This document shows, in pieces, positions 1-64,000 of a stretch of 64,000 bases of DNA (position 1 is its first letter; every line of letters starts with the position of its first letter). Made by a program: the position numbers and the translations under genes. Source of the stretch: Candidatus Kapaibacterium sp. Lineage in GTDB: Bacteria; Bacteroidota; Ignavibacteria; Kapaibacteriales; UBA4661. The stretch covers positions 1 to 64,000 of the forward strand of contig JALONG010000034.1 of NCBI GenBank assembly GCA_025455065.1, in the 5' to 3' direction. Below the pieces are notes generated by a model that saw nothing but the letters and a program-made list of their open reading frames with translations, had not been told where the DNA came from and did no database searches.

Positions 1-94
1 CATCCTCGCTTCCGCACAGCAAGTTCACAATCTTGCTCTTTCCGCATCTACTTCTGCTCTTTCCGCGCCTGTTCGCCGATATCCGGCTATCGAA

Positions 95-1603
95 GTGGTA
101 TTTGCTTTGTTGATGCTCGTTCTGTCTATGCTCTCTTTAGTATCCACGCCGACAAATGCACAAACAAAAAATGTTCTGCCGACAGTAGTTAGTACGCAAA
201 TTAAAGTCAGTACACCCAATATAACCGTAGAAACAGGAGCAACACAGGTAATTACCGAAGTAACGATACTCGGACAAAGCCCGCAAAATGTAACACTCTT
301 TGCTTGGTTATCTAATCATACTCTGGCAAAAGTGTACGTTGCGCCAGGCACAGATTCTAGCAAACGTATCTTAATTATTACGATTTCTCCCGGCAATTAT
401 GGAGTATCGCTCATCAATCTTCGTGGTGTTCATAAGCATTCTCACTTAGTTGCCACTGCGGGAATAATTCTAAACGTTCCGACAGTCATGACTTCGCCTT
501 CGCTTGCACCGCCACTGATGAGTGGAGTCCAACCGCAAATTATCGGTTCAATTCCGAATTTAAGTTTTATGAACAACAATGGTTCACAAGCACATTTTAC
601 TTATCCTTTCTATGCAAGTCCGCAAGTTCCGGTTTTAAATACTAACGGACCATGGATGTTCGGCATCCCAGAAAATCATATCTGGAAGAATTGTATTCAT
701 GCTTCATTCAAATACTCCACAACCGGTATTCTTGTCGCTACCGTACAGTTTTACAAAGGAATTTACATACTTCGCCTTTCGGCTTTACCAAAAGCAAGCG
801 GTACGGTTGCCGTAACCATGATCTTGCAATACGGCATTGGCTCTTCAACCGCGAGCGTCAGCCAAACCTTTAACGTTACTGTTGCCCCTGCGCCGGAACA
901 ACTATCTATCGGAGAAATAACGTTTATTTCAACTACCAGTGGCACATCCTTTTTTAAAGGGTTTCAAACAAATCTGCCTCTGAAAAAGGAGCATTTCACC
1001 GTCAGCTACAACAATCCTGACCTTATGAATGAACCGCAAGTTTACGGCGGTATCCTCCCAAGCAAATTTAGATCCATCGGTGGCATTCTGAAAAAAAATG
1101 TTCATGGTATGGGGATGGTAAATATTGTCGCCTTTGACGGATACTCATTCGCACAACGACAATTTACCGTTCAGGTAACACCATTACTCAATACTCCAAC
1201 CTTCTCGTCAGTAGAGGATAACGGAAGTGTGAATAGTTCAGGCGCTGATACAGAAATTGGCGACACTGCCGAAACCTATTCAGGTGTTCAAAAAAGCGTC
1301 CACGAAAGCAGCACCCGAAAAGATGTTCTTTCGCAAAAAGAAACGATTGCGATGAAAGCATTTCCGAATCCGGCCTCAAATGTTACAACAGTCGAATATA
1401 ACTTGCCGGAGGCAGATGACGCACGGGTAGAAATCTTCTCCGCTCAAGGCATGAAACTGCGTACTTTGAGCAGTGGTTCTGCAACGAAAGGTCAAAATAC
1501 GGTTGATGTTGATGTGAGCGATTTGCAAAGCGGTACATATATGTTAAGTATTTCGTCGAAAAAATATGGCGTAAGTTCTCGCTCAATTACAGTTGTACGG
1601 TAA
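95..1603 (+). CDS. Secreted protein with T9SS type A C-terminal sorting domain
   Basis: N-terminal signal peptide (MVFALLMLVLSMLSLVSTPTNAQ); C-terminal FPNPASNVTTVEYNLPEADDARVEIFSAQG...LQSGTYMLSI...ITVVR typical of a type A CTD. True start could lie upstream of the window. Confidence 0.75.
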   Translation: MVFALLMLVLSMLSLVSTPTNAQTKNVLPTVVSTQIKVSTPNITVETGATQVITEVTILGQSPQNVTLFAWLSNHTLAKVYVAPGTDSSKRILIITISPGNYGVSLINLRGVHKHSHLVATAGIILNVPTVMTSPSLAPPLMSGVQPQIIGSIPNLSFMNNNGSQAHFTYPFYASPQVPVLNTNGPWMFGIPENHIWKNCIHASFKYSTTGILVATVQFYKGIYILRLSALPKASGTVAVTMILQYGIGSSTASVSQTFNVTVAPAPEQLSIGEITFISTTSGTSFFKGFQTNLPLKKEHFTVSYNNPDLMNEPQVYGGILPSKFRSIGGILKKNVHGMGMVNIVAFDGYSFAQRQFTVQVTPLLNTPTFSSVEDNGSVNSSGADTEIGDTAETYSGVQKSVHESSTRKDVLSQKETIAMKAFPNPASNVTTVEYNLPEADDARVEIFSAQGMKLRTLSSGSATKGQNTVDVDVSDLQSGTYMLSISSKKYGVSSRSITVVR

Positions 1604-1636
1604 CGATACAGCAACAATCGTGAATCTCCACGGCAT

Positions 1637-1671
1637 AAGGGTAAACACTATTTGTTTGCCCTTGTGTTTTT
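1637..1671 (+). terminator. Rho-independent terminator
   Basis: AAGGGTAAACA-CTATT-TGTTTGCCCTT stem-loop followed by TGTGTTTTTT, 34 bp after the CDS ending at 1603. Confidence 0.7.
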
Positions 1672-1971
1672 TCGTTCTTACTCAAATGATACAAGAACAG
1701 TCGTTGCCTGAGTAAGATTATATCAGGCTTTTAAGCCTATCAATCAATCTATATTGACGACAACCAGCTTTTTTCACCCTCAATAGTTGTAAAACAAGTG
1801 ATTTCTTGGATGCGGTTTATGCTGTTGTATTTTCACTTCATCTACCGTGAACACGTTGTAATTACTTGATGTTGAGTCAAATGCGCAAGGGCAGTTTTAC
1901 AAAAAACACCTCCGAAGCAAGATGCAACAAGGCATTGAGCATGATTCGAGCATCGTAATTTTTACTCGTGA

Positions 1972-2376
1972 TTACTCACCGGTATATTCAACGAAATCAA
2001 CATATCTGAAGGAGCAGATATGATACGGAATAAAGCCCTCACGCTGTCTCCACTCCGGCAAATGCTCTTTCACAAAATCGCCCGCAGCCTTCATCATTTC
2101 TCGTGTTGTGAAGACGTTGGCATCCAGATAACCACTCATCAAACCGATTTCTTTGTCAATCATATTGAGCGTAATTGTGCCGTAGCCTCTGTCCACAGCC
2201 GTAAAATCACGAATCTGTTCCGGCTTTTGAACGCGGGAAGCATCGTAAAACCTTGCTATTAGGTGGAGTGGATTGTGCGTTGGAAGAATGTCAATGTCAA
2301 TCGCATCACGTCCGAAGGTTTCATCAATAACGTAGAATGCTACGTCGCAGGAAAATGTGCCGTAGGTGAATTTCAT
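1972..2376 (-). CDS. Hypothetical protein (MKFTYGTFSCDVAFYVIDETFGRDAIDIDI...)
   Basis: Open frame; a partial copy of its 5' end occurs at 10219-10308. Start chosen at the internal Met. Confidence 0.55.
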   Translation of the reverse strand: MKFTYGTFSCDVAFYVIDETFGRDAIDIDILPTHNPLHLIARFYDASRVQKPEQIRDFTAVDRGYGTITLNMIDKEIGLMSGYLDANVFTTREMMKAAGDFVKEHLPEWRQREGFIPYHICSFRYVDFVEYTGE

Positions 2377-2574
2377 GGTTTCGATCATTTGAAGGGAAAG
2401 CGATAATTGAAGGGCGAAATCTAGGAAATACATTTGCGAAAAACGGCGAGTTTTAATATCTGCACAAGAATTCTTAATACTTGTTGATAAACAAAGCATA
2501 ACAATGCTCCATACCTATTACAGCCGACAAATACGGTCTTGTATAACAGTACAAAAATCTGTAAATTGGTCTCA

Positions 2575-2949
2575 ATGAAATTTTTCAGGCAATATATCAC
2601 CCATCGCCTTTTCAGCATTTTTATGATGCTGCACATCCTCAATCTCAGTGTGGATGCGGCAGATATATTGCCTGATGCTGTGCCGGAAGATTTGTCGTTT
2701 AATGAAATCGAAAGTATTGTCGAATTTGTTTTAGAAGATGTTTTTCATATTCAAAATGCTCTGCCGGAATATGACGAACAAGATGAAGCGGCAGAATTGG
2801 TAAAAACCTCCATTGTGTACATTAGTTCTTCATACCCTGTTTCTGTGACCCGCTTGTTCCGCGACGGAACATTGCTCACGTTTGCTCCTTGCTCCCCTGC
2901 TGCTTCGCAGCCGACATTAGAGATTCTTTCTCCTCCCCCAAAATCCTAA
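2575..2949 (+). CDS. Hypothetical secreted/membrane-anchored small protein upstream of the efflux genes
   Basis: ORF with N-terminal hydrophobic stretch (MKFFRQYITHRLFSIFMMLHILNLSVDAAD); same strand as the downstream efflux genes. Confidence 0.45.
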   Translation: MKFFRQYITHRLFSIFMMLHILNLSVDAADILPDAVPEDLSFNEIESIVEFVLEDVFHIQNALPEYDEQDEAAELVKTSIVYISSSYPVSVTRLFRDGTLLTFAPCSPAASQPTLEILSPPPKS

Positions 2950-3352
2950 GTCCTTCCCTGTTCTTAACCGAACCCGCATACTTCGTCCGAGATGAGTTGA
3001 GAGATACGTTTATGTATTGACCGACATAGTGCTGACTCATACTCAAGATGCGATACAAAGCGGTGTTTGCGTTTCTCTCTATTTCTCATTTTCCATCATT
3101 ACCATCGTAGATTGGTGATAACGATATGCTGTTCAAATCACACGGCATCATTGCTCTATTGCTTATAGCATTTGTTCGGGGCTGGATGTACCTTATCCGC
3201 CGCGTTGTAACAATCACGAATACCCTATTTCCTCATCGTTGAGGGACTTCCTCTATGGTTGAGGCTCATAGAACAGCAATAGAGCAGTATCGGTTTGTTC
3301 TACGGCTTTATCACTCCTGCTATATCTTCATCACATTGTCAAAGGAATCATC

Positions 3353-4282
3353 ATGGCTTCAGGCTCTAAAGGCGTGATTTATGCAGCAATGGCGGGAAAC
3401 TGCGCGATTGCTGTTACCAAATTTGTTGCGGCTGCTCTGACGGGCAGTTCTGCTATGCTTTCTGAAGGTGTTCACTCGCTTGTGGACACAGGAAACGGTC
3501 TGCTCTTGCTCTACGGACTCAAAAGCAGCACCGCTCCGCCGGACGAACAACATCCCTTCGGACGCGGGAAAGAACTCTATTTCTGGACACTCATTGTTGC
3601 CATTCTCATCTTCGCACTCGGTGGCGGCATTTCAATATACGAGGGTATTCTCCACATTCAGCATCCCGAACCCGTGAGCAATCCTACACTGAACTACATT
3701 GTTCTCGCGCTCTCTATGCTCTTTGAAGGTGCTGCTTGGTACGTGGCGTTGCGAGAATTTCGCAAAGTCAAAGGTACAATGGGCTACATCGAAGCTATTC
3801 GCGCCAGCAAAGACCCCAGCACGTTCACCGTTCTTTTTGAAGATACCGCAGCAATACTGGGTTTGGTTGTAGCAATGGTAGGTATTTTTTTGGGGCAACT
3901 TCTCAATATGCCTGTTTTGGACGGTGCGGCATCGGTTGTGATTGGCGTGATTCTGGGCTTGGTTGCAGTCTTTCTTGCCTACGAAAGTAAGGGCTTGCTG
4001 GTGGGCGAAGGCGTAAGCAAAGCAGTTCAGCAGGATATTCGCCGCATTGCCGAAGCGGACGCGGCGATTGCACGGTTAGGACGACTGCTCACGATGCACT
4101 TTGGTCCACATGAAATTTTGCTCACCATCGAAATTCACTTCGAGCCGCTTTTGTCCGCCGATGCCGTTGCTGCGGCGATTGACCGCATAGACCGCGCTAT
4201 CCGTGCGGCTCATCCCGACGTAAAACACATTTTTTTGGAAGCACAATCTCTCGTTCCTACTGTTCACGATAATCAAGCATAA
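3353..4282 (+). CDS. Cation diffusion facilitator (CDF) family transporter
   Basis: SSAMLSEGVHSLVDTGNGLLLLYGLK motif, multiple TM helices, C-terminal cytoplasmic domain. Confidence 0.85.
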   Translation: MASGSKGVIYAAMAGNCAIAVTKFVAAALTGSSAMLSEGVHSLVDTGNGLLLLYGLKSSTAPPDEQHPFGRGKELYFWTLIVAILIFALGGGISIYEGILHIQHPEPVSNPTLNYIVLALSMLFEGAAWYVALREFRKVKGTMGYIEAIRASKDPSTFTVLFEDTAAILGLVVAMVGIFLGQLLNMPVLDGAASVVIGVILGLVAVFLAYESKGLLVGEGVSKAVQQDIRRIAEADAAIARLGRLLTMHFGPHEILLTIEIHFEPLLSADAVAAAIDRIDRAIRAAHPDVKHIFLEAQSLVPTVHDNQA

Positions 4283-4335
4283 TTGCTTATTTCACCACAC
4301 AAATTTTCTCAATGTACTTCATGCACCCAAGAATT

Positions 4336-5448
4336 ATGAACCGCGCACACCTGCTCTTTGCGGCACTAGTATTGTCGCTGGTCTCAGCCTGTTCCAAAAA
4401 CTCAAGCACGACACAAGTCGAAACATTCCAAGTCATCAAACTCGCCGAAAAAACGGTGGACTATAACAACGAATTTGTTGCGGAAATTCTTGCCGCACAG
4501 CGTGTTGAGGTTCGTAACCGCGTCAAAGGCTACATTGAGCGTGTTTTGGTTGATGAGGGGCAAAGTGTCCGTGCCGGACAGAAACTCTTTATCATCAGCA
4601 ATAAATTTTATCGGCATGAATTAGAGCAAGCCGAAGCAAACACCAAAAGCGTGTATGCCGACCTCAAAGCCGCAAAAATAGAACTTGCCAATGGCAAAAC
4701 ACTATTCGATAAAAATGTTATTTCCAAGCCGGAAGTGGAGCTCTTAGAGGCAAAAGCCGACGCGCTCCAAGCCAAATACGAAGAGGCACAAGCCGCAGAA
4801 CAGCAAGCACGACTCAATCTTTCCTTTTCCGACATCGAAGCACCGTTTAACGGCGTTATTAACCGTCTTCCGCATAAAACAGGAAGTTTGGTGGAAGAAG
4901 GAACCATGCTGACAACGATTTCCAATAGCGGCAGCATCTTTGCCTATTTCAACGTGTCCGAAAAAGATTATTTGGACTATGCCCGCGCAAAGCGTGAGGG
5001 CAAGCCCAAAACGGTTTCCCTGAAATTAGCGGACGGAAGCCTCTATCCGCACACGGGCACGATAGAAACCACCGAGAATGAGTTTGATAAAAGCACCGGA
5101 AACATCGCCTTCCGCGCCCGATTCCCCAATCCTGACAACCTCCTGAAGCATGGCAGTAGCGGGAAAATCATTGTCAAAACCGAACTGAAAAATGCCATGC
5201 TTATTCCGCAAAAATCCACGATTGAAGTGCAGGAAAATATCTATGTTTTTGCGGTGGACAAAAACAACAAAGTGCAGATGCGGCGCGTTGTTCCGGCGTT
5301 TCGTCTGCCACAGTTCTACGCGATTAGCGCAGGGCTTTCGGCAGATGACACATTCATTTATGAGGGCGTTCAGCGCGTCAAAGACGGCGCAACAATTATT
5401 CCCCAACCAACTCCTTTTCCGCAACTCGGCGAAAGCAACAACAACTAA
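4336..5448 (+). CDS. RND efflux periplasmic adaptor (AcrA/MexA type)
   Basis: Lipoprotein-like N-terminus (LSLVSACSKN), VEVRNRVKGYIERVLVDEGQSVRAGQKLF lipoyl/hairpin region, FSDIEAPFNGVINR. Confidence 0.88.
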   Translation: MNRAHLLFAALVLSLVSACSKNSSTTQVETFQVIKLAEKTVDYNNEFVAEILAAQRVEVRNRVKGYIERVLVDEGQSVRAGQKLFIISNKFYRHELEQAEANTKSVYADLKAAKIELANGKTLFDKNVISKPEVELLEAKADALQAKYEEAQAAEQQARLNLSFSDIEAPFNGVINRLPHKTGSLVEEGTMLTTISNSGSIFAYFNVSEKDYLDYARAKREGKPKTVSLKLADGSLYPHTGTIETTENEFDKSTGNIAFRARFPNPDNLLKHGSSGKIIVKTELKNAMLIPQKSTIEVQENIYVFAVDKNNKVQMRRVVPAFRLPQFYAISAGLSADDTFIYEGVQRVKDGATIIPQPTPFPQLGESNNN

Positions 5449-5478
5449 CCTCCTTTGAATTCACCTTCTGAATTTCTT

Positions 5479-8400
5479 ATGACAAAACGATTTATTCATC
5501 GCCCGATATTGTCTATCGTGGTGTCCGTTATTATTGTCCTCTTGGGGCTGCTTTCGGTGTCTCGATTGCCGATGACACAGTTCCCCAACATTGCACCGCC
5601 TGAAGTAAACGTAACCATTGAGTACACTGGCGCAAATGCTGAAACCGTTACCAAAGCAGCTATTGTACCGCTTGAACGTGCCATTAACGGCGTTCCGGGC
5701 ATGAAATACATGAGTAGTGATGCAGGAAACGACGGTGTTGGCGTAGTGCAGATTTTGTTCGAGATTGGTACAAATCCTGATGTTGCAGCTATCAATGTTC
5801 AAAACCGCGTTAATGCTGTCATGGGCGAGTTACCCGCCGAGGTCATTAAAAATGGAGTAAAAATTGCCAAAGAAGAAAATGCGATATTGATGTATTTGAA
5901 TCTGTACAGCACGGATTCGACACTGGATGAAAAATTTCTCTACAATTTCACCGACATCAATCTTTTGGCAGAACTCAAGCGCATTAAAGGCGTTGGCTTT
6001 GCCGATATTTTAGGAGCAAAAGAATATGCTATGCGGATTTGGCTCAAGCCTGACAAAATGCTTGCCTACAACCTTTCAACAGAAGATATTTTGAATGTTC
6101 TTGAAGAACAAAACCTCGAAGCTGCGCCCGGCAAAATTGGCGAAAGCAGCGATAAAAAAGGGCAAGCATTACAATACACTATTAAATACACAGGCAAATT
6201 CAACACGAAAGAAGAATACGAAAATATCCCGATTCGCTCCGAACAAACAGGAGAAATTCTGCGCATCAAAGACGTGGCGGATGTTGAATTTGGCACTACA
6301 TACTTTGATGTGGAAGCAAAATTAAACGGCAAACCTTCCGCCGCTATGATGCTCAAGCAGCTTCCCGGCTCGAATGCAAGCGAGGTCATTGCAAACGTCA
6401 AAAAACGCCTTACCGAACTCAAACAAACAATGTTTCTTTCTGGCATGGATTACGAAATCAGCTACGATGTAAGCCGTTTTTTGGACGCTTCGGTGCGGGA
6501 GGTCATTAAAACACTTATTGAGGCGTTTATTTTGGTAGCATTGGTAGTGTTTCTCTTTCTCCAAGATTGGCGTTCTACTTTGATTCCTATCTTGGCTGTA
6601 CCTGTCTCATTGATTGGTACGTTCTTCTTCATGCAATTTTTGGGCTTTTCTCTGAATCTCATTACGCTTTTTGCGCTCGTGCTGGCAATCGGTATTGTGG
6701 TGGACGATTCTATCGTTGTGGTCGAAGCCGTCCATGCAAAAATGGAGCATTCCAATATAAGCCCTCGCAAAGCTGCAGAACAAGCGATGCGGGAAATTAG
6801 CGGAGCAATTATCGCTATTACACTCGTGATGTCAGCGGTATTTTTGCCGGTAGCATTTATGGAAGGACCATCGGGTATTTTTTACCGACAATTTTCTTTG
6901 ACAATGGCAGTTTCAATTGTCTTGTCGGGGATTGTTGCTCTCACCTTAGCACCCGCACTATGCGCTATTATTCTGCGGAATCATCACGGCGAAGAACACG
7001 CCCAAACATGGCTCATGCGATTCTTTGGCGGTTTTAACCGTTGGTATCACGGTTTAGAGGACAAGTACAAAAACCTACTTTCGGTCATCATCAACAAACG
7101 CCTTGTTACGTTTGGCATCTTGGTGGCATTCTGCGCGGGAACGGGCTTGCTGGGGCGTGTTCTGCCCATAGGATTCATCCCCAACGAAGACCAAGGCACA
7201 TTCTACGCAAGCATTACAACTCCGGCGGGGGCAACATTGGAGCGCACGAAAGAAGTCGTGAACGCGATTCAACGCGCCACACAAGACCTTGATGCTGTTG
7301 AAAGTGTCTCTTCGCTTGCCGGAACGAACATTCTTTCGGACGGCACAGGCGCAACCTACGGCACGTGCCTTATCAACCTCAAGCCTTGGAGCAAACGCCG
7401 TCAGTCGGTGGAAGAAGTGATTGAAATGCTGGAAGAACGAACCCGACACATCAAAGATGCGCAAATTGAGTTTTTCCCGCCGCCTGCCGTTCCCGGCTAT
7501 GGCAACGCAAGCGGCTTTGAGCTACGGCTGCTGGACAAAACAGGAAGTGGAAATTTCAAAACGATGGAAGAAGTCGTACAACGGTTCATTGCCGACCTCA
7601 AAGCCCGCCCCGAAATTGCGAGCGCATTCACGATTTTTGACGCGAGTTATCCGCAATACCTTGTGAGAATTGACCTCGACAAAGCCGCACAAAAAGGCGT
7701 TACTGTCAGCAATGCAATGAGTTCGCTGCAAACGCTTTTGGGCAGCGAGTACGCAACAAACTTTATTCGTTTCGGACAGATGTACAAAGTCATGGTACAG
7801 GCTTCGCCGGAATACCGCGCCCTGCCGGAGGATTTGCTCAAACTCACGGTCAAAAACAAACGTGATGAAATGGTGATGCTTTCGGCATTTATGACCGTCG
7901 AAAAGCAGTACGGCGTGGATCAAATCACGCGCTACAATATGTTCCCGTCGGCGGAACTGAACGGCGAAGGCAAGCCGGGCGTGAGTAGCGGCACGGTCTT
8001 GAAAGTCGTGCAGGAAACAGCAAAAGAAAAGTTACCACGCGGCTTTGATATTGACTGGGCAGGTATTTCGCGGGATGAGGTGAACACGGGCAATGAAGCA
8101 CTGATTATTTTTGTGATTTGTTTGGTCTTTGTGTATCTGATTCTTGCGGCGCAATACGAAAGCCTTCTGTTGCCCTTACCTGTGATTTTGTCCCTTCCGA
8201 CGGGCATTTTCGGCGCATTTTTCCTACTGCTGCTCACGGGGCTAGAAAACAACATCTACGCACAAGTGGCAATGATTATGCTCATTGGGCTTTTGGGTAA
8301 AAATGCAATTCTGATTGTGGAATTTGCCACACTGAAGCACCGTGAAGGCATGACGGCGGCACAAGCAGCCATCGAAGGCGCACGAGTGCGTCTGCGCCCG

Positions 8401-8637
8401 ATTTTGATGACCTCGTTTGCGTTTATTGCCGGGTTGCTACCGCTCACGATTGCGACGGGCGCGGGAGCGGTTGGCAATCGCACCATCGGCACGGCGGCGG
8501 CAGGCGGAATGCTCTTTGGTACTATCTTCGGTGTCATTGTTGTTCCGGGCTTATACGTCGTGTTTGCCATGATACAAGACCGCAAACGCACACCGCACAG
8601 CAAAAAAGAGCCTGTTGCCTTTACCGAGACGTTGTAG
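5479..8637 (+). CDS. RND efflux permease, HAE1 family (AcrB type)
   Basis: FIHRPILSIVVSVIIVLLGLLSVSRLPMTQFPNIAPPEV; ALVLAIGIVVDDSIVVVEAVHAKM; LIGLLGKNAILIVEFA; ~1050 aa. Confidence 0.93.
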   Translation: MTKRFIHRPILSIVVSVIIVLLGLLSVSRLPMTQFPNIAPPEVNVTIEYTGANAETVTKAAIVPLERAINGVPGMKYMSSDAGNDGVGVVQILFEIGTNPDVAAINVQNRVNAVMGELPAEVIKNGVKIAKEENAILMYLNLYSTDSTLDEKFLYNFTDINLLAELKRIKGVGFADILGAKEYAMRIWLKPDKMLAYNLSTEDILNVLEEQNLEAAPGKIGESSDKKGQALQYTIKYTGKFNTKEEYENIPIRSEQTGEILRIKDVADVEFGTTYFDVEAKLNGKPSAAMMLKQLPGSNASEVIANVKKRLTELKQTMFLSGMDYEISYDVSRFLDASVREVIKTLIEAFILVALVVFLFLQDWRSTLIPILAVPVSLIGTFFFMQFLGFSLNLITLFALVLAIGIVVDDSIVVVEAVHAKMEHSNISPRKAAEQAMREISGAIIAITLVMSAVFLPVAFMEGPSGIFYRQFSLTMAVSIVLSGIVALTLAPALCAIILRNHHGEEHAQTWLMRFFGGFNRWYHGLEDKYKNLLSVIINKRLVTFGILVAFCAGTGLLGRVLPIGFIPNEDQGTFYASITTPAGATLERTKEVVNAIQRATQDLDAVESVSSLAGTNILSDGTGATYGTCLINLKPWSKRRQSVEEVIEMLEERTRHIKDAQIEFFPPPAVPGYGNASGFELRLLDKTGSGNFKTMEEVVQRFIADLKARPEIASAFTIFDASYPQYLVRIDLDKAAQKGVTVSNAMSSLQTLLGSEYATNFIRFGQMYKVMVQASPEYRALPEDLLKLTVKNKRDEMVMLSAFMTVEKQYGVDQITRYNMFPSAELNGEGKPGVSSGTVLKVVQETAKEKLPRGFDIDWAGISRDEVNTGNEALIIFVICLVFVYLILAAQYESLLLPLPVILSLPTGIFGAFFLLLLTGLENNIYAQVAMIMLIGLLGKNAILIVEFATLKHREGMTAAQAAIEGARVRLRPILMTSFAFIAGLLPLTIATGAGAVGNRTIGTAAAGGMLFGTIFGVIVVPGLYVVFAMIQDRKRTPHSKKEPVAFTETL

Positions 8638-8694
8638 TCACCATAATCACCACTCACATACTTTTCCGACAATTTTCCAATAACTCCACTCATT

Positions 8695-10170
8695 ATGCCC
8701 TGTTTTTCTTTGCGTTTTTATCTGACAATCTCTATCCTTTGCTCTCTCTTCTGCGGCATCAGCGCGTGCAAAAGCCTTGACACGACCGTGTCCATTCCCA
8801 CACGCACCCTACCGCAATCCTTCTCGCCTTCATTCACCGCGCAAACGAATGTTGTTAATCTTGCAACCGACACAACCACTATTGCCGCGCTTGCATGGCG
8901 CGAGTATTTTCAAGATTCCTTGCTTGTCGCGCTCATAGACACGACACTGCGGAATAATTTCGATGTCCGCATCGCCTTGCAGCGCATAGAACTTGCAGGA
9001 GCGAATGTGCAGTTTGCCAAAGGAGAGCTTTTTCCGAAAGTGCAAGCAAGTATCGGTGCGGGAGTGCGAAAGTTTGGACTCTACACGATGGACGGTGCAG
9101 GCAATGCCACGACGGATATTACGCCCGGTCGTGTTGTTCCGGTGGATTTGCCGGATTTTAGCGTTGGTGTACAAACTGTCTGGGAAGCGGACATTTGGGG
9201 GAAACTTCGCAATCGCAGCGATGCCGCAGCCGCACAGTACCTCGCAAGCGTGGAAGGGACAAGATTTTTGACGACGACACTTATTGCCGAGGTAGCAAGC
9301 GCGTACTACGAATTGCTGGCGTTAGATAGCGAATGGGAGATTTTGCGCCGCACTTTGCAAAAACAGCAAGAGTCGTTGGAAGTGATTCAACTGCAAAAAA
9401 GCACAGGGCGAGCGAATGAACTCGCGGTGCAGCAGTTCGAGGCACAGGTACTCAACACGCAAGCATTAGAACAGGAAACCCTTCAGCAAATCACCCTTCA
9501 GGAAAACCGTATTAACTTCCTTGCCGGACGTTACCCTCAACCGATTGCACGGCGGACGAAATCGTTGTTTGCTGCGCTCCCAGAGCGTATTGCTTTTGGT
9601 ATTCCTTCGCAGCTTTTGAGCAACCGGCCTGACGTGCGTGAGGCGGAATATCTCGTGCTAGCAAGTAAATTTGAACTGGAAGCAGCAAAAGCCTCCTTTT
9701 TCCCAACACTTAGCTTGAGCGCGGGCATTGGTTTTCAGGCATTCGACCCGCAGTTTTTATTTCTTTCACCTGCTTCGATTGCCTACAACGCGCTTGGTGG
9801 CTTGGTTGCACCGCTTCTGAATTGGCAAGGCTTGGAGGCACAGTTTTCGGCGGCAAAGTCGCAGCAAATTCAAGCCTTGTACCAATACCAAAAAAGCATC
9901 GTGAACGGATATGTGGAAACGGTCAATACACTTTCAATGATTGAACGTTTGCGCCGTATCGCCGACCTCAAAACCCGCCAAAGCACTACCTTAGAAAAGT
10001 CCGTTGAAACGGCAACCGACTTGTACAGAAATGCCAAAGCGACCTATTTGGAAGTGTTATTAACACAACAAAACTCGTTGCAATCACAACTTGACCTTGT
10101 GAGCGTTCAAAAACGCCAACGCCTCGCACTGGTGAATCTCTACAAGGCTCTTGGCGGAGGCTGGCGTTAG
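8695..10170 (+). CDS. RND efflux outer membrane factor (TolC/OprM/NodT type)
   Basis: Lipoprotein signal (CGISACKSL), duplicated coiled-coil OEP repeats, SNRPDVREAEY, follows adaptor and permease. Confidence 0.9.
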   Translation: MPCFSLRFYLTISILCSLFCGISACKSLDTTVSIPTRTLPQSFSPSFTAQTNVVNLATDTTTIAALAWREYFQDSLLVALIDTTLRNNFDVRIALQRIELAGANVQFAKGELFPKVQASIGAGVRKFGLYTMDGAGNATTDITPGRVVPVDLPDFSVGVQTVWEADIWGKLRNRSDAAAAQYLASVEGTRFLTTTLIAEVASAYYELLALDSEWEILRRTLQKQQESLEVIQLQKSTGRANELAVQQFEAQVLNTQALEQETLQQITLQENRINFLAGRYPQPIARRTKSLFAALPERIAFGIPSQLLSNRPDVREAEYLVLASKFELEAAKASFFPTLSLSAGIGFQAFDPQFLFLSPASIAYNALGGLVAPLLNWQGLEAQFSAAKSQQIQALYQYQKSIVNGYVETVNTLSMIERLRRIADLKTRQSTTLEKSVETATDLYRNAKATYLEVLLTQQNSLQSQLDLVSVQKRQRLALVNLYKALGGGWR

Positions 10171-10173
10171 GAC

Positions 10174-10308
10174 GATGCAAAATGGCGATTCTTTTTGGTA
10201 AGCGGATTGTGTACTACATCAATGTCAAACGCATCACGTCCGAAGGTTTCATCAATAACGTAGAATGCTACGTCGCAGGAAAATGTGCCGTAGGTGAATT
10301 TCATGGTT
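10174..10308 (-). pseudogene. Truncated duplicate of the 5' end of the 1972-2376 gene
   Basis: 10219-10308 matches 2291-2380 with 1 mismatch in 90 nt (read by eye); minus frame gives MKFTYGTFSCDVAFYVIDETFGRDAFDIDVVHNPL... then diverges. Confidence 0.75.
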
Positions 10309-10317
10309 ATTGCCTCG

Positions 10318-10899
10318 TTATGTATTTCGCGCTTCAAATGGTGCTTTCCAGTGTTTTTTTGCCATAATTGCTTTCACGTCGTTGTAGGAAAGCGGGTAAA
10401 AATTATGGCAATCCACCCCCACATCAAACGACAACGACGTTTCATCATCGGGAAGCTCGCCGTGCGAATGTCCGTATAAATGCCACGTACCGTAGTGGCT
10501 CGCGTTCCAAACCCGCATGGCATAATGAAACAGCACGATAAACCGCTCGCCTTTGTGCGCATCGGCATCGCTCACGGTGAGTTCCTCATAATCCTTTATC
10601 CATGCGAAACAGTCCGCCGCGTCTCGTGCAGAGCTTTCGTGGTTGCCGGAAATGAGGTGGATTTTGCCATTCAGACGCGCCACAAGTTCCCGCACTTTAC
10701 CGGACGACATAAGCGCGAAATCGCCCAAATGATAGACGGTATCTTCTTTTCCGACTTTTTCATTCCACCGCGTTATCATCGTTTCATTCATCTCTTCCAC
10801 CGAAGAAAACGGACGTTTGGAGTATTCGATAACGTTGCGATGACCAAAATGATGGTCGGCTGTAAACCAGATATGGTCTGGGCTTTGAGGTGTGTTCAT
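10318..10899 (-). CDS. Metallophosphoesterase family protein
   Basis: IWFTADHHFGHRNVI, VYHLGDFAL, LISGNHE, YGHSHG metallophosphatase motifs. Confidence 0.85.
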   Translation of the reverse strand: MNTPQSPDHIWFTADHHFGHRNVIEYSKRPFSSVEEMNETMITRWNEKVGKEDTVYHLGDFALMSSGKVRELVARLNGKIHLISGNHESSARDAADCFAWIKDYEELTVSDADAHKGERFIVLFHYAMRVWNASHYGTWHLYGHSHGELPDDETSLSFDVGVDCHNFYPLSYNDVKAIMAKKHWKAPFEARNT

Positions 10900-11195
10900 A
10901 GTGTTTTTGAGTAAAAATTATTCGTATTCGCGTCCGTACCAAAAGAACCAATAAGGGCTTCCCATGATGACGGAGCGTCTAATTCATCGTCCGTTGGTTG
11001 CTCTTTTTTCCAAGGGGATTCCATAAAGGCAACTATTTTGCAGCCTGTATCCATCACCACATCTATATCCCAATTAAACGGGCTGTCCGAAAGGTCATCT
11101 AATGCGTTTCCCGAATCATCGAAATAATCTTCATAACCGAGTGTCATACTCTTTACATATCCGTACAGTCTCTTAAATGCCTTCTGCTCTTCCAA
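10896..11195 (-). CDS. Hypothetical acidic protein
   Basis: 4-nt overlap with downstream metallophosphoesterase ORF; the listed start is a TTG and the frame stays open upstream without an ATG. Confidence 0.4.
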   Translation of the reverse strand: MEEQKAFKRLYGYVKSMTLGYEDYFDDSGNALDDLSDSPFNWDIDVVMDTGCKIVAFMESPWKKEQPTDDELDAPSSWEALIGSFGTDANTNNFYSKTL

Positions 11196-11622
11196 AGGAA
11201 GTACCCCATTTTCGGCTAATGCTATTGTCTCATATTGCCCTGAAAACGGCGTGTATTCTTGCCCCGAAGTAAGTATAAATGCTTCTTCCAGAATATGCTA
11301 ATAAAGCCTGTCCATTGGCTGAATCATGCGGTATTTCGGAAGAATTGTCAGCACGGCACGACCATATTGACCGAGTGTGCAAGAGTGTTTCTCACGTAAT
11401 TCCGCAAGTTTTCGGCTCATTTTTTTGCAGTGAAAGATGATTGTATGCAAATGATTGTATGGAATGACAGCACAAAAATACGCTGAGGAAACATGGTAAG
11501 ATGGGGAGTTTAATAAGTGCGGTGAGTCTGTAAATAAGTGCGAAGATTTGGTGAACACTAATTCTATACTTTTCCGCCCAACTTGTGTAGATTTGTAAAA
11601 AATAACGCACATCCAAATCGTA

Positions 11623-12375
11623 TTGAACATGACCATCCTCATCATTGACGACGAAGCAAACATCCGCGCCACGACGCGGCTTTTTGTAAGTGAAATACTC
11701 CCCGAAGCAAGCATCTACGAAGCAGACGGCGTACAAAGCGGTTTGGAGACGGTGAGCCGCATCAAACCCGACATTCTCCTTCTTGATGTAGAGATGCAGG
11801 ACGGAACAGGCTTCGACCTTATTCGCAAGGTTGCTCACCCTTCGTTTCAACTGGTGTTTATCACGGCGCATAATCAATACGCCGTCAATGCCTTTGAGTT
11901 TAGCGCGATTGATTTTGTTGTCAAGCCTGTGGATGAAGACCTCCTGAAACGTGCATTAGAGAGGTCTGTGAGCAATATTGCCTCACGAAATGAATCCACG
12001 CTCGCCAAACAAATTTCCCTTCTTCACGACCATTTGCAACATCTCAACCGTGCCGATAAAAAAATAGCTCTCCGCGACCATGATAATATCTACTTTGTGG
12101 ATGTTTCTGAGATTATTCGCTGCTCTGCCGACGGTCCTTACACCACATTCTACCTTGCTGACGGCTCGACAATCCTTGTTTCCAAAACAATGAAAGAATA
12201 CGAAGAACTACTCACCCCGCATCTGTTCTTCCGTGTGCATCATTCCCACCTCATCAATCTCCGTCATATCAAACTTTTCCGCAAGTCGGATTCTGATTTA
12301 CAGATGTCCGACGGCTCCAATGTTCCCGTTGCCACACGCAAAAAAGATGACCTCTTGAAAATCCTTTCTGCATAA
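11623..12375 (+). CDS. LytTR-family response regulator (REC + LytTR)
   Basis: MTILIIDDEANIRATTRLFV, DILLLDVEMQDGTGFDLI, FVVKPVDEDLL; C-terminal LytTR (FFRVHHSHLINLRHIKLFRKSDSDLQMSDG). Confidence 0.92.
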   Translation: MNMTILIIDDEANIRATTRLFVSEILPEASIYEADGVQSGLETVSRIKPDILLLDVEMQDGTGFDLIRKVAHPSFQLVFITAHNQYAVNAFEFSAIDFVVKPVDEDLLKRALERSVSNIASRNESTLAKQISLLHDHLQHLNRADKKIALRDHDNIYFVDVSEIIRCSADGPYTTFYLADGSTILVSKTMKEYEELLTPHLFFRVHHSHLINLRHIKLFRKSDSDLQMSDGSNVPVATRKKDDLLKILSA

Positions 12376-12519
12376 ATCATTCTTGCGCGTATTTGCGCCA
12401 TTCCCGCGTCTGTTAAGAAAACCCCTGCACTTATTTACACAGCCCGTTTCGTGCCGTGCCATCCCCTATTTTTGTTTCCGTACAAGCAAATACTTCTTCT
12501 TCACATAATTTTTTCCGTT

Positions 12520-12813
12520 ATGAAAAAAGCACTCATTCTCGCGGCATTTGCATTTATGCCCATTTTCTTCACTCCTACCATCTCGGAGGCTAAAGTGTAT
12601 ATCTCGTATTACAACAAAGATTCGCAAACGCATAAGTTCAAAGTGCGCATCGGCGGTACAGATAAAGAAGTGGAATTTGACAATAGCCGGACATCTTCGG
12701 TAACGATTCAAGGTGGCGGCGATGTCTGCGTGATTGAAACCAAATGCGGCAAAGTCGAAGTAAAAGACGGCGCGAAAATTGAAATCAAAGACGGCTGCAT
12801 CAAAATCATGTAA
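12520..12813 (+). CDS. Small secreted hypothetical protein
   Basis: Signal peptide MKKALILAAFAFMPIFFTPTISEA, beta-rich remainder. Confidence 0.6.
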   Translation: MKKALILAAFAFMPIFFTPTISEAKVYISYYNKDSQTHKFKVRIGGTDKEVEFDNSRTSSVTIQGGGDVCVIETKCGKVEVKDGAKIEIKDGCIKIM

Positions 12814-12875
12814 TTGTGCCAAAAGCAGAGAAAAGTACCACGCACCTTTCAATTACAACAGCCCTGTAACCCAGA

Positions 12876-12920
12876 CTGCACCTTGCCTGCGTGGTATCAA
12901 AACGGCGAGGTGCAGTTTTT
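12876..12920 (+). terminator. Putative rho-independent terminator
   Basis: CTGCACC...GGTGCAG followed by TTTTTGTTTTTT. Confidence 0.55.
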
Positions 12921-13001
12921 GTTTTTTCGCCTGTATGCCGCTTATCATCAAGCGTTCAGGCACGTTAATCAATCCTATTTTCACAACTTTTTTGAAGAAT
13001 A

Positions 13002-13571
13002 ATGAACACAACTTTTTCTCCTTCTAACGTCGCAAAACGCTCATTGTTTCTTGCGTTTGCGGCAATGATCATGATAGTTTCCGTACAGAAATCATCAGCA
13101 CAATTCGGACCCAACGCAAATTTTAAGAACAAAGATTTATTCGTCGGCGCACACTTGGGACTTGGCGGCGGCTGGTATTCGGGCTTTGGTCCGGTCGTTA
13201 ATGTGGAATACGGCGTATTGCCGCAACTTGGCGTAACAGCAAGCGCGGGCTTTTTCAGCTATACCGATGTGTATTCAACGTATTCGTGGACGTACACGTC
13301 CATTCCGATTATCATCGGCGCAAATTGGCACTTCGATTTGCTGAAAGTAAAACAACTCGACACGTGGGTAGGCGCAGGAGCAGGTTATACTTTCGGTTCA
13401 TGGTCATCCAGCGACCCAGACCGTGCCTATCGTGGCTCTGTGGGCAGCTATTTTTCGTGGGATGGACGCTTGGGCGCACGATATTATTTCACCGATAAAC
13501 TCGCTGCAAAACTTGAACTTGGCTATTGGTCATTAGGATATTTGCGGCTTGGCGTAGATTTCAAACTCTAA
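13002..13571 (+). CDS. Outer membrane beta-barrel protein
   Basis: Signal peptide and porin-like alternating strands, terminal aromatic/hydrophobic strand (LGYLRLGVDFKL). Confidence 0.7.
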   Translation: MNTTFSPSNVAKRSLFLAFAAMIMIVSVQKSSAQFGPNANFKNKDLFVGAHLGLGGGWYSGFGPVVNVEYGVLPQLGVTASAGFFSYTDVYSTYSWTYTSIPIIIGANWHFDLLKVKQLDTWVGAGAGYTFGSWSSSDPDRAYRGSVGSYFSWDGRLGARYYFTDKLAAKLELGYWSLGYLRLGVDFKL

Positions 13572-13586
13572 ATTCGTCATCTTTTG

Positions 13587-13622
13587 CAGAGACTTGTCAA
13601 ATTTTTTGGCAGGTCTCGTTTT
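13587..13622 (+). terminator. Putative terminator
   Basis: GAGACTTGTC...GGCAGGTCTC (with G-U pairs) followed by a long T run. Confidence 0.5.
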
Positions 13623-13736
13623 TTTTTCTGCGTAGGCAATCTTGGCGTGATTTCGTATTTTCATAAATCCTTATTCAAGCGCATAAAACCTCAATATCTT
13701 GCGCATTTTCGCTCAAAGTTTTGGAAAGAAAACGTG

Positions 13737-14513
13737 ATGATACGACGATTATTCATGCTGATAGTTGTCAGCGTATTGTACTCAACATTTCTTCGTTTTT
13801 GCACAATGGAAACTCTTGCACAAGACCTCGACAAACAAGCAACAATCACGGTTTCAGGCTCGGCAGAAATTCGTGTGCCGCCGAACGAGGTGGTAATTTC
13901 GATAGAAGTACAAAAATTGAATAAAGATCTTCCGACGGCAAAAAAAATGAATGACGAAACTGTTGCGAAAATCCTTGATTTGACGCGCCGTTTCGCTGTT
14001 CAAAAGGAAAATGTGCAGACGAATTACATCACGGTGGATATGCTCTACGATGTTGCAACCGAATATGGCAAACGGCTGTACGATGCTGACGGCGTAGAGA
14101 AGCGAGTTTTTAGAGGCTATAATGTCTCAAAGACCGTCATTGTGAGGCTTACAGAGATTTCACGGTTTGAAGATTTTTTTGCGGAACTGGTCAAAACAGG
14201 ACTGAGTGAAGTGAAAAATGTAACCTTCGGCACATCTAAACTCCGCGAAAACCGCGATAAAGCCCGCGAACAAGCCATGAAAGCCGCCAAAGAAAAAGCG
14301 ACCGCAATGGCAGCAGCTATCGGACAAGGCATCGGAAAAGCGGTGAAAATTACGGAACATTCCCCAACATATAGCGGATTTCAGGCACAACAAAACGTAA
14401 TGAATTTTTCGGGAAATGGCTCAGGCACAAGTGAATATGAGGGTTCGGAGACATTTGCTCCGGGTACAATCAAAGTAACAGCCCAAGTGAGCGTTACATT
14501 TCTTTTGCAATGA
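13737..14513 (+). CDS. SIMPL (DUF541) domain periplasmic protein
   Basis: ATITVSGSAEIRVPPNEVVISIEV...; conserved end ATMAAAIGQGIGKAVKITE...PGTIKVTAQVSVTFLL. Confidence 0.85.
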   Translation: MIRRLFMLIVVSVLYSTFLRFCTMETLAQDLDKQATITVSGSAEIRVPPNEVVISIEVQKLNKDLPTAKKMNDETVAKILDLTRRFAVQKENVQTNYITVDMLYDVATEYGKRLYDADGVEKRVFRGYNVSKTVIVRLTEISRFEDFFAELVKTGLSEVKNVTFGTSKLRENRDKAREQAMKAAKEKATAMAAAIGQGIGKAVKITEHSPTYSGFQAQQNVMNFSGNGSGTSEYEGSETFAPGTIKVTAQVSVTFLLQ

Positions 14514-14542
14514 AGTAAAAAGTTCTTCCCCTGATACATTCA

Positions 14543-14585
14543 AAAAAGCTGCAACACTTTATCCTGTTAATAGTTGCAGCTTTTT
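14543..14585. terminator. Bidirectional terminator between convergent genes
   Basis: AAAAAGCTGCAAC...GTTGCAGCTTTTT perfect inverted repeat between genes ending at 14513 (+) and 14591 (-). Confidence 0.75.
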
Positions 14586-14590
14586 CTGTA

Positions 14591-16615
14591 TTATTCATTC
14601 CCCAAAAGTGGCAACCGTATTCGCACTTCCACACCGCCCGCCGTGCGCTCTTCAATCTTTACGCCAATACCGTCAGCTCCTTTTTTCATGACCTTCGGAG
14701 CAAGTAATCGCAAGCGTTCTTGGGTGATTTCTACCGCCCGCGAGCGGTGCTGCGTTTCTTCGCTGCCTTCGTGCTGCTCTTTTTTTCTGAAGCCGCGCCC
14801 GTTGTCTGTGATGCGAATTTCCAAAAGGGAAAAATCCTGCTGAAAGTGCATCACAATCAAGCCTTTTTCGCCACCAGAGCCTTCTTGCAAACCTCTGAAA
14901 CCGTGTTCAATACTATTCTCCAAAAATGGCTCCAAGAGCATACTCGGAATCATTGTCGTCTCTGCATCCAGCGCAGAATCAATATGTACTTCGTAGTCAA
15001 ATGCTCCGTTGAGTCTTGTTTGCTGAATGCTGAGGTATTTTTCGGCAAAGGCGAGTTCTTCCGAAATCGGCACAATGTCTTGATACGAACTTTCCAGTGA
15101 TTGCCGCATCACGGCAGCAATTTTGGAAAGATATTTTGCCGAATCACGAGGATTTGCACCGCTCACAAGGTGGTGCTGCACCGACGAAAGCGCATTGAAC
15201 CACAAGTGAGGATTGAGGCGGGTTCTGAGCAATCGCGACTCCGTTTCGGCGATGCGCTGCTGCGCTTGCAAACGCCGTTGGCGGAAAAGCAATACTCCCA
15301 AAATGACGACCAAAGTCGCACCGATACTCACGCCCACAAGAGCAAAATTGCGCTGTTGAAGTTGCAAGGATTGTACTTCCGTTGTGAAGCGGAGTTCGGT
15401 GAGTTGTTGTTCTTTCTTTTTCGCTTCGGTGAAACTGATGAGCGCGTTTAGTTGCTTTTGTTTTGCCGCAGATAATATACTGTCACGAATGGTGGCTTGT
15501 CGCTCAAAATGATACAACGCTTTTTCATAATTTTTTTCCTGCTTGTAAATATCGGCAAGAAGTTCGTGCAATTCTGCTGTTCTTGCGGGAACATTATTGA
15601 ACGCACCGTTATTTTTGAGGTACGCTGCAAATGCCTTTTCTGCAAAAGTATGTGCCTGCGTATAATCACGCTCAGCAAAATATGCTTTTGCAAGCAGTTC
15701 GTATCCGTCCACTAGTAAATCTTCCAGTTCTGCTTCTGGTGCTAATTGCAAAATCTGCCTTGCAAGGCTCATTACTTCTTGTGTTTTGCCTTGCTCTTGC
15801 CGAATGATTGCCATATTGAGCAACCCGTTGAGATTGAACTCATCGTCGGAAATTTTTGCACCGTATTCCCTGCACAACTGGGCATATTTCCACGCACTAT
15901 CAAACTGTTTTGTAGCAATAAAAAATGTCGAAAACATCAAAGCAGCATCAGCACTGGTTTTGGGTTTCCGAAGTTCCTCTGCTATTTGTAATCCTTTGCG
16001 CAAGTATGGCTCTGCTTCGTCGTAGCGTTTCAAATCTGAAAGTAATGTACCAAGATTACTGTTTCCGGTGCTTGCCGATGAATTAAGAGGGATTTTTTCT
16101 GACTGTTTGACCGCATCCATAGTTGCTTTGATGCTATTTTCTATATCACCTAATTCGTAATAATACGCCCCTAACCGCCCTTGAATGAGCACAATATTCA
16201 TTCGTGTCGCATCATTCATCGTATCATTCCGCATGAGTGTCAGTGCTTTATTCGCCATCGTAATTGCTTCAGCAAGACTATCCGAGAAAGCATAAATCTG
16301 AGCAAAATTCAAGTATGCCTGCACCGTTCCACCTACACTGCCGATTTCTTCCGACACTTTTAATAATTTCCCTGAATACTTCCGAACGGTGTCTTTGCTA
16401 GCATTGTCAGGATTATAGAGAAAATGTTCTGTCATTTTCATATATGCTGCTCGCAAGCGTTGGTCAGGCTTTGCAGGAAGTTTTTCGAGAGAATCAATCG
16501 TTCGCCGCAACCGCATAGACACAACATCCTCATTATGTTGGGCAGCATACAAGGTTTGTGTGCCTATCACCAGAGTGAGAACCGACAGAAAGCAAGTCAT
16601 TCGACAAAAACGCAT
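14591..16615 (-). CDS. TPR-containing LytS/YehU-type sensor histidine kinase
   Basis: N-terminal TPR-like repeats, TM segment, His_kinase motif RTRLNPHLWFNALSSVQHHL, ATPase motif ENSIEHGF...ITDNGRGF. Confidence 0.88.
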   Translation of the reverse strand: MRFCRMTCFLSVLTLVIGTQTLYAAQHNEDVVSMRLRRTIDSLEKLPAKPDQRLRAAYMKMTEHFLYNPDNASKDTVRKYSGKLLKVSEEIGSVGGTVQAYLNFAQIYAFSDSLAEAITMANKALTLMRNDTMNDATRMNIVLIQGRLGAYYYELGDIENSIKATMDAVKQSEKIPLNSSASTGNSNLGTLLSDLKRYDEAEPYLRKGLQIAEELRKPKTSADAALMFSTFFIATKQFDSAWKYAQLCREYGAKISDDEFNLNGLLNMAIIRQEQGKTQEVMSLARQILQLAPEAELEDLLVDGYELLAKAYFAERDYTQAHTFAEKAFAAYLKNNGAFNNVPARTAELHELLADIYKQEKNYEKALYHFERQATIRDSILSAAKQKQLNALISFTEAKKKEQQLTELRFTTEVQSLQLQQRNFALVGVSIGATLVVILGVLLFRQRRLQAQQRIAETESRLLRTRLNPHLWFNALSSVQHHLVSGANPRDSAKYLSKIAAVMRQSLESSYQDIVPISEELAFAEKYLSIQQTRLNGAFDYEVHIDSALDAETTMIPSMLLEPFLENSIEHGFRGLQEGSGGEKGLIVMHFQQDFSLLEIRITDNGRGFRKKEQHEGSEETQHRSRAVEITQERLRLLAPKVMKKGADGIGVKIEERTAGGVEVRIRLPLLGNE

Positions 16616-16688
16616 AATACACCAATAATTGAAACTAATGGAACGGGTAATTACTGACACAGCCACGGAAGAATTGTTGCCATGTAGC

Positions 16689-17357
16689 TTAACGCCCTAT
16701 CCGTAAGGGCTGAAACCACGTCATCATGGACGTTTGTAAGCGCACAAAATACGCACCGTTTACTAATGACCAATGACGAATATCCAATGACCGCTCGTGC
16801 TCCCCTGCGGACAAGGTTTCATCAAGCACGTGCGCCACTTCCTGACCAAGTGTATTGTAAACGTTCAGCGAAACACGTTCCGTTTTTGGTAGTGTAAATT
16901 TCACAGTAACAAGGTTTTGTACTGGGTTTGGGGCGACGTGGAGTGCCGCTTTATATGTCAGTGTGTTTTGAATACTCGTTAAGCGCATTGCCGTAAACGA
17001 ACGTGCTTGCGACCATTCGCTAACCTGCATTTCCGTAGCGGTTATTCGTCTGGCACGAACACGCCAATACACCGTTGTTCCGGGGAAAATCTCGCCGATA
17101 GTGCGTCGTGTAATCGTTGGTGCTATCATCGAATCACGCTGTACAGTCGTGAAAAACACGGGGTCTCCCGACACGTGTAGGTCATAGAATGTTGCACCCT
17201 GAACGAGGCTCCATTCTAACGTTGTGAACAATGGTGTATTTTCTGCTTTATCAGGCGGTTGAAGAAGCATTGGTGCCGGCAGTGCTGTTTGAGACCAAAC
17301 CTCAGCGCACCACACTATCACAAGAAGTACAATCGCAAGAGTCCGTTGCATTTTCAT
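16689..17357 (-). CDS. T9SS type A sorting-domain protein with FN3-like domain
   Basis: Signal peptide; PLFTTLEWSLVQGATFYDLHVS...VYWRVRA; CTD PNPVQNLVTVKFTLPKTERVSLNVYNTLGQEV. Start ATG overlaps upstream TGA (ATGA). Confidence 0.82.
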   Translation of the reverse strand: MKMQRTLAIVLLVIVWCAEVWSQTALPAPMLLQPPDKAENTPLFTTLEWSLVQGATFYDLHVSGDPVFFTTVQRDSMIAPTITRRTIGEIFPGTTVYWRVRARRITATEMQVSEWSQARSFTAMRLTSIQNTLTYKAALHVAPNPVQNLVTVKFTLPKTERVSLNVYNTLGQEVAHVLDETLSAGEHERSLDIRHWSLVNGAYFVRLQTSMMTWFQPLRIGR

Positions 17358-19366
17358 CGCATCACCTGTAAGGTTTGTTGTTGGGTCAATGTTGATGTTT
17401 GCAAACGTACAAAATACAACGCATTGCCCAATGACCAATGACTAATATCCCATGACCGCTCATGCTCCCCTGCGGGCAAGGTTTCATCAAGCACGTGCGC
17501 TACTTCTTGACCAAGTGTATTGTAAATTTTCAGCGACACTCGCTCCGATTTTGGTAGTGTAAATTTTACCGTAACAAGGTTTTGTGCGGGATTGGGCGAC
17601 ACCGAAAGACCTTTATCCTTTATCCCTTCACCCTTATCTATTTCAACTGCTGTCGGCATCGCAGCAAGGCGGCGCAAGGGTTTCACCGCCCAATTCGACG
17701 GACCGTTTTGGCTGGGCGCATCGCCCACAGGCGGCGTGAGTGCTGCCGGAATGGGTATTTGTTGTGCCTGTAATGCCGTCGTGCTTGCGGTCATGCCGCC
17801 GTCAATGGCTTGATACGCACGGGCAAGCAGCGCAAAATACTCCACCGGATTCAGCAAACGCCCGCCAATACTGACGTTTGGCGACATCCGTCCGCCGTAT
17901 TGGTTTCGCGCTATTTGCAGCGAAAGGAGGCTGTCTTGCGCACGAGCCGCCGAAAGAGCATCCTGAAGCGTGAGCGCCGCATTTGCGCTCAAACCCGCAC
18001 CATTGCCAAGCGGTGGAACAATATCCCGCAGATTCAGGCTTTCGGATAGCCTTCCTGTGCGTGTATAGTCCGCAAGCGAGCGTTGAAGCGCGTAGTAAGC
18101 ATCGGCAAGCGAGAAATAGTCCGTTGTTTGGGGAATCGTATAGAAATTTTTACTTGGCAATCGGAAGCTCACCGCTCCTTGTGCATTTGCCTGAACACCG
18201 CTCAGAATCTGGCTTGCAAGGTTACGACATTGTTCACGTGAAATACTGCGCTCACGGTCGTCGGAAAGCGTCTGCACAAGCGATTGCATCGTGATGGTAC
18301 GGATATTCGGGTGGGAGCCGATGTATTGCATGAGCGAATCGTACTTTGCCCAAATAGCATCTTTTTGTGCCTGAGACCAAGGAATAATGCGGTCTGTGGG
18401 AAAAGCATTCGTGTCGTAAGGAACGGGATTGGTCGCGCCGGATGTGCCGGAAACGTAGTAAACAGAATAAAACGGTGGACGGTCGTAGCTAAAATCGGTT
18501 TCGTGCATGATAGCATTAATCAGCGTTAGCTGGCTTCTGTTCACTTGCGACATAATTCGCTCCGCATAACGGCGCGGGCTGTAGGCATCGGCATCAGGCG
18601 TAAGCACCATTTTCCACCAAAACGTATCGCGCCGCATTGTTCCTGCTGCCCAGCGTGTAATGCTGCTGTCGGAGGGGCGCGACAACACACCGCGCAAGGA
18701 CATAAACGGAAACTGAGCATCCGCGCCGCCTTCGTGGTCATCTACCGTTGCCCGCAAGCCTAACTTTTTGAGAGAAATCATCGCACCAATCGCAAGCGAA
18801 TCACCATCAAAATTACCGCTAATGCCAAACCCAACGCACGTCGGCTTTACACCTGCTTTTTGCTCAAGGAAATCATACCCGCCCAAAGCCGAATCTAAGC
18901 CGCCCGTGGCAACATTCACCCGCCGACGTTCCCATTTTTCACACTCGGCAATCACTTCATCAATGCGTCCCTGCCGAAAGAGCGTAACCATGCTGAGTTG
19001 CGGGTTTTCGGCTTCGCGGCGCGTTGGGCGAAATGTGAGTGCGTGTGGGGAACGGTGATGAATACTGATGCCCATTCCCGCACGGCGCAGCGAATCCAAA
19101 AAGCCCGGATACGACCATTCCAAGCGCTGTGCAAGCATATCGGTAAAGTAAAAATCGGCAATGATGTTATACTTCCGATACATACCGAAAAGCCGTGATA
19201 GCGTCGCGTAAGATGTGCGCACTTGCGAAAAATCGTGGCAGTTCATCACAACGTTCATATAGACATACTTATTGTTCTCCACAGCGCGGGGGCTGATGAA
19301 TACTTGTGCAGCGACATTTGTTTCTGCAAAAACAAGGAACGCGAGAATAGCAAAAAAGGTTTTCAT
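17354..19366 (-). CDS. T9SS type A sorting-domain protein, possible polysaccharide-deacetylase-like body
   Basis: Signal peptide; CTD SPNPAQNLVTVKFTLPKSERVSLKIYNTLGQEV...QVMR; start overlaps upstream stop (ATGA). Body family is a guess. Confidence 0.7.
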   Translation of the reverse strand: MKTFFAILAFLVFAETNVAAQVFISPRAVENNKYVYMNVVMNCHDFSQVRTSYATLSRLFGMYRKYNIIADFYFTDMLAQRLEWSYPGFLDSLRRAGMGISIHHRSPHALTFRPTRREAENPQLSMVTLFRQGRIDEVIAECEKWERRRVNVATGGLDSALGGYDFLEQKAGVKPTCVGFGISGNFDGDSLAIGAMISLKKLGLRATVDDHEGGADAQFPFMSLRGVLSRPSDSSITRWAAGTMRRDTFWWKMVLTPDADAYSPRRYAERIMSQVNRSQLTLINAIMHETDFSYDRPPFYSVYYVSGTSGATNPVPYDTNAFPTDRIIPWSQAQKDAIWAKYDSLMQYIGSHPNIRTITMQSLVQTLSDDRERSISREQCRNLASQILSGVQANAQGAVSFRLPSKNFYTIPQTTDYFSLADAYYALQRSLADYTRTGRLSESLNLRDIVPPLGNGAGLSANAALTLQDALSAARAQDSLLSLQIARNQYGGRMSPNVSIGGRLLNPVEYFALLARAYQAIDGGMTASTTALQAQQIPIPAALTPPVGDAPSQNGPSNWAVKPLRRLAAMPTAVEIDKGEGIKDKGLSVSPNPAQNLVTVKFTLPKSERVSLKIYNTLGQEVAHVLDETLPAGEHERSWDISHWSLGNALYFVRLQTSTLTQQQTLQVMR

Positions 19367-20763
19367 CGCTGCACCTGTACGGCTTGAATGGCAGAATTAG
19401 TGAGAGTTTGGAGGCGAACAAAGACTATTCCGGGTGGAAGATCTCGCGTACTGAAACTCACGCTATGCTTACCTTGAGGCTGCTCTGCATCAAGGATGTG
19501 TGCGACTTCCCGACCAAGAACATCAAAGGCTTTGAGCGAAATGTGTTCGGATTTTGTTAGTGTAAAATGTACAGTAACAAGGTCAGAAGCGGGATTAGGG
19601 GCGATATTCAGCCCGTTGCTTTCCGACGTAGTATTACTCACACTTGTTATACGCGGCGGCGTGGAGCATCTGTCTATGCCGTCGGTGTAGGGATAAAAAT
19701 TCGGCTGCTCGTTGTAGAGTGCTTTCCATGTTGCTGCTTTTTCGCTGTGTGTAGCCCATTTCACCTGCCCCGCAGCCACGAGAACATTGACCGAATCAAT
19801 GATGCGGCTGATTTTATCCATATAGCCCGCACGAGAAAAATCACGCTGGTTTGTTTGGATTTGCATCACAAAAAACTTTCCTTTGTTTGCTTTCATTGCA
19901 GCAATCGTCGCACGAACATTCGCCATGACTGTTGAAACATCGCTTGCAACATTGGCAGAAGTCGTCAAAAGCGCATCACCACCAACACCGAGATTCGCCA
20001 GCGAAGCTGTACACGTGTGATTTTTGTAGCCTGCGCTTGAGGTATCACGCGGTCTCCACGCGCCGGAGTGATTCAAATCGTTGCCGTGCGAGGTGCGCCC
20101 CACACGGAAATCGTACGACGCACCGCCCAAGATCACTTCCGCTTTCCACGTGTAATTCGAGAACATACGCCCACGTAATCCTTTGCCGAGTGAATCCCAT
20201 GTATAGCCCGGTTCAATCACGGTCGCACTCATAAATTGTGTGCGTCGAGCCATCGGACCGTTCCACGTAAAGCCTCCCACATTTTTTGAGGATTTTACCA
20301 CAGGCGATGCAGAATCAAGCAATTTCGCAACATCAGCGTAATTGTATCTGTCTGTCTCGTGGGCGTGCGGGTCGAGTTGAATACGCCCGTTGTTGTCTTC
20401 TGCCATCCAGCGAAAAAGATTTTTGCTATTGGTACTCGCATCGCCTCTGTCATACTTGATTGCGCCGTCTATGAAGTTCCAATCGGATTGATAATTCCAT
20501 TTCGCGCCTTTGGTGCGCACCATATCGGCAATTTGCTTTACCAGCACCCGATATTGCGCGTATTGAAGCTGATTTTGAGAGTAGTTTAGTGTTACGTTTT
20601 GTGGGTCGCGGTCGCTCTCCTCAACGTGTGTGTTGAGGTTGATGTAAAGCGTATCTTGCGCAGGCTGCGCCAAAAGACTGTGCATTGAGAACAAAAGTGT
20701 TCCTGTAAGAAGGAACAACAAGGCTGGTACACGGCTCTGTGCCATGCGTTGAAGGGTTTTCAT
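19363..20763 (-). CDS. T9SS type A sorting-domain secreted protein
   Basis: Signal peptide; CTD APNPASDLVTVHFTLTKSEHISLKAFDVLGREV...QVQR (variant without the heptamer block). Confidence 0.75.
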   Translation of the reverse strand: MKTLQRMAQSRVPALLFLLTGTLLFSMHSLLAQPAQDTLYINLNTHVEESDRDPQNVTLNYSQNQLQYAQYRVLVKQIADMVRTKGAKWNYQSDWNFIDGAIKYDRGDASTNSKNLFRWMAEDNNGRIQLDPHAHETDRYNYADVAKLLDSASPVVKSSKNVGGFTWNGPMARRTQFMSATVIEPGYTWDSLGKGLRGRMFSNYTWKAEVILGGASYDFRVGRTSHGNDLNHSGAWRPRDTSSAGYKNHTCTASLANLGVGGDALLTTSANVASDVSTVMANVRATIAAMKANKGKFFVMQIQTNQRDFSRAGYMDKISRIIDSVNVLVAAGQVKWATHSEKAATWKALYNEQPNFYPYTDGIDRCSTPPRITSVSNTTSESNGLNIAPNPASDLVTVHFTLTKSEHISLKAFDVLGREVAHILDAEQPQGKHSVSFSTRDLPPGIVFVRLQTLTNSAIQAVQVQR

Positions 20764-20867
20764 AGCAACACCTCATACAAAAACAATGGGGAATACTTGT
20801 TTTTTTAGGGAAAGTACAGTGCGCATCTCGTCATCTCCTATACACAAGAACAACGAGGAACAATGGG

Positions 20868-20915
20868 CGTTACAGACCAAAACGTCAGGTTTTTCTCTAC
20901 CAAATAGTCATAGTG
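20868..20915 (-). promoter_or_regulatory. Putative promoter/regulatory element upstream of the 19363-20763 gene
   Basis: 21-nt CGTTACAGACCAAAACGTCAG identical to 36131-36151; further GTCA motif 23 nt away. Confidence 0.45.
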
Positions 20916-20920
20916 CGCAA

Positions 20921-22723
20921 TTAACGAAGAACTTGAACGTGCTGAACATTCGTAGTGGTCGGCGTTTGCAGCCGCACAACATACACGCCCTGCCCCAACG
21001 ACCAATCACGAATATCCAATGACCGCTCATGCTCCCCTGCGGACAAGGTTTCATCAAGAATTTGTGCCACTTCCTGACCGAGCGTGTTAAATATTTTCAG
21101 CAAAACTCGCTCTGCTGTTGGTAGTGTAAATTTTACCGTAACAAGGTTTTGTGCGGGATTTGGGCTTACAGAAAATAAGGGTGCGAAGGAAGATTGTTGA
21201 TTGCGGACACTCGTTTGTACGACGTATTCCAAACTTAGCAAAGCGACGGCTGGCGCGGTAAAATTATTCACCGTGAGAGCAAGTGTAGAAGCGGGTTGGA
21301 GCATTTGCACAGTTTCCGATGCAAGCCCTGTCGAGTTTGTTCCCATGCGTGTAACGCGGAGCATTGTCCCTGCTGCTTGCGCAGGAAGATTGCGTACATT
21401 CACCGTTGCGGAATTGTACGCGCTGTTGTAGTTAGAAACCAAGATTTGAACACGCTTTTGGTCGTCAGCTCGTCCGGCAAGAATCATCACGTTGGTCGTG
21501 TCGCGTGTGGTGGAGGCTTCGGTATCAACAAACTCCGAACCATCGGCTTGAATGCGCTGCGGTGTAAAGCGCGTCAGTGCCGTAAATGCCCCAAAACCGC
21601 GTCCTGAAAGCGTTGGTGAGCCTTTGCCCAGAGAATCGCTGTTGAACAAATTCATAAACGCCGTGCCGCGATAGGCAAACATTTTATCAACCTTGCCCAT
21701 CTGCCCCGCAATCATCGCCGAAGCAGTGTAGGCGGCGTGTTTGGGGCGATTGATAAGTTGCTGCGAAACGGGGAATCGCGCATCATTTTCGCCCAAGCGG
21801 ATATTCCATTCGGTGATGTGACTTTCGGCGTTGGTAAATCCGGCAGCATCCAACAGTCCGCGCACGTAATCGCCTTGAATTTTTATGGAATAAGGATTCA
21901 ATGCCTCGTAAAGATGCCACGAAAAAAAGTCCATTGTTGCGCGGGCATCGCGGGCAGCATTGATGAAATACGGTATCCAGCGCCGTTTTGTGAGAATACT
22001 CCCCCCAAGAACGCCCGGACCGCCAACTTTCAGCGTGGGGTCGAGCCGCTTCAGCGAATCACCAATGGTTTTGAACATCCGCACAAATGCCGCAGAATCA
22101 CCCACACCCCTCGCAGATGCTGAATCTTTCCAAAATGCAGGACTGTCCGGCTCATTCCAAATTTCCCAATACCGAATACCAAACCGTCGTCCATTCATCC
22201 AGCCTTGATTGTAGTGCCGCACCGTATAAGCGCAAAGGCTTGCAAACTTGGTAAAACCTTGGTTATCGGCATCAAGGGGCGGATAGGGAATCGTCGCACC
22301 GAAATTCACTCCCAAACGGAAATACGGCGTAAAACCTAGGTTTGCAATGCTATCCATCTGCGCATCAAGGCTTGCCCACGCATAATTGGCAGTGGAATTC
22401 GGGTCGAATGTCGTGTTGATGCGAGGATTTGTGCCACTTGTCCAGAAATTCGGCGCATACTCAAAGTATTGATTCGTCAAAACATCGTGGACGCGCACCG
22501 TGCTTACGCCGCCTTCTTTGTAGCCCAGTGTTGAGGGTGGTGGCTTGACGGTGCTGCCTCGCGGTGCAAGCGCTTCCGGTCCGACATTGACACCGCCCAA
22601 ATCCTTGATGCGCTCTTGCGTGGTAGCAAAATCAACAGTGAAGGTTTTGGTTTGGGCAAAAAGCGAATATGCGCTCAAAGCCGCATAAAAGCTGAGTATA
22701 GCTGCTATGTATTGTCGCTTCAT
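20921..22723 (-). CDS. T9SS-secreted glycoside hydrolase-like protein (cellulase/GH39-like TIM barrel) with CTD
   Basis: RYWEIWNEPDSPAFWKDS catalytic acid/base-like motif, ITEWN; CTD SVSPNPAQNLVTVKFTLPTAERVLLKIFNTLGQEV. Confidence 0.75.
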   Translation of the reverse strand: MKRQYIAAILSFYAALSAYSLFAQTKTFTVDFATTQERIKDLGGVNVGPEALAPRGSTVKPPPSTLGYKEGGVSTVRVHDVLTNQYFEYAPNFWTSGTNPRINTTFDPNSTANYAWASLDAQMDSIANLGFTPYFRLGVNFGATIPYPPLDADNQGFTKFASLCAYTVRHYNQGWMNGRRFGIRYWEIWNEPDSPAFWKDSASARGVGDSAAFVRMFKTIGDSLKRLDPTLKVGGPGVLGGSILTKRRWIPYFINAARDARATMDFFSWHLYEALNPYSIKIQGDYVRGLLDAAGFTNAESHITEWNIRLGENDARFPVSQQLINRPKHAAYTASAMIAGQMGKVDKMFAYRGTAFMNLFNSDSLGKGSPTLSGRGFGAFTALTRFTPQRIQADGSEFVDTEASTTRDTTNVMILAGRADDQKRVQILVSNYNSAYNSATVNVRNLPAQAAGTMLRVTRMGTNSTGLASETVQMLQPASTLALTVNNFTAPAVALLSLEYVVQTSVRNQQSSFAPLFSVSPNPAQNLVTVKFTLPTAERVLLKIFNTLGQEVAQILDETLSAGEHERSLDIRDWSLGQGVYVVRLQTPTTTNVQHVQVLR

Positions 22724-24339
22724 CGTATCACCTGTAGGGTTTGTTGTTGAAAAATTGTGGGTGTTTGCAAGCGCATAAAATACACGCCCTGCCCCAATGA
22801 CCAACGACGCAAGTCTAATGACTTTTCATGCTTCCCTGAAGACAAGGTTTCATCAAGAAATGTGGCGATTTCTTGTCCCAAAATGTTAAACAGTTTCAAT
22901 GAAACGTGCTGCGAATGCAAAAGCGTAAAATGTACGTTCGCAAGATTTGATGCGGGGTTGGGGCTAACAAAAAATACGGGTGCCGATGTCGAAAAAGCGT
23001 TATGAATTGAAGTGGCAATATTCACCTCGCAAAGAGTTATTGATGAATAATTTAACGAATTTACCCCCGAAAAAGTAGCGGGCAGAAATGCTGTTGAGCG
23101 ATAAGGAATACCGGAAGTAGAAGGTAGAGTATGGGCAACCACGCGGAATCTCGTTGCAGACTCTCCGCATCTACCCGCAATACCTTGGTTGTTAATCCTT
23201 AAAAGAAAAATGTCATCCGCTCCTGCCCCAATCGATGCGGTATAGCCGACAGCAACAAATTCACCGGAACGAATTTCATGAATAGCCCTAATATGTTCTA
23301 TGCCGTTACCTGGCGCATACTGCCGCGTCCATAATGTATCGCCCATACTATTAAGCAAAATAGCCAACCCATCCTCATTGCCGCCGGCAATGCCCGTGTA
23401 GCCTGAAAAGAGATACCCGCCGCTTTGTGTTTGGATAATGGAACGGCAGGTATTGAGTGCTGTATTGCCGTCGCCAATCATTTTTGACCATTCAACAACG
23501 CCGTTAGCACTAAGTTTGATAATGATTGCGTCCCCAACACCAGAATTTGTGCCAGAATTACCGCCAAGAATATATCCGCCATCCGAACTTTGTTGAACAG
23601 TCCACGCATAGTCCAAATCAGAAACAGTACCCAATACCTTCGTCCAAAGAGTATCACCTCTCACATTCAAGCGAACAACCTGAATATCAAAGTTACCCGA
23701 AAACCCGTTTGTTTCTCCCACTGCAACACAGCCACCATCAGTTGTGGAGGTGATGGCGCGAAAAAAATCATCGCCTGAAGTACCAAACATTCTTGTCCAT
23801 AGCGTATCCCCTACCGAATTGGTTTTGATGATAAACCCGTCATTTGCCCCACCAAATTGTACAGATGAACTCCATCCGGCAAGGTAAATATCACCATTTG
23901 CAGTAATGTCGAGGGGCCAAGCAAAATCATTACCCGTACTACCATATTTTTTTGCCCATACCATATCGCCGCGGTCATTTGTTTTGATAAGTACCGCATC
24001 AACATTGGTGCTTGATGTATAGCCGGAAATCAAATAACCGCCGTCTGTGGTTTTTTTGCAAACCCTACCTTCTTCCGATTGTGTACCGCCAAAGGCTTTT
24101 GCCCATATGACTTTTCCCAACGAATCCACCTTCATCAAAAATAAGTCTTTCGTTGTTGGGGTTGTGCCTGTTTGCCCTGCAATAACAAAATCGCCTGTTG
24201 AGGTTGAAAGGACGGAAAATGCTCGATTGATGCTGTTATCGCCATAGACCTTCTGGAAATACGTCTGCCCAAATGATGATACGTTCATCTCACAAACAAA
24301 AATGAGAGCCAGAAGTGTGATGTGGGTTCTTTGTTTCAT
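22720..24339 (-). CDS. T9SS-secreted repeat (propeller-like) protein
   Basis: Repeated ~50-aa units (DSLGKVIWAKAFGG...TTDGGYLISGYTS...); CTD VSPNPASNLANVHFTLLHSQHVSLKLFNILGQEI. Confidence 0.75.
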   Translation of the reverse strand: MKQRTHITLLALIFVCEMNVSSFGQTYFQKVYGDNSINRAFSVLSTSTGDFVIAGQTGTTPTTKDLFLMKVDSLGKVIWAKAFGGTQSEEGRVCKKTTDGGYLISGYTSSTNVDAVLIKTNDRGDMVWAKKYGSTGNDFAWPLDITANGDIYLAGWSSSVQFGGANDGFIIKTNSVGDTLWTRMFGTSGDDFFRAITSTTDGGCVAVGETNGFSGNFDIQVVRLNVRGDTLWTKVLGTVSDLDYAWTVQQSSDGGYILGGNSGTNSGVGDAIIIKLSANGVVEWSKMIGDGNTALNTCRSIIQTQSGGYLFSGYTGIAGGNEDGLAILLNSMGDTLWTRQYAPGNGIEHIRAIHEIRSGEFVAVGYTASIGAGADDIFLLRINNQGIAGRCGESATRFRVVAHTLPSTSGIPYRSTAFLPATFSGVNSLNYSSITLCEVNIATSIHNAFSTSAPVFFVSPNPASNLANVHFTLLHSQHVSLKLFNILGQEIATFLDETLSSGKHEKSLDLRRWSLGQGVYFMRLQTPTIFQQQTLQVIR

Positions 24340-24349
24340 AGCTTCACCT

Positions 24350-26074
24350 CTAGGATTTGAGTATTTTCTGTGTGTGAATTGTTCGCGTTGTACTTATAGC
24401 TCTGATGAAATATAAGCCTCGTGGAAAATATGTTGCATTAACGCTCCATTCGCTTTGTGAAGCATTATTGTTCTTTTGCTGATAAACGATTTGTCCCAGC
24501 GCATTACAAATCACAAGTTCTTCAATATTATTATCTTGAGCGGTAATAGTAATCACGCCTGTCTCAGTATTATAGAACGAAGTAATTATTGCTTGGGTGT
24601 TTGTACCTCGGACGGATGTAGCCGAAAGAACACTGTCATACTGAAGAAGGCAGGTCACCCCTAAGCCTTCCGCTTTTCCGGGCGACCACGTTGGATAATG
24701 CTGCTCAACCCAACCTGTTATGTCAAAGTAATACGGTTTTGCACGATTCGTAAAATCAATGAGCATAATACGAGAGAAGAGATTTCCACCTTCATTAGAA
24801 CACATCACCGTGCCGACGATAGATGTATTCGAGCCACAAAATTCAACATATTTTGTTCGATATTTTGTGCATTCATCCGTATTAGGATTGTAGAACGACG
24901 TAGAATTGGGTAAGGACTGGGGCGACAATGGCTGAAACAACGGTAAACTATCATCGCCGGAGATTGTACGGAGGATATTTCTATATTGATTTTCGACACG
25001 CTCAAAACCATACACACGTTCAAAAGTAATTGCCTTCTTTTGCGCACAATTGCTTTCCCGTGCAACGGGGACACCCGGATTATTGCTACATTCAATATAC
25101 GGCTGTGTAACGGTATTTTGCTCATTCCCGATAACAATTTTTCCATCTCTGCTCCAGTGCAAATGCACGAGAGAATTTATTTTGGCTTTCTCCAAATCGA
25201 AAAGCCAATAATGAGTTCCTTGACGCAACCCCTCAACTTGATTGCCGGAAATCATGCTGGTAACATCGAATACCACTGGTTTAGGATCACTGAAATTCGA
25301 CTGAAAAATATTGGATAATCCTAATGTAAACGGACAATCCTTATCACCACCATTGTTCGCATATCCATCAGATGCTGTGCTGTGAAAGGCTACCAAATTT
25401 TTTTGTATAGGGTTAAAGTCGGGGTCTTGCGCACTACATACCTTGGAAATCAAATTTGTGTAGGGATTGATGTCGCCAAAAGCAATGTAATCTTGGGTAA
25501 TTCTACCGGACGCAAAATTTCCACTTGCATAGCGCAAATCACTAAAAAGCGTTGGTGGGTTCACATCGCCACATCCCGGCTCTGTGCCGCGTGTCGGGCA
25601 GTAGTTCGAGCTGGAGTACATCAGTGTCGTATCATTAAGCCACTTTACCCACTGCCCTTTAATGTTGCCAGTTGAACGACCATTCGTAATTTCGGTATAG
25701 ATCTGTGTTTTTGTATCAAAGGTATAGAGTTTCTCGGGGGCAAAATTGACTGTTCCAACCCTCAAATTGCCCGCCGCCGAAAAACTGATTTTTGTACCGT
25801 CTGCGTTTATTCCCGGAATAGCGGCAGGAACATCATGAGGAAGAACTTGTTTGAGCGAATCACCCACAACACGCACAGACTGTACAATACCGTTATTTTT
25901 CTGAATTTCCAGTGTTATTTTATATAGTCGGCAACCACTAACATTTGCGTAGTAACAATCACTCGTACTACTTCCGTTCATAGAAAAAAATACCTCTGTT
26001 CGCATTTTTTGAACTTGAGCCATAACCTCAACTGATAGAAAGAGGTAACAACAAATGGCAATTATTTTATTCAT
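24350..26074 (-). CDS. T9SS-type secreted protein, divergent CTD
   Basis: MNKIIAICCYLFLSVEVMAQ signal peptide with GGAG upstream; C-terminal VICNALGQIVYQQKNN...YFPRGLYFIRAIS..KILKS. Confidence 0.65.
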   Translation of the reverse strand: MNKIIAICCYLFLSVEVMAQVQKMRTEVFFSMNGSSTSDCYYANVSGCRLYKITLEIQKNNGIVQSVRVVGDSLKQVLPHDVPAAIPGINADGTKISFSAAGNLRVGTVNFAPEKLYTFDTKTQIYTEITNGRSTGNIKGQWVKWLNDTTLMYSSSNYCPTRGTEPGCGDVNPPTLFSDLRYASGNFASGRITQDYIAFGDINPYTNLISKVCSAQDPDFNPIQKNLVAFHSTASDGYANNGGDKDCPFTLGLSNIFQSNFSDPKPVVFDVTSMISGNQVEGLRQGTHYWLFDLEKAKINSLVHLHWSRDGKIVIGNEQNTVTQPYIECSNNPGVPVARESNCAQKKAITFERVYGFERVENQYRNILRTISGDDSLPLFQPLSPQSLPNSTSFYNPNTDECTKYRTKYVEFCGSNTSIVGTVMCSNEGGNLFSRIMLIDFTNRAKPYYFDITGWVEQHYPTWSPGKAEGLGVTCLLQYDSVLSATSVRGTNTQAIITSFYNTETGVITITAQDNNIEELVICNALGQIVYQQKNNNASQSEWSVNATYFPRGLYFIRAISTTRTIHTQKILKS

Positions 26075-26145
26075 AATTCTTACTCCAAAAAAATGAAAGG
26101 ATCTAATGCTCAGCATAATTCCAAATGGATGGTGATAAGGTTTCA

Positions 26146-27657
26146 TTATTGCACCTGTAAAGGAATGGTTTGTAGGTTTTGGTTGTTGGTTTGTAGTTGT
26201 AAGAAATATATCCCTTGCCCCAATGACCAACGGTTAATGTCCAATGACTTTTCATGCGTTCCCGCACCCATCTCCACATCAAGGATTTGTGCCACTTCCT
26301 GCCCCAGTGCATTAAAAACTTTCAGCGAAACGCGCTCCGACTTTGATAGTGTAAATTTTACACAAATAAGATTTTGTGCAGGATTGGGCGACACAAAGAG
26401 TTGAAATTGCGCCGAGTGAGTATTATCGCTTTGAGTATTATCACTTATTCCGGTGGAAATACCCATAAACGCACTTGTTGAAGTCGCGCTGCCGCGTGAG
26501 GTCAATACGGCAATCGCGCCGGATGCACGGCTTGGAACAGTTGCGGTGATTTGTGTGGGCGAAATAACAATGAAGGACGTAACGGGAACACCACCTACCA
26601 GCACCGATGTTGCGCCCGTAAAGTTTTCGCCCGTAATGGTGATAGTTGTTCCGGCATTGCCCGTAAGCGGCGTAACATTGGTAATGCGGGGCGCAAAGAC
26701 GGTTGCGCTTTGTGTTAATCGTGTTGTAACAACGGCAAAATATGTGCCGTCGCTCAGGCGCATGACGGCTGGGTCTTTCAAATAAAGTTCTTCCGGCTGA
26801 ACACCCGAAAAGGTCATGCGATTGCCACTTTCCAACGTCCAATTTGAGCCGTCAGCAGTAATAAACGAGCGCACGTGTTTTTCCGGCAAAAATGATGCAA
26901 ACATCCTATATCGCCCGTCAGAAGTCGTATAGCCGTTGGAGGCGAAATAATCTCCGCCGCCGCCCACGCCGTTCAAACGCAGTTCCCCTGCGGGCGTGAA
27001 GGTTTTGCCGTCTTTGGAAGTAAAGCGAAAATGCGTTGTTGCCGTTGTCCCGATAGCGTACATATACCATGAGTCGCCCAGCAAAAAAGTATTGGAATCA
27101 ATGAGCGCGGCATTGGGCAAGGATGCAACCGTGCCTTTGTACTCGAACGTGATTCCATCGGTGCTTTCGGCATAAATAATCCCAATTTTTCCGCCCGGCG
27201 CAATATCTGTTGTGGCATACATTCTGAATGTACCATCGGGAAGCAAGATTATATCAGGGTCGGCGGGCTTGCTCGTGGCATTGGGCAAGCCTGTAAAACG
27301 CACATATTTGTAATACCATGTTTGTCCCTTATCGTCCGAAATAGCCAGCGCTGTAGCGTTCTGCTGCGTTCCGACCGTCCAGCCTGTGTAATAGACATAC
27401 CAACGCCCACGCGCATCAACAATCATATCCGCAACATTCGCTTGGTCGCTCAGAATTTTTCCCGTACTTGTAAAGGTCAAACCGTCGCTTGAAGTAGCCG
27501 TAATGAGGCGGAAATATCCCGGACTTTCACTCGGCGAACTCGGTGCATTGCCGCGCGGCGGCGTAAAATCGCTTGTCAAAGGAGCAGACATTTGTGCAAA
27601 GACGCTTGTATTCATGCCGAATACAATGCACAAGACAATAATTGTGAAGTGCTTCAT
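26146..27657 (-). CDS. T9SS-secreted protein: five-bladed-propeller glycosidase-like + IPT/TIG domain + CTD
   Basis: WYVYYTGWTV..., DPDIILLPDGTFRMYAT; TIG domain ITNVTPLTGNAGTTITITGENFTGATSVLVGGVPVTSF; CTD. Confidence 0.78.
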   Translation of the reverse strand: MKHFTIIVLCIVFGMNTSVFAQMSAPLTSDFTPPRGNAPSSPSESPGYFRLITATSSDGLTFTSTGKILSDQANVADMIVDARGRWYVYYTGWTVGTQQNATALAISDDKGQTWYYKYVRFTGLPNATSKPADPDIILLPDGTFRMYATTDIAPGGKIGIIYAESTDGITFEYKGTVASLPNAALIDSNTFLLGDSWYMYAIGTTATTHFRFTSKDGKTFTPAGELRLNGVGGGGDYFASNGYTTSDGRYRMFASFLPEKHVRSFITADGSNWTLESGNRMTFSGVQPEELYLKDPAVMRLSDGTYFAVVTTRLTQSATVFAPRITNVTPLTGNAGTTITITGENFTGATSVLVGGVPVTSFIVISPTQITATVPSRASGAIAVLTSRGSATSTSAFMGISTGISDNTQSDNTHSAQFQLFVSPNPAQNLICVKFTLSKSERVSLKVFNALGQEVAQILDVEMGAGTHEKSLDINRWSLGQGIYFLQLQTNNQNLQTIPLQVQ

Positions 27658-28886
27658 CGCATCACCTGTACGGTTTGGTGTTGAAAAATTGTGAGTGTTT
27701 GCAAACGGAGGAAATACGCGCCGTTCACTAATGACCAATGACGAATGTCCAATGACTTCTCATGCTCCCCTGCGGACAAGGTTTCATCAAGGATTTGCGC
27801 TACTTCCTGACCGAGCGTGTTAAATATTTTCAACGAAACGCGCTCCGATTTTGTTAGTGTAAATTTTACCGTAACAAGGTCTTGTGCGGGGTTTGGGGAA
27901 ATAACGATATTTCTGTTCCCCATACTTATCTTCTCTTGGATGCCGGCAACGCTTGTCATCATCTGTGTTGTGGGCGGACCGACATACATGATGAGATAAT
28001 TATTTTCCGCAATTTTTACGACAGCAGGATCACCTCCAATGACGGATACACGCGCACCGGAAGGCGTGCTAGCCGTAATATTGACAGGGTTAGACCATGA
28101 TAAGCCGTCTGCGGAATAACTCCACCACGTACCTTGATTTCCGGCACCATAAAACCTCATTCCCGCGCCATATTCGACCAAATTCCCCGTCCATTGATGG
28201 CTTGCATCGGAGGGAATATCGTTGCGTCTTGTGAAGATTAGCCCATCGTCAGAAACACCGGAGTACGCGCCTTCTTGCGGTGCGCCTTTGGGAGCAGTGA
28301 AATACCATTTGCTGCCAAGCCTAAGCACAGCCGGGTCAATTACTGCTTTCCCGCTTACGCTAAACCGTACGGAAGGCTCAAACGTATAATTCACCCCATC
28401 GGTGGAAATGGCGGAATATGTCGCAATGTTCGAGTCCAACATCATGGACATAGACCGCCCTGACGAAAAAAATAAGCGAATACGCCCATCGGAAGTGAGC
28501 GTCAGCGTTGGGTCGAAAGGGCGTTGAAAGCCGCTTGGTAAGCCATTAACCACAATCGGCTGTGCTTGCGACCACGTTCTGCCGTTATCCTGCGAAATCC
28601 TGACAGCGACTTTATCCCAATTCGGCGAATTTCGTGGCGCAGGAAACCACTGAAAAGCAGCAATTATGCGCCCTGTGGCATCTTTGAGCAAACTCGGTAC
28701 GCCGGAGGAATCAATAAATTTTGTTTCTGCGCCAAATGTATTCCCATCGGTGCTGGTACGCATCATCAAATTATTGTTCCAAGGTCCGTTATTGGTGTTT
28801 GGCGGCGGCATCATTTGTGCGTGAAGGCGTGTCGTTACGCCCAGAAGCAGCATCAATGCCGAGAATACAGATATTTTCACACTCAT
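27654..28886 (-). CDS. T9SS-secreted sialidase/propeller-like protein
   Basis: RISQDNGRTWSQ BNR-type motif; CTD ISPNPAQDLVTVKFTLTKSERVSLKIFNTLGQEV. Confidence 0.75.
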   Translation of the reverse strand: MSVKISVFSALMLLLGVTTRLHAQMMPPPNTNNGPWNNNLMMRTSTDGNTFGAETKFIDSSGVPSLLKDATGRIIAAFQWFPAPRNSPNWDKVAVRISQDNGRTWSQAQPIVVNGLPSGFQRPFDPTLTLTSDGRIRLFFSSGRSMSMMLDSNIATYSAISTDGVNYTFEPSVRFSVSGKAVIDPAVLRLGSKWYFTAPKGAPQEGAYSGVSDDGLIFTRRNDIPSDASHQWTGNLVEYGAGMRFYGAGNQGTWWSYSADGLSWSNPVNITASTPSGARVSVIGGDPAVVKIAENNYLIMYVGPPTTQMMTSVAGIQEKISMGNRNIVISPNPAQDLVTVKFTLTKSERVSLKIFNTLGQEVAQILDETLSAGEHEKSLDIRHWSLVNGAYFLRLQTLTIFQHQTVQVMR

Positions 28887-30388
28887 CGCATCACCTGTAC
28901 GGCTTGTTGTTGAAAAATTGTGGGTGTTTGTAAGCGCAGAAAATATACGCCCTGCCCCAATGACCAATGACGAATGTCCAATGACTTCTCATGCTCCCCT
29001 GCGGACAAGGTTTCATCAAGTATTTGCGCCACTTCCTGACCAAGCGCATTAAACACCTTCAGCGAAACTCGTTCTGCTGTTGATAGTGTAAATTTTACAG
29101 TAGTAAGATTTTGCGCGGGATTGGGAGAAATGGCTAGATGAGGGAGCGTTTGTCGCGTATTGTCCGCTATTCCGGTGGATGTTCCCATAAACACACTTGT
29201 TGAAGTTGCACTACCGAGAGAGTTCAAAACAGCAACGGCACCGGAAGCACGATTTGGCAGAGTTGCCGTAATCTGCGTCGGCGAGACAACGATAAACGAC
29301 GTTGCAGGCACACCGCCAATAAGAACAGAGGTCGTACCTGTGAAATTTTCTCCTGTAATGGTAATCGTTGTTCCGGCATTGCCTGTAAGCGGTGAAACGT
29401 CAGTAATACGCGGTGCGAAGACCGTTGCACTTTGTGTCAATCGCGTGGTGACCACAGCGAAATATGTTCCGTCACTCAGGCGTGTTACGGCAGGGTCTTT
29501 AAGATAAAGTTCTTCCGGCTGTGTACCGGTAAATGTCATCCGATTGCCGCTTTCGAGCGTCCAGTTTGTCCCGTTGGTGGTGATGAATGAACGTACATTT
29601 TTCTCCGGTAAAAATGACGCGAACATTCGATATCGACCATCGGAGGTGGCATAGCCATTAGAACCAAAGTAGTTGGTATTGGCGGCGGAGAGTGTAAATT
29701 CTCCGGCGGACGCAAAGGTTTTTCCATCTTTTGAGGTAAAGCGATAATGCGTTGCTCCCATGATGCCGATAGCACACATATACCACGTATCACCCAACAA
29801 AAATGTGTTGGAATCAATCAAATTTCCGCTTGGTAATGACGCTGCCGTACCTTTGTATTGAAACGTGATTCCGTCGGTACTTTCGGCGTAGATAATTCCT
29901 ATTTTGCCACCTGTGCTGGAAATGTTGGTTGTCGCATACATTCGGAATGTACCATCGGGAAGCAAGATTATATCGGGGTCAGCAGGTTTACTACTTGGAT
30001 CTGGTAAACCCGTGAAGCGTACATATTTGAAATACCACGTTTGCCCTCGGTCGTCGAAAATGGCGAGTGCGGTTACATTTTGCTGGGTTCCGACCGTCCA
30101 GCCTGTGTAGTAAACGTACAGCCGCCCACGCGCATCTATAACCATATCGGCAACATTGGCTTGGTCGGTGAGGATTTTTCCGGTACCGGTGAACGTCAGT
30201 CCATCGGTTGAGGTGGCAGTGAGCAGGCGAAAATAGCCCGGACTCTCGCTCGGCGAGCTTGCGGCATTGCCACGTGGTGGGGTAAAATCACTCACAAGCG
30301 GTGTAGATGATTGCGCAAATACCTCTACGCCAGCGAAAACAACAACATAGAGGAAAATGCAGAGGAAAAGATGTCGGAGTTTGTTCAT
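28883..30388 (-). CDS. T9SS-secreted propeller + IPT/TIG protein (paralog of 26146-27657)
   Basis: Near co-linear protein identity with the 26146-27657 product; own CTD. Confidence 0.8.
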   Translation of the reverse strand: MNKLRHLFLCIFLYVVVFAGVEVFAQSSTPLVSDFTPPRGNAASSPSESPGYFRLLTATSTDGLTFTGTGKILTDQANVADMVIDARGRLYVYYTGWTVGTQQNVTALAIFDDRGQTWYFKYVRFTGLPDPSSKPADPDIILLPDGTFRMYATTNISSTGGKIGIIYAESTDGITFQYKGTAASLPSGNLIDSNTFLLGDTWYMCAIGIMGATHYRFTSKDGKTFASAGEFTLSAANTNYFGSNGYATSDGRYRMFASFLPEKNVRSFITTNGTNWTLESGNRMTFTGTQPEELYLKDPAVTRLSDGTYFAVVTTRLTQSATVFAPRITDVSPLTGNAGTTITITGENFTGTTSVLIGGVPATSFIVVSPTQITATLPNRASGAVAVLNSLGSATSTSVFMGTSTGIADNTRQTLPHLAISPNPAQNLTTVKFTLSTAERVSLKVFNALGQEVAQILDETLSAGEHEKSLDIRHWSLGQGVYFLRLQTPTIFQQQAVQVMR

Positions 30389-32094
30389 CGTAGCACCTGA
30401 AGAGGGATAGTTTTGAGTGAAGAGTGTTGAGTTCTGAGTTGGATGAAAAGCATTTGTGAGGCTTGAGCGAGGTTTTGAGCGTCGAACTGGTACGTATGTT
30501 CACCCGCTCCCAGCTCTGCATCAAGGATGTGCGCTACTTCCTGACCAAGTGCATTGAAAAGTTTCAGAGAAACCCGTTCTGTTTTTTTTAGTGTAAATTT
30601 TACAATAACAAGATTTTGTGCGGGATTAGGTGATATTTTTACCCTCTCATCATTCGCTTCTTCTCTTTCGTCTTTGACACTGGTAATTGTACAAGTGCTT
30701 GGTGCCGGGTTTAGTTCAACAACTGTTCCGGGAGTAAGTGTTTTTCCGGCAAAAGCCGCATAATTACTTGCATAACGTAGGCAACGAAAGACGTTTTGCA
30801 TCATTACTGTACTGCCCTGTGCGACCGGTCCCGTGTTGCCCACAGGGTTGCGATATTCCCACACGATGCTTCCGGTGGGCGTTACTTCAAAAAACTTCCC
30901 TCTGCTGCCTTCGCAAATGAGTGTATTGCCATTCTGAAGGCGCTGTGCACCGGAAATGTGGCTGGAATAAAAACTTGTTGTCGGATTCGCTTTATATGTC
31001 CACAGTGCAGCAGAGGGCGCAAAAGCCGCACTATTACTTGCGGGAGCGGCATAGCCGCCGGAAGAATTTACGGGTGATTGCACCTCTTCAATCGTCGAAT
31101 ATGCACCGTCGGGGCGATTGTCGCCGTTGTTGTACAGCAGGATGTTTCCTGCTCCGGGAAGCCCTTTGGCTATCCATTGCGGGTTGTGCTGACCAAAAAG
31201 TTTACGGTCATCGGCTGTACCTCGCTTGTATGCTTGCGGATTGCCCCAGCGCCAAAGAAAATCACCGCCCTTGCCTTGCCGCCCGCCTCGTGTTGATGCG
31301 GCTTCGGCGCTTGTCGTGCTGTGGTCAATGATATAGATTTCGCTCAATTCCCGCGATGAAACGATGATTTGGTCAAGTTCGGCATTGTAGGCAAGTCCGT
31401 TGAAGTGAATCCAATCGGTTGTCACCATCGTTTTATTGGTAAAATTCACATCCAAACGTTCAGGACGCTCAGAAACCGCACCGTAATTGGCTTTCGTGGC
31501 ATCATTGTCCTGCACGAGGTGATCCCAAAGTTTCCATTCCCACACCACAACGGCGGAATCACGTCCCACAGGGCGCAATTCTACTATCTTTTCCGACCAC
31601 AACCCGTTTTGGGGATATTGCCTGCGTCCGGCGGCTGTCGCTTCATCACGGGTTTTGCTGTCCCATGAAATAAGGAGAACATTGCCGTTCGGCAACACAA
31701 CAGCGTCGTGGTGCTGATGAAACGTCGCACCGGTGTAATCATATCCCCAGAGCATTGTTCCGTTCCAATCGTAGCGTTCAAGCCGTCCGCCCGTTCCTCC
31801 GGTGGTAAATGTTCTGCTTGCATTTGTCCGCGCCGGGCGAAAAAGTGAGCCGTCTTCCAGCAAATACGCGCTTTGTCCGGGAATGTATTGGCTCTGCCAC
31901 GTTTTGACCGTGCGCCCGCAGTTGTCAATGAGATAGGTTGTCGTAAAGTCAGGCGCAAAGAGCGTGTAACCGTTGAAGGATTGGGATGTGTTGCGGATAA
32001 GCCCGATTTGCTGCGATTGCTGGGCAAATACAACATGGGCAGCTATAAACATTGGACAAACCATCCAAAAAGCAAGTTTCAAAGCGGCTTTCAT
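30385..32094 (-). CDS. T9SS-secreted arylsulfotransferase-like (ASST) protein
   Basis: GYTLFAPDFTTTYLIDNCGRTVKTWQ...HHDAVVLPNGNVLLISWD...DWIHFNGLAYNAELDQIIVSSRELSEIYIID; CTD. Confidence 0.78.
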   Translation of the reverse strand: MKAALKLAFWMVCPMFIAAHVVFAQQSQQIGLIRNTSQSFNGYTLFAPDFTTTYLIDNCGRTVKTWQSQYIPGQSAYLLEDGSLFRPARTNASRTFTTGGTGGRLERYDWNGTMLWGYDYTGATFHQHHDAVVLPNGNVLLISWDSKTRDEATAAGRRQYPQNGLWSEKIVELRPVGRDSAVVVWEWKLWDHLVQDNDATKANYGAVSERPERLDVNFTNKTMVTTDWIHFNGLAYNAELDQIIVSSRELSEIYIIDHSTTSAEAASTRGGRQGKGGDFLWRWGNPQAYKRGTADDRKLFGQHNPQWIAKGLPGAGNILLYNNGDNRPDGAYSTIEEVQSPVNSSGGYAAPASNSAAFAPSAALWTYKANPTTSFYSSHISGAQRLQNGNTLICEGSRGKFFEVTPTGSIVWEYRNPVGNTGPVAQGSTVMMQNVFRCLRYASNYAAFAGKTLTPGTVVELNPAPSTCTITSVKDEREEANDERVKISPNPAQNLVIVKFTLKKTERVSLKLFNALGQEVAHILDAELGAGEHTYQFDAQNLAQASQMLFIQLRTQHSSLKTIPLQVLR

Positions 32095-33707
32095 CGTATC
32101 ACCTGTACGGGAATAGTGTGGAAAAGTGTTGGTGTTTGCAATCGAAAAAGGTACAGAGCATTGCCCAATGACCAATGACTCATTTCCAATGACTGCTCAT
32201 GAACACCTGCACTCATCTCTGCATCAAGAATTTGCGCCACTTCCTGACCAAGTGTGTTGAAGATTTTTAGCGAAACGCGCTCTGCTTTTGTTAGTGTAAA
32301 CTTTACAATAACAAGATTTTGTGCGGGATTGGGTGCTACTCTTACAGCAGACTCATGTTGCGCACCGTGCGCAACGCTTGTAATGCCCGTCGTTACTGCC
32401 TTGCGCTGTGTGTAGTAGAGCGTTGTAACGTCGTTTTGCTTGATGAAATAATGCGCTCTCGGAAGAGCATCCTCGCCGATTTTGAAATTATGCAAACCAA
32501 CTTCATCCATTCCCGCATCAGTCAGGAACTCAGGTTTGGAGATAGTTTCGCCACGATTAGAAATGTATGCGCCCATCAAATCCGCTCCGCGCCCGTCGCC
32601 TGTGGGCATTGTTCCGCCCATATTTTGTGCCAAATCGCGCTCATCTTTCCAGAAAAACCAAGGGCGGTCGTTGGCAAAATCGTATGCCTCTTTGACCAGA
32701 TGTGAGCGGATATTTGTTTCAGATATTTGCCGAAAACCCTGTGGCAACCACGTATTGCCGCCATCGGTGGAATAACCATACATCACACGAGCATTAAAGG
32801 GGTTTCCTGCTTGATAGATGTGAAAAGCGATGTACATTCTACCGTCTTTTCCCACAATAAGATTCGGGTCGCTCTCGTAATCGGCGTTGCCAATAAGGAC
32901 GCGGGGTGCAGACCATGTTTTGCCACCGTCCCTTGTGGTAGAAATCTGCAAATCCCAATTCTGCGTGCCACCCGTACCACGACTAACGCTATCGCGCCAT
33001 GCAATAGCGAAATTGTCACCCGTCGCGCCGCTATAATCCGCAATCGGGAATGCCGAATGCCTGCCGTCGTCGGTGCTTATCATCACTTGTGGAGACCAAG
33101 CAAGTCCGCTATTTTCCGAGCGAGCGTGCATAATTTCGGCTGTTTCCGATGTGCCATTTTCGCCGTCATGCCAAAACGCATGAACACGTCCTTTACGGTC
33201 AGTCGTAACGTTACCGAAGCCCATTTTGCGCTTGATTTGTGCGATCCGCACCGTATCCGACCAACGTTGTGTTTTAGCATCCCATCGTGCATAAAAAACC
33301 GCCAAAGGTGCGCGTGCGCCCCAAATAGCATGGATATTGCCTTCTGTATCGCTATCCACCGCAACAGAATTAAAGCCGGTCGTTCGCGTCGGCGGTGTGA
33401 ATATTGTCGGCGCGGGAGCATTCCATGTTTTTCCGTTATCCCGCGAACCCACGTAATACGGGGTGCGCCGTGAACCACTTGTTTCGGTATAGAAAATCAA
33501 TATTGTGCCATCTTTTTGGACAATTGTATTGTTTGCCACTGCACCGTCCGCCGAAACAGTCGGAGCCGATTTCGCAATCGCAAGTTGTGCAGACCAATTA
33601 GCATCTATGCCGTGTTGAGCATAGCCAATAACGACAGAAACCGAGACTAAAAGCAGCAGCATTATCACAAATGATACTGCAAAACCGAGATTTGATGAGC
33701 GTTGCAT
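32091..33707 (-). CDS. T9SS-secreted sialidase/BNR-repeat protein
   Basis: Repeated S.DNGKTW / TRDGGKTWSAP / STDGGNTWLP Asp-box motifs; CTD; GGAGGTG Shine-Dalgarno upstream of ATG at 33707. Confidence 0.82.
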   Translation of the reverse strand: MQRSSNLGFAVSFVIMLLLLVSVSVVIGYAQHGIDANWSAQLAIAKSAPTVSADGAVANNTIVQKDGTILIFYTETSGSRRTPYYVGSRDNGKTWNAPAPTIFTPPTRTTGFNSVAVDSDTEGNIHAIWGARAPLAVFYARWDAKTQRWSDTVRIAQIKRKMGFGNVTTDRKGRVHAFWHDGENGTSETAEIMHARSENSGLAWSPQVMISTDDGRHSAFPIADYSGATGDNFAIAWRDSVSRGTGGTQNWDLQISTTRDGGKTWSAPRVLIGNADYESDPNLIVGKDGRMYIAFHIYQAGNPFNARVMYGYSTDGGNTWLPQGFRQISETNIRSHLVKEAYDFANDRPWFFWKDERDLAQNMGGTMPTGDGRGADLMGAYISNRGETISKPEFLTDAGMDEVGLHNFKIGEDALPRAHYFIKQNDVTTLYYTQRKAVTTGITSVAHGAQHESAVRVAPNPAQNLVIVKFTLTKAERVSLKIFNTLGQEVAQILDAEMSAGVHEQSLEMSHWSLGNALYLFRLQTPTLFHTIPVQVIR

Positions 33708-33776
33708 GATGACACCTCCGTAAAGTAGTATTGAAACAGACTTGAGAAACATGATAATAGAACGTGACAATATCAA

Positions 33777-36011
33777 TTACATACCTTTGATAAACCGCGC
33801 AATGGTGCGCTTTCCCGTGCTTGTGCCAATCTGCACCACATACATCCCCGGTGGTAATGTACGAACATCCAGCGTGAGCAATGCGCCCTGCAAGCCGCTT
33901 GTTTCCACGCTTTGCGGCACCCCTTTTGCATCAAAAATGCTCACCGATTGAACAATCTCCGTTCCTATGCGGCTTTGAAGCATCACCACATCGCTGGCAA
34001 CGGACGGATAGACCGCAAAGCCGCTTGGTTGCTCATTATTCGTTGATTGTTCGGAAACGCTTGTTATTGTCGTACAGCGTTGTGTGGTTTGAAAGAGAAC
34101 TTTGGAAGTATAGGGTTGAAGCGTGATTGAGCCGCATTTCTCGTTACCACGTGTGTCCAGAAAAAGCGTATCGCCGAGATTCTGCGTGAGGACGTTATCG
34201 GTTTGATTCATAAAAAGGCGCGGCGTGGCAGACGCGGAAGTCTGCGACGGCGCAAAGTAGCGTGAGTTGCGGTCATTTCCCTTGGCTTGCCAAGCAGCGA
34301 AGCCGTATTCGACGGGGCTGTTGCCCTCGTAGCGTTGTGCGAATCGTCCTGTGGTCGCGGGCGTGTAGTAGAAGTTAGAATCCAAAACTCCCGCATTAAA
34401 CGTACCAGTGAAGTCGGATTGTTTGATAAGATATGAAGCGCTGTTGAAGGCAAGGAAGACGTTATTTTTGACCACCATGCCCGTAATTGCGTCCCTCTGC
34501 GCCTGTGTCCCATTCAAATCCAGGCAATAATTTGAACCAAAAACAACGTTGTTTGTGATAGTATTGTTCTGGTTTCCAGCGTTTTGGAATATACCTTTTT
34601 TGGTGTGATTATACACAGTATTTTCGTGAACGGTGCAGTTTTTCACCAAAAAATCAAAATAGATACCAGGCGTGAGAAATTCACCATTGCGCGTTCCTTC
34701 GGTGTTTCCGTCGCTGTATTCCACAAAATTATTGCGAAAGGTATTGAACTGTGCTTGCCCGCCGAAACTTTTGAGTGCCGCGCCGTCGTTATTGAGCAGC
34801 ATCGTGTTTCGCACAATATTCCGCTCAATCATGTTATACTTGCCGTCCGCCGAAATGCCACAATATCCGGCACTATCAACAAGATTGTGGTGAACGTGGT
34901 TACTGTCGGAAAACCCCAAATGAACTGCCGAAAGATTGTACTGCCGTCCTACGCCGCTATTGCGAAAAGGTCCCGTGCGAAGGAAAGTATTGTGCCGAAC
35001 AATATCCCGCCGTCCCTGATTTTTCGCCATTGCCAAGCCTTCCACTTCGGTAAAGGTACAGTATTCAATCACTGCGCCAATGCCGTTTGACTCCACGCCG
35101 TAGAGTGTCTGACGGTTAAAAGTACAGCGCGAAATTTTGACGTTTGTAGAGCTTGCCTCTGCTATCTGAATGCCCGCCGTTCCTTGCTTCTCGAAGGTTA
35201 TGTCTTGCACCGTGATATTGCTCACACCGCGAGAAATCCGTAATCCTGTGGCATACACCGACGCTTCAGCAATCACCACACTAGGATTGATGCCGTTTGG
35301 AGCGCGATACGTCAATGTTCTGCTTGCGGCATCGTATTTCCATTCTTTTGCTGTGTCGAGGTGGGCAATGTTGTCATAGAGAAAATATCCGAAGCCGTTC
35401 AAAGCGTCTAATTCACTGGAATCCGCATAAGTAATCGTTGTGCCGGAAAATGCCCCGACGCTCTCCAATTCCCAGCACCATTGCGCAGTGTGAATGCAGA
35501 GTTTTGAACCAAGAACAAGATTGCTCGTAACCCGCGTTAAATCACGGTCGGTGAGGCTTCGTTTTGTAGCAGAATCCAAGAACAAATACTGCCCTTCGTT
35601 GGGATACCGCGCCAGAACTTGCGCTTTGTCGTTGATGAAAAAATTGAGAACGGTTTGCGAAACACTTGCTTGGTAATTGCTTCCGTTCAGCGACCAAGCA
35701 GTGATGCGCTCTGCACCGCTCAAAACAGGATTTGAGCCTGTGCCAAAAGCCGCGAAAACAATGGGCTGCGCGGCAGTGCCGGATTGGTTTACCGTCAGGC
35801 TTCCGCGGAAGGTGTCGCCGCGGCGAAAAAAGACGGTATCTCCCGCAACGAGTGTTTGTGCGGACAGTTTGGTCAATGTCTGCCAAGCCGCACTGGTACT
35901 TGTTCCGCTATTGTTATCATTGCCGTTGGATGAAGAAACGTAGTAATTGCGGGCTGTGAGGGATTGCAGAGGAAGGGCAATCGTCAAGAACAGAATAATG
36001 AGCGTTTTCAT
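33777..36011 (-). CDS. Right-handed parallel beta-helix secreted protein (T9SS CTD, variant)
   Basis: NYYVSSSNGNDNNSGTSTSAAWQTLTKLS...GDTVFFRRGDTFRG; many short beta-helix repeats; C-terminus MYVVQIGTSTGKRTIARFIKGM. Confidence 0.82.
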   Translation of the reverse strand: MKTLIILFLTIALPLQSLTARNYYVSSSNGNDNNSGTSTSAAWQTLTKLSAQTLVAGDTVFFRRGDTFRGSLTVNQSGTAAQPIVFAAFGTGSNPVLSGAERITAWSLNGSNYQASVSQTVLNFFINDKAQVLARYPNEGQYLFLDSATKRSLTDRDLTRVTSNLVLGSKLCIHTAQWCWELESVGAFSGTTITYADSSELDALNGFGYFLYDNIAHLDTAKEWKYDAASRTLTYRAPNGINPSVVIAEASVYATGLRISRGVSNITVQDITFEKQGTAGIQIAEASSTNVKISRCTFNRQTLYGVESNGIGAVIEYCTFTEVEGLAMAKNQGRRDIVRHNTFLRTGPFRNSGVGRQYNLSAVHLGFSDSNHVHHNLVDSAGYCGISADGKYNMIERNIVRNTMLLNNDGAALKSFGGQAQFNTFRNNFVEYSDGNTEGTRNGEFLTPGIYFDFLVKNCTVHENTVYNHTKKGIFQNAGNQNNTITNNVVFGSNYCLDLNGTQAQRDAITGMVVKNNVFLAFNSASYLIKQSDFTGTFNAGVLDSNFYYTPATTGRFAQRYEGNSPVEYGFAAWQAKGNDRNSRYFAPSQTSASATPRLFMNQTDNVLTQNLGDTLFLDTRGNEKCGSITLQPYTSKVLFQTTQRCTTITSVSEQSTNNEQPSGFAVYPSVASDVVMLQSRIGTEIVQSVSIFDAKGVPQSVETSGLQGALLTLDVRTLPPGMYVVQIGTSTGKRTIARFIKGM

Positions 36012-36130
36012 AGCAGTATCTCCGAGTGAGGTCAAAAAAAGCATTCCATGATGCAAGCATTACATGAAGCAGAATTATTCCAAAGGTTCCGGTTTCCTTT
36101 ACCCTAAGAAAAACCGCATAAAACCTCACT

Positions 36131-36200
36131 CGTTACAGACCAAAACGTCAGAAGTTTCTATGGTTGTTGGTCATATTTTGCTATGCCAAAAGGTCATAGT
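36131..36200 (-). promoter_or_regulatory. Putative regulatory region upstream of the T9SS cargo array
   Basis: CGTTACAGACCAAAACGTCAG shared with 20868-20888; GTCA motifs at 36147, 36170, 36193 (23-nt period). Confidence 0.45.
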
Positions 36201-36374
36201 TAAGGCACAAAACCTGCATCATTCCTGAGTTTTCGGCATTATTTGCTCAAGGTGGCACGTCATTTTCTTTCGCAATTCCTTACAATATGCGAATATCTCA
36301 ATATGAAGATTAAGAATGGAAGCTACTTGTTCGAGCGGAATACCGACGCGGAGCATGGCAATGCTTCATGATAC

Positions 36375-36454
36375 TTAGGACTTTCGCAAATTTGACGGGC
36401 AAGGGGGGGGCAAGACCCCTTGCTATAAAAAAAGCACTTTTGCGAAAGTCCTAA
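36375..36454. mobile_element. MITE-like 80-bp element
   Basis: Perfect 16-bp terminal inverted repeats TTAGGACTTTCGCAAA / TTTGCGAAAGTCCTAA; inner palindrome GCAAGGGG...CCCCTTGC; possible TAC flanking duplication. Confidence 0.6.
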
Positions 36455-36467
36455 TACTATCAACCAT

Positions 36468-37319
36468 TTACCCCACACGAATACGCTTCCGCACAAAGCC
36501 GCCTGTGCCAATACGCACTTCCGCGATATAATCCCCTCGCGGCACTTGAAGCCCCTGCTCATTTTTGAGATTCCATGTAATTGCGTAACCGCCTGCATTC
36601 TGTTCTGCTTTCAAGACACGCGCAATAGCAATCGCCTGAATGGAATAAATCACGATTTCCACTTCCGCAGGCTGCTCCACCGTGTAACGAATCGTCGGCG
36701 AAACATCTTCCGTTAACCCCAGTAGCGAGCCGATAAGCGAAAGCGGGATACTAATCCCCGAACCACCAACGCCCGGCAGACCGCCATAACGCTGGAACGG
36801 GTCAAAAACGCCCGGAATCGTAAATGATTGCGCAATGCCGTAATTGTAGAATGTCTGCTCTTTTGCCGTTGGAATAAAGGCTCGCGGGTCTATGGAGTTC
36901 ATCGCAGCAACGGCGGCTTCTTGCGGTGAGGCTTGACGACGCGCTTCCTGCATTGCCATCCATGCTAACGAAAATTGCCGTGCTTCAAATTGAAAACGAG
37001 TACGCGGCGAAACTTCGATGCGAAGCGCTTCATAGAAAGCGCGGTCTTGCATGGGCGTAAAAGGGTATTCCCCGGGCGGCGTTGTCCCAAGTGCCGTAGA
37101 GTCTTGCTGGGGTGCAGATGTTGTGTCGGCGGTAATGATTTGCTGCGGCGTAAATTCTTTCGGTTTTTCGAGAATTGGCCGCGTTTGCTCAGGTTTTGTG
37201 ACGGGTTTGGCAGATTCTTTCTTTTGCGCCATCGCTGCTGATGTCCCCAACACAAGCATCAATGCGGAGATACCAAGCATTTTTGCCATAGAAATTTGAT
37301 GAAGAATGAATGAACTCAT
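36468..37319 (-). CDS. Secreted protein with FlgD-like C-terminal domain
   Basis: Signal peptide; C-terminal EVEIVIYSIQAIAIARVLKAEQNAGGYAITWNLKNEQGLQVPRGDYIAEVRIG. Confidence 0.6.
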   Translation of the reverse strand: MSSFILHQISMAKMLGISALMLVLGTSAAMAQKKESAKPVTKPEQTRPILEKPKEFTPQQIITADTTSAPQQDSTALGTTPPGEYPFTPMQDRAFYEALRIEVSPRTRFQFEARQFSLAWMAMQEARRQASPQEAAVAAMNSIDPRAFIPTAKEQTFYNYGIAQSFTIPGVFDPFQRYGGLPGVGGSGISIPLSLIGSLLGLTEDVSPTIRYTVEQPAEVEIVIYSIQAIAIARVLKAEQNAGGYAITWNLKNEQGLQVPRGDYIAEVRIGTGGFVRKRIRVG

Positions 37320-37479
37320 AGTAAAAACTAATGGGTGGGAAATATTGCACACACAATCAATCCGTGAAAAACGGTTGCTACATCGTCTATTTTTGAAGAC
37401 GAAGAAGCGTACATCAAAGTGGAGAATAATCTTCAACACAAGGATTGACGCGCTTTTCAATGCAACAACAATATACGCA

Positions 37480-37515
37480 AAAAAGCCGAATTGTTCAGGG
37501 AACAACTCGGCTTTT
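37480..37515 (-). terminator. Terminator downstream of the S1-domain gene
   Basis: AAAAGCCGAATTGTTC-AGGG-AACAACTCGGCTTTT inverted repeat. Confidence 0.65.
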
Positions 37516-37603
37516 CTGTTTTCGACTATTATTTTTTTGCTACGTACAAAGGTGATAGCTTTTCACCAATGCAAGATTTTATCAGCATTGCGGCGGAAGT
37601 CGC

Positions 37604-38986
37604 TTATCCTTCGCTGCTGAAAAGTTTACGTTTTTCGTCATCGGAAAGCAAATCAGCTAAACTAACATCCTGCTTTTGCTCCGGTACGGCAACTTGCTCT
37701 TGTTGCTGGCGCTGAGGGCGGCGTTCTCCACGCTCACCGCGTTCTCCACGCTCAGGACGGTCTCCGCGCTCAGGCTTGTTTGCGCCTTGGTCGAAGCCTT
37801 CCATACCCAAAATCAGCGAGTGATTCTCCGGGACTACGTCCATAACGAAGAGACCTTCAATTTTATCACCGACTTGGAACGGATTTGCTTTGCCGCGCAA
37901 AGACGGGTGCATCTTGCCTTTGGGCATAAATGCGTCAATGTCATTAGCGATGTTTACCACGACACCGCGCTCAATCGCCTCGCGTACCGTGCCTTCGATT
38001 TTATCGCCAACTTTGAAGCGCTCTGCAATCGTCGCCCAAGGATTCGGCTGTGTTTGTTTGTAACCCAAGGAAACTTTTTGCTTTTCTTCGGAAATTTCCA
38101 AGACTTGTACTTCAATTTCCTGTCCGGCTTGGAACAGTTCTGAAGGGTGCTTAATACGACGCGCCCATGACATTTCGGAAATGTGAATCAAGCCTTCTAC
38201 ACCGGGGCGAAGTTCAATGTATGCGCCAAAAGGCGTGAGGCTTTTTACTTTACCTTTGTGTTTGCTGCCGGGCGTAAATTCTGCTGCTGCACCACTCCAC
38301 GGGTCCGGCTCTAATTCACGCATAGAAAGCGACAAACGCTGACCTGCTTCGTTGATTTCTTTGATGACTGCACGAACGGTATCGCCTTTTTTCAGCACTT
38401 CGGAAGGATGGTTAATGCGGCGGCGGGAAATAGCCGACACGTGAACCATACCGTCCACATTTCCAAGATTGATAAACGCACCAAACTCGGTGAAGGAAAC
38501 AACTTTCCCTTCAACGGTCTGACCAACTTGAAAGTCCTTCAAATGGTCAGCACGGAGCAGTTTGCGGCGCGTAACAATAACTTTGGTTTTGTCGTCATCG
38601 TTCAACTCGTGAACGTGAACGGGGAAGGTTTGCTGAATCAGCCCAAGCAACTCATTTTCGCTAGGATTTGCTTTCAGCGAAAGATGCGACGTTGGCAAAA
38701 AGAGCGGCATACCCTTGTACCCGACCAAAATACCGCCACGTACACGGCGTAAACCAACAACATCCAGTGTTGATTTACTGTTTTTCGCAGCAACAATCTC
38801 GGGATAGAGTTTTTCAACATCGTATTCCGGCTGTTTCGGAGCGGTGGGTTCTGCCGAAGCTGGTGCTTCAGCGCTTGCTTCAACGGCGGCGGGTGCTTCG
38901 GCAACGGGAGCTTCAGCGACAGGGGCTTCAGAAGTGCTAGCGGCAGGTGCTTCGCTAACGGTTTCTACTTGTTGTTCGTCAGTCAT
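37604..38986 (-). CDS. rpsA: 30S ribosomal protein S1-like protein (four S1 domains)
   Basis: Repeated VGQTVEGKVVSFTEFGAFINLGNVDGMVHVS / HKGKVKSLTPFGAYIELRPGVEGLIHISEMSW; Ala/Glu/Pro-rich N-terminus. Confidence 0.85.
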   Translation of the reverse strand: MTDEQQVETVSEAPAASTSEAPVAEAPVAEAPAAVEASAEAPASAEPTAPKQPEYDVEKLYPEIVAAKNSKSTLDVVGLRRVRGGILVGYKGMPLFLPTSHLSLKANPSENELLGLIQQTFPVHVHELNDDDKTKVIVTRRKLLRADHLKDFQVGQTVEGKVVSFTEFGAFINLGNVDGMVHVSAISRRRINHPSEVLKKGDTVRAVIKEINEAGQRLSLSMRELEPDPWSGAAAEFTPGSKHKGKVKSLTPFGAYIELRPGVEGLIHISEMSWARRIKHPSELFQAGQEIEVQVLEISEEKQKVSLGYKQTQPNPWATIAERFKVGDKIEGTVREAIERGVVVNIANDIDAFMPKGKMHPSLRGKANPFQVGDKIEGLFVMDVVPENHSLILGMEGFDQGANKPERGDRPERGERGERGERRPQRQQQEQVAVPEQKQDVSLADLLSDDEKRKLFSSEG

Positions 38987-39218
38987 ATCAACACGAAACA
39001 AAAAAACGTACTAAACTTAATGGGTTAATGACAACGTGTGATGAAATGAAAAGACCGGAAAGACGCACAAAACTTGGCAACATTCTGGTTTTTCAATATT
39101 TACCTTGCCCTTGGGCTTGGTAAAAAACACAGATTGCAAATATAGGGATTTTGTATTATCTGACAAAAAAAACAATCTTGGCACGAAAAAATCTTCCGAA
39201 GGCTTCCTCCAAAAGGAC

Positions 39219-39551
39219 TTACACCGTTTTGACACTAAAACCCCGTTTTGTCAGATAGGATGCGACTTTTGCACGATGGTCGCCTTGCAGTTCGATTTCG
39301 TTATCCAGAACTCTGCCGCCCGTGCCACATTGTTTTTTAAGCGCTCCGACAATACCTTCCAATTCACCCGGGCGGGATTGGAAGCCGCGCACAAGCGTCA
39401 CGGTCTTATTCGCCCGCTTTTCGCTTGTAATGCGCACTTGCTGTGCTTTGCCGTCGTAGCCCAGCTTTTGTGAGCTGTTGGGCATCTCCTCCAAAACGTA
39501 TTCCGTTGGTAAAAGTGCTTTCAAATCTTCGAGTGAACCGAGTTTTGCCAT
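39219..39551 (-). CDS. SUI1/eIF1-like (YciH family) translation factor
   Basis: VTLVRGFQSRPGELEGIVGALKKQCGTGGRVLDNEIELQGDHRAKVASYLTKRGF. Confidence 0.9.
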   Translation of the reverse strand: MAKLGSLEDLKALLPTEYVLEEMPNSSQKLGYDGKAQQVRITSEKRANKTVTLVRGFQSRPGELEGIVGALKKQCGTGGRVLDNEIELQGDHRAKVASYLTKRGFSVKTV

Positions 39552-39617
39552 AGATTTTCAAGAGGTAAATTACTATGTGAGATGTGTTTTTATGCGCTGT
39601 TTTTGGGGGGTACGCCA

Positions 39618-40106
39618 TTAAGGAATTTTTCGTTTATCCAGCAGAACAAATTTCTCATGCTCCTTCAGTATAGTCAATTCTTCAAGCGGAGCAGTCGCCG
39701 GAAGTTTAGCCACAGAACCGTCTGCACGAAATTCCGCACCGTGACAGGGGCAGACAAATTTTCCCTCAGAATCGCGCCACTCCACCGTACAGCCAGCATG
39801 AGTACAGCGTAAGTCAAATGCCCTGAGCGTATTATCCGTCTCACGGCGCACAAGCACATTTTTGTCTCCAAAGCGCACTAACACTGATGTTCGGGATTGC
39901 AACACGTTCTCTGCAATCGGCATTGGCGCAATCGGCACTTTCCGTTCCGCAGGCGAGACAACGTACCGCCAAACCGCATACAGAGGCGCAAAGAGGTATG
40001 CTGCACCCGCACCCCAAAGCACCTGCTTCAAAAACTGCCGCTTTGATGCCTGCTCACTCTCCACAGCCAACCTTTGTTCTTCAGCGTTTATGCGGCTTGG
40101 ATTCAT
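39618..40106 (-). CDS. Rieske (2Fe-2S) protein
   Basis: CTHAGCTVEWRDSEGKFVCPCHGAEF; N-terminal TM anchor. Confidence 0.9.
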   Translation of the reverse strand: MNPSRINAEEQRLAVESEQASKRQFLKQVLWGAGAAYLFAPLYAVWRYVVSPAERKVPIAPMPIAENVLQSRTSVLVRFGDKNVLVRRETDNTLRAFDLRCTHAGCTVEWRDSEGKFVCPCHGAEFRADGSVAKLPATAPLEELTILKEHEKFVLLDKRKIP

Positions 40107-40357
40107 GCTTCTTGCAAGTCAATGTGAAAATCTTCCATTATCGGATTGGCGATAAGTTTGGTACAGGCTTCTTTAACCTGCTCCAAAGCCGCATCTTTGC
40201 TTGCTGCCGAGACGCTCAGTTCAACATATTTTCCGATGTGGACATCGCTTATATTCCCAAAACTCAAGGAATGAAGCGCCTGTTCAACGGTTTTTCCTTG
40301 AACATCCAAAATCTGCTTGCGAAGTTGGATGCGAATTGCTGCGCGGTAGGTGGTCAT
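40103..40357 (-). CDS. purS: Phosphoribosylformylglycinamidine synthase subunit PurS
   Basis: RIQLRKQILDVQGKTVEQALHSLSFGNISDVHIGKYVEL...CTKLIANPIMEDFHI. Confidence 0.9.
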   Translation of the reverse strand: MTTYRAAIRIQLRKQILDVQGKTVEQALHSLSFGNISDVHIGKYVELSVSAASKDAALEQVKEACTKLIANPIMEDFHIDLQEA

Positions 40358-40501
40358 AGGGTTAGTTGCTTGGTTGCTTGGTCATTGGTTAATTAGTCAT
40401 TTGTCATTGGGCGGGTGGTGGAGTAATCCGTGGTAGATCGCTTAGAATTTAGAATCTTGTGTTTCTACCCTTATCCCTCTGTCCTTATTCCTTTGCCCTT
40501 C

Positions 40502-41332
40502 CTAGAATTCTTCTTCGATAGTATCTTCGTCTTCTTCGATGTCGTTGTATGTTTTAAGAAAATTGTACGAGCCGCGCACAAGTCCAATCAGCATATACGA
40601 CAGCATAAAGGGAAAAAGCAAAACGCCCTTTGAAGCAATCGTGAGAATCACGCCCAGCAGGAAGTATGCCATGAGCAGCGGTTTTTCACGAAACACCCGT
40701 GCAGACGGCGTTGGGACGGCATCGTACTTGATGGTGCTGACCATAATTCCCGCCACAAGCAAGGTTACAAGCGTGATTGCACCTGATTTCCACTCTTGGG
40801 GAATGAGAGCGCTTTGCGAACCGATATGGTAAAAAAGCGTGTAGGAAAGAATTGTCAAAGCACCTGCCGGAATGGGCATCCCGCGAAAGTAGCGTTTATC
40901 GGCGTTTACGGCAGATTGAACGTTGTACCGCGCTAAACGCAGCACTCCTGCTAATGCCGGCAATGATGCAATAACAACACCAATATCACCCAACGTTTGA
41001 AAATATACTTTGTAGAGCAGAAATGCCGGAGCTACGCCGAAAGAAACGGCATCGCAGAGCGAATCAAGTTCGCCGCCAAATTCGCTCGTGGATTTGGTCA
41101 AACGGGCAACTGCGCCGTCCATCACATCAAACCACCCCGCAAGCACGATAAACCCTGCCGCACCCATAAATTCCCCACCCGCAATGCGCGTAATCGCCAT
41201 AAACCCGCAAAACAGGTTCATCAGCGTAAAAAGATTGGGAATCACCGAACGGGTAACGCGAATTTTTCTCATTGGGGCGATAACAAAACGTCCGAAGGGT
41301 TTGTTGTTCAAGGCAATGGCAAATTTAATCAA
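40502..41332 (-). CDS. pssA: CDP-diacylglycerol--serine O-phosphatidyltransferase
   Basis: VIPNLFTLMNLFCGFMAI; FDVMDGAVARLTKSTSEFGGELDSLCDAVSFGVAPA (CDP-alcohol phosphatidyltransferase motif). Confidence 0.9.
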   Translation of the reverse strand: MIKFAIALNNKPFGRFVIAPMRKIRVTRSVIPNLFTLMNLFCGFMAITRIAGGEFMGAAGFIVLAGWFDVMDGAVARLTKSTSEFGGELDSLCDAVSFGVAPAFLLYKVYFQTLGDIGVVIASLPALAGVLRLARYNVQSAVNADKRYFRGMPIPAGALTILSYTLFYHIGSQSALIPQEWKSGAITLVTLLVAGIMVSTIKYDAVPTPSARVFREKPLLMAYFLLGVILTIASKGVLLFPFMLSYMLIGLVRGSYNFLKTYNDIEEDEDTIEEEF

Positions 41333-41501
41333 GAATTGGCAATTTCATGCGGAAATATCACATTGAGAAGCATAACGCCCTGTTCAAGCATTATCAATAC
41401 GAACTCTTTGCCACATTTGATTGTTATAGAATTTTCACACTGCTTCACTGCTTTTTTGCTATATTTTCTTGCATAAATTAAACTGACATCAATACCGTCT
41501 A

Positions 41502-42941
41502 TTGGTTTTTGACTACTTTTTGAATGTAATACCGACTATGAATCTACGTTTTTCTCGAATGTTGTTGATTTCTGCCATTGCGCTGACCATTACTATCATT
41601 TTTACGGTCAGCGGATTTATCGAAATTCTCCCCGCTCCTTTGGCACTTATTGGGATTATGGTATTTCATGTTGTTGCCTTTGTGCTTCTTTGGCGCTTTC
41701 GGAAACAGCAAGATAACGAAATTGCATCGTTGATAGATTCGGCACAACACCTGTGTTTAGACGAAACAGGCTTGCATATCGTTCCGCCCGCCATTGCAGC
41801 CAATAGTGAATTTACCCCTCTCGTTACCACCATAACCAATGTTGTACAGCGCTTGAACAAAGAGTATTCCGAGCGTCATACCCCAACAGACGAAACAACC
41901 GATTTACTCAACCAAGTTCTGGCGCGGGAGAAAGCACATCAACAACAGTTGGTGGGAACGTTCAAAATTTTGAGTGATTCTATGCACCTCCTTGCTCAAG
42001 GCGCATTAAATGTGGATGTGGACCCGGAAAAAGGCGGCATTGCACGGCAACTGTTTGTGGATTACAACACCTCGGTTGAAACCATTCGCAGCATGGTTCT
42101 CCGCATTATGGAATCGGTATCGGGTAGCGTCCTTATGAGTGAGGATATTGCTCGCTCGGCACAAAGCGTCTTGGAAGTTTCCAAAGCGCAAGAGGAACTC
42201 TCCAGTTTTGTGGCAGAATCGGCAGGATTTGTCGGGCAAGTTGTGACCAGCAACACCCAAAGCACCACCCAAACGGCGGAAATAGCGAAACGCGCTATGG
42301 CAATGGCGCAGGAAGGCTCTTCTAAACTGACCGAAACGATGCAAAGTAATGAGCATATCGTACGGGCAACCCAACAAAGCGGAGAAATGCTGAGTTCACT
42401 GGCACGAAACATCGAAGACATCAGCACGATTACAGCAACAATCAACGAAATTGCCGACCAAACGAACCTTCTGGCGCTGAATGCCGCAATCGAAGCTGCA
42501 CGTGCAGGTGAGCAAGGACGGGGCTTTGCGGTTGTTGCCGATGAAGTCCGTAAACTCGCCGAGCGCACCACGCAAGCCACAAAGGAGATTTCCGGTAAAA
42601 TCAAAACTGTGCGCCAAGATTCCCAAGAAGCCACCAAAGCAATGGAAGGCTCTATGAACGCCGTACAGCAAGGCGCACAGCTTAATCAACAAGTCGAACA
42701 AGTCTTTACCGAAATTTTATCCACGATAAAAAATGTCGTTGATAATATTTCACAAGTTGCCGTTTCCACCGAAGAGCAGTATGCCACTGTGCAAGCAATT
42801 ATCGAACAAATCAACAACCTCGCCTCACAGGCAAAAGATGCCAACACCAAAATCAGTGAAATTTCCGGCTACGCCGAAAGTTTGATGTATATGAATGAGC
42901 ATCTGAAAGAATCGGTGGACTTCTTTAGGTTTGAGGGGTAG
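41502..42941 (+). CDS. Methyl-accepting chemotaxis protein without extended sensor domain
   Basis: Signalling hairpin [57 protein letters not shown]; two close TM helices. Confidence 0.92.
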
Positions 42942-42955
42942 GGAGAAACAATAAC

Positions 42956-43903
42956 TCACCGCACACGCCGCCGTGAACTCGTTATCCCCACCACAATCCC
43001 AATACCATCGCCCGTAACATTCCACTTTGCATTCACGCCGCCAATGCTGAAAGGATTACTGGTTGCAAAGGCATTCCGATAGGTGCGTTCATATTCCGCA
43101 AAGGCTTCGTCAAATTGATACAAAACCACGTGCGGATTGGTAATTGTTCCCCAGCCTCTGCCAGGAATAAACGGAATCTCTACCAATCTACTGAGTAAGC
43201 GAATTTTACCGCTAAAATCGGCTGCTGAGGCAGTAACAGTACTGGCATTTTCTAAAAGCTGGTTTTCAGCACGCAAAAAGGCAGATACGGTGTCCGCCCC
43301 GGGACCATGAAAAACTCCAGCACGGTAGGCAACCCGCGCTTGTGGTGTAAATGTAACTTCGTATTGATAGAATCGCCTATCTGCATTAGTTCTTGGGTCT
43401 TTCTGCTCAACAATAATTTCTCGTACCGAATCCATAGCCACCGGGCGCGGAACAAACGTTTCCACTCGCGCCCGTAAGCCCTGCCACTCGGCAATAATTT
43501 CGTACCGTTTGCCTTCTTCCGCTATGAGCGGCGGCATAGTTCGGTAATACGAGCGCGGGGTTTGGAAGATAACGCCTCCATTCGCATTCAGAATGCGCAT
43601 CGGCTCAAGTTGCATCGGGTATTCCCGTCCGTCCACACGGAGGCGTATCGTTGCCGTCGTAATAGCAGAGCGCTCGGCATTGACGGTATCAAAAAGCGGC
43701 AGCGTTCTGGCGACATAGAGGCTGGAAATAGGCTCTCCGGCAACGAGTGACCCAAAAAGCAGAATTTTCGGGACGTATTCCGGTTGGATGCTTGGCGCTA
43801 TCACTTGTTCGCAGGAAAACAAGCCGAAAGACAGGAGCATCACGGGAAGAGCAGAAATGCCACGCAGCAAACGCTGAAGCGGTCTTTGGAGAGTCTTGTT
43901 CAT
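42956..43903 (-). CDS. DUF4249-family lipoprotein (module copy 2)
   Basis: Lipoprotein signal LLSFGLFSCEQ; paralogous to 48269-49267; directly follows TonB-dependent receptor. Confidence 0.75.
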   Translation of the reverse strand: MNKTLQRPLQRLLRGISALPVMLLSFGLFSCEQVIAPSIQPEYVPKILLFGSLVAGEPISSLYVARTLPLFDTVNAERSAITTATIRLRVDGREYPMQLEPMRILNANGGVIFQTPRSYYRTMPPLIAEEGKRYEIIAEWQGLRARVETFVPRPVAMDSVREIIVEQKDPRTNADRRFYQYEVTFTPQARVAYRAGVFHGPGADTVSAFLRAENQLLENASTVTASAADFSGKIRLLSRLVEIPFIPGRGWGTITNPHVVLYQFDEAFAEYERTYRNAFATSNPFSIGGVNAKWNVTGDGIGIVVGITSSRRRVR

Positions 43904-43941
43904 GACGTCATTCACAACAAATGTGGTATCAAAATGCAGTG

Positions 43942-46329
43942 TCAAAATGTACAGGAAATTCCTATCGTTGGCAAAAAGGGCAGAAGGGTATATTGCTTCA
44001 GCGCCGTAACGTTGCCGCGCTCATCCACCCACACCGTGAAGGGATTCAGACGATTATACACGTTGTAAATGTTGATGGATGCCTCAAATGGCAGATTAAA
44101 CCACTGGAACTTATACATCAAATTCAGGTCTAAGCGATGATAATCCGGCATTCGGTAGCTGTTGCGCTCGGCGTAGAGGTACGAAAAGGGGCGTGTTGCG
44201 GCATTGGTGAAAGGGTTTTTACTGGCAACGAGTCCCGGAAGAAATGCAAGGTCTAATACTCCAATAGGCATCGTAAATGCCTGCCCTGTGGCGTATATCC
44301 ACGTTGCGCCGATTTCCCATTTGTCGCTCAGTTTGTAGGACAGCGCCAGCGTGAGGTCATGCCTGCGGTCATAGCGCGGGAAAAAGGGTCTTCCGCCGTT
44401 AATTTCGGCGAATTGCCGTGTTGCCCACGAAAGCGTGTAACCTATCCAACCCGTGAATGCACCGATTTGTTTATTCAGAAAAACTTCCGCACCGTAGCTT
44501 TCGCCCGTGCCTGCTGTGAGAAGCCCTTCCACCGTTGCTCCCGGCACAAACCGCGCTCCTTCACGAAATTCGTAGATATTCTCTAAGCGCTTGTAATAGC
44601 CTTCAACCGTCAGTAAATACTCACGGTTGAAGAGATACGTTTCCAGCGCTGCCACATAGTGCATGGAGCGCGAGGGCAAAAGTTTATCCGTCGAAGGAAA
44701 CCATGTGTCGGTCGGCAGAGCAATCGTGTTTTCTTGAAGCAGATGCAAGAACTGATGCGCCATTGCGTACGCCGCTTTCAGTGTTGTTTCATCGCTGAGT
44801 TTGTAGGCAAGGGCGGCTCTCGGCTCAAGACGGAAATGCGAACCACTTTGGAAATACGCTGCTCGTGCGCCGAGATTCAATGCCAAAGACGGCGTAATTT
44901 CCCATTCATCCTGCACAAAGCCCGCTATTTCGAGTGCTTGCAATTGCTGAAGAGGGCGGTTGCGCTCAGGATTTGCGGTTATTTGCAAAATCCCCGCGCT
45001 ATTGAGAATACTCACCGTGAAATCGTGCCGCGTTGCTTCGATACCGCCTTTGACAGAATGCCCCTCCACCGGGAACCACTGCATTTCGCCTTTGAACGTG
45101 AGGTCGTTAATGGCGGTTGTGGTTTCAAATTGTTTGGAGTTCTTCAGCGCTGCTGTTTCAAAGGCAGCATAGCGGAAATCGTATTGGGTGTAAATGAGCG
45201 AAAACGTGCTGAAAAGCGACGGCGAAAAAATATGCATCCAGCGCAGATTGCCCGTGGCATTGCCCCAGCCGAGTTCAAACGTTGTTTCGTCAGGGCGGTT
45301 CAGGCGCGGCAGAAGGTCGCGCCCGAAATACCCACTCAAAAAGATATGGTCGTTGTCGTCAATGCGGTAATTAACTTTTGCGTTTAGGTCGTAAAAATTA
45401 TAGCGAGGCACATCTCTACCCGTCGGGTCGGCAGCAAAGCCGATAATATCGAAGTACATTCTGCGCCCCGAAATCATAAAACTCGCATTGGTGCTGATAG
45501 GTCCTTCCAAAAGTGCCTTCGCGCTAATGAGCGAAATTCCTGCCGCACCGCCGATTTTTTCCTTTGAGCCTTCTTTCATCGTGAGGTCAATCACACTGGA
45601 AAGCCTACTGCCGTATTCAGCAGGAAAAGCGCCTTTAATGAGTTTCACATCACTGACGGCATCGGGGTTAAATGCACTCAGGAAACCGCCCAAATGCTGA
45701 GGATTATACACGGTTACGCCGTCCAAGAGAATCAAATTCTGGTCGGGAGTACTGCCACGGATATACAAGCCGCTCGAAAGCTCGCTTGCCGCCTTTACTC
45801 CGGGCAAAAGCTGGAGTGTGCGGAAAATATCGCGCTCACCGCCGATGGCAGGCATTTGGCGCAGGAACTCCATCGGGATATTCACCGTGCTGACCGCCGC
45901 TAGTGATGACTGACGGTCTGCCTGCACGGAGACTTGCTGCAATCGTGCGGCTTCATTCACCAAACTGAGATTGAGTTTTGTTGAACTATTGGTTATATCC
46001 AGAGTGCGCCGCAACGTTTTGAAGCCGATTCTTCGCACAACGAGTGTGTATGCGCCCTCAGGAAGACTGCTCAGACTGTAAAAGCCGTATTTATTCGAGA
46101 GCGTACCACGAAAAGGTTTGGGAAGATTAGCGGAATCCGGCATCACGCCTTGATAGAGCGCTACCGAAGCACTGATGACGGCTTCTCCGGTTTTTTCTTC
46201 AGTGATAGTGCCGGAAAGGGTGCAAAGAGTGGGTGAGGGTTCTTGCGCAAATGAGGGTACAAAGAGAGCCAAGAGCAACAAAAGCGCAACCCCAAAGTGG
46301 CGCAAAGCAAGCAAAAAAGACATATTCAC
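43942..46329 (-). CDS. TonB-dependent receptor with carboxypeptidase-like regulatory domain (module copy 2)
   Basis: LSGTITEEKTGEAVISASVALY...; plug GLYIRGSTPDQNLILLDGVTVYNPQHLGGFLSAFNPDAVSDVKLIKGAFPAEYGSRLSSVIDL. Confidence 0.92.
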   Translation of the reverse strand: MNMSFLLALRHFGVALLLLLALFVPSFAQEPSPTLCTLSGTITEEKTGEAVISASVALYQGVMPDSANLPKPFRGTLSNKYGFYSLSSLPEGAYTLVVRRIGFKTLRRTLDITNSSTKLNLSLVNEAARLQQVSVQADRQSSLAAVSTVNIPMEFLRQMPAIGGERDIFRTLQLLPGVKAASELSSGLYIRGSTPDQNLILLDGVTVYNPQHLGGFLSAFNPDAVSDVKLIKGAFPAEYGSRLSSVIDLTMKEGSKEKIGGAAGISLISAKALLEGPISTNASFMISGRRMYFDIIGFAADPTGRDVPRYNFYDLNAKVNYRIDDNDHIFLSGYFGRDLLPRLNRPDETTFELGWGNATGNLRWMHIFSPSLFSTFSLIYTQYDFRYAAFETAALKNSKQFETTTAINDLTFKGEMQWFPVEGHSVKGGIEATRHDFTVSILNSAGILQITANPERNRPLQQLQALEIAGFVQDEWEITPSLALNLGARAAYFQSGSHFRLEPRAALAYKLSDETTLKAAYAMAHQFLHLLQENTIALPTDTWFPSTDKLLPSRSMHYVAALETYLFNREYLLTVEGYYKRLENIYEFREGARFVPGATVEGLLTAGTGESYGAEVFLNKQIGAFTGWIGYTLSWATRQFAEINGGRPFFPRYDRRHDLTLALSYKLSDKWEIGATWIYATGQAFTMPIGVLDLAFLPGLVASKNPFTNAATRPFSYLYAERNSYRMPDYHRLDLNLMYKFQWFNLPFEASINIYNVYNRLNPFTVWVDERGNVTALKQYTLLPFLPTIGISCTF

Positions 46330-46358
46330 GGGAGAGGAAAGATATATGACTAAGTGTG

Positions 46359-47015
46359 TTATGGATTAAACGGATGCCACGAGATGCCGAGCATTGCTAG
46401 CCCATGGGTGAGACCAAATGCACTTATTTTTCCCTGCACCGAAAAAGCAGAACCGAGTTTGTACTTAACCGCACCAAACGCTGTGAAACTTTGATATTGC
46501 ATGGCGTATGGAGATTCGGGGAAACGAAGAATATTACCAACAAAAATCGCCGGCGTAATCGTTACGCCCTCAATAGCACACCATCCTGCACCAATATCAA
46601 ACGCGAGGTTGCCGTCTGTTGGTATGGTGTAAGTGATTCCGGCAGAAAGAAGTTGGTTGCCCCAAAACGGACCCAAAGTTGATGTTTGCGGAAAGACAAA
46701 ATTCGGGTCGGAAGAACTCAAAATGGGGTAACGGCGTTTGACATCTTCGACAGACGAAGCGCGACGCGGGTCGTCGGCTACCAATCTTGTCCATGAGCCG
46801 TACAGACCGAATCCGGCATAGACGGGAATTTGCAGGGTCAATCCCCAAGACGTAGTAGGGTTTGTCGGCAGAAAGCCGCCGCCGCCTTCGAGAGTGAGTA
46901 TTTGAGCTGAAGAATAGCTACCGAACGAAACGAATATTGCCATAGCGAGAAGATACTTTTTCATTGTTTTTTGTGAATGTTGTGAAAAAATAATATGCCC
47001 GTTACCAACCTTCAC
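46359..47015 (-). CDS. Small outer-membrane beta-barrel-like protein (module copy 2)
   Basis: Signal peptide; paralogous to 51749-52408. Confidence 0.65.
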   Translation of the reverse strand: MKVGNGHIIFSQHSQKTMKKYLLAMAIFVSFGSYSSAQILTLEGGGGFLPTNPTTSWGLTLQIPVYAGFGLYGSWTRLVADDPRRASSVEDVKRRYPILSSSDPNFVFPQTSTLGPFWGNQLLSAGITYTIPTDGNLAFDIGAGWCAIEGVTITPAIFVGNILRFPESPYAMQYQSFTAFGAVKYKLGSAFSVQGKISAFGLTHGLAMLGISWHPFNP

Positions 47016-47041
47016 CTATACAAAAAAGAAACGGGCATATT
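46992..47041 (-). terminator. Terminator/attenuator between lipoprotein and barrel genes (copy 2)
   Basis: AATATGCCCGTT...AACGGGCATATT 12-bp perfect stem, T run on the minus strand. Confidence 0.6.
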
Positions 47042-47057
47042 AAATACTTTACTTCTC

Positions 47058-48287
47058 TTACCAAGATAGAATCATGCTGGGGTTGCCCATAGCATACGTT
47101 CTAAATGGAGCAATAGGAAAAAACACATCGTCATAGTGTACAGTCATTTGACTCAACACATTATCCTGAATTTTGTATTTGACCTTAAATGAAGGCGAAA
47201 TACTAATGTTATCGCTGAGTTTGAAGGTTGCAGATAATCCAAGTTCAACCTCTGCTCCACCATCTTCTTCAAACCACTGCCAGTGCAAACTTTTGTGAAA
47301 ACCAGTATTCCAAGGTGCACCATAGCTTGTTGAAAAATACTGACCATTACAAAGATGACGTGGAACGGCTCCTGCCAAATTAAAACGCCCCCACTGCGCT
47401 GGATCGCCACCCGTAGCAGGCACCGAGGTTACAATGGCATAAAACTCAGGATCACCTAAAATCCAGTGTTCGATAAACCACGTTCCTTCAAAAGCATCTG
47501 AGAAAGAAAGGCTTGTAATGCTCATGTAAGAATTTTGCAACTGCGCACCACCCTTTGGAGAAGTCATACGCGGCCGGTTCAAATTCTCTGCAACCGCTTG
47601 CTTCAACTGCCCATTCATTTCTGTGCGTTCGTTGGGAGCAATAACAATCACAGGGCGAGTTTTAGCAATAGCCTCGTTCACGATGTACTCTTTGCCTTGT
47701 GCGTCGTAGGCGATAACTTCACTCGGCATTTTGTCAATATCCTGACCTTTTGCCAACACAGGCACAAACGTTACCAATGGCGAAGTTTTGCCATCCCATT
47801 TTTCGGCATTATACCAGTACAAATGCGCGTTAGCGGCATAGTGACGTGAGTATTGCTCTAATGCTGCTTGTACATCATTTGCTTGCAAATTAAATTTTGC
47901 ACCATTACGAGCAACCGTAGCCGTCCAATTTCCCGAAGCACCAAGGGCGCTTGTAAGGTTTTGGTCGGTATTCAAATTATTCCACAGGACATTTGTGCAG
48001 CCATCAAACTTGCGCATAGCTTGTATATGGACAGCTTTTGCTGTGTTTGACTCAGCAAGCGTTGATGCTACGGACTTTGCGAGGGCTGCGAGTTGAGCAT
48101 TTGTCTCGCCGTTTTTCATCGCCAAAACCAATTCATCACCTTTTGTTGATGATGAAGCAACACTTTTATCAACAACTTGCGTTCCTCCCACAATAGGACT
48201 ACTTGCCTCATTACAACTTACCACCAAACCACCAACAATACCAGCCAACACCAAGGCTTTAACAGCCTTCAAACGAAATAACGACAT
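47058..48287 (-). CDS. Secreted lipoprotein of unknown function (module copy 2; possibly DUF3103-like)
   Basis: MSLFRLKAVKALVLAGIVGGLVVSCNEAS lipobox; HLYWYNAEKWDGKTSPLVTFVPV and RPVIVIAPNERTE shared with 52496-53725. Family suggestion is weak. Confidence 0.6.
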   Translation of the reverse strand: MSLFRLKAVKALVLAGIVGGLVVSCNEASSPIVGGTQVVDKSVASSSTKGDELVLAMKNGETNAQLAALAKSVASTLAESNTAKAVHIQAMRKFDGCTNVLWNNLNTDQNLTSALGASGNWTATVARNGAKFNLQANDVQAALEQYSRHYAANAHLYWYNAEKWDGKTSPLVTFVPVLAKGQDIDKMPSEVIAYDAQGKEYIVNEAIAKTRPVIVIAPNERTEMNGQLKQAVAENLNRPRMTSPKGGAQLQNSYMSITSLSFSDAFEGTWFIEHWILGDPEFYAIVTSVPATGGDPAQWGRFNLAGAVPRHLCNGQYFSTSYGAPWNTGFHKSLHWQWFEEDGGAEVELGLSATFKLSDNISISPSFKVKYKIQDNVLSQMTVHYDDVFFPIAPFRTYAMGNPSMILSW

Positions 48288-49267
48288 AAACAACTCCAAA
48301 AAATAGAGTGTGAAAAAGAGTGCCACAACTCTTTCCTTCGTGCGTCTCTTTGCGTATATTGCAAGTGGAAGACTCGAAAAACTTTCCACTTGCCCGCTTG
48401 GAGAATGATGTGAGCAGCAAATTGGACATTCCAGCGAACATTCACTCCACCAACGGTAAATGGGTCGGTTTGGCGAAACCCACGAGTGTAGCTATTGTAA
48501 TACTCCGCAAAAGGCGCGTCGAAGCTATACACAACGGCATGGGGATTTTGCGGGTCTTGTAATCCTAACGTGTTTGAGAACGATTGATATATCACTTGGC
48601 TTTGGAGGGTGATTGTACCTGAACTGTCAGCACTTGTCGCTGTTTTCAACAATCCTGCCGTTATGCCGTTGCGAGTAGTTGAGACCGTATCGGCATCTCT
48701 GCCTGTCAGCACACCCACTTGATAGGCTTCTCCCGCACGTGCAGCAAAGCGGGCTTCATAGCGAAATTCTTTATTAGACGGTCCCCGGTTTTCGGTTGTG
48801 GTCGTGATAACCTCTCGCACACTCAGTATGGACGGCTTTCGCGGCACGGTCGTACTCACGCGAGCCGTCTTGCCGTTCCATTCCGCAATAATTTCATAGC
48901 GTACACCTTCTTCCGCAATGATATTTCCAGCTTGATAATAAGCCCGGGCATCGCTCCACAGCATCGTTCCTGTTGATGAAAGTTCGCGTTGAGGTTGCAA
49001 TGTCATTCGGTATTCCTGCCCATTCACACGAAGTCTAACCGTTGCCGTCGAAATAGCAGCAAGTTCGCGGCTAATAGGCTTTGTCGGCTCAAGCGTGCGC
49101 GAAAGGCGGATATTCCGAATCGGCTCACCAGCGACTAATGCGCCCTCCATAAATATCTGCTCTTTGTAATCAAGAGGAATTGCAGGATTAAGCGCTTGCT
49201 CTAAACTCTGACCGCAGGAAAACAGCAAGGGAACCAATGCAAGCAAGAAAAAACGTCGTAAAAGCAT
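48269..49267 (-). CDS. DUF4249-family lipoprotein with replaced C-terminus (module copy 1)
   Basis: Lipobox LVPLLFSCGQ; co-linear with 42956-43903 up to GGVNVRWNV, then runs into the duplicated leader sequence. Confidence 0.7.
   Translation of the reverse strand: MLLRRFFLLALVPLLFSCGQSLEQALNPAIPLDYKEQIFMEGALVAGEPIRNIRLSRTLEPTKPISRELAAISTATVRLRVNGQEYRMTLQPQRELSSTGTMLWSDARAYYQAGNIIAEEGVRYEIIAEWNGKTARVSTTVPRKPSILSVREVITTTTENRGPSNKEFRYEARFAARAGEAYQVGVLTGRDADTVSTTRNGITAGLLKTATSADSSGTITLQSQVIYQSFSNTLGLQDPQNPHAVVYSFDAPFAEYYNSYTRGFRQTDPFTVGGVNVRWNVQFAAHIILQAGKWKVFRVFHLQYTQRDARRKELWHSFSHSIFWSCLCRYFV
48324..48421 (-). repeat. 98-nt leader repeat upstream of lipoprotein gene (copy 2)
   Basis: Identical by eye to 53761-53858; contains GCAAGTGGAA...TTCCACTTGC hairpin at 48361-48393. 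Confidence 0.85.
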
Positions 49268-49317
49268 GGTATGAGGGGGACTTTGGATGCAAGAAATTGT
49301 TTCAGCGTAAAATATCA

Positions 49318-51708
49318 TCAAAACGAACACCGCAAGCCGACAGTAGGCACAAACGGCAGCAAGGTTAATTGCCGCAGACGGCTTGCTCCGTCGAAGTTTT
49401 CTACCCAAGCAGTGAAAGGATTGAGGCGGTTGTAAACGTTGTACAGATTGATGGAAAACTCAAATGGCAAACCGCCAATCCAAGGAAATTTATATGTCGC
49501 GTTCACATCCAAACGATGATAATCCGGCAAGCGAAACGCATTGCGGTCGCCATAGACTTGTGATGAACCGGAAACAACATTACGTGTTAATGCGGGGTCA
49601 AGCGTAATGCCGAATGGAACGCTCAGAACATCAATCAACCCGTTTGCCATCGTAATGGCTTGACCACTTGCGTATGTCCATGTTACGCCAAAATCCCAAC
49701 GGTCATTGAGTTTGTAGGCAATGGCGATTACAATATCATGCCGCCTGTCATAACGGGGAAAGAAGGGCTTACCGCCGTTCAGTTCGGGGAAAAGCCGTGT
49801 TGTCCACGAGAGCGTGTAACCAATCCAGCCTGTAAATTGACCAAGTTGTTTATTGAGAAAAAACTCCACACCATATGCCTCGCCCGTGCCGCTTGTCATC
49901 AGTGCTTCGGCGATTGTTCCCGGCACAAAACGAGCATCCTCGCGGAACTCATACAAATTTTCCATGCTTTTGTAATAGCCCTCCACCGTCAAAAAATACT
50001 CACGGTCAAACAAGTACGTTTCTATACCTGCCACATACTGCGTCGAACGAGCAGGCTTCAAAATTTCGGTGGAAGGAAACCATGTATCGGTGGGAAGCGC
50101 TACACTGTTATCTTGGAGCAGATGCAGGAACTGACTTGCAACCGCATATGCGGCTTTGAAGGTGAGTGTTTCGGTTGCTTTGTACGCCAGCGAAGCGCGT
50201 GGTTCTAAGCGGAGATGACTACCACGCTCAAAATACGAGGCACGAAGCCCGATATTTGCCGCCAAATTTTCGGTAATATCCCATTCATCCTGCACATACC
50301 CCGCAGCTTCCAGCGCTGTAACACGTTGCAAAGGGTCTGCACGCTCATCAATGCCGCCTCTGCCTTGGAGAATACTGCTCCCGCTCACAATGTCGGTGAC
50401 AAAATTATGCCGCGTTGCTTCTGCACCAAATTTGATAACATGATTCGGCACAGGAAACCATTGCAGTTCGCCACGCAGCGCTATATCTTGTATCCGCGAT
50501 GCCGTTTCAAACTGTTTTGCGCCGCCTGTGGCTTCGGAGAAATACGCTGCATAGCGAAAATCATAATTGGTATAAACCAACGAAAGCGAACTGAAGAGCG
50601 TGGAAGAGAAAATATGCGACCAACGGAAGTTCCCCGTTGCATTACCCCAATCCAGTTCAAATGTCGCATCATTAGGGCGATTGACGCGGGGCAGAATATC
50701 GCGCCCGAAATAGCCGCTCAAGAAAAATTGATTATTCTCATCCAAACGCAGGTTCACTTTTGCATTGGCATCGTAAAAATTATAGCGAGGCAGAATGCGC
50801 CCCCCGGGGTCAATAGCCGCCGCCGCAATATCAAAATACATTCGCCGCCCCGATACCATAAACGTCGCATTGCTGCTTATCGGTCCTTCCAAAAGGGCGC
50901 TGGCACTGAGCAAAGATATTCCCGCCGTGCCGCGTATTTTCTCTTTCGAGCCTTCTTTCATGCTCATATCCAACACACTCGACAAACGGCTTCCGTATTC
51001 CGCCGGAAACGCACCCTTGATAAGCCGTACATTGCTCACGGCATCGGCATTAAACGCGCTCAGGAAGCCGCCTAAATGCTGGGGATTATAGACCGTAACG
51101 CCGTCCAACAAGACCAAATTTTGGTCGGGCGAACCGCCGCGCACGTACAAGCCGCTTGAAATCTCGCTGACAGACTTCACGCCCGGCATAAGTTGAAGCA
51201 CACGGAAAATATCGCGCTCACCGCCCAAAGACGGCATTTGTTTGATAAAATCCATGGAAACATCCACTGTGCTGACAGCAGCGCCTTTGTCACGTTCTGC
51301 CTGCACAGAGACACTTTCCAAGCGCACCGTATTCGGCTGAATCGTTACGTCAATCCGCTCCGAAGCATCACCCAGACTGAGCGCACGAGTAAATGTAGCC
51401 AAGCCCACACGTCGCACAACAAGCGTATATGCGCCGGAGCGCAGCGACGGCAGCGAATAAAACCCGTACTTATTCGAGACAGCGCCGCGCATGGGCTTTT
51501 GCGCCGTGCCTTCCTTGTACGAACCTTCGTAAAGCGCGACACTTGCGCCGATAACAAATTCGCCCGATTGCGCTTCACGAATAACACCGGAAACCGTCAG
51601 GGATTGCTCTTGTGCAAAGAGTATATGTGGGCTTGCAGATAAAACGGCAACAAGCCACAGAACTATTACGCCAAGTCGCCGAGATGTGTTGAAAAAGAGA
51701 GGAGACAT
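49318..51708 (-). CDS. TonB-dependent receptor with carboxypeptidase-like regulatory domain (module copy 1)
   Basis: Plug GLYVRGGSPDQNLVLLDGVTVYNPQHLGGFLSAFNADAVSNVRLIKGAFPAEYGSRLSSVLDM; paralogous to 43942-46329. Confidence 0.93.
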   Translation of the reverse strand: MSPLFFNTSRRLGVIVLWLVAVLSASPHILFAQEQSLTVSGVIREAQSGEFVIGASVALYEGSYKEGTAQKPMRGAVSNKYGFYSLPSLRSGAYTLVVRRVGLATFTRALSLGDASERIDVTIQPNTVRLESVSVQAERDKGAAVSTVDVSMDFIKQMPSLGGERDIFRVLQLMPGVKSVSEISSGLYVRGGSPDQNLVLLDGVTVYNPQHLGGFLSAFNADAVSNVRLIKGAFPAEYGSRLSSVLDMSMKEGSKEKIRGTAGISLLSASALLEGPISSNATFMVSGRRMYFDIAAAAIDPGGRILPRYNFYDANAKVNLRLDENNQFFLSGYFGRDILPRVNRPNDATFELDWGNATGNFRWSHIFSSTLFSSLSLVYTNYDFRYAAYFSEATGGAKQFETASRIQDIALRGELQWFPVPNHVIKFGAEATRHNFVTDIVSGSSILQGRGGIDERADPLQRVTALEAAGYVQDEWDITENLAANIGLRASYFERGSHLRLEPRASLAYKATETLTFKAAYAVASQFLHLLQDNSVALPTDTWFPSTEILKPARSTQYVAGIETYLFDREYFLTVEGYYKSMENLYEFREDARFVPGTIAEALMTSGTGEAYGVEFFLNKQLGQFTGWIGYTLSWTTRLFPELNGGKPFFPRYDRRHDIVIAIAYKLNDRWDFGVTWTYASGQAITMANGLIDVLSVPFGITLDPALTRNVVSGSSQVYGDRNAFRLPDYHRLDVNATYKFPWIGGLPFEFSINLYNVYNRLNPFTAWVENFDGASRLRQLTLLPFVPTVGLRCSF

Positions 51709-51748
51709 GATAGCTTGAGTTCAAGTAGCAAAAGAGTGAGGTACAATG

Positions 51749-52408
51749 TTACTTTGTCGTCGATGCAAAAAGGTCTGCCAACGATGCTTTGCTGCCCCAA
51801 GGCATATAGCTGATACCGACGGTTGCGACAAAATGTTCCGTCCCGAAGGCGGCTATCTTGCCTTGCAGGGCGAAGTTGTCGGAAAGGTTGTAGCGGGTTT
51901 GAATGAGACCGCTTAAACGCTGGGGGCTGGGAGATTCAGGTCGGGACATAAATCCGAGTTGGCTTCTGCTAAAATTATTTCCCGCATCGGGAATACCAGT
52001 TCCTGCCACTAGCAAACCATACTCAATAAACGACCACCCAACACCGATTTCAAGGCTTAAAGATTCTGTCATGATAGGCTTGTAATGTGCATATAGGGCA
52101 AAAACGTTATTGCCCCAATAAGAATTTTTTAAGGTAAGTTGCGGGAAAACATAGTCCGGATGCAACTGGTCGCGGACAGGATATTTATCAATCACGGCTT
52201 GCTGCTCTTTATTATCTGCCCAGCGATAATAGCCAGCGCTTACGGAAAAACGTTCTGTGATTGGTATTTGTAGGCTTCCGCCTAATGTCCACGAAGGTAA
52301 GTGCGTCGGGACTGCCGCTGCACCACTTTCGAGGGTGATACTTTGCGCGTTTGTTTTAATGCTGCACATACTCAGCATGAATAAGGCGATTATTCCAAAA
52401 AGTCTCAT
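51749..52408 (-). CDS. Small outer-membrane beta-barrel-like protein (module copy 1)
   Basis: Signal peptide; QSITLESGAAAVPTHLPSWTLGGSLQIPI..., paralogous to 46359-47015. Confidence 0.65.
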   Translation of the reverse strand: MRLFGIIALFMLSMCSIKTNAQSITLESGAAAVPTHLPSWTLGGSLQIPITERFSVSAGYYRWADNKEQQAVIDKYPVRDQLHPDYVFPQLTLKNSYWGNNVFALYAHYKPIMTESLSLEIGVGWSFIEYGLLVAGTGIPDAGNNFSRSQLGFMSRPESPSPQRLSGLIQTRYNLSDNFALQGKIAAFGTEHFVATVGISYMPWGSKASLADLFASTTK

Positions 52409-52455
52409 ACTAAGCCAATACTAAGATTGTTTGCAATATCTGAATTAAAAAAACA

Positions 52456-52485
52456 CCCTGCACGGAGGTTTTATTCCGTGCAGGG
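52456..52485 (-). terminator. Rho-independent terminator after lipoprotein gene (copy 1)
   Basis: CCCTGCACGGA...TCCGTGCAGGG perfect 11-bp stem, followed on the minus strand by TTTTTTT. Confidence 0.8.
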
Positions 52486-52495
52486 CAAAATTTAT

Positions 52496-53725
52496 TTACC
52501 ATTCTAACTGAAAACTGGGCATACCAGTATAATAAGTACGACTTCCGACTGGATCATCGAAATTCACAGTTGCAATGCCTAAGTTGTCATCTTCATCTTT
52601 ACCAGATACCTTGCCCGTTACTGTTACAGAGCCATTATCAACTTTGTATGAACCAGAAACACTAAATTCCCAATTAATACCTGGATCTCTCTCCATCCAT
52701 TTGAAAACAAAGGTTCTGTATAAAGATTGATTCCAAGTAGCTTGTCGTATCCACCAACCATCCCAATAAATTTGCTGACCGTCGCAACGCCACCAATCTA
52801 CACCACACTCCCACGAACCCCATTGAAAGGATTCTGCCCCCGGGTTTTGTGCATTCACGCTGTGAATGGATACCCAAAACTCAGGATTTCCATTAAACCA
52901 ACCTTCGTTAGATTGCCCAGAAAAACTTGTCCAAATAAGCTTGAGATTTGTTGAACTATTTAGTGTTGCTTGACGCTCTTTTGCAGCCTGAGCTAATTTA
53001 GCCTGGTTATAGGCATCAAGAACCTGACCACTCGCATCAGTTCGCTCATTCGCATTGATAACAATAACCGGATTCTTCAAAGCAAATTCTTTGTCCACCG
53101 CGTATTTCTTGCCTTTTGCGTCATAGCCGGAAAGGATGATGTTCTCTTTTTCGGGGTCGCAACCAACGGGAACAAACGCCACAATCGGGGTTGTGGTTTT
53201 GTCCCACTTTTCGGCATTAAACCAGAACAAATGAACATTGGCGTTATACGCTTTGGAAGCACGATTAACAGCAGCACTAACAGCTTCACTGGAAGCAAAA
53301 ACCGATTTATCAGCTTTCTGAGCAACAAGTGCCGACCAATTACGAGCATTGCTCTGTGCTGCACGAGCGTTAATCGAACTGTTATTGTTCAACGCCGACC
53401 ACAAAACTTCCGTATCACCGTCAAAGCGCTCCAACGCTGCTTTGTGTAACGCCTGCTGCATAGCACCGTCGTTCACGGTAACAGCAACCGCTTTTGCCAA
53501 CGCAATCAAGTCATTATTGACTGCTTGTTTATCCGCAGCAAACGTGAGCGTTTCCCAATGTTTCGGCGGAGTAGTATTTTTATCCGCAACTTTGGTAATC
53601 TCTTGCACGTTTGCACTTGCAAGAGGAGATTCAGCAACATTCGCCCCATTACAACCTACCACCAAACCACCAACAATACCAGCCAACACTAAGGCTTTCA
53701 CAGCCTTCAAACGAGAAATAAACAT
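52496..53725 (-). CDS. Secreted lipoprotein of unknown function (module copy 1)
   Basis: MFISRLKAVKALVLAGIVGGLVVGCNGAN lipobox; HLFWFNAEKWDKTTTPIVAFVPV and NPVIVINANERTD shared with copy 2. Confidence 0.6.
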   Translation of the reverse strand: MFISRLKAVKALVLAGIVGGLVVGCNGANVAESPLASANVQEITKVADKNTTPPKHWETLTFAADKQAVNNDLIALAKAVAVTVNDGAMQQALHKAALERFDGDTEVLWSALNNNSSINARAAQSNARNWSALVAQKADKSVFASSEAVSAAVNRASKAYNANVHLFWFNAEKWDKTTTPIVAFVPVGCDPEKENIILSGYDAKGKKYAVDKEFALKNPVIVINANERTDASGQVLDAYNQAKLAQAAKERQATLNSSTNLKLIWTSFSGQSNEGWFNGNPEFWVSIHSVNAQNPGAESFQWGSWECGVDWWRCDGQQIYWDGWWIRQATWNQSLYRTFVFKWMERDPGINWEFSVSGSYKVDNGSVTVTGKVSGKDEDDNLGIATVNFDDPVGSRTYYTGMPSFQLEW

Positions 53726-53760
53726 AAACAACTCCAAAAATAGAGTGTGAAAAAGAATAC

Positions 53761-53858
53761 CACAACTCTTTCCTTCGTGCGTCTCTTTGCGTATATTGCA
53801 AGTGGAAGACTCGAAAAACTTTCCACTTGCCCGCTTGGAGAATGATGTGAGCAGCAAA
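53761..53858 (-). repeat. 98-nt leader repeat upstream of lipoprotein gene (copy 1)
   Basis: Identical by eye to 48324-48421; hairpin at 53798-53830. Confidence 0.85.
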
Positions 53859-53932
53859 CCATGATTGTGTACCATGATTGATAACTTACGGTACAAAAAT
53901 ATGTCATTTCTGAGCAAGAAAGCAAGCCGCTT

Positions 53933-54006
53933 GTCATGAACGCTGCGATTTTTGTCATGAGTGTATAGCGTTTTTGTATGAACGCGGCAATTTTTGTCAT
54001 GAACGC
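53933..54006. promoter_or_regulatory. Array of ~21-bp phased direct repeats (GTCATGAACGC type)
   Basis: GT(C)ATGA motifs starting at 53933, 53954, 53976, 53996. Confidence 0.45.
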
Positions 54007-54135
54007 GAAAAAACATTGCAGGGGAAAAAGAACAACAATCCGCACAAACGATATTTCTCACCCAATACACGGCTTCTTGGTAAAGTATGAAGTAGGAATG
54101 ATGAAGTTTGAAACGAAGAAATCAAGTTTTTAAGA

Positions 54136-54177
54136 GGCTTTCCGACAGCGGCTTTCCGGCAGCGGCTTTCCGACAGC
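54136..54177. repeat. Tandem repeat 3 x 14 bp (GGCTTTCCGACAGC)
   Basis: Three consecutive copies, one substitution in the middle copy. Confidence 0.85.
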
Positions 54178-54206
54178 CATACTGTTCTCCATTATCCGTT
54201 TTTCTG

Positions 54207-55544
54207 TCATCGCTCCTTAGGGAGCATTTCTGCCACAAACTTCGCCCACAACCGCGTCGAAACATCTACTCGGTCGCCATTGCTCAGAGTAGCAAAGTAA
54301 TCACGGGCAGATACAAAATGCTTGCGGTTGATGGCGTGTGAGCGGTGAGTCAGATAAAAGAGTGATGACGGCAAATCTGCAAGGCATTTTTGCAAGGAAC
54401 GCGAAACAGTCAAAGGCTCGCCTTTGGTGTGGTAAATGATAGTATTCCTGCCGTCGGCTTCGAGGCGAATAATCTGCTCCCACGCCAGACTGTGTAAGGT
54501 TTTATCACTTGCCTTAAAAGTCCAATATCCTGCCTGTGCCGCAAGGTTTTTTGCAAGAGTCGGTGCTTGAGCAGAATAATCCTTGCTGCTCTTATTGATG
54601 CTGTCATCAGTTCCAGCCTCAGTATCCGCAGTTGTAGCGGCATCTCCACCATTCTCTGCCTTTATCCTGTGAGCAGCAAAAGCCCGCTCAACTGCCCGTG
54701 CCAGATGCTCAGGTTCAACAGGCTTCACAAGATAATCCAACGTTTCATACTGAAATGCCTGTTGAGCAAAATGAGGATGAGAGGACACAATGATAACTTC
54801 AAAGGTACGATGAGGAAAGACATCCAGAACATCAAAGCCCGTCCCGCCAATAAGGTCAATATCAAGAAACACAATATCCGGCGCTCCCTGCTGAATAGCC
54901 GTAATGGCAGAATCAACAGAAAAGGCTTCTGCGACAATACTGATACGGTCGTGAAAAATATCCGTGATTTTTTGACTCAGAGCGAATCGTTGTGCTTTTT
55001 CGTCATCAACGATAATTACCCGTAAAGAAGCGGGCTTGGGCTTTTCCTCCGACACAGGTGCGGCGGCGGAAGGTATTTCCGGCGGCAGTATCGCTTGTGA
55101 CAATCGTGCTTTGCGTTTCGCCATCACGGTCTGAAGCGCAGCAATGATATCTTCCGGCAAAAAGGGCTTGACGAGGTATTCCGAAGCGCCATACCGCATA
55201 GCTTCTTGTGCATAGTGGAATCGCGCTTGAGCAGACATAACGATACAATCAAAATTCCTGCCCTGTACCTCTGCCAACCCTTTGAAAGACAGCCCACCGC
55301 GTAGTTGAATATCCAACAGCACAATATCAGGCTTCTCCGCGCTAATAATCGTAATAACTTCTTCTACCGATTCACAATGCCCGACAATATGAATCATTGG
55401 AAAGTGTTTGTTGATGACATATTTCAATGATTTGTAAATCATAAAATCATCTTCCACAATCACAAGACGATACTGTTCAAGATGATACTGCTCAAAAGCA
55501 TCATCGGGAATTGTGTGCGGCTCTTCGTGGGCGCTTGAGTTCAT
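54207..55544 (-). CDS. Response regulator with two REC domains and a LytTR DNA-binding domain
   Basis: REC1 YRLVIVEDDF...IVLLDIQL...YLVKPF; REC2 LRVIIVDDEKAQ...IVFLDIDL...YLVKPVEP; LytTR FYLTHRSHAINRKHFVSARDYFATLSNGDRVDVS. Confidence 0.9.
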   Translation of the reverse strand: MNSSAHEEPHTIPDDAFEQYHLEQYRLVIVEDDFMIYKSLKYVINKHFPMIHIVGHCESVEEVITIISAEKPDIVLLDIQLRGGLSFKGLAEVQGRNFDCIVMSAQARFHYAQEAMRYGASEYLVKPFLPEDIIAALQTVMAKRKARLSQAILPPEIPSAAAPVSEEKPKPASLRVIIVDDEKAQRFALSQKITDIFHDRISIVAEAFSVDSAITAIQQGAPDIVFLDIDLIGGTGFDVLDVFPHRTFEVIIVSSHPHFAQQAFQYETLDYLVKPVEPEHLARAVERAFAAHRIKAENGGDAATTADTEAGTDDSINKSSKDYSAQAPTLAKNLAAQAGYWTFKASDKTLHSLAWEQIIRLEADGRNTIIYHTKGEPLTVSRSLQKCLADLPSSLFYLTHRSHAINRKHFVSARDYFATLSNGDRVDVSTRLWAKFVAEMLPKER

Positions 55545-55713
55545 GGTGTTTCCTGTCATTGGAGGTTTCTTGTTTGGCAAGGGTTGATGAGAATTGTACA
55601 GATAAGGACGCATACAAAACCGAAGTCTGATTCTACCACACAGACAGAAATTATGTCGTATAAAAAAAATTCAAGCCACAAAATTCTGCAATAATTTTCT
55701 TCCAAGCAAATCC

Positions 55714-55784
55714 AATGACCGAGACCCCCATTCTAATGACCGGGAACAAAAAGTAATGACCGAGACCCCCTTTCTAATGACCGG
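55714..55784. promoter_or_regulatory. Four phased AATGACC direct repeats upstream of the REC-REC-LytTR gene
   Basis: AATGACC at 55714, 55735, 55755, 55776 (spacing 21/20/21). Confidence 0.5.
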
Positions 55785-56023
55785 GAGCTATTGCAAATAT
55801 CAAAAAAATTTCGTATAGCAATCGGAACTCTACAAATCTTGTGCGGGGTCATGCCTTATTCGGCAGCCCCTCGCTTCGGCGTACAAGCATTCAGCGTGAG
55901 AGCGAGACCCTCGCTCCGAAAATAGGAAGCAAGAGCCTCGCGTGAGAGACAAGACTCGCACACTTGACCAAGGTACGAATTACATTCAATGATTGCACCA
56001 AGCAGATTATGGAGGAGGAGCGG

Positions 56024-58582
56024 TCACCCCCGAAACACCTGCCCCAACGCCTCGCTAATATGCGCCACAGGAACGATTTCCAAGCCTTCGGTGGTTTGTT
56101 TGTTCAGTTCCGCCACATCTGCGTCGTTTTGCTTCGGGATAAGCACGGTCTTGATTCCTGCTTGTTTTGCGGCTAAAAGTTTTTCGTTCAGTCCCCCAAT
56201 CGGCAGGATATTTCCCCGCAACGTCACTTCTCCCGTCATCGCCACATCGCCCCGCGCCGCACGCCCCGAAGCCGCAGAAATCAGCGCCATTGTCATCGTA
56301 ATTCCCGCCGACGGACCGTCTTTCGGGATTGCCCCTTCGGGAACGTGGATATGGATTTCCTTATCCGTGAGCGATTCCGCCGGAACGCCTAGTGATGCGG
56401 TGTTGGCTCGAACAAAGGACAACGCTGCCATTGCCGATTCTTTCATCACATCGCCTAATTTCCCCGTCAGCGTCAGTTTGTCTTTGCCGGGCATAATCGT
56501 TACTTCCACCGGCAAAATATCCCCGCCCATGCTTGTCCACGCCAAGCCCGTCACTACGCCGATTTTGTCCGAAACTTCCTTCTCTTTTTTGCGGTTTATC
56601 GGCACTTTCAAAAACTCCGCCACAAGCGCCCGCGTGATAATGCGCTCTTTCAGGCGAATTGCTTCGCTTGCGAACAGTTGTGGGTGGTCTTGGTCGCTTG
56701 GGGCTTGGGGGCTTGGTTGTTGGTCGCTTGGGACTTCGGTTTCTACTTTTTTGCGGCGTTTGGGTTTTTCAGCCACACTTTTTTCTTTTGACAGCGCTTG
56801 ATTATGTGCTTCGTGGGCAATTTCCACCACAATCGTTTTTGCGACTTTGCGAATGACCGATGCAATCTGGCGCTCCAAATTCCGCACACCGGCTTCTTTG
56901 GTATAGCCGCGAATTATTTCCTGCACGGCTTCGTCGTCAAACCGCACGGCAAAGCCGTTCAGACCATGTTTTTCCAACTGTCTGGGGATAAGATGCTTCC
57001 GCGCAATCTGCTCTTTTTCGTACTCAACATAACTCGACAATTCGATAATTTCCATGCGGTCAAGCAGTGGAGCAGGAATGTCGAATTTCACGTTTGCCGT
57101 TGCGATAAACAGCACTTTCGAGAGGTCGTAATCCATCTCCAAATAGTGGTCGTTAAAGGCATGATGCTGTTCTGGGTCAAGCACCTCTAAAAGCGCAGCC
57201 GACGGGTCGCCGCGAAAATCTGTGACCATTTTATCTACTTCATCCAGCAAAATAACCGGATTCATCGTGCCTGCACGTTTCATGCTTTGGATAATGCGCC
57301 CCGGCATCGAACCGATGTAGGTGCGCCGATGTCCGCGTATTTCCGCTTCATCGCGCACACCGCCAAGCGACATCCGCACAAACTTCCGCCCCAAAGCACG
57401 AGCAATAGAGCGGGCAAGCGAGGTTTTTCCCACGCCGGGCGGTCCCGACAGGCATAAAACCTGCCCTTGCACACCACGCACCAAATTCAGCACGGCGATA
57501 TACTCCAAAATGCGCTCTTTGATTTGCTCCAAGCCGAAATGGTCTTCATCCAAAATCTGCCGCACGTGCAGAATGTCGAGATTATCCGGCGTTGTTGTGT
57601 GCCATGGCAGCGCCGCAACGAGTTCCAAATAATTTCGCAAAACGCCGTATTCGGGTGACATGGGCTGCGTTTTTTTTAGCTTATCGAATTCCTCGTTTGC
57701 ATGTTGTAATGCGGCTTCGGGGAGGTTTGCTGCGTCTAACTGTTCGCGTAATTTCGAGAGTTCGGGGAACGCATCATCATCTTCCAATTCTTCCTGCAAA
57801 GCGCGTATCTGCTCTTGGATGAAAAAGCGCTTTTGCGTTTTTTGAATGGATTCCTGCACTTTCACATCAATATCCTGCTCCAATTTCTGCACTTCAATTT
57901 CTGCTGTGAGCATAGCAATCAATTCAAAATACTGCTCACGCAATGATGTGCGCTCAAGGATTTTCTGCTTTGCTTCCACTTCTGCTTCCACATTTGCCGA
58001 AGCGTAGTAAAGCTGCCGCATTGGGTCTTGGATATTCGCAAAAGCCGTAGCGATTTCGGGCGGCATTGAGCGGCTTGCGCGAACGTACTCTAAAAACAAC
58101 TCTCCCGCATGGCGCACCATTGCTTGTTGTTCAGGATTGCTGTCGTCTGTTACCACGACAACAGGCTCAATTTCCGCCTCCAAACACACTTCCGACGGAA
58201 CAAACCGCACCGCACGAGCCTGAATTACGCCATCTACCAAAATTTTAATGAGATTATTTGGAAGCCGAACTAATTGGACGATTTTCGCAATCGTGCCTGC
58301 ATGAAACACGTCGTCTTTGGTGGGGTCAATCGCATCGGTGCTTTGGGCAGCGAGAAAAATATATTTGTCGCGCTTCAGTGCCTCCGAAACCGCATGGATA
58401 GAGTTTTCCCGCCCAATCAGAACGGGAAAAATCATATGCGGATAGACGACAACATCGCGGAGTGGCAAAACCGAGAGAACCTTTGGAATAGAAGAACCTT
58501 CCGGCAGATTCGGCAGTGGAGCAGTCGAGGCAGACGCTGAAGTAGCGGATGCTTTTAGAGGGGGAGTTTGTTTTTTTTTCAT
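56024..58582 (-). CDS. lon: ATP-dependent endopeptidase Lon
   Basis: LPLRDVVVYPHMIFPVLIGRENS; GPPGVGKTSLARSIARALGRKFVRMSLGGVRDEAEIRGHRRTYIGSMPG; protease motif PKDGPSAGITM. Confidence 0.97.
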   Translation of the reverse strand: MKKKQTPPLKASATSASASTAPLPNLPEGSSIPKVLSVLPLRDVVVYPHMIFPVLIGRENSIHAVSEALKRDKYIFLAAQSTDAIDPTKDDVFHAGTIAKIVQLVRLPNNLIKILVDGVIQARAVRFVPSEVCLEAEIEPVVVVTDDSNPEQQAMVRHAGELFLEYVRASRSMPPEIATAFANIQDPMRQLYYASANVEAEVEAKQKILERTSLREQYFELIAMLTAEIEVQKLEQDIDVKVQESIQKTQKRFFIQEQIRALQEELEDDDAFPELSKLREQLDAANLPEAALQHANEEFDKLKKTQPMSPEYGVLRNYLELVAALPWHTTTPDNLDILHVRQILDEDHFGLEQIKERILEYIAVLNLVRGVQGQVLCLSGPPGVGKTSLARSIARALGRKFVRMSLGGVRDEAEIRGHRRTYIGSMPGRIIQSMKRAGTMNPVILLDEVDKMVTDFRGDPSAALLEVLDPEQHHAFNDHYLEMDYDLSKVLFIATANVKFDIPAPLLDRMEIIELSSYVEYEKEQIARKHLIPRQLEKHGLNGFAVRFDDEAVQEIIRGYTKEAGVRNLERQIASVIRKVAKTIVVEIAHEAHNQALSKEKSVAEKPKRRKKVETEVPSDQQPSPQAPSDQDHPQLFASEAIRLKERIITRALVAEFLKVPINRKKEKEVSDKIGVVTGLAWTSMGGDILPVEVTIMPGKDKLTLTGKLGDVMKESAMAALSFVRANTASLGVPAESLTDKEIHIHVPEGAIPKDGPSAGITMTMALISAASGRAARGDVAMTGEVTLRGNILPIGGLNEKLLAAKQAGIKTVLIPKQNDADVAELNKQTTEGLEIVPVAHISEALGQVFRG

Positions 58583-58626
58583 GGGAGAAAATGATAATAA
58601 AAAGCAGCAATTCAAATGCCTCGGAA

Positions 58627-60030
58627 CTATCGCCAAAAAGGGATATACCGCACAACCGTCGTATCGAAGCGGTCGCGGACAATGAGCATTTGTTCGCCCT
58701 GCGGCAAATTGTCAATACGAATATACCCCAAAATACCTTTTTGTTTGGTCTTTGGGTGCGTATAAAAACGAAAGGTCGCGGCATCAACACTTGCAGTGTT
58801 GGCGAGACTATCAAGATTGTTACCGTTCAAGGAAATGTTATACGCTCCGCGAAGCGCTTGAACACAAGAGCGGAGGCGTTCCGGGGGAAAGGTTTCATCC
58901 CGCGAAATCGTGCTGAGACCTTGCGTATAGAACGGCACTGCTTCGGGGAAATACTTTTTGAGCGAATCGTTGTAGCGCGTGTTATAGGCGAGAAAGAGGC
59001 GTAAATACGGCTCTCGCACAATGTCCGACTGAATCATTACCCGCGTAAAGGTGTCGTCATCGGCAGTGTTTTCGTAGAAATTATGCTCAATCGCGCTTGC
59101 AGCACCCTCTTCGGGGAAATACGGATGGGTGCGCCATGTAACGGTATTCGGCAGCAGCATTGAAGCCAAGAACGCTATAAAACCAATGCCCATAACCGTG
59201 TAGTACGTGCGTTTTGCATTTGCAGCAATCGTATTTTGCACACTAATTGCCGCACTGCCAAAAAGTGAGCTATACACCCCAAACACACGCCAGTAGAGCG
59301 TTTTTAGGGTTTGATTGTGCTGTAAATGCTGCAAAGGGCGAATATACTGAATAGCAGTATCAAGAAGCCCAATGATGAGATACGGTGCAAACAGCGTAAA
59401 ATAGATTGCCAGCAAAATCACCATAAGATTTGATGAGGGCAGGAAGATTTTTTGTACCACAATCGCTAATACCAAACTGAGCGACAAAATCACAAACACT
59501 CCCAGAAAAATCGCCAGCGTACTAAAGGCAACGCCAAAAATCAAGCGGCAAAATTTATCCACTGAAGTCGCTTGTTCTCTTAGCCCGCGCTGTTTTTCCC
59601 GCATAAATCCCCGAAAAAATGGTCCGCCACTTTCCGGTATTTTCGCAGAATCAGGATACACCGAACTTACGCCAATCATGCCAATCCAAAAACTTCGCAC
59701 GACCAAGTGCAATAACAGCGACCCAACTAAAATATAGGAGACAGGTTTTGCCAGCAGAAGCATCACAACCATGATGACACCTGCGCTACCATACTGCGCC
59801 ATAACAGTAGTCTGAAGGGTTTCCAGAGCGCTCGGCACTTGCAAGAGCGAAAACGTCACCGCGCCCGAAAGCACCAACTCCAACTCCAAACTCCGCTCAA
59901 TCAATGCGCGAAATTCAGTTATCAAGTTCGGTTTTATACTGTCTTCAGGCTGCTGTGCCTCTGCGTTTTTTTGGGTGGATTCCGGTACATCAACACTTGA
60001 TTTTTCAAGGTTCTGTTTTTCAAGATTCAT
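58627..60030 (-). CDS. Multipass membrane protein of unknown function
   Basis: Several hydrophobic TM segments, long open frame downstream of sir2-like gene. Confidence 0.6.
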   Translation of the reverse strand: MNLEKQNLEKSSVDVPESTQKNAEAQQPEDSIKPNLITEFRALIERSLELELVLSGAVTFSLLQVPSALETLQTTVMAQYGSAGVIMVVMLLLAKPVSYILVGSLLLHLVVRSFWIGMIGVSSVYPDSAKIPESGGPFFRGFMREKQRGLREQATSVDKFCRLIFGVAFSTLAIFLGVFVILSLSLVLAIVVQKIFLPSSNLMVILLAIYFTLFAPYLIIGLLDTAIQYIRPLQHLQHNQTLKTLYWRVFGVYSSLFGSAAISVQNTIAANAKRTYYTVMGIGFIAFLASMLLPNTVTWRTHPYFPEEGAASAIEHNFYENTADDDTFTRVMIQSDIVREPYLRLFLAYNTRYNDSLKKYFPEAVPFYTQGLSTISRDETFPPERLRSCVQALRGAYNISLNGNNLDSLANTASVDAATFRFYTHPKTKQKGILGYIRIDNLPQGEQMLIVRDRFDTTVVRYIPFWR

Positions 60031-60093
60031 AGCGGTTTATTTTGTTGAACATGGTGTGGTGAATATTGTCTGAAAGCATTCTCTCCCGACACT

Positions 60094-60858
60094 TTATGCC
60101 TGCCAAGCACGAACTTTCTCAAACAAAACAGGAAGCGCTTCGCCCGACGGTGCTGCAATAACGACATCTGCATAACGTGTGATAGCAGTTTGATTGGGAT
60201 TAACTTCAATAAACATCGCTCCAGCGCGTTTCGCCTCAATCGGCAGTCCTGCTGCGGGATAGACCTCTGCGGAAGTACCGATGCTAAAGAACACCTCACA
60301 CTCCGAAGCCGCATCCTGAGCAGCTTCCAGAGCATCAACCGGTAACATCTCGCCAAACCACACAACCGCAGGGCGAATCATACCCCCGCAATACCCGCAC
60401 CGAGGCGGCTCTTTCACGTCGGTATCAGCCGTGTAACGGTATTCATGCGGCTTTTTGCAGCGCGAACAGTAATTTTCAATGATATTCCCGTGCAGTTCCA
60501 GCACATCGCGGCTTCCTGCCTGTTGGTGCAGCCTGTCCACGTTCTGCGTAATGAGCGTAAACGAGCCGCCGCACTCTTCGTACCAATCCTGCATCGCCAC
60601 AAGCGTTGTGTGTCCGGGATTCGGCTTCACACGGTCAATCACCTCACGCCGCGCTTGATACCACTCCCAAACGAGCAGCGGATTTTTCAAAAAACCATCC
60701 ATCGAAGCCAATTCTTCGGGACGGAATTTTGCCCATAACCCGTTCGGGTCACGAAACGTTGCTACACCGCTTTCTGCCGAAATACCTGCACCCGTCAGAA
60801 CCGCAATTTTTCTGGCTTCTGCAAGAGTTTTGATAAGATTGTCGCTGAATGTGTACAT
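60094..60858 (-). CDS. cobB: Sir2-family NAD-dependent protein deacylase (CobB-like)
   Basis: VLTGAGISAESGVATFRDPNGLW; LITQNVDRLHQQAGSRDVLELHGNI; Cys pairs CSRC / CGYC; RPAVVWFGE. Confidence 0.93.
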   Translation of the reverse strand: MYTFSDNLIKTLAEARKIAVLTGAGISAESGVATFRDPNGLWAKFRPEELASMDGFLKNPLLVWEWYQARREVIDRVKPNPGHTTLVAMQDWYEECGGSFTLITQNVDRLHQQAGSRDVLELHGNIIENYCSRCKKPHEYRYTADTDVKEPPRCGYCGGMIRPAVVWFGEMLPVDALEAAQDAASECEVFFSIGTSAEVYPAAGLPIEAKRAGAMFIEVNPNQTAITRYADVVIAAPSGEALPVLFEKVRAWQA

Positions 60859-61006
60859 GGAGTTGCGTGGGATTTGGTTACTTAGGAATAGCGAAAGAAT
60901 AATTATTCAATCTTTGACGTAGCACAGTTCATTCTTGTCTGTGCCATTAACGCCGCAAGGCGTAATTACCGAAAGCGTCATAAAAACAGACTTTGAAGAC
61001 TATTCG

Positions 61007-61094
61007 CTTCGCTCATTTTGGACACAGACAAGAATGTCTGTGCTACGAAGCTTCGCTCATTTTGGACACAGACAAGAATGTCTGTGCTACGAAG
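61007..61094. repeat. Perfect 44-bp tandem duplication with internal hairpin
   Basis: CTTCGCTCATTTTGGACACAGACAAGAATGTCTGTGCTACGAAG x2; CACAGACA-AGAA-TGTCTGTG 8-bp stem. Confidence 0.9.
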
Positions 61095-61120
61095 ATAAAG
61101 TCTATCTACTTATTTTTCGT

Positions 61121-61405
61121 TCAATCCTTATCAACAATAAACACTTTTTCACCGGGCTTAATCATACCGTATTTTTCGCGGGCGATTTTTTCAATAAGCG
61201 TTGTATCTTGCTCCAGTCGGTGGATATGATTTTTGAGAGAGTCTTGTTCTTTACGAACAGATTCTATGCGTCCTGCAAGGCTTTTGCGCTCCCATTCGAG
61301 CGACATCCGCGCAAACAGTCCGCGAGAAGAAAACAGTGCGTAGCTGGCTATGGGGATACCGATAATTGCGGCAATCATCAAGCGGCGTTTGCGTTGTTCG
61401 GTCAT
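61121..61405 (-). CDS. Septum formation initiator family protein (FtsB/DivIC-like)
   Basis: Short protein: N-terminal TM, coiled coil SVRKEQDSLKNHIHRLEQDTTLIEKIAREKYGMIKPGEKVFIV. Confidence 0.85.
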   Translation of the reverse strand: MTEQRKRRLMIAAIIGIPIASYALFSSRGLFARMSLEWERKSLAGRIESVRKEQDSLKNHIHRLEQDTTLIEKIAREKYGMIKPGEKVFIVDKD

Positions 61406-61504
61406 GGAAAAATCAAAACGGTTTGTAAATTGCGCTCTTGCGCCATGCGCACGCGCAGTGCATTTGCGGTATGTGATGCAAATTTACACAGACAAGAGAA
61501 GGAA

Positions 61505-62491
61505 TCAAGAAAATTCGCCGGAACGGTCAGCAATATTACTCAGCCCGTTCATCTGCCGAAGCGCAATGGCGCGGACTTCTTGGGCAAACATCACACGTAA
61601 TTCCGCCGGAGCAAGAATCGTGATATGCGCCCCAAACGAGAGCAGCCACCGCATAATCCACTGCAAGGACGGTACAATAAATGTCAGCACAGCGCCGTCT
61701 GCACGGGGTTCTTCCTGCACAAAACCGTAATAGTATTTTTGTGCAGCTATGATACGAAGCGCCTCCGAAGCCACTTCCACGCGCACTTCGTGGGGTTCGC
61801 GTAAATCGTACTGTTCGGCGAGATACTGCGAGAGCGAGAACAATTCGTGCGCCGAAAACTGTTCGGGCAATATCGTTAAACGCAGTACACGGTCAAGCCG
61901 GAAGTCCCGTATTTCCTTGCGCAAACGGCAATACGCAATGACGTGCCAATGATTGCCGTAAAAGACCAGATGCAACGGTTCAATTTCGCGGGCGCTTGCA
62001 TCAGCATGGCGGTTTTCGTACGCAATCTGCACGACGGAACGCCCCGCGATTGCTTGTTGGAGCGTAGAAAGCATATCACTTCCCAAATGCTCTTGAAACG
62101 CCGCTGGGCGCGTAAAGACGGACACCGACGATTGCATCCGTTCAAAATGGTCGCGTTTGTCGCTGGGAATAACCGATTGCACTTTCACCAACGCGGCTTG
62201 CAAATGCTGTTGCAAAGACGCATCGGTCAAATGCCGCACAAATTCTGCTCCCATGAGGATTGCTCCGGCTTCCTCTTCGGTGAACATCACCGGCGCGAGA
62301 TGTTCGCCTTGCAGCGTGTAGCCATACCCCGCTTCGCCTGCAATCGGCACACCTGCTTGACAAAGCGCGTCAATGTCACGGTACACCGTGCGGCTGCTTG
62401 TCCCGAAATACTCGGCAATATCTTCCGCTCTCAGCCGTTTTTTACGCTGAAAAAGCAGTACCGTTGCGATAAGACGATTGATTCTGTCCAT
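61505..62491 (-). CDS. YafY-type HTH_11/WYL-domain transcriptional regulator
   Basis: DRINRLIATVLLFQRKKRLRAEDIAEYFGTSSRTVYRDIDALCQAGVPI; WYL region PLHLVFYGNHWHVIAYCRLRKEIRDFRLDRV. Confidence 0.9.
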   Translation of the reverse strand: MDRINRLIATVLLFQRKKRLRAEDIAEYFGTSSRTVYRDIDALCQAGVPIAGEAGYGYTLQGEHLAPVMFTEEEAGAILMGAEFVRHLTDASLQQHLQAALVKVQSVIPSDKRDHFERMQSSVSVFTRPAAFQEHLGSDMLSTLQQAIAGRSVVQIAYENRHADASAREIEPLHLVFYGNHWHVIAYCRLRKEIRDFRLDRVLRLTILPEQFSAHELFSLSQYLAEQYDLREPHEVRVEVASEALRIIAAQKYYYGFVQEEPRADGAVLTFIVPSLQWIMRWLLSFGAHITILAPAELRVMFAQEVRAIALRQMNGLSNIADRSGEFS

Positions 62492-62633
62492 CAGTTTTGC
62501 CCCTGTTATTGGAAATCCGCACAGTAAGCCGCCGAGCATGGCGTGATTACTCTTGCGGCAATGCGGAACATTCATTACCCAAACACCGCCAAAATACGCT
62601 TTCTTCCGCAATCACCACAAACCTTTTGTCACC

Positions 62634-64000
62634 ATGCTTATTCCCGCAATCACGATTGAACCATATAAAACCTTGCGCTCGGAAGACCTTGCCGCCGTTG
62701 CTTTTCAAGAAGCCGTTCTCGTCATCAGCGACGAGTCGTATTCCGCCATGCAGCGCTCACATGACGCACTGACACGCATTATTGAGCGTGGTGATGCGGT
62801 CTATGGCGTGACAACGGGCTTTGGTCCGCTCGTGCGGTACGAGGCGGGAGCGCCTGAAGAGCAGGGAATTAGCTTGATTGCACACTTGGGCGCGGGGTAC
62901 GGTGAGCCGTGCGAGCCTGAAGTTGTGCGGGGCGCAATGGTCGCACGTCTGCGCACCTTGGCGCTGGGAATGTCGGGTATTCACCCCGAAGCAGCGAAAA
63001 TGTATGCTTCATTGCTCAAAAACGGTATCATCGCTGCTGTACCTTCAGTGGGTTCGCTGGGTGCGAGTGGCGATTTAATCCCGCTTGCGCACATTGTTCG
63101 CGTGATGACGGGCGAAGGCGAAGTGCTTCACCGCGAGGAAAATAGCACATTCAAAAGACTTCCTGCGGCGGAAGAACTCCGTAAGCGAGGCTTCAAGCCG
63201 TATTCGCTCACAAGCCGCGATGCACTTGCCTTGGTGAACGGCACATCGTTTTCGGCAGCATACTTAGCGCTTGCTGTGGTGCGCTCTGCGCGGCTTATAC
63301 GCTTTGCCGAAGAAATTACCGCGTGGATGATGAATGTCATGCAATGCCGCAAAAACGGCTTAAATCCTCGCTTGCACCTTGCCAAAGGACACCGAGGACA
63401 AACAGCATCGGCGCATAGTATCTTGAGTTTTCTTTCCGGCGCAGGCAGTTTTGGCGAAATGCCTTCGGAGACGAATCTCGAAGAGTTGTGGAACATCGTT
63501 CAAGAACGGCTGCCGGAAGCATCGGAGCGCCCTTTGCAGGAAATCTATTCCATTCGCTGCGCCCCGCAGATACTTGGTGCGGCGCGTGATGTCCTCCGCG
63601 AAAGCAAGCGCATCGCCGAGGCAGAACTGAACGGTGCGGACGACAATCCGCTTGTTCATGCAGAGGCGCTTGAAATCTTGCACGGTGGAAATTTTATGAC
63701 GCAGCATATCGCGTTTGCGGCGGATAGTTTGAACAGCGCATTAACACAGGTAGGGAATCTGGCAGAACGACAAATCGAAGCGCTGGTGAACCCCGCACTG
63801 AATGGCGGAAAACCCTTGCTGCTGGCGACTCAGGCAGGCGCACAAAGCGGCATGGCGGGTGTCCAACTCACCGCAACAGCACTTTTGGCAGAGATGCGCT
63901 CTCACAGCCAACACTACGCTTCAGCGTCGCTGCCGAGTAATGCCGGAAACCAAGACATCGTGCCGCTTGGGTTTCAGGCAGCACGGGAAGCATATCATCA
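62634..64000 (+). CDS. HAL/PAL/TAL-family aromatic amino acid ammonia-lyase (3' truncated by window end)
   Basis: Not in ORF track because it has no stop in the window. MIO motif region SVGSLGASGDLIPLAHI; YGVTTGFGPL; NGTSFSAAYLALAVV; AQSGMAGVQLTATALLAEMR. Confidence 0.9.
   Translation, partial: MLIPAITIEPYKTLRSEDLAAVAFQEAVLVISDESYSAMQRSHDALTRIIERGDAVYGVTTGFGPLVRYEAGAPEEQGISLIAHLGAGYGEPCEPEVVRGAMVARLRTLALGMSGIHPEAAKMYASLLKNGIIAAVPSVGSLGASGDLIPLAHIVRVMTGEGEVLHREENSTFKRLPAAEELRKRGFKPYSLTSRDALALVNGTSFSAAYLALAVVRSARLIRFAEEITAWMMNVMQCRKNGLNPRLHLAKGHRGQTASAHSILSFLSGAGSFGEMPSETNLEELWNIVQERLPEASERPLQEIYSIRCAPQILGAARDVLRESKRIAEAELNGADDNPLVHAEALEILHGGNFMTQHIAFAADSLNSALTQVGNLAERQIEALVNPALNGGKPLLLATQAGAQSGMAGVQLTATALLAEMRSHSQHYASASLPSNAGNQDIVPLGFQAAREAYH

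Follow-up and report, generated by a model that had tools for sequence, protein, structure and literature searches.

A tandemly duplicated TonB receptor-DUF4249 module with a DUF3103-like lipoprotein, a neighbouring LytTR regulator and a conserved leader in Candidatus Kapaibacterium

Organisation and divergence of the two modules

The 64-kb stretch of DNA analysed here (the window) belongs to a genome of 5.6 Mb in 131 contigs, and carries on its minus strand two four-gene modules arranged head to tail. In module A, a 409-aa lipoprotein (52496..53725) is followed by a small outer-membrane beta-barrel of 219 aa (51749..52408), a TonB-dependent receptor (TBDR; 49318..51708) and a DUF4249 lipoprotein (48269..49267). 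Module B consists of a second 409-aa lipoprotein (47058..48287), a 201-aa barrel (46359..46964), a receptor (43942..46329) and a DUF4249 lipoprotein (42956..43903). Both receptors match CarboxypepD_reg, Plug and the TonB barrel over the Pfam cut-offs, and the two DUF4249 proteins score 46.8 (A) and 43.2 bits (B) against a cut-off of 28.5. Coordinates, strand, domains and pairwise identities thus all bear out the preliminary description of two modules with the same order and similar products. That description had overlooked a further member of the unit, a response regulator gene immediately upstream of module A (54207..55613, minus strand). At the other end of the locus, a gene for a methyl-accepting chemotaxis-type protein (41502-42941, plus strand) is convergent with module B, with 15 bp between its end and that of the DUF4249-B gene. 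The window also encodes a secreted protein that by eye has a parallel beta-helix look and a possible C-terminal sorting domain (33777-36056, minus strand), and contains a 44-bp unit in two exact tandem copies detected by TRF (61006-61094).

Global pairwise alignment of the A and B proteins gives identities of 41.2% for the lipoproteins, 30.6% for the barrels, 62.8% for the receptors and 42.9% for the DUF4249 proteins; the duplication is therefore old. Most of the A and B DNA can be aligned just in pieces, at 69-87% identity. The exception is a block containing the leader and signal peptide of the lipoprotein gene (53643..53858 in module A and 48205..48421 in module B, both minus strand), which is 95.0% identical over 219 columns and had likewise gone unnoticed in the preliminary description. 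Such a block within an old duplication implies recent homogenisation, and the simplest account would be a recent gene conversion, or copying, of these 219 bp.

The homogenised block bears on the neighbouring gene as well. Block B begins inside the 3' end of the DUF4249-A gene, which overlaps the lipoprotein B gene by 19 nt, and as a result DUF4249-A ends in ...WNVQFAAHIILQ..., translated from leader sequence. Among the C-termini of 11 DUF4249 proteins compared, a WNVxGxGxGxFxG motif stands near the end of DUF4249-B and of most others, with the two most distant proteins keeping part of it only; DUF4249-A reads through leader B (48269-48460, minus strand) and lacks the motif. The DUF4249 partner may therefore be impaired in module A.

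The two lipoproteins resemble the Pfam family DUF3103 (PF11301) in matching part of its profile, but they fall just under its gathering cut-off of 25 bits (21.9 for A, 24.4 for B) and differ in their C-terminal half; the lipoproteins of two relatives exceed the cut-off, with 31.0 (G001) and 36.3 bits (G275). The C-terminal half had been singled out as the most diverged part and as a possible seat of ligand specificity. Its identity between A and B (34.7%) is indeed lower than that of the N-domain (43.6%), yet greater divergence is seen in the linker that follows the signal peptide (29.0%) and over the entire barrel. In the structure model, confidence is mostly about 70-94 in the N-domain and mostly below 58 in the C-terminal half. 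We found no PDB match to the lipoprotein fold by structure or sequence search, the C-terminal half being poorly modelled, and a search of a literature library returned no paper on DUF3103.

Barrel A is predicted to form eight strands, and a Foldseek comparison of its model with the PDB retrieved the OprF N-domain (3.0e-6), OmpA and OmpX; the model was built from three sequences and has a mean pLDDT of only 62. The predicted fold and strand number would thus be those of the 8-stranded OmpA/OmpX/OprF barrels. Unlike these, the window barrel has no Pfam family match, and its long loops (residues 67-99 and 130-161) lie outside the model. A second small barrel-like family, also without a Pfam assignment, occurs in tandem arrays right after the lipoprotein at four other loci (L036:6007-9071, L037:10707-14035, L039:10796-12204 and L014:9478-10734).

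Candidate regulatory features upstream and downstream of the lipoprotein genes

The gene upstream of module A encodes two receiver domains (Response_reg, 1.4e-33) and a LytTR DNA-binding domain (2.8e-8), the domain combination of a LytTR response regulator, and has no kinase gene next to it. A LytTR gene lies directly upstream of the lipoprotein at seven loci: in the window, on two other contigs of the same genome (C69 and C83), twice in G001, and in G002 and G008. All three unlinked lipoprotein loci of the source genome are thus preceded by such a gene, while there are only 31 LytTR domains in its 5.6 Mb. Two loci are exceptions: G006 has a divergent gene upstream that only resembles the window regulator (E 1.7e-6), and in G009 none is adjacent.

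LytTR regulators such as AgrA, ComE and VirR bind, as dimers, 9-bp direct repeats spaced about 21 bp apart. Between the regulator gene and lipoprotein A we found direct repeats of this phasing (ATGACAAAAA..., 53931..54006, minus strand; TRF period 21, 3.6 copies), a candidate LytTR operator array. The array gives 27 phased matches as against 0.14 in shuffled sequences, none of 200 shuffles reaching this level. Direct repeats with a phase of about 21 bp or multiples of it are equally beyond shuffles (0/200 each) upstream of the lipoprotein at C83, at one locus each of G001 and G002 (G001b, G002a) and in G009; by the same test they are weak at C69 and in G008, and were not detected at the other G001 locus (G001a). 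Of 711 intervals of source-genome sequence, only 3 reach 10 phased matches, namely the array of module A, that of C83 and the stretch 5' of the regulator gene. The last contains a second 21-bp array (CGGTCATT..., 55714-55783; TRF), whose motif differs from the operator candidate of the lipoprotein. The LytTR domain beside 21-bp-phased repeats suggests a likeness to AgrA, ComE and VirR, from which the window regulator differs in its two receiver domains and in having no adjacent kinase.

Downstream of the phased repeats lies a candidate promoter element, TAnnTTTG, represented in module A by TATTTTTG (53894..53901, minus strand). It stands 95-134 nt upstream of the leader core (core3) in seven of eight copies, and is absent in module B, where no promoter motif was found upstream of the homogenised block.

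The leader core itself, AAGCGGGCAAG followed by a hairpin and by the nearly invariant 16-nt CTTGCAATATACGCAA, is conserved in three species. In module A it reads AAGCGGGCAAG-hairpin-AATATACGCAA (53784..53844, hairpin 53830-53798; match to our covariance model R1, 8.3e-14), and the same model identifies core B (48347..48407, hairpin 48393-48361), both on the minus strand. In a scan of 99 genomes, R1 scored strongly only at the eight lipoprotein leaders (E<=1e-11); one leader copy, in G004, is cut by a contig end, and two weak matches (G000:C24 and G088, E 0.02-0.06) were treated as chance. No Rfam 15 family exceeded its gathering threshold in the window, and four leader loci gave just chance-level matches at E<=10.

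Within the hairpin, three pairs are changed on both sides with pairing kept, and the covariation score of 0.238 compares with 0.134 in shuffled data (1/500) and with no more than 0.124 when slid. As there are only six distinct sequences, covariation is limited, and we regard it as suggestive of a conserved RNA hairpin and not as proof. A further possible pairing, between the invariant GCCCGC and GCGGGC of the leader, shows hardly any variation. On inspection, and when single sequences are folded, a closing helix between the 5' arm (CTTTCATGC-like) and GCACGAAGG looks plausible, but we do not claim it.

On the 3' side of both lipoprotein genes lies a hairpin resembling an intrinsic terminator, with a 13-bp stem and a T-run (52454..52487 after A, z -5.9; 46985..47042 after B, z -2.9; minus strand). 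Besides A and B, the lipoprotein genes G002a and G002b are followed by a strong hairpin and T-run, and all four are in TBDR-type modules; by inspection, none was seen after the lipoprotein genes of C69, G001a and G006. If these hairpins terminate transcription, the lipoprotein would be made in excess over the receptor and DUF4249.

Recurrence of the linkages in other Bacteroidota

The pairing of a TonB-dependent transporter with DUF4249, recognised as a known one in the preliminary description, has been reported as an operon conserved in dozens of genera by a paper that still calls DUF4249 uncharacterised (PMC11003636). The lipoprotein and barrel had been proposed as a constant addition to this pair, and the constancy did not survive a survey of neighbourhoods. 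The source genome has eight DUF4249 matches (two in the window, one on C69, five elsewhere), and at the five others (L015-L019) none of these lipoprotein or barrel families occurs in the stretches read, which contig ends limit at L015, L017 and L018. Nor does the lipoprotein require the pair: at both G001 loci and in G006 it precedes arrays of small proteins of the second barrel-like family, with no TBDR in the stretch read. On C83 there is a lipoprotein remnant, comprising the N-terminal part only and 85% identical to C69 (L013:8078-8590), with regulator, repeats and leader kept. This fourth, truncated copy points to birth and death of these genes. Since the lipoprotein is also found without a TBDR nearby, its job need not be import.

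What the survey does support is repeated association. C69 has, in this order, lipoprotein, two small outer-membrane-type proteins, barrel, DUF4249 and receptor; the congener G002 has lipoprotein, receptor, DUF4249, lipoprotein and a 179-aa protein; in G275, from a distant family, the lipoprotein is followed by a 180-aa lipoprotein, a TBDR and DUF4249 (E 7.8e-23); and in G009 it is followed by a receptor truncated where the contig ends. These linkages are a plain tally of the loci read. G114 has a DUF4249 gene three genes downstream of the lipoprotein, with no TBDR between. The lipoprotein family is present in 14 of 396 sampled Bacteroidota genomes, and a small secreted-looking protein 3' of it recurs in G111, G130, G278, G222 and a marine-biofilm contig (L053); some of these proteins have weak OMP_b-brl matches below the cut-off, so that "barrel" is partly inferred there. 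The four-gene unit is therefore not constant, but its linkages recur. On trees with modest support, lipoprotein-linked receptors do not form one clade, and TBDR linkage needs three changes on the lipoprotein tree.

A proposed regulated import system and its alternatives

Pairs of TBDR and DUF4249 are widespread in Bacteroidota; one type is BT2172-BT2173, a TonB-dependent transporter with DUF4249 (PMC11003636, which cites a 2023 bioRxiv preprint by Price et al.). In the window modules, too, a DUF4249 gene lies next to the TBDR gene and on its strand, both identified by Pfam. They differ from it in adding a DUF3103-like lipoprotein, an 8-stranded barrel, a LytTR regulator, phased repeats and the leader, and in the lost C-terminal motif of DUF4249-A. 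On our best reading the core is of a known kind, here in a variant with a DUF3103-like lipoprotein, an 8-stranded barrel, LytTR control and a private leader. Dedicated regulation of the lipoprotein appears to be undescribed.

We propose, with about even confidence, that the locus encodes a TonB-dependent import system that is regulated by LytTR and includes an abundant accessory lipoprotein. The receptor would be the energised pore, and DUF4249, following published proposals, its surface partner or lid. The DUF3103-like lipoprotein would be an abundant accessory, probably surface-located, whose task is to capture or present the ligand, with the 8-stranded barrel as an accessory outer-membrane partner. 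As judged from the architecture, the LytTR regulator would bind the 21-bp-phased repeats and switch on the TAnnTTTG promoter, giving a transcript that begins with the hairpin leader, which may tune lipoprotein expression. Termination after the lipoprotein gene would make the lipoprotein the most expressed product, the barrel, receptor and DUF4249 being reached by read-through. Module B, for which no separate promoter motif was found, is probably transcribed together with A.

The main alternative is that two independent functions share one locus: an ordinary TBDR-DUF4249 importer and a lipoprotein/barrel cassette under LytTR control that evolves separately (such as a surface antigen or adhesin that diversifies), with nothing but shuffling to link the two. 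We take this possibility seriously while leaning against it. It would accommodate the lipoproteins of G001 and G006 with their barrel-like arrays and no TBDR, the different order on C69, the three changes in TBDR linkage, the birth and death seen in the C83 remnant and the homogenised block, and the terminator-like hairpin standing between the lipoprotein and the rest. Against it, linkage to TBDR/DUF4249 appears again in a distant family (G275) as well as in G002 and G009, and the tandem copies have kept their whole order at 31-63% protein identity.

A second alternative concerns regulation only and is otherwise compatible with the import reading. The conserved leader could be a DNA operator, for LytTR or another protein, and not an RNA element, as its inverted-repeat arrangement, the near-invariance of CTTGCAATATACGCAA and the small set of sequences behind the covariation would allow. 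We consider this less likely than not: TAnnTTTG lies upstream of the leader in nearly all copies, the phased repeats are already separate operator candidates, and paired changes in the stem that preserve complementarity would not be required of a fixed protein site.

A SusCD-type glycan utilisation locus, which the CarboxypepD_reg-bearing receptors and their lipoprotein partners recall (as in SusC/SusD and RagA/RagB), is very improbable and was rejected, because the SusC/RagA model (TIGR04056) reaches no more than 40.9 and 38.2 bits where the cut-off is 368, Pfam finds no SusD domain in the eight proteins, and there is no glycan enzyme among them.

Returning to the regulated import system, we also put forward a bolder and more doubtful extension. 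The leader might be an undescribed cis-regulatory RNA, possibly ligand-sensing, that is dedicated to the DUF3103-type lipoprotein operons of this genus and layered on the LytTR switch, and the lipoprotein might at the same time represent a new kind of accessory for DUF4249-type TonB transporters. The regulator, operator array and leader together offer a handle on the system, as the inducer of the LytTR operon would point to the substrate. Such a variant would also place DUF3103 in a functional context for the first time and provide a candidate for a new leader RNA.
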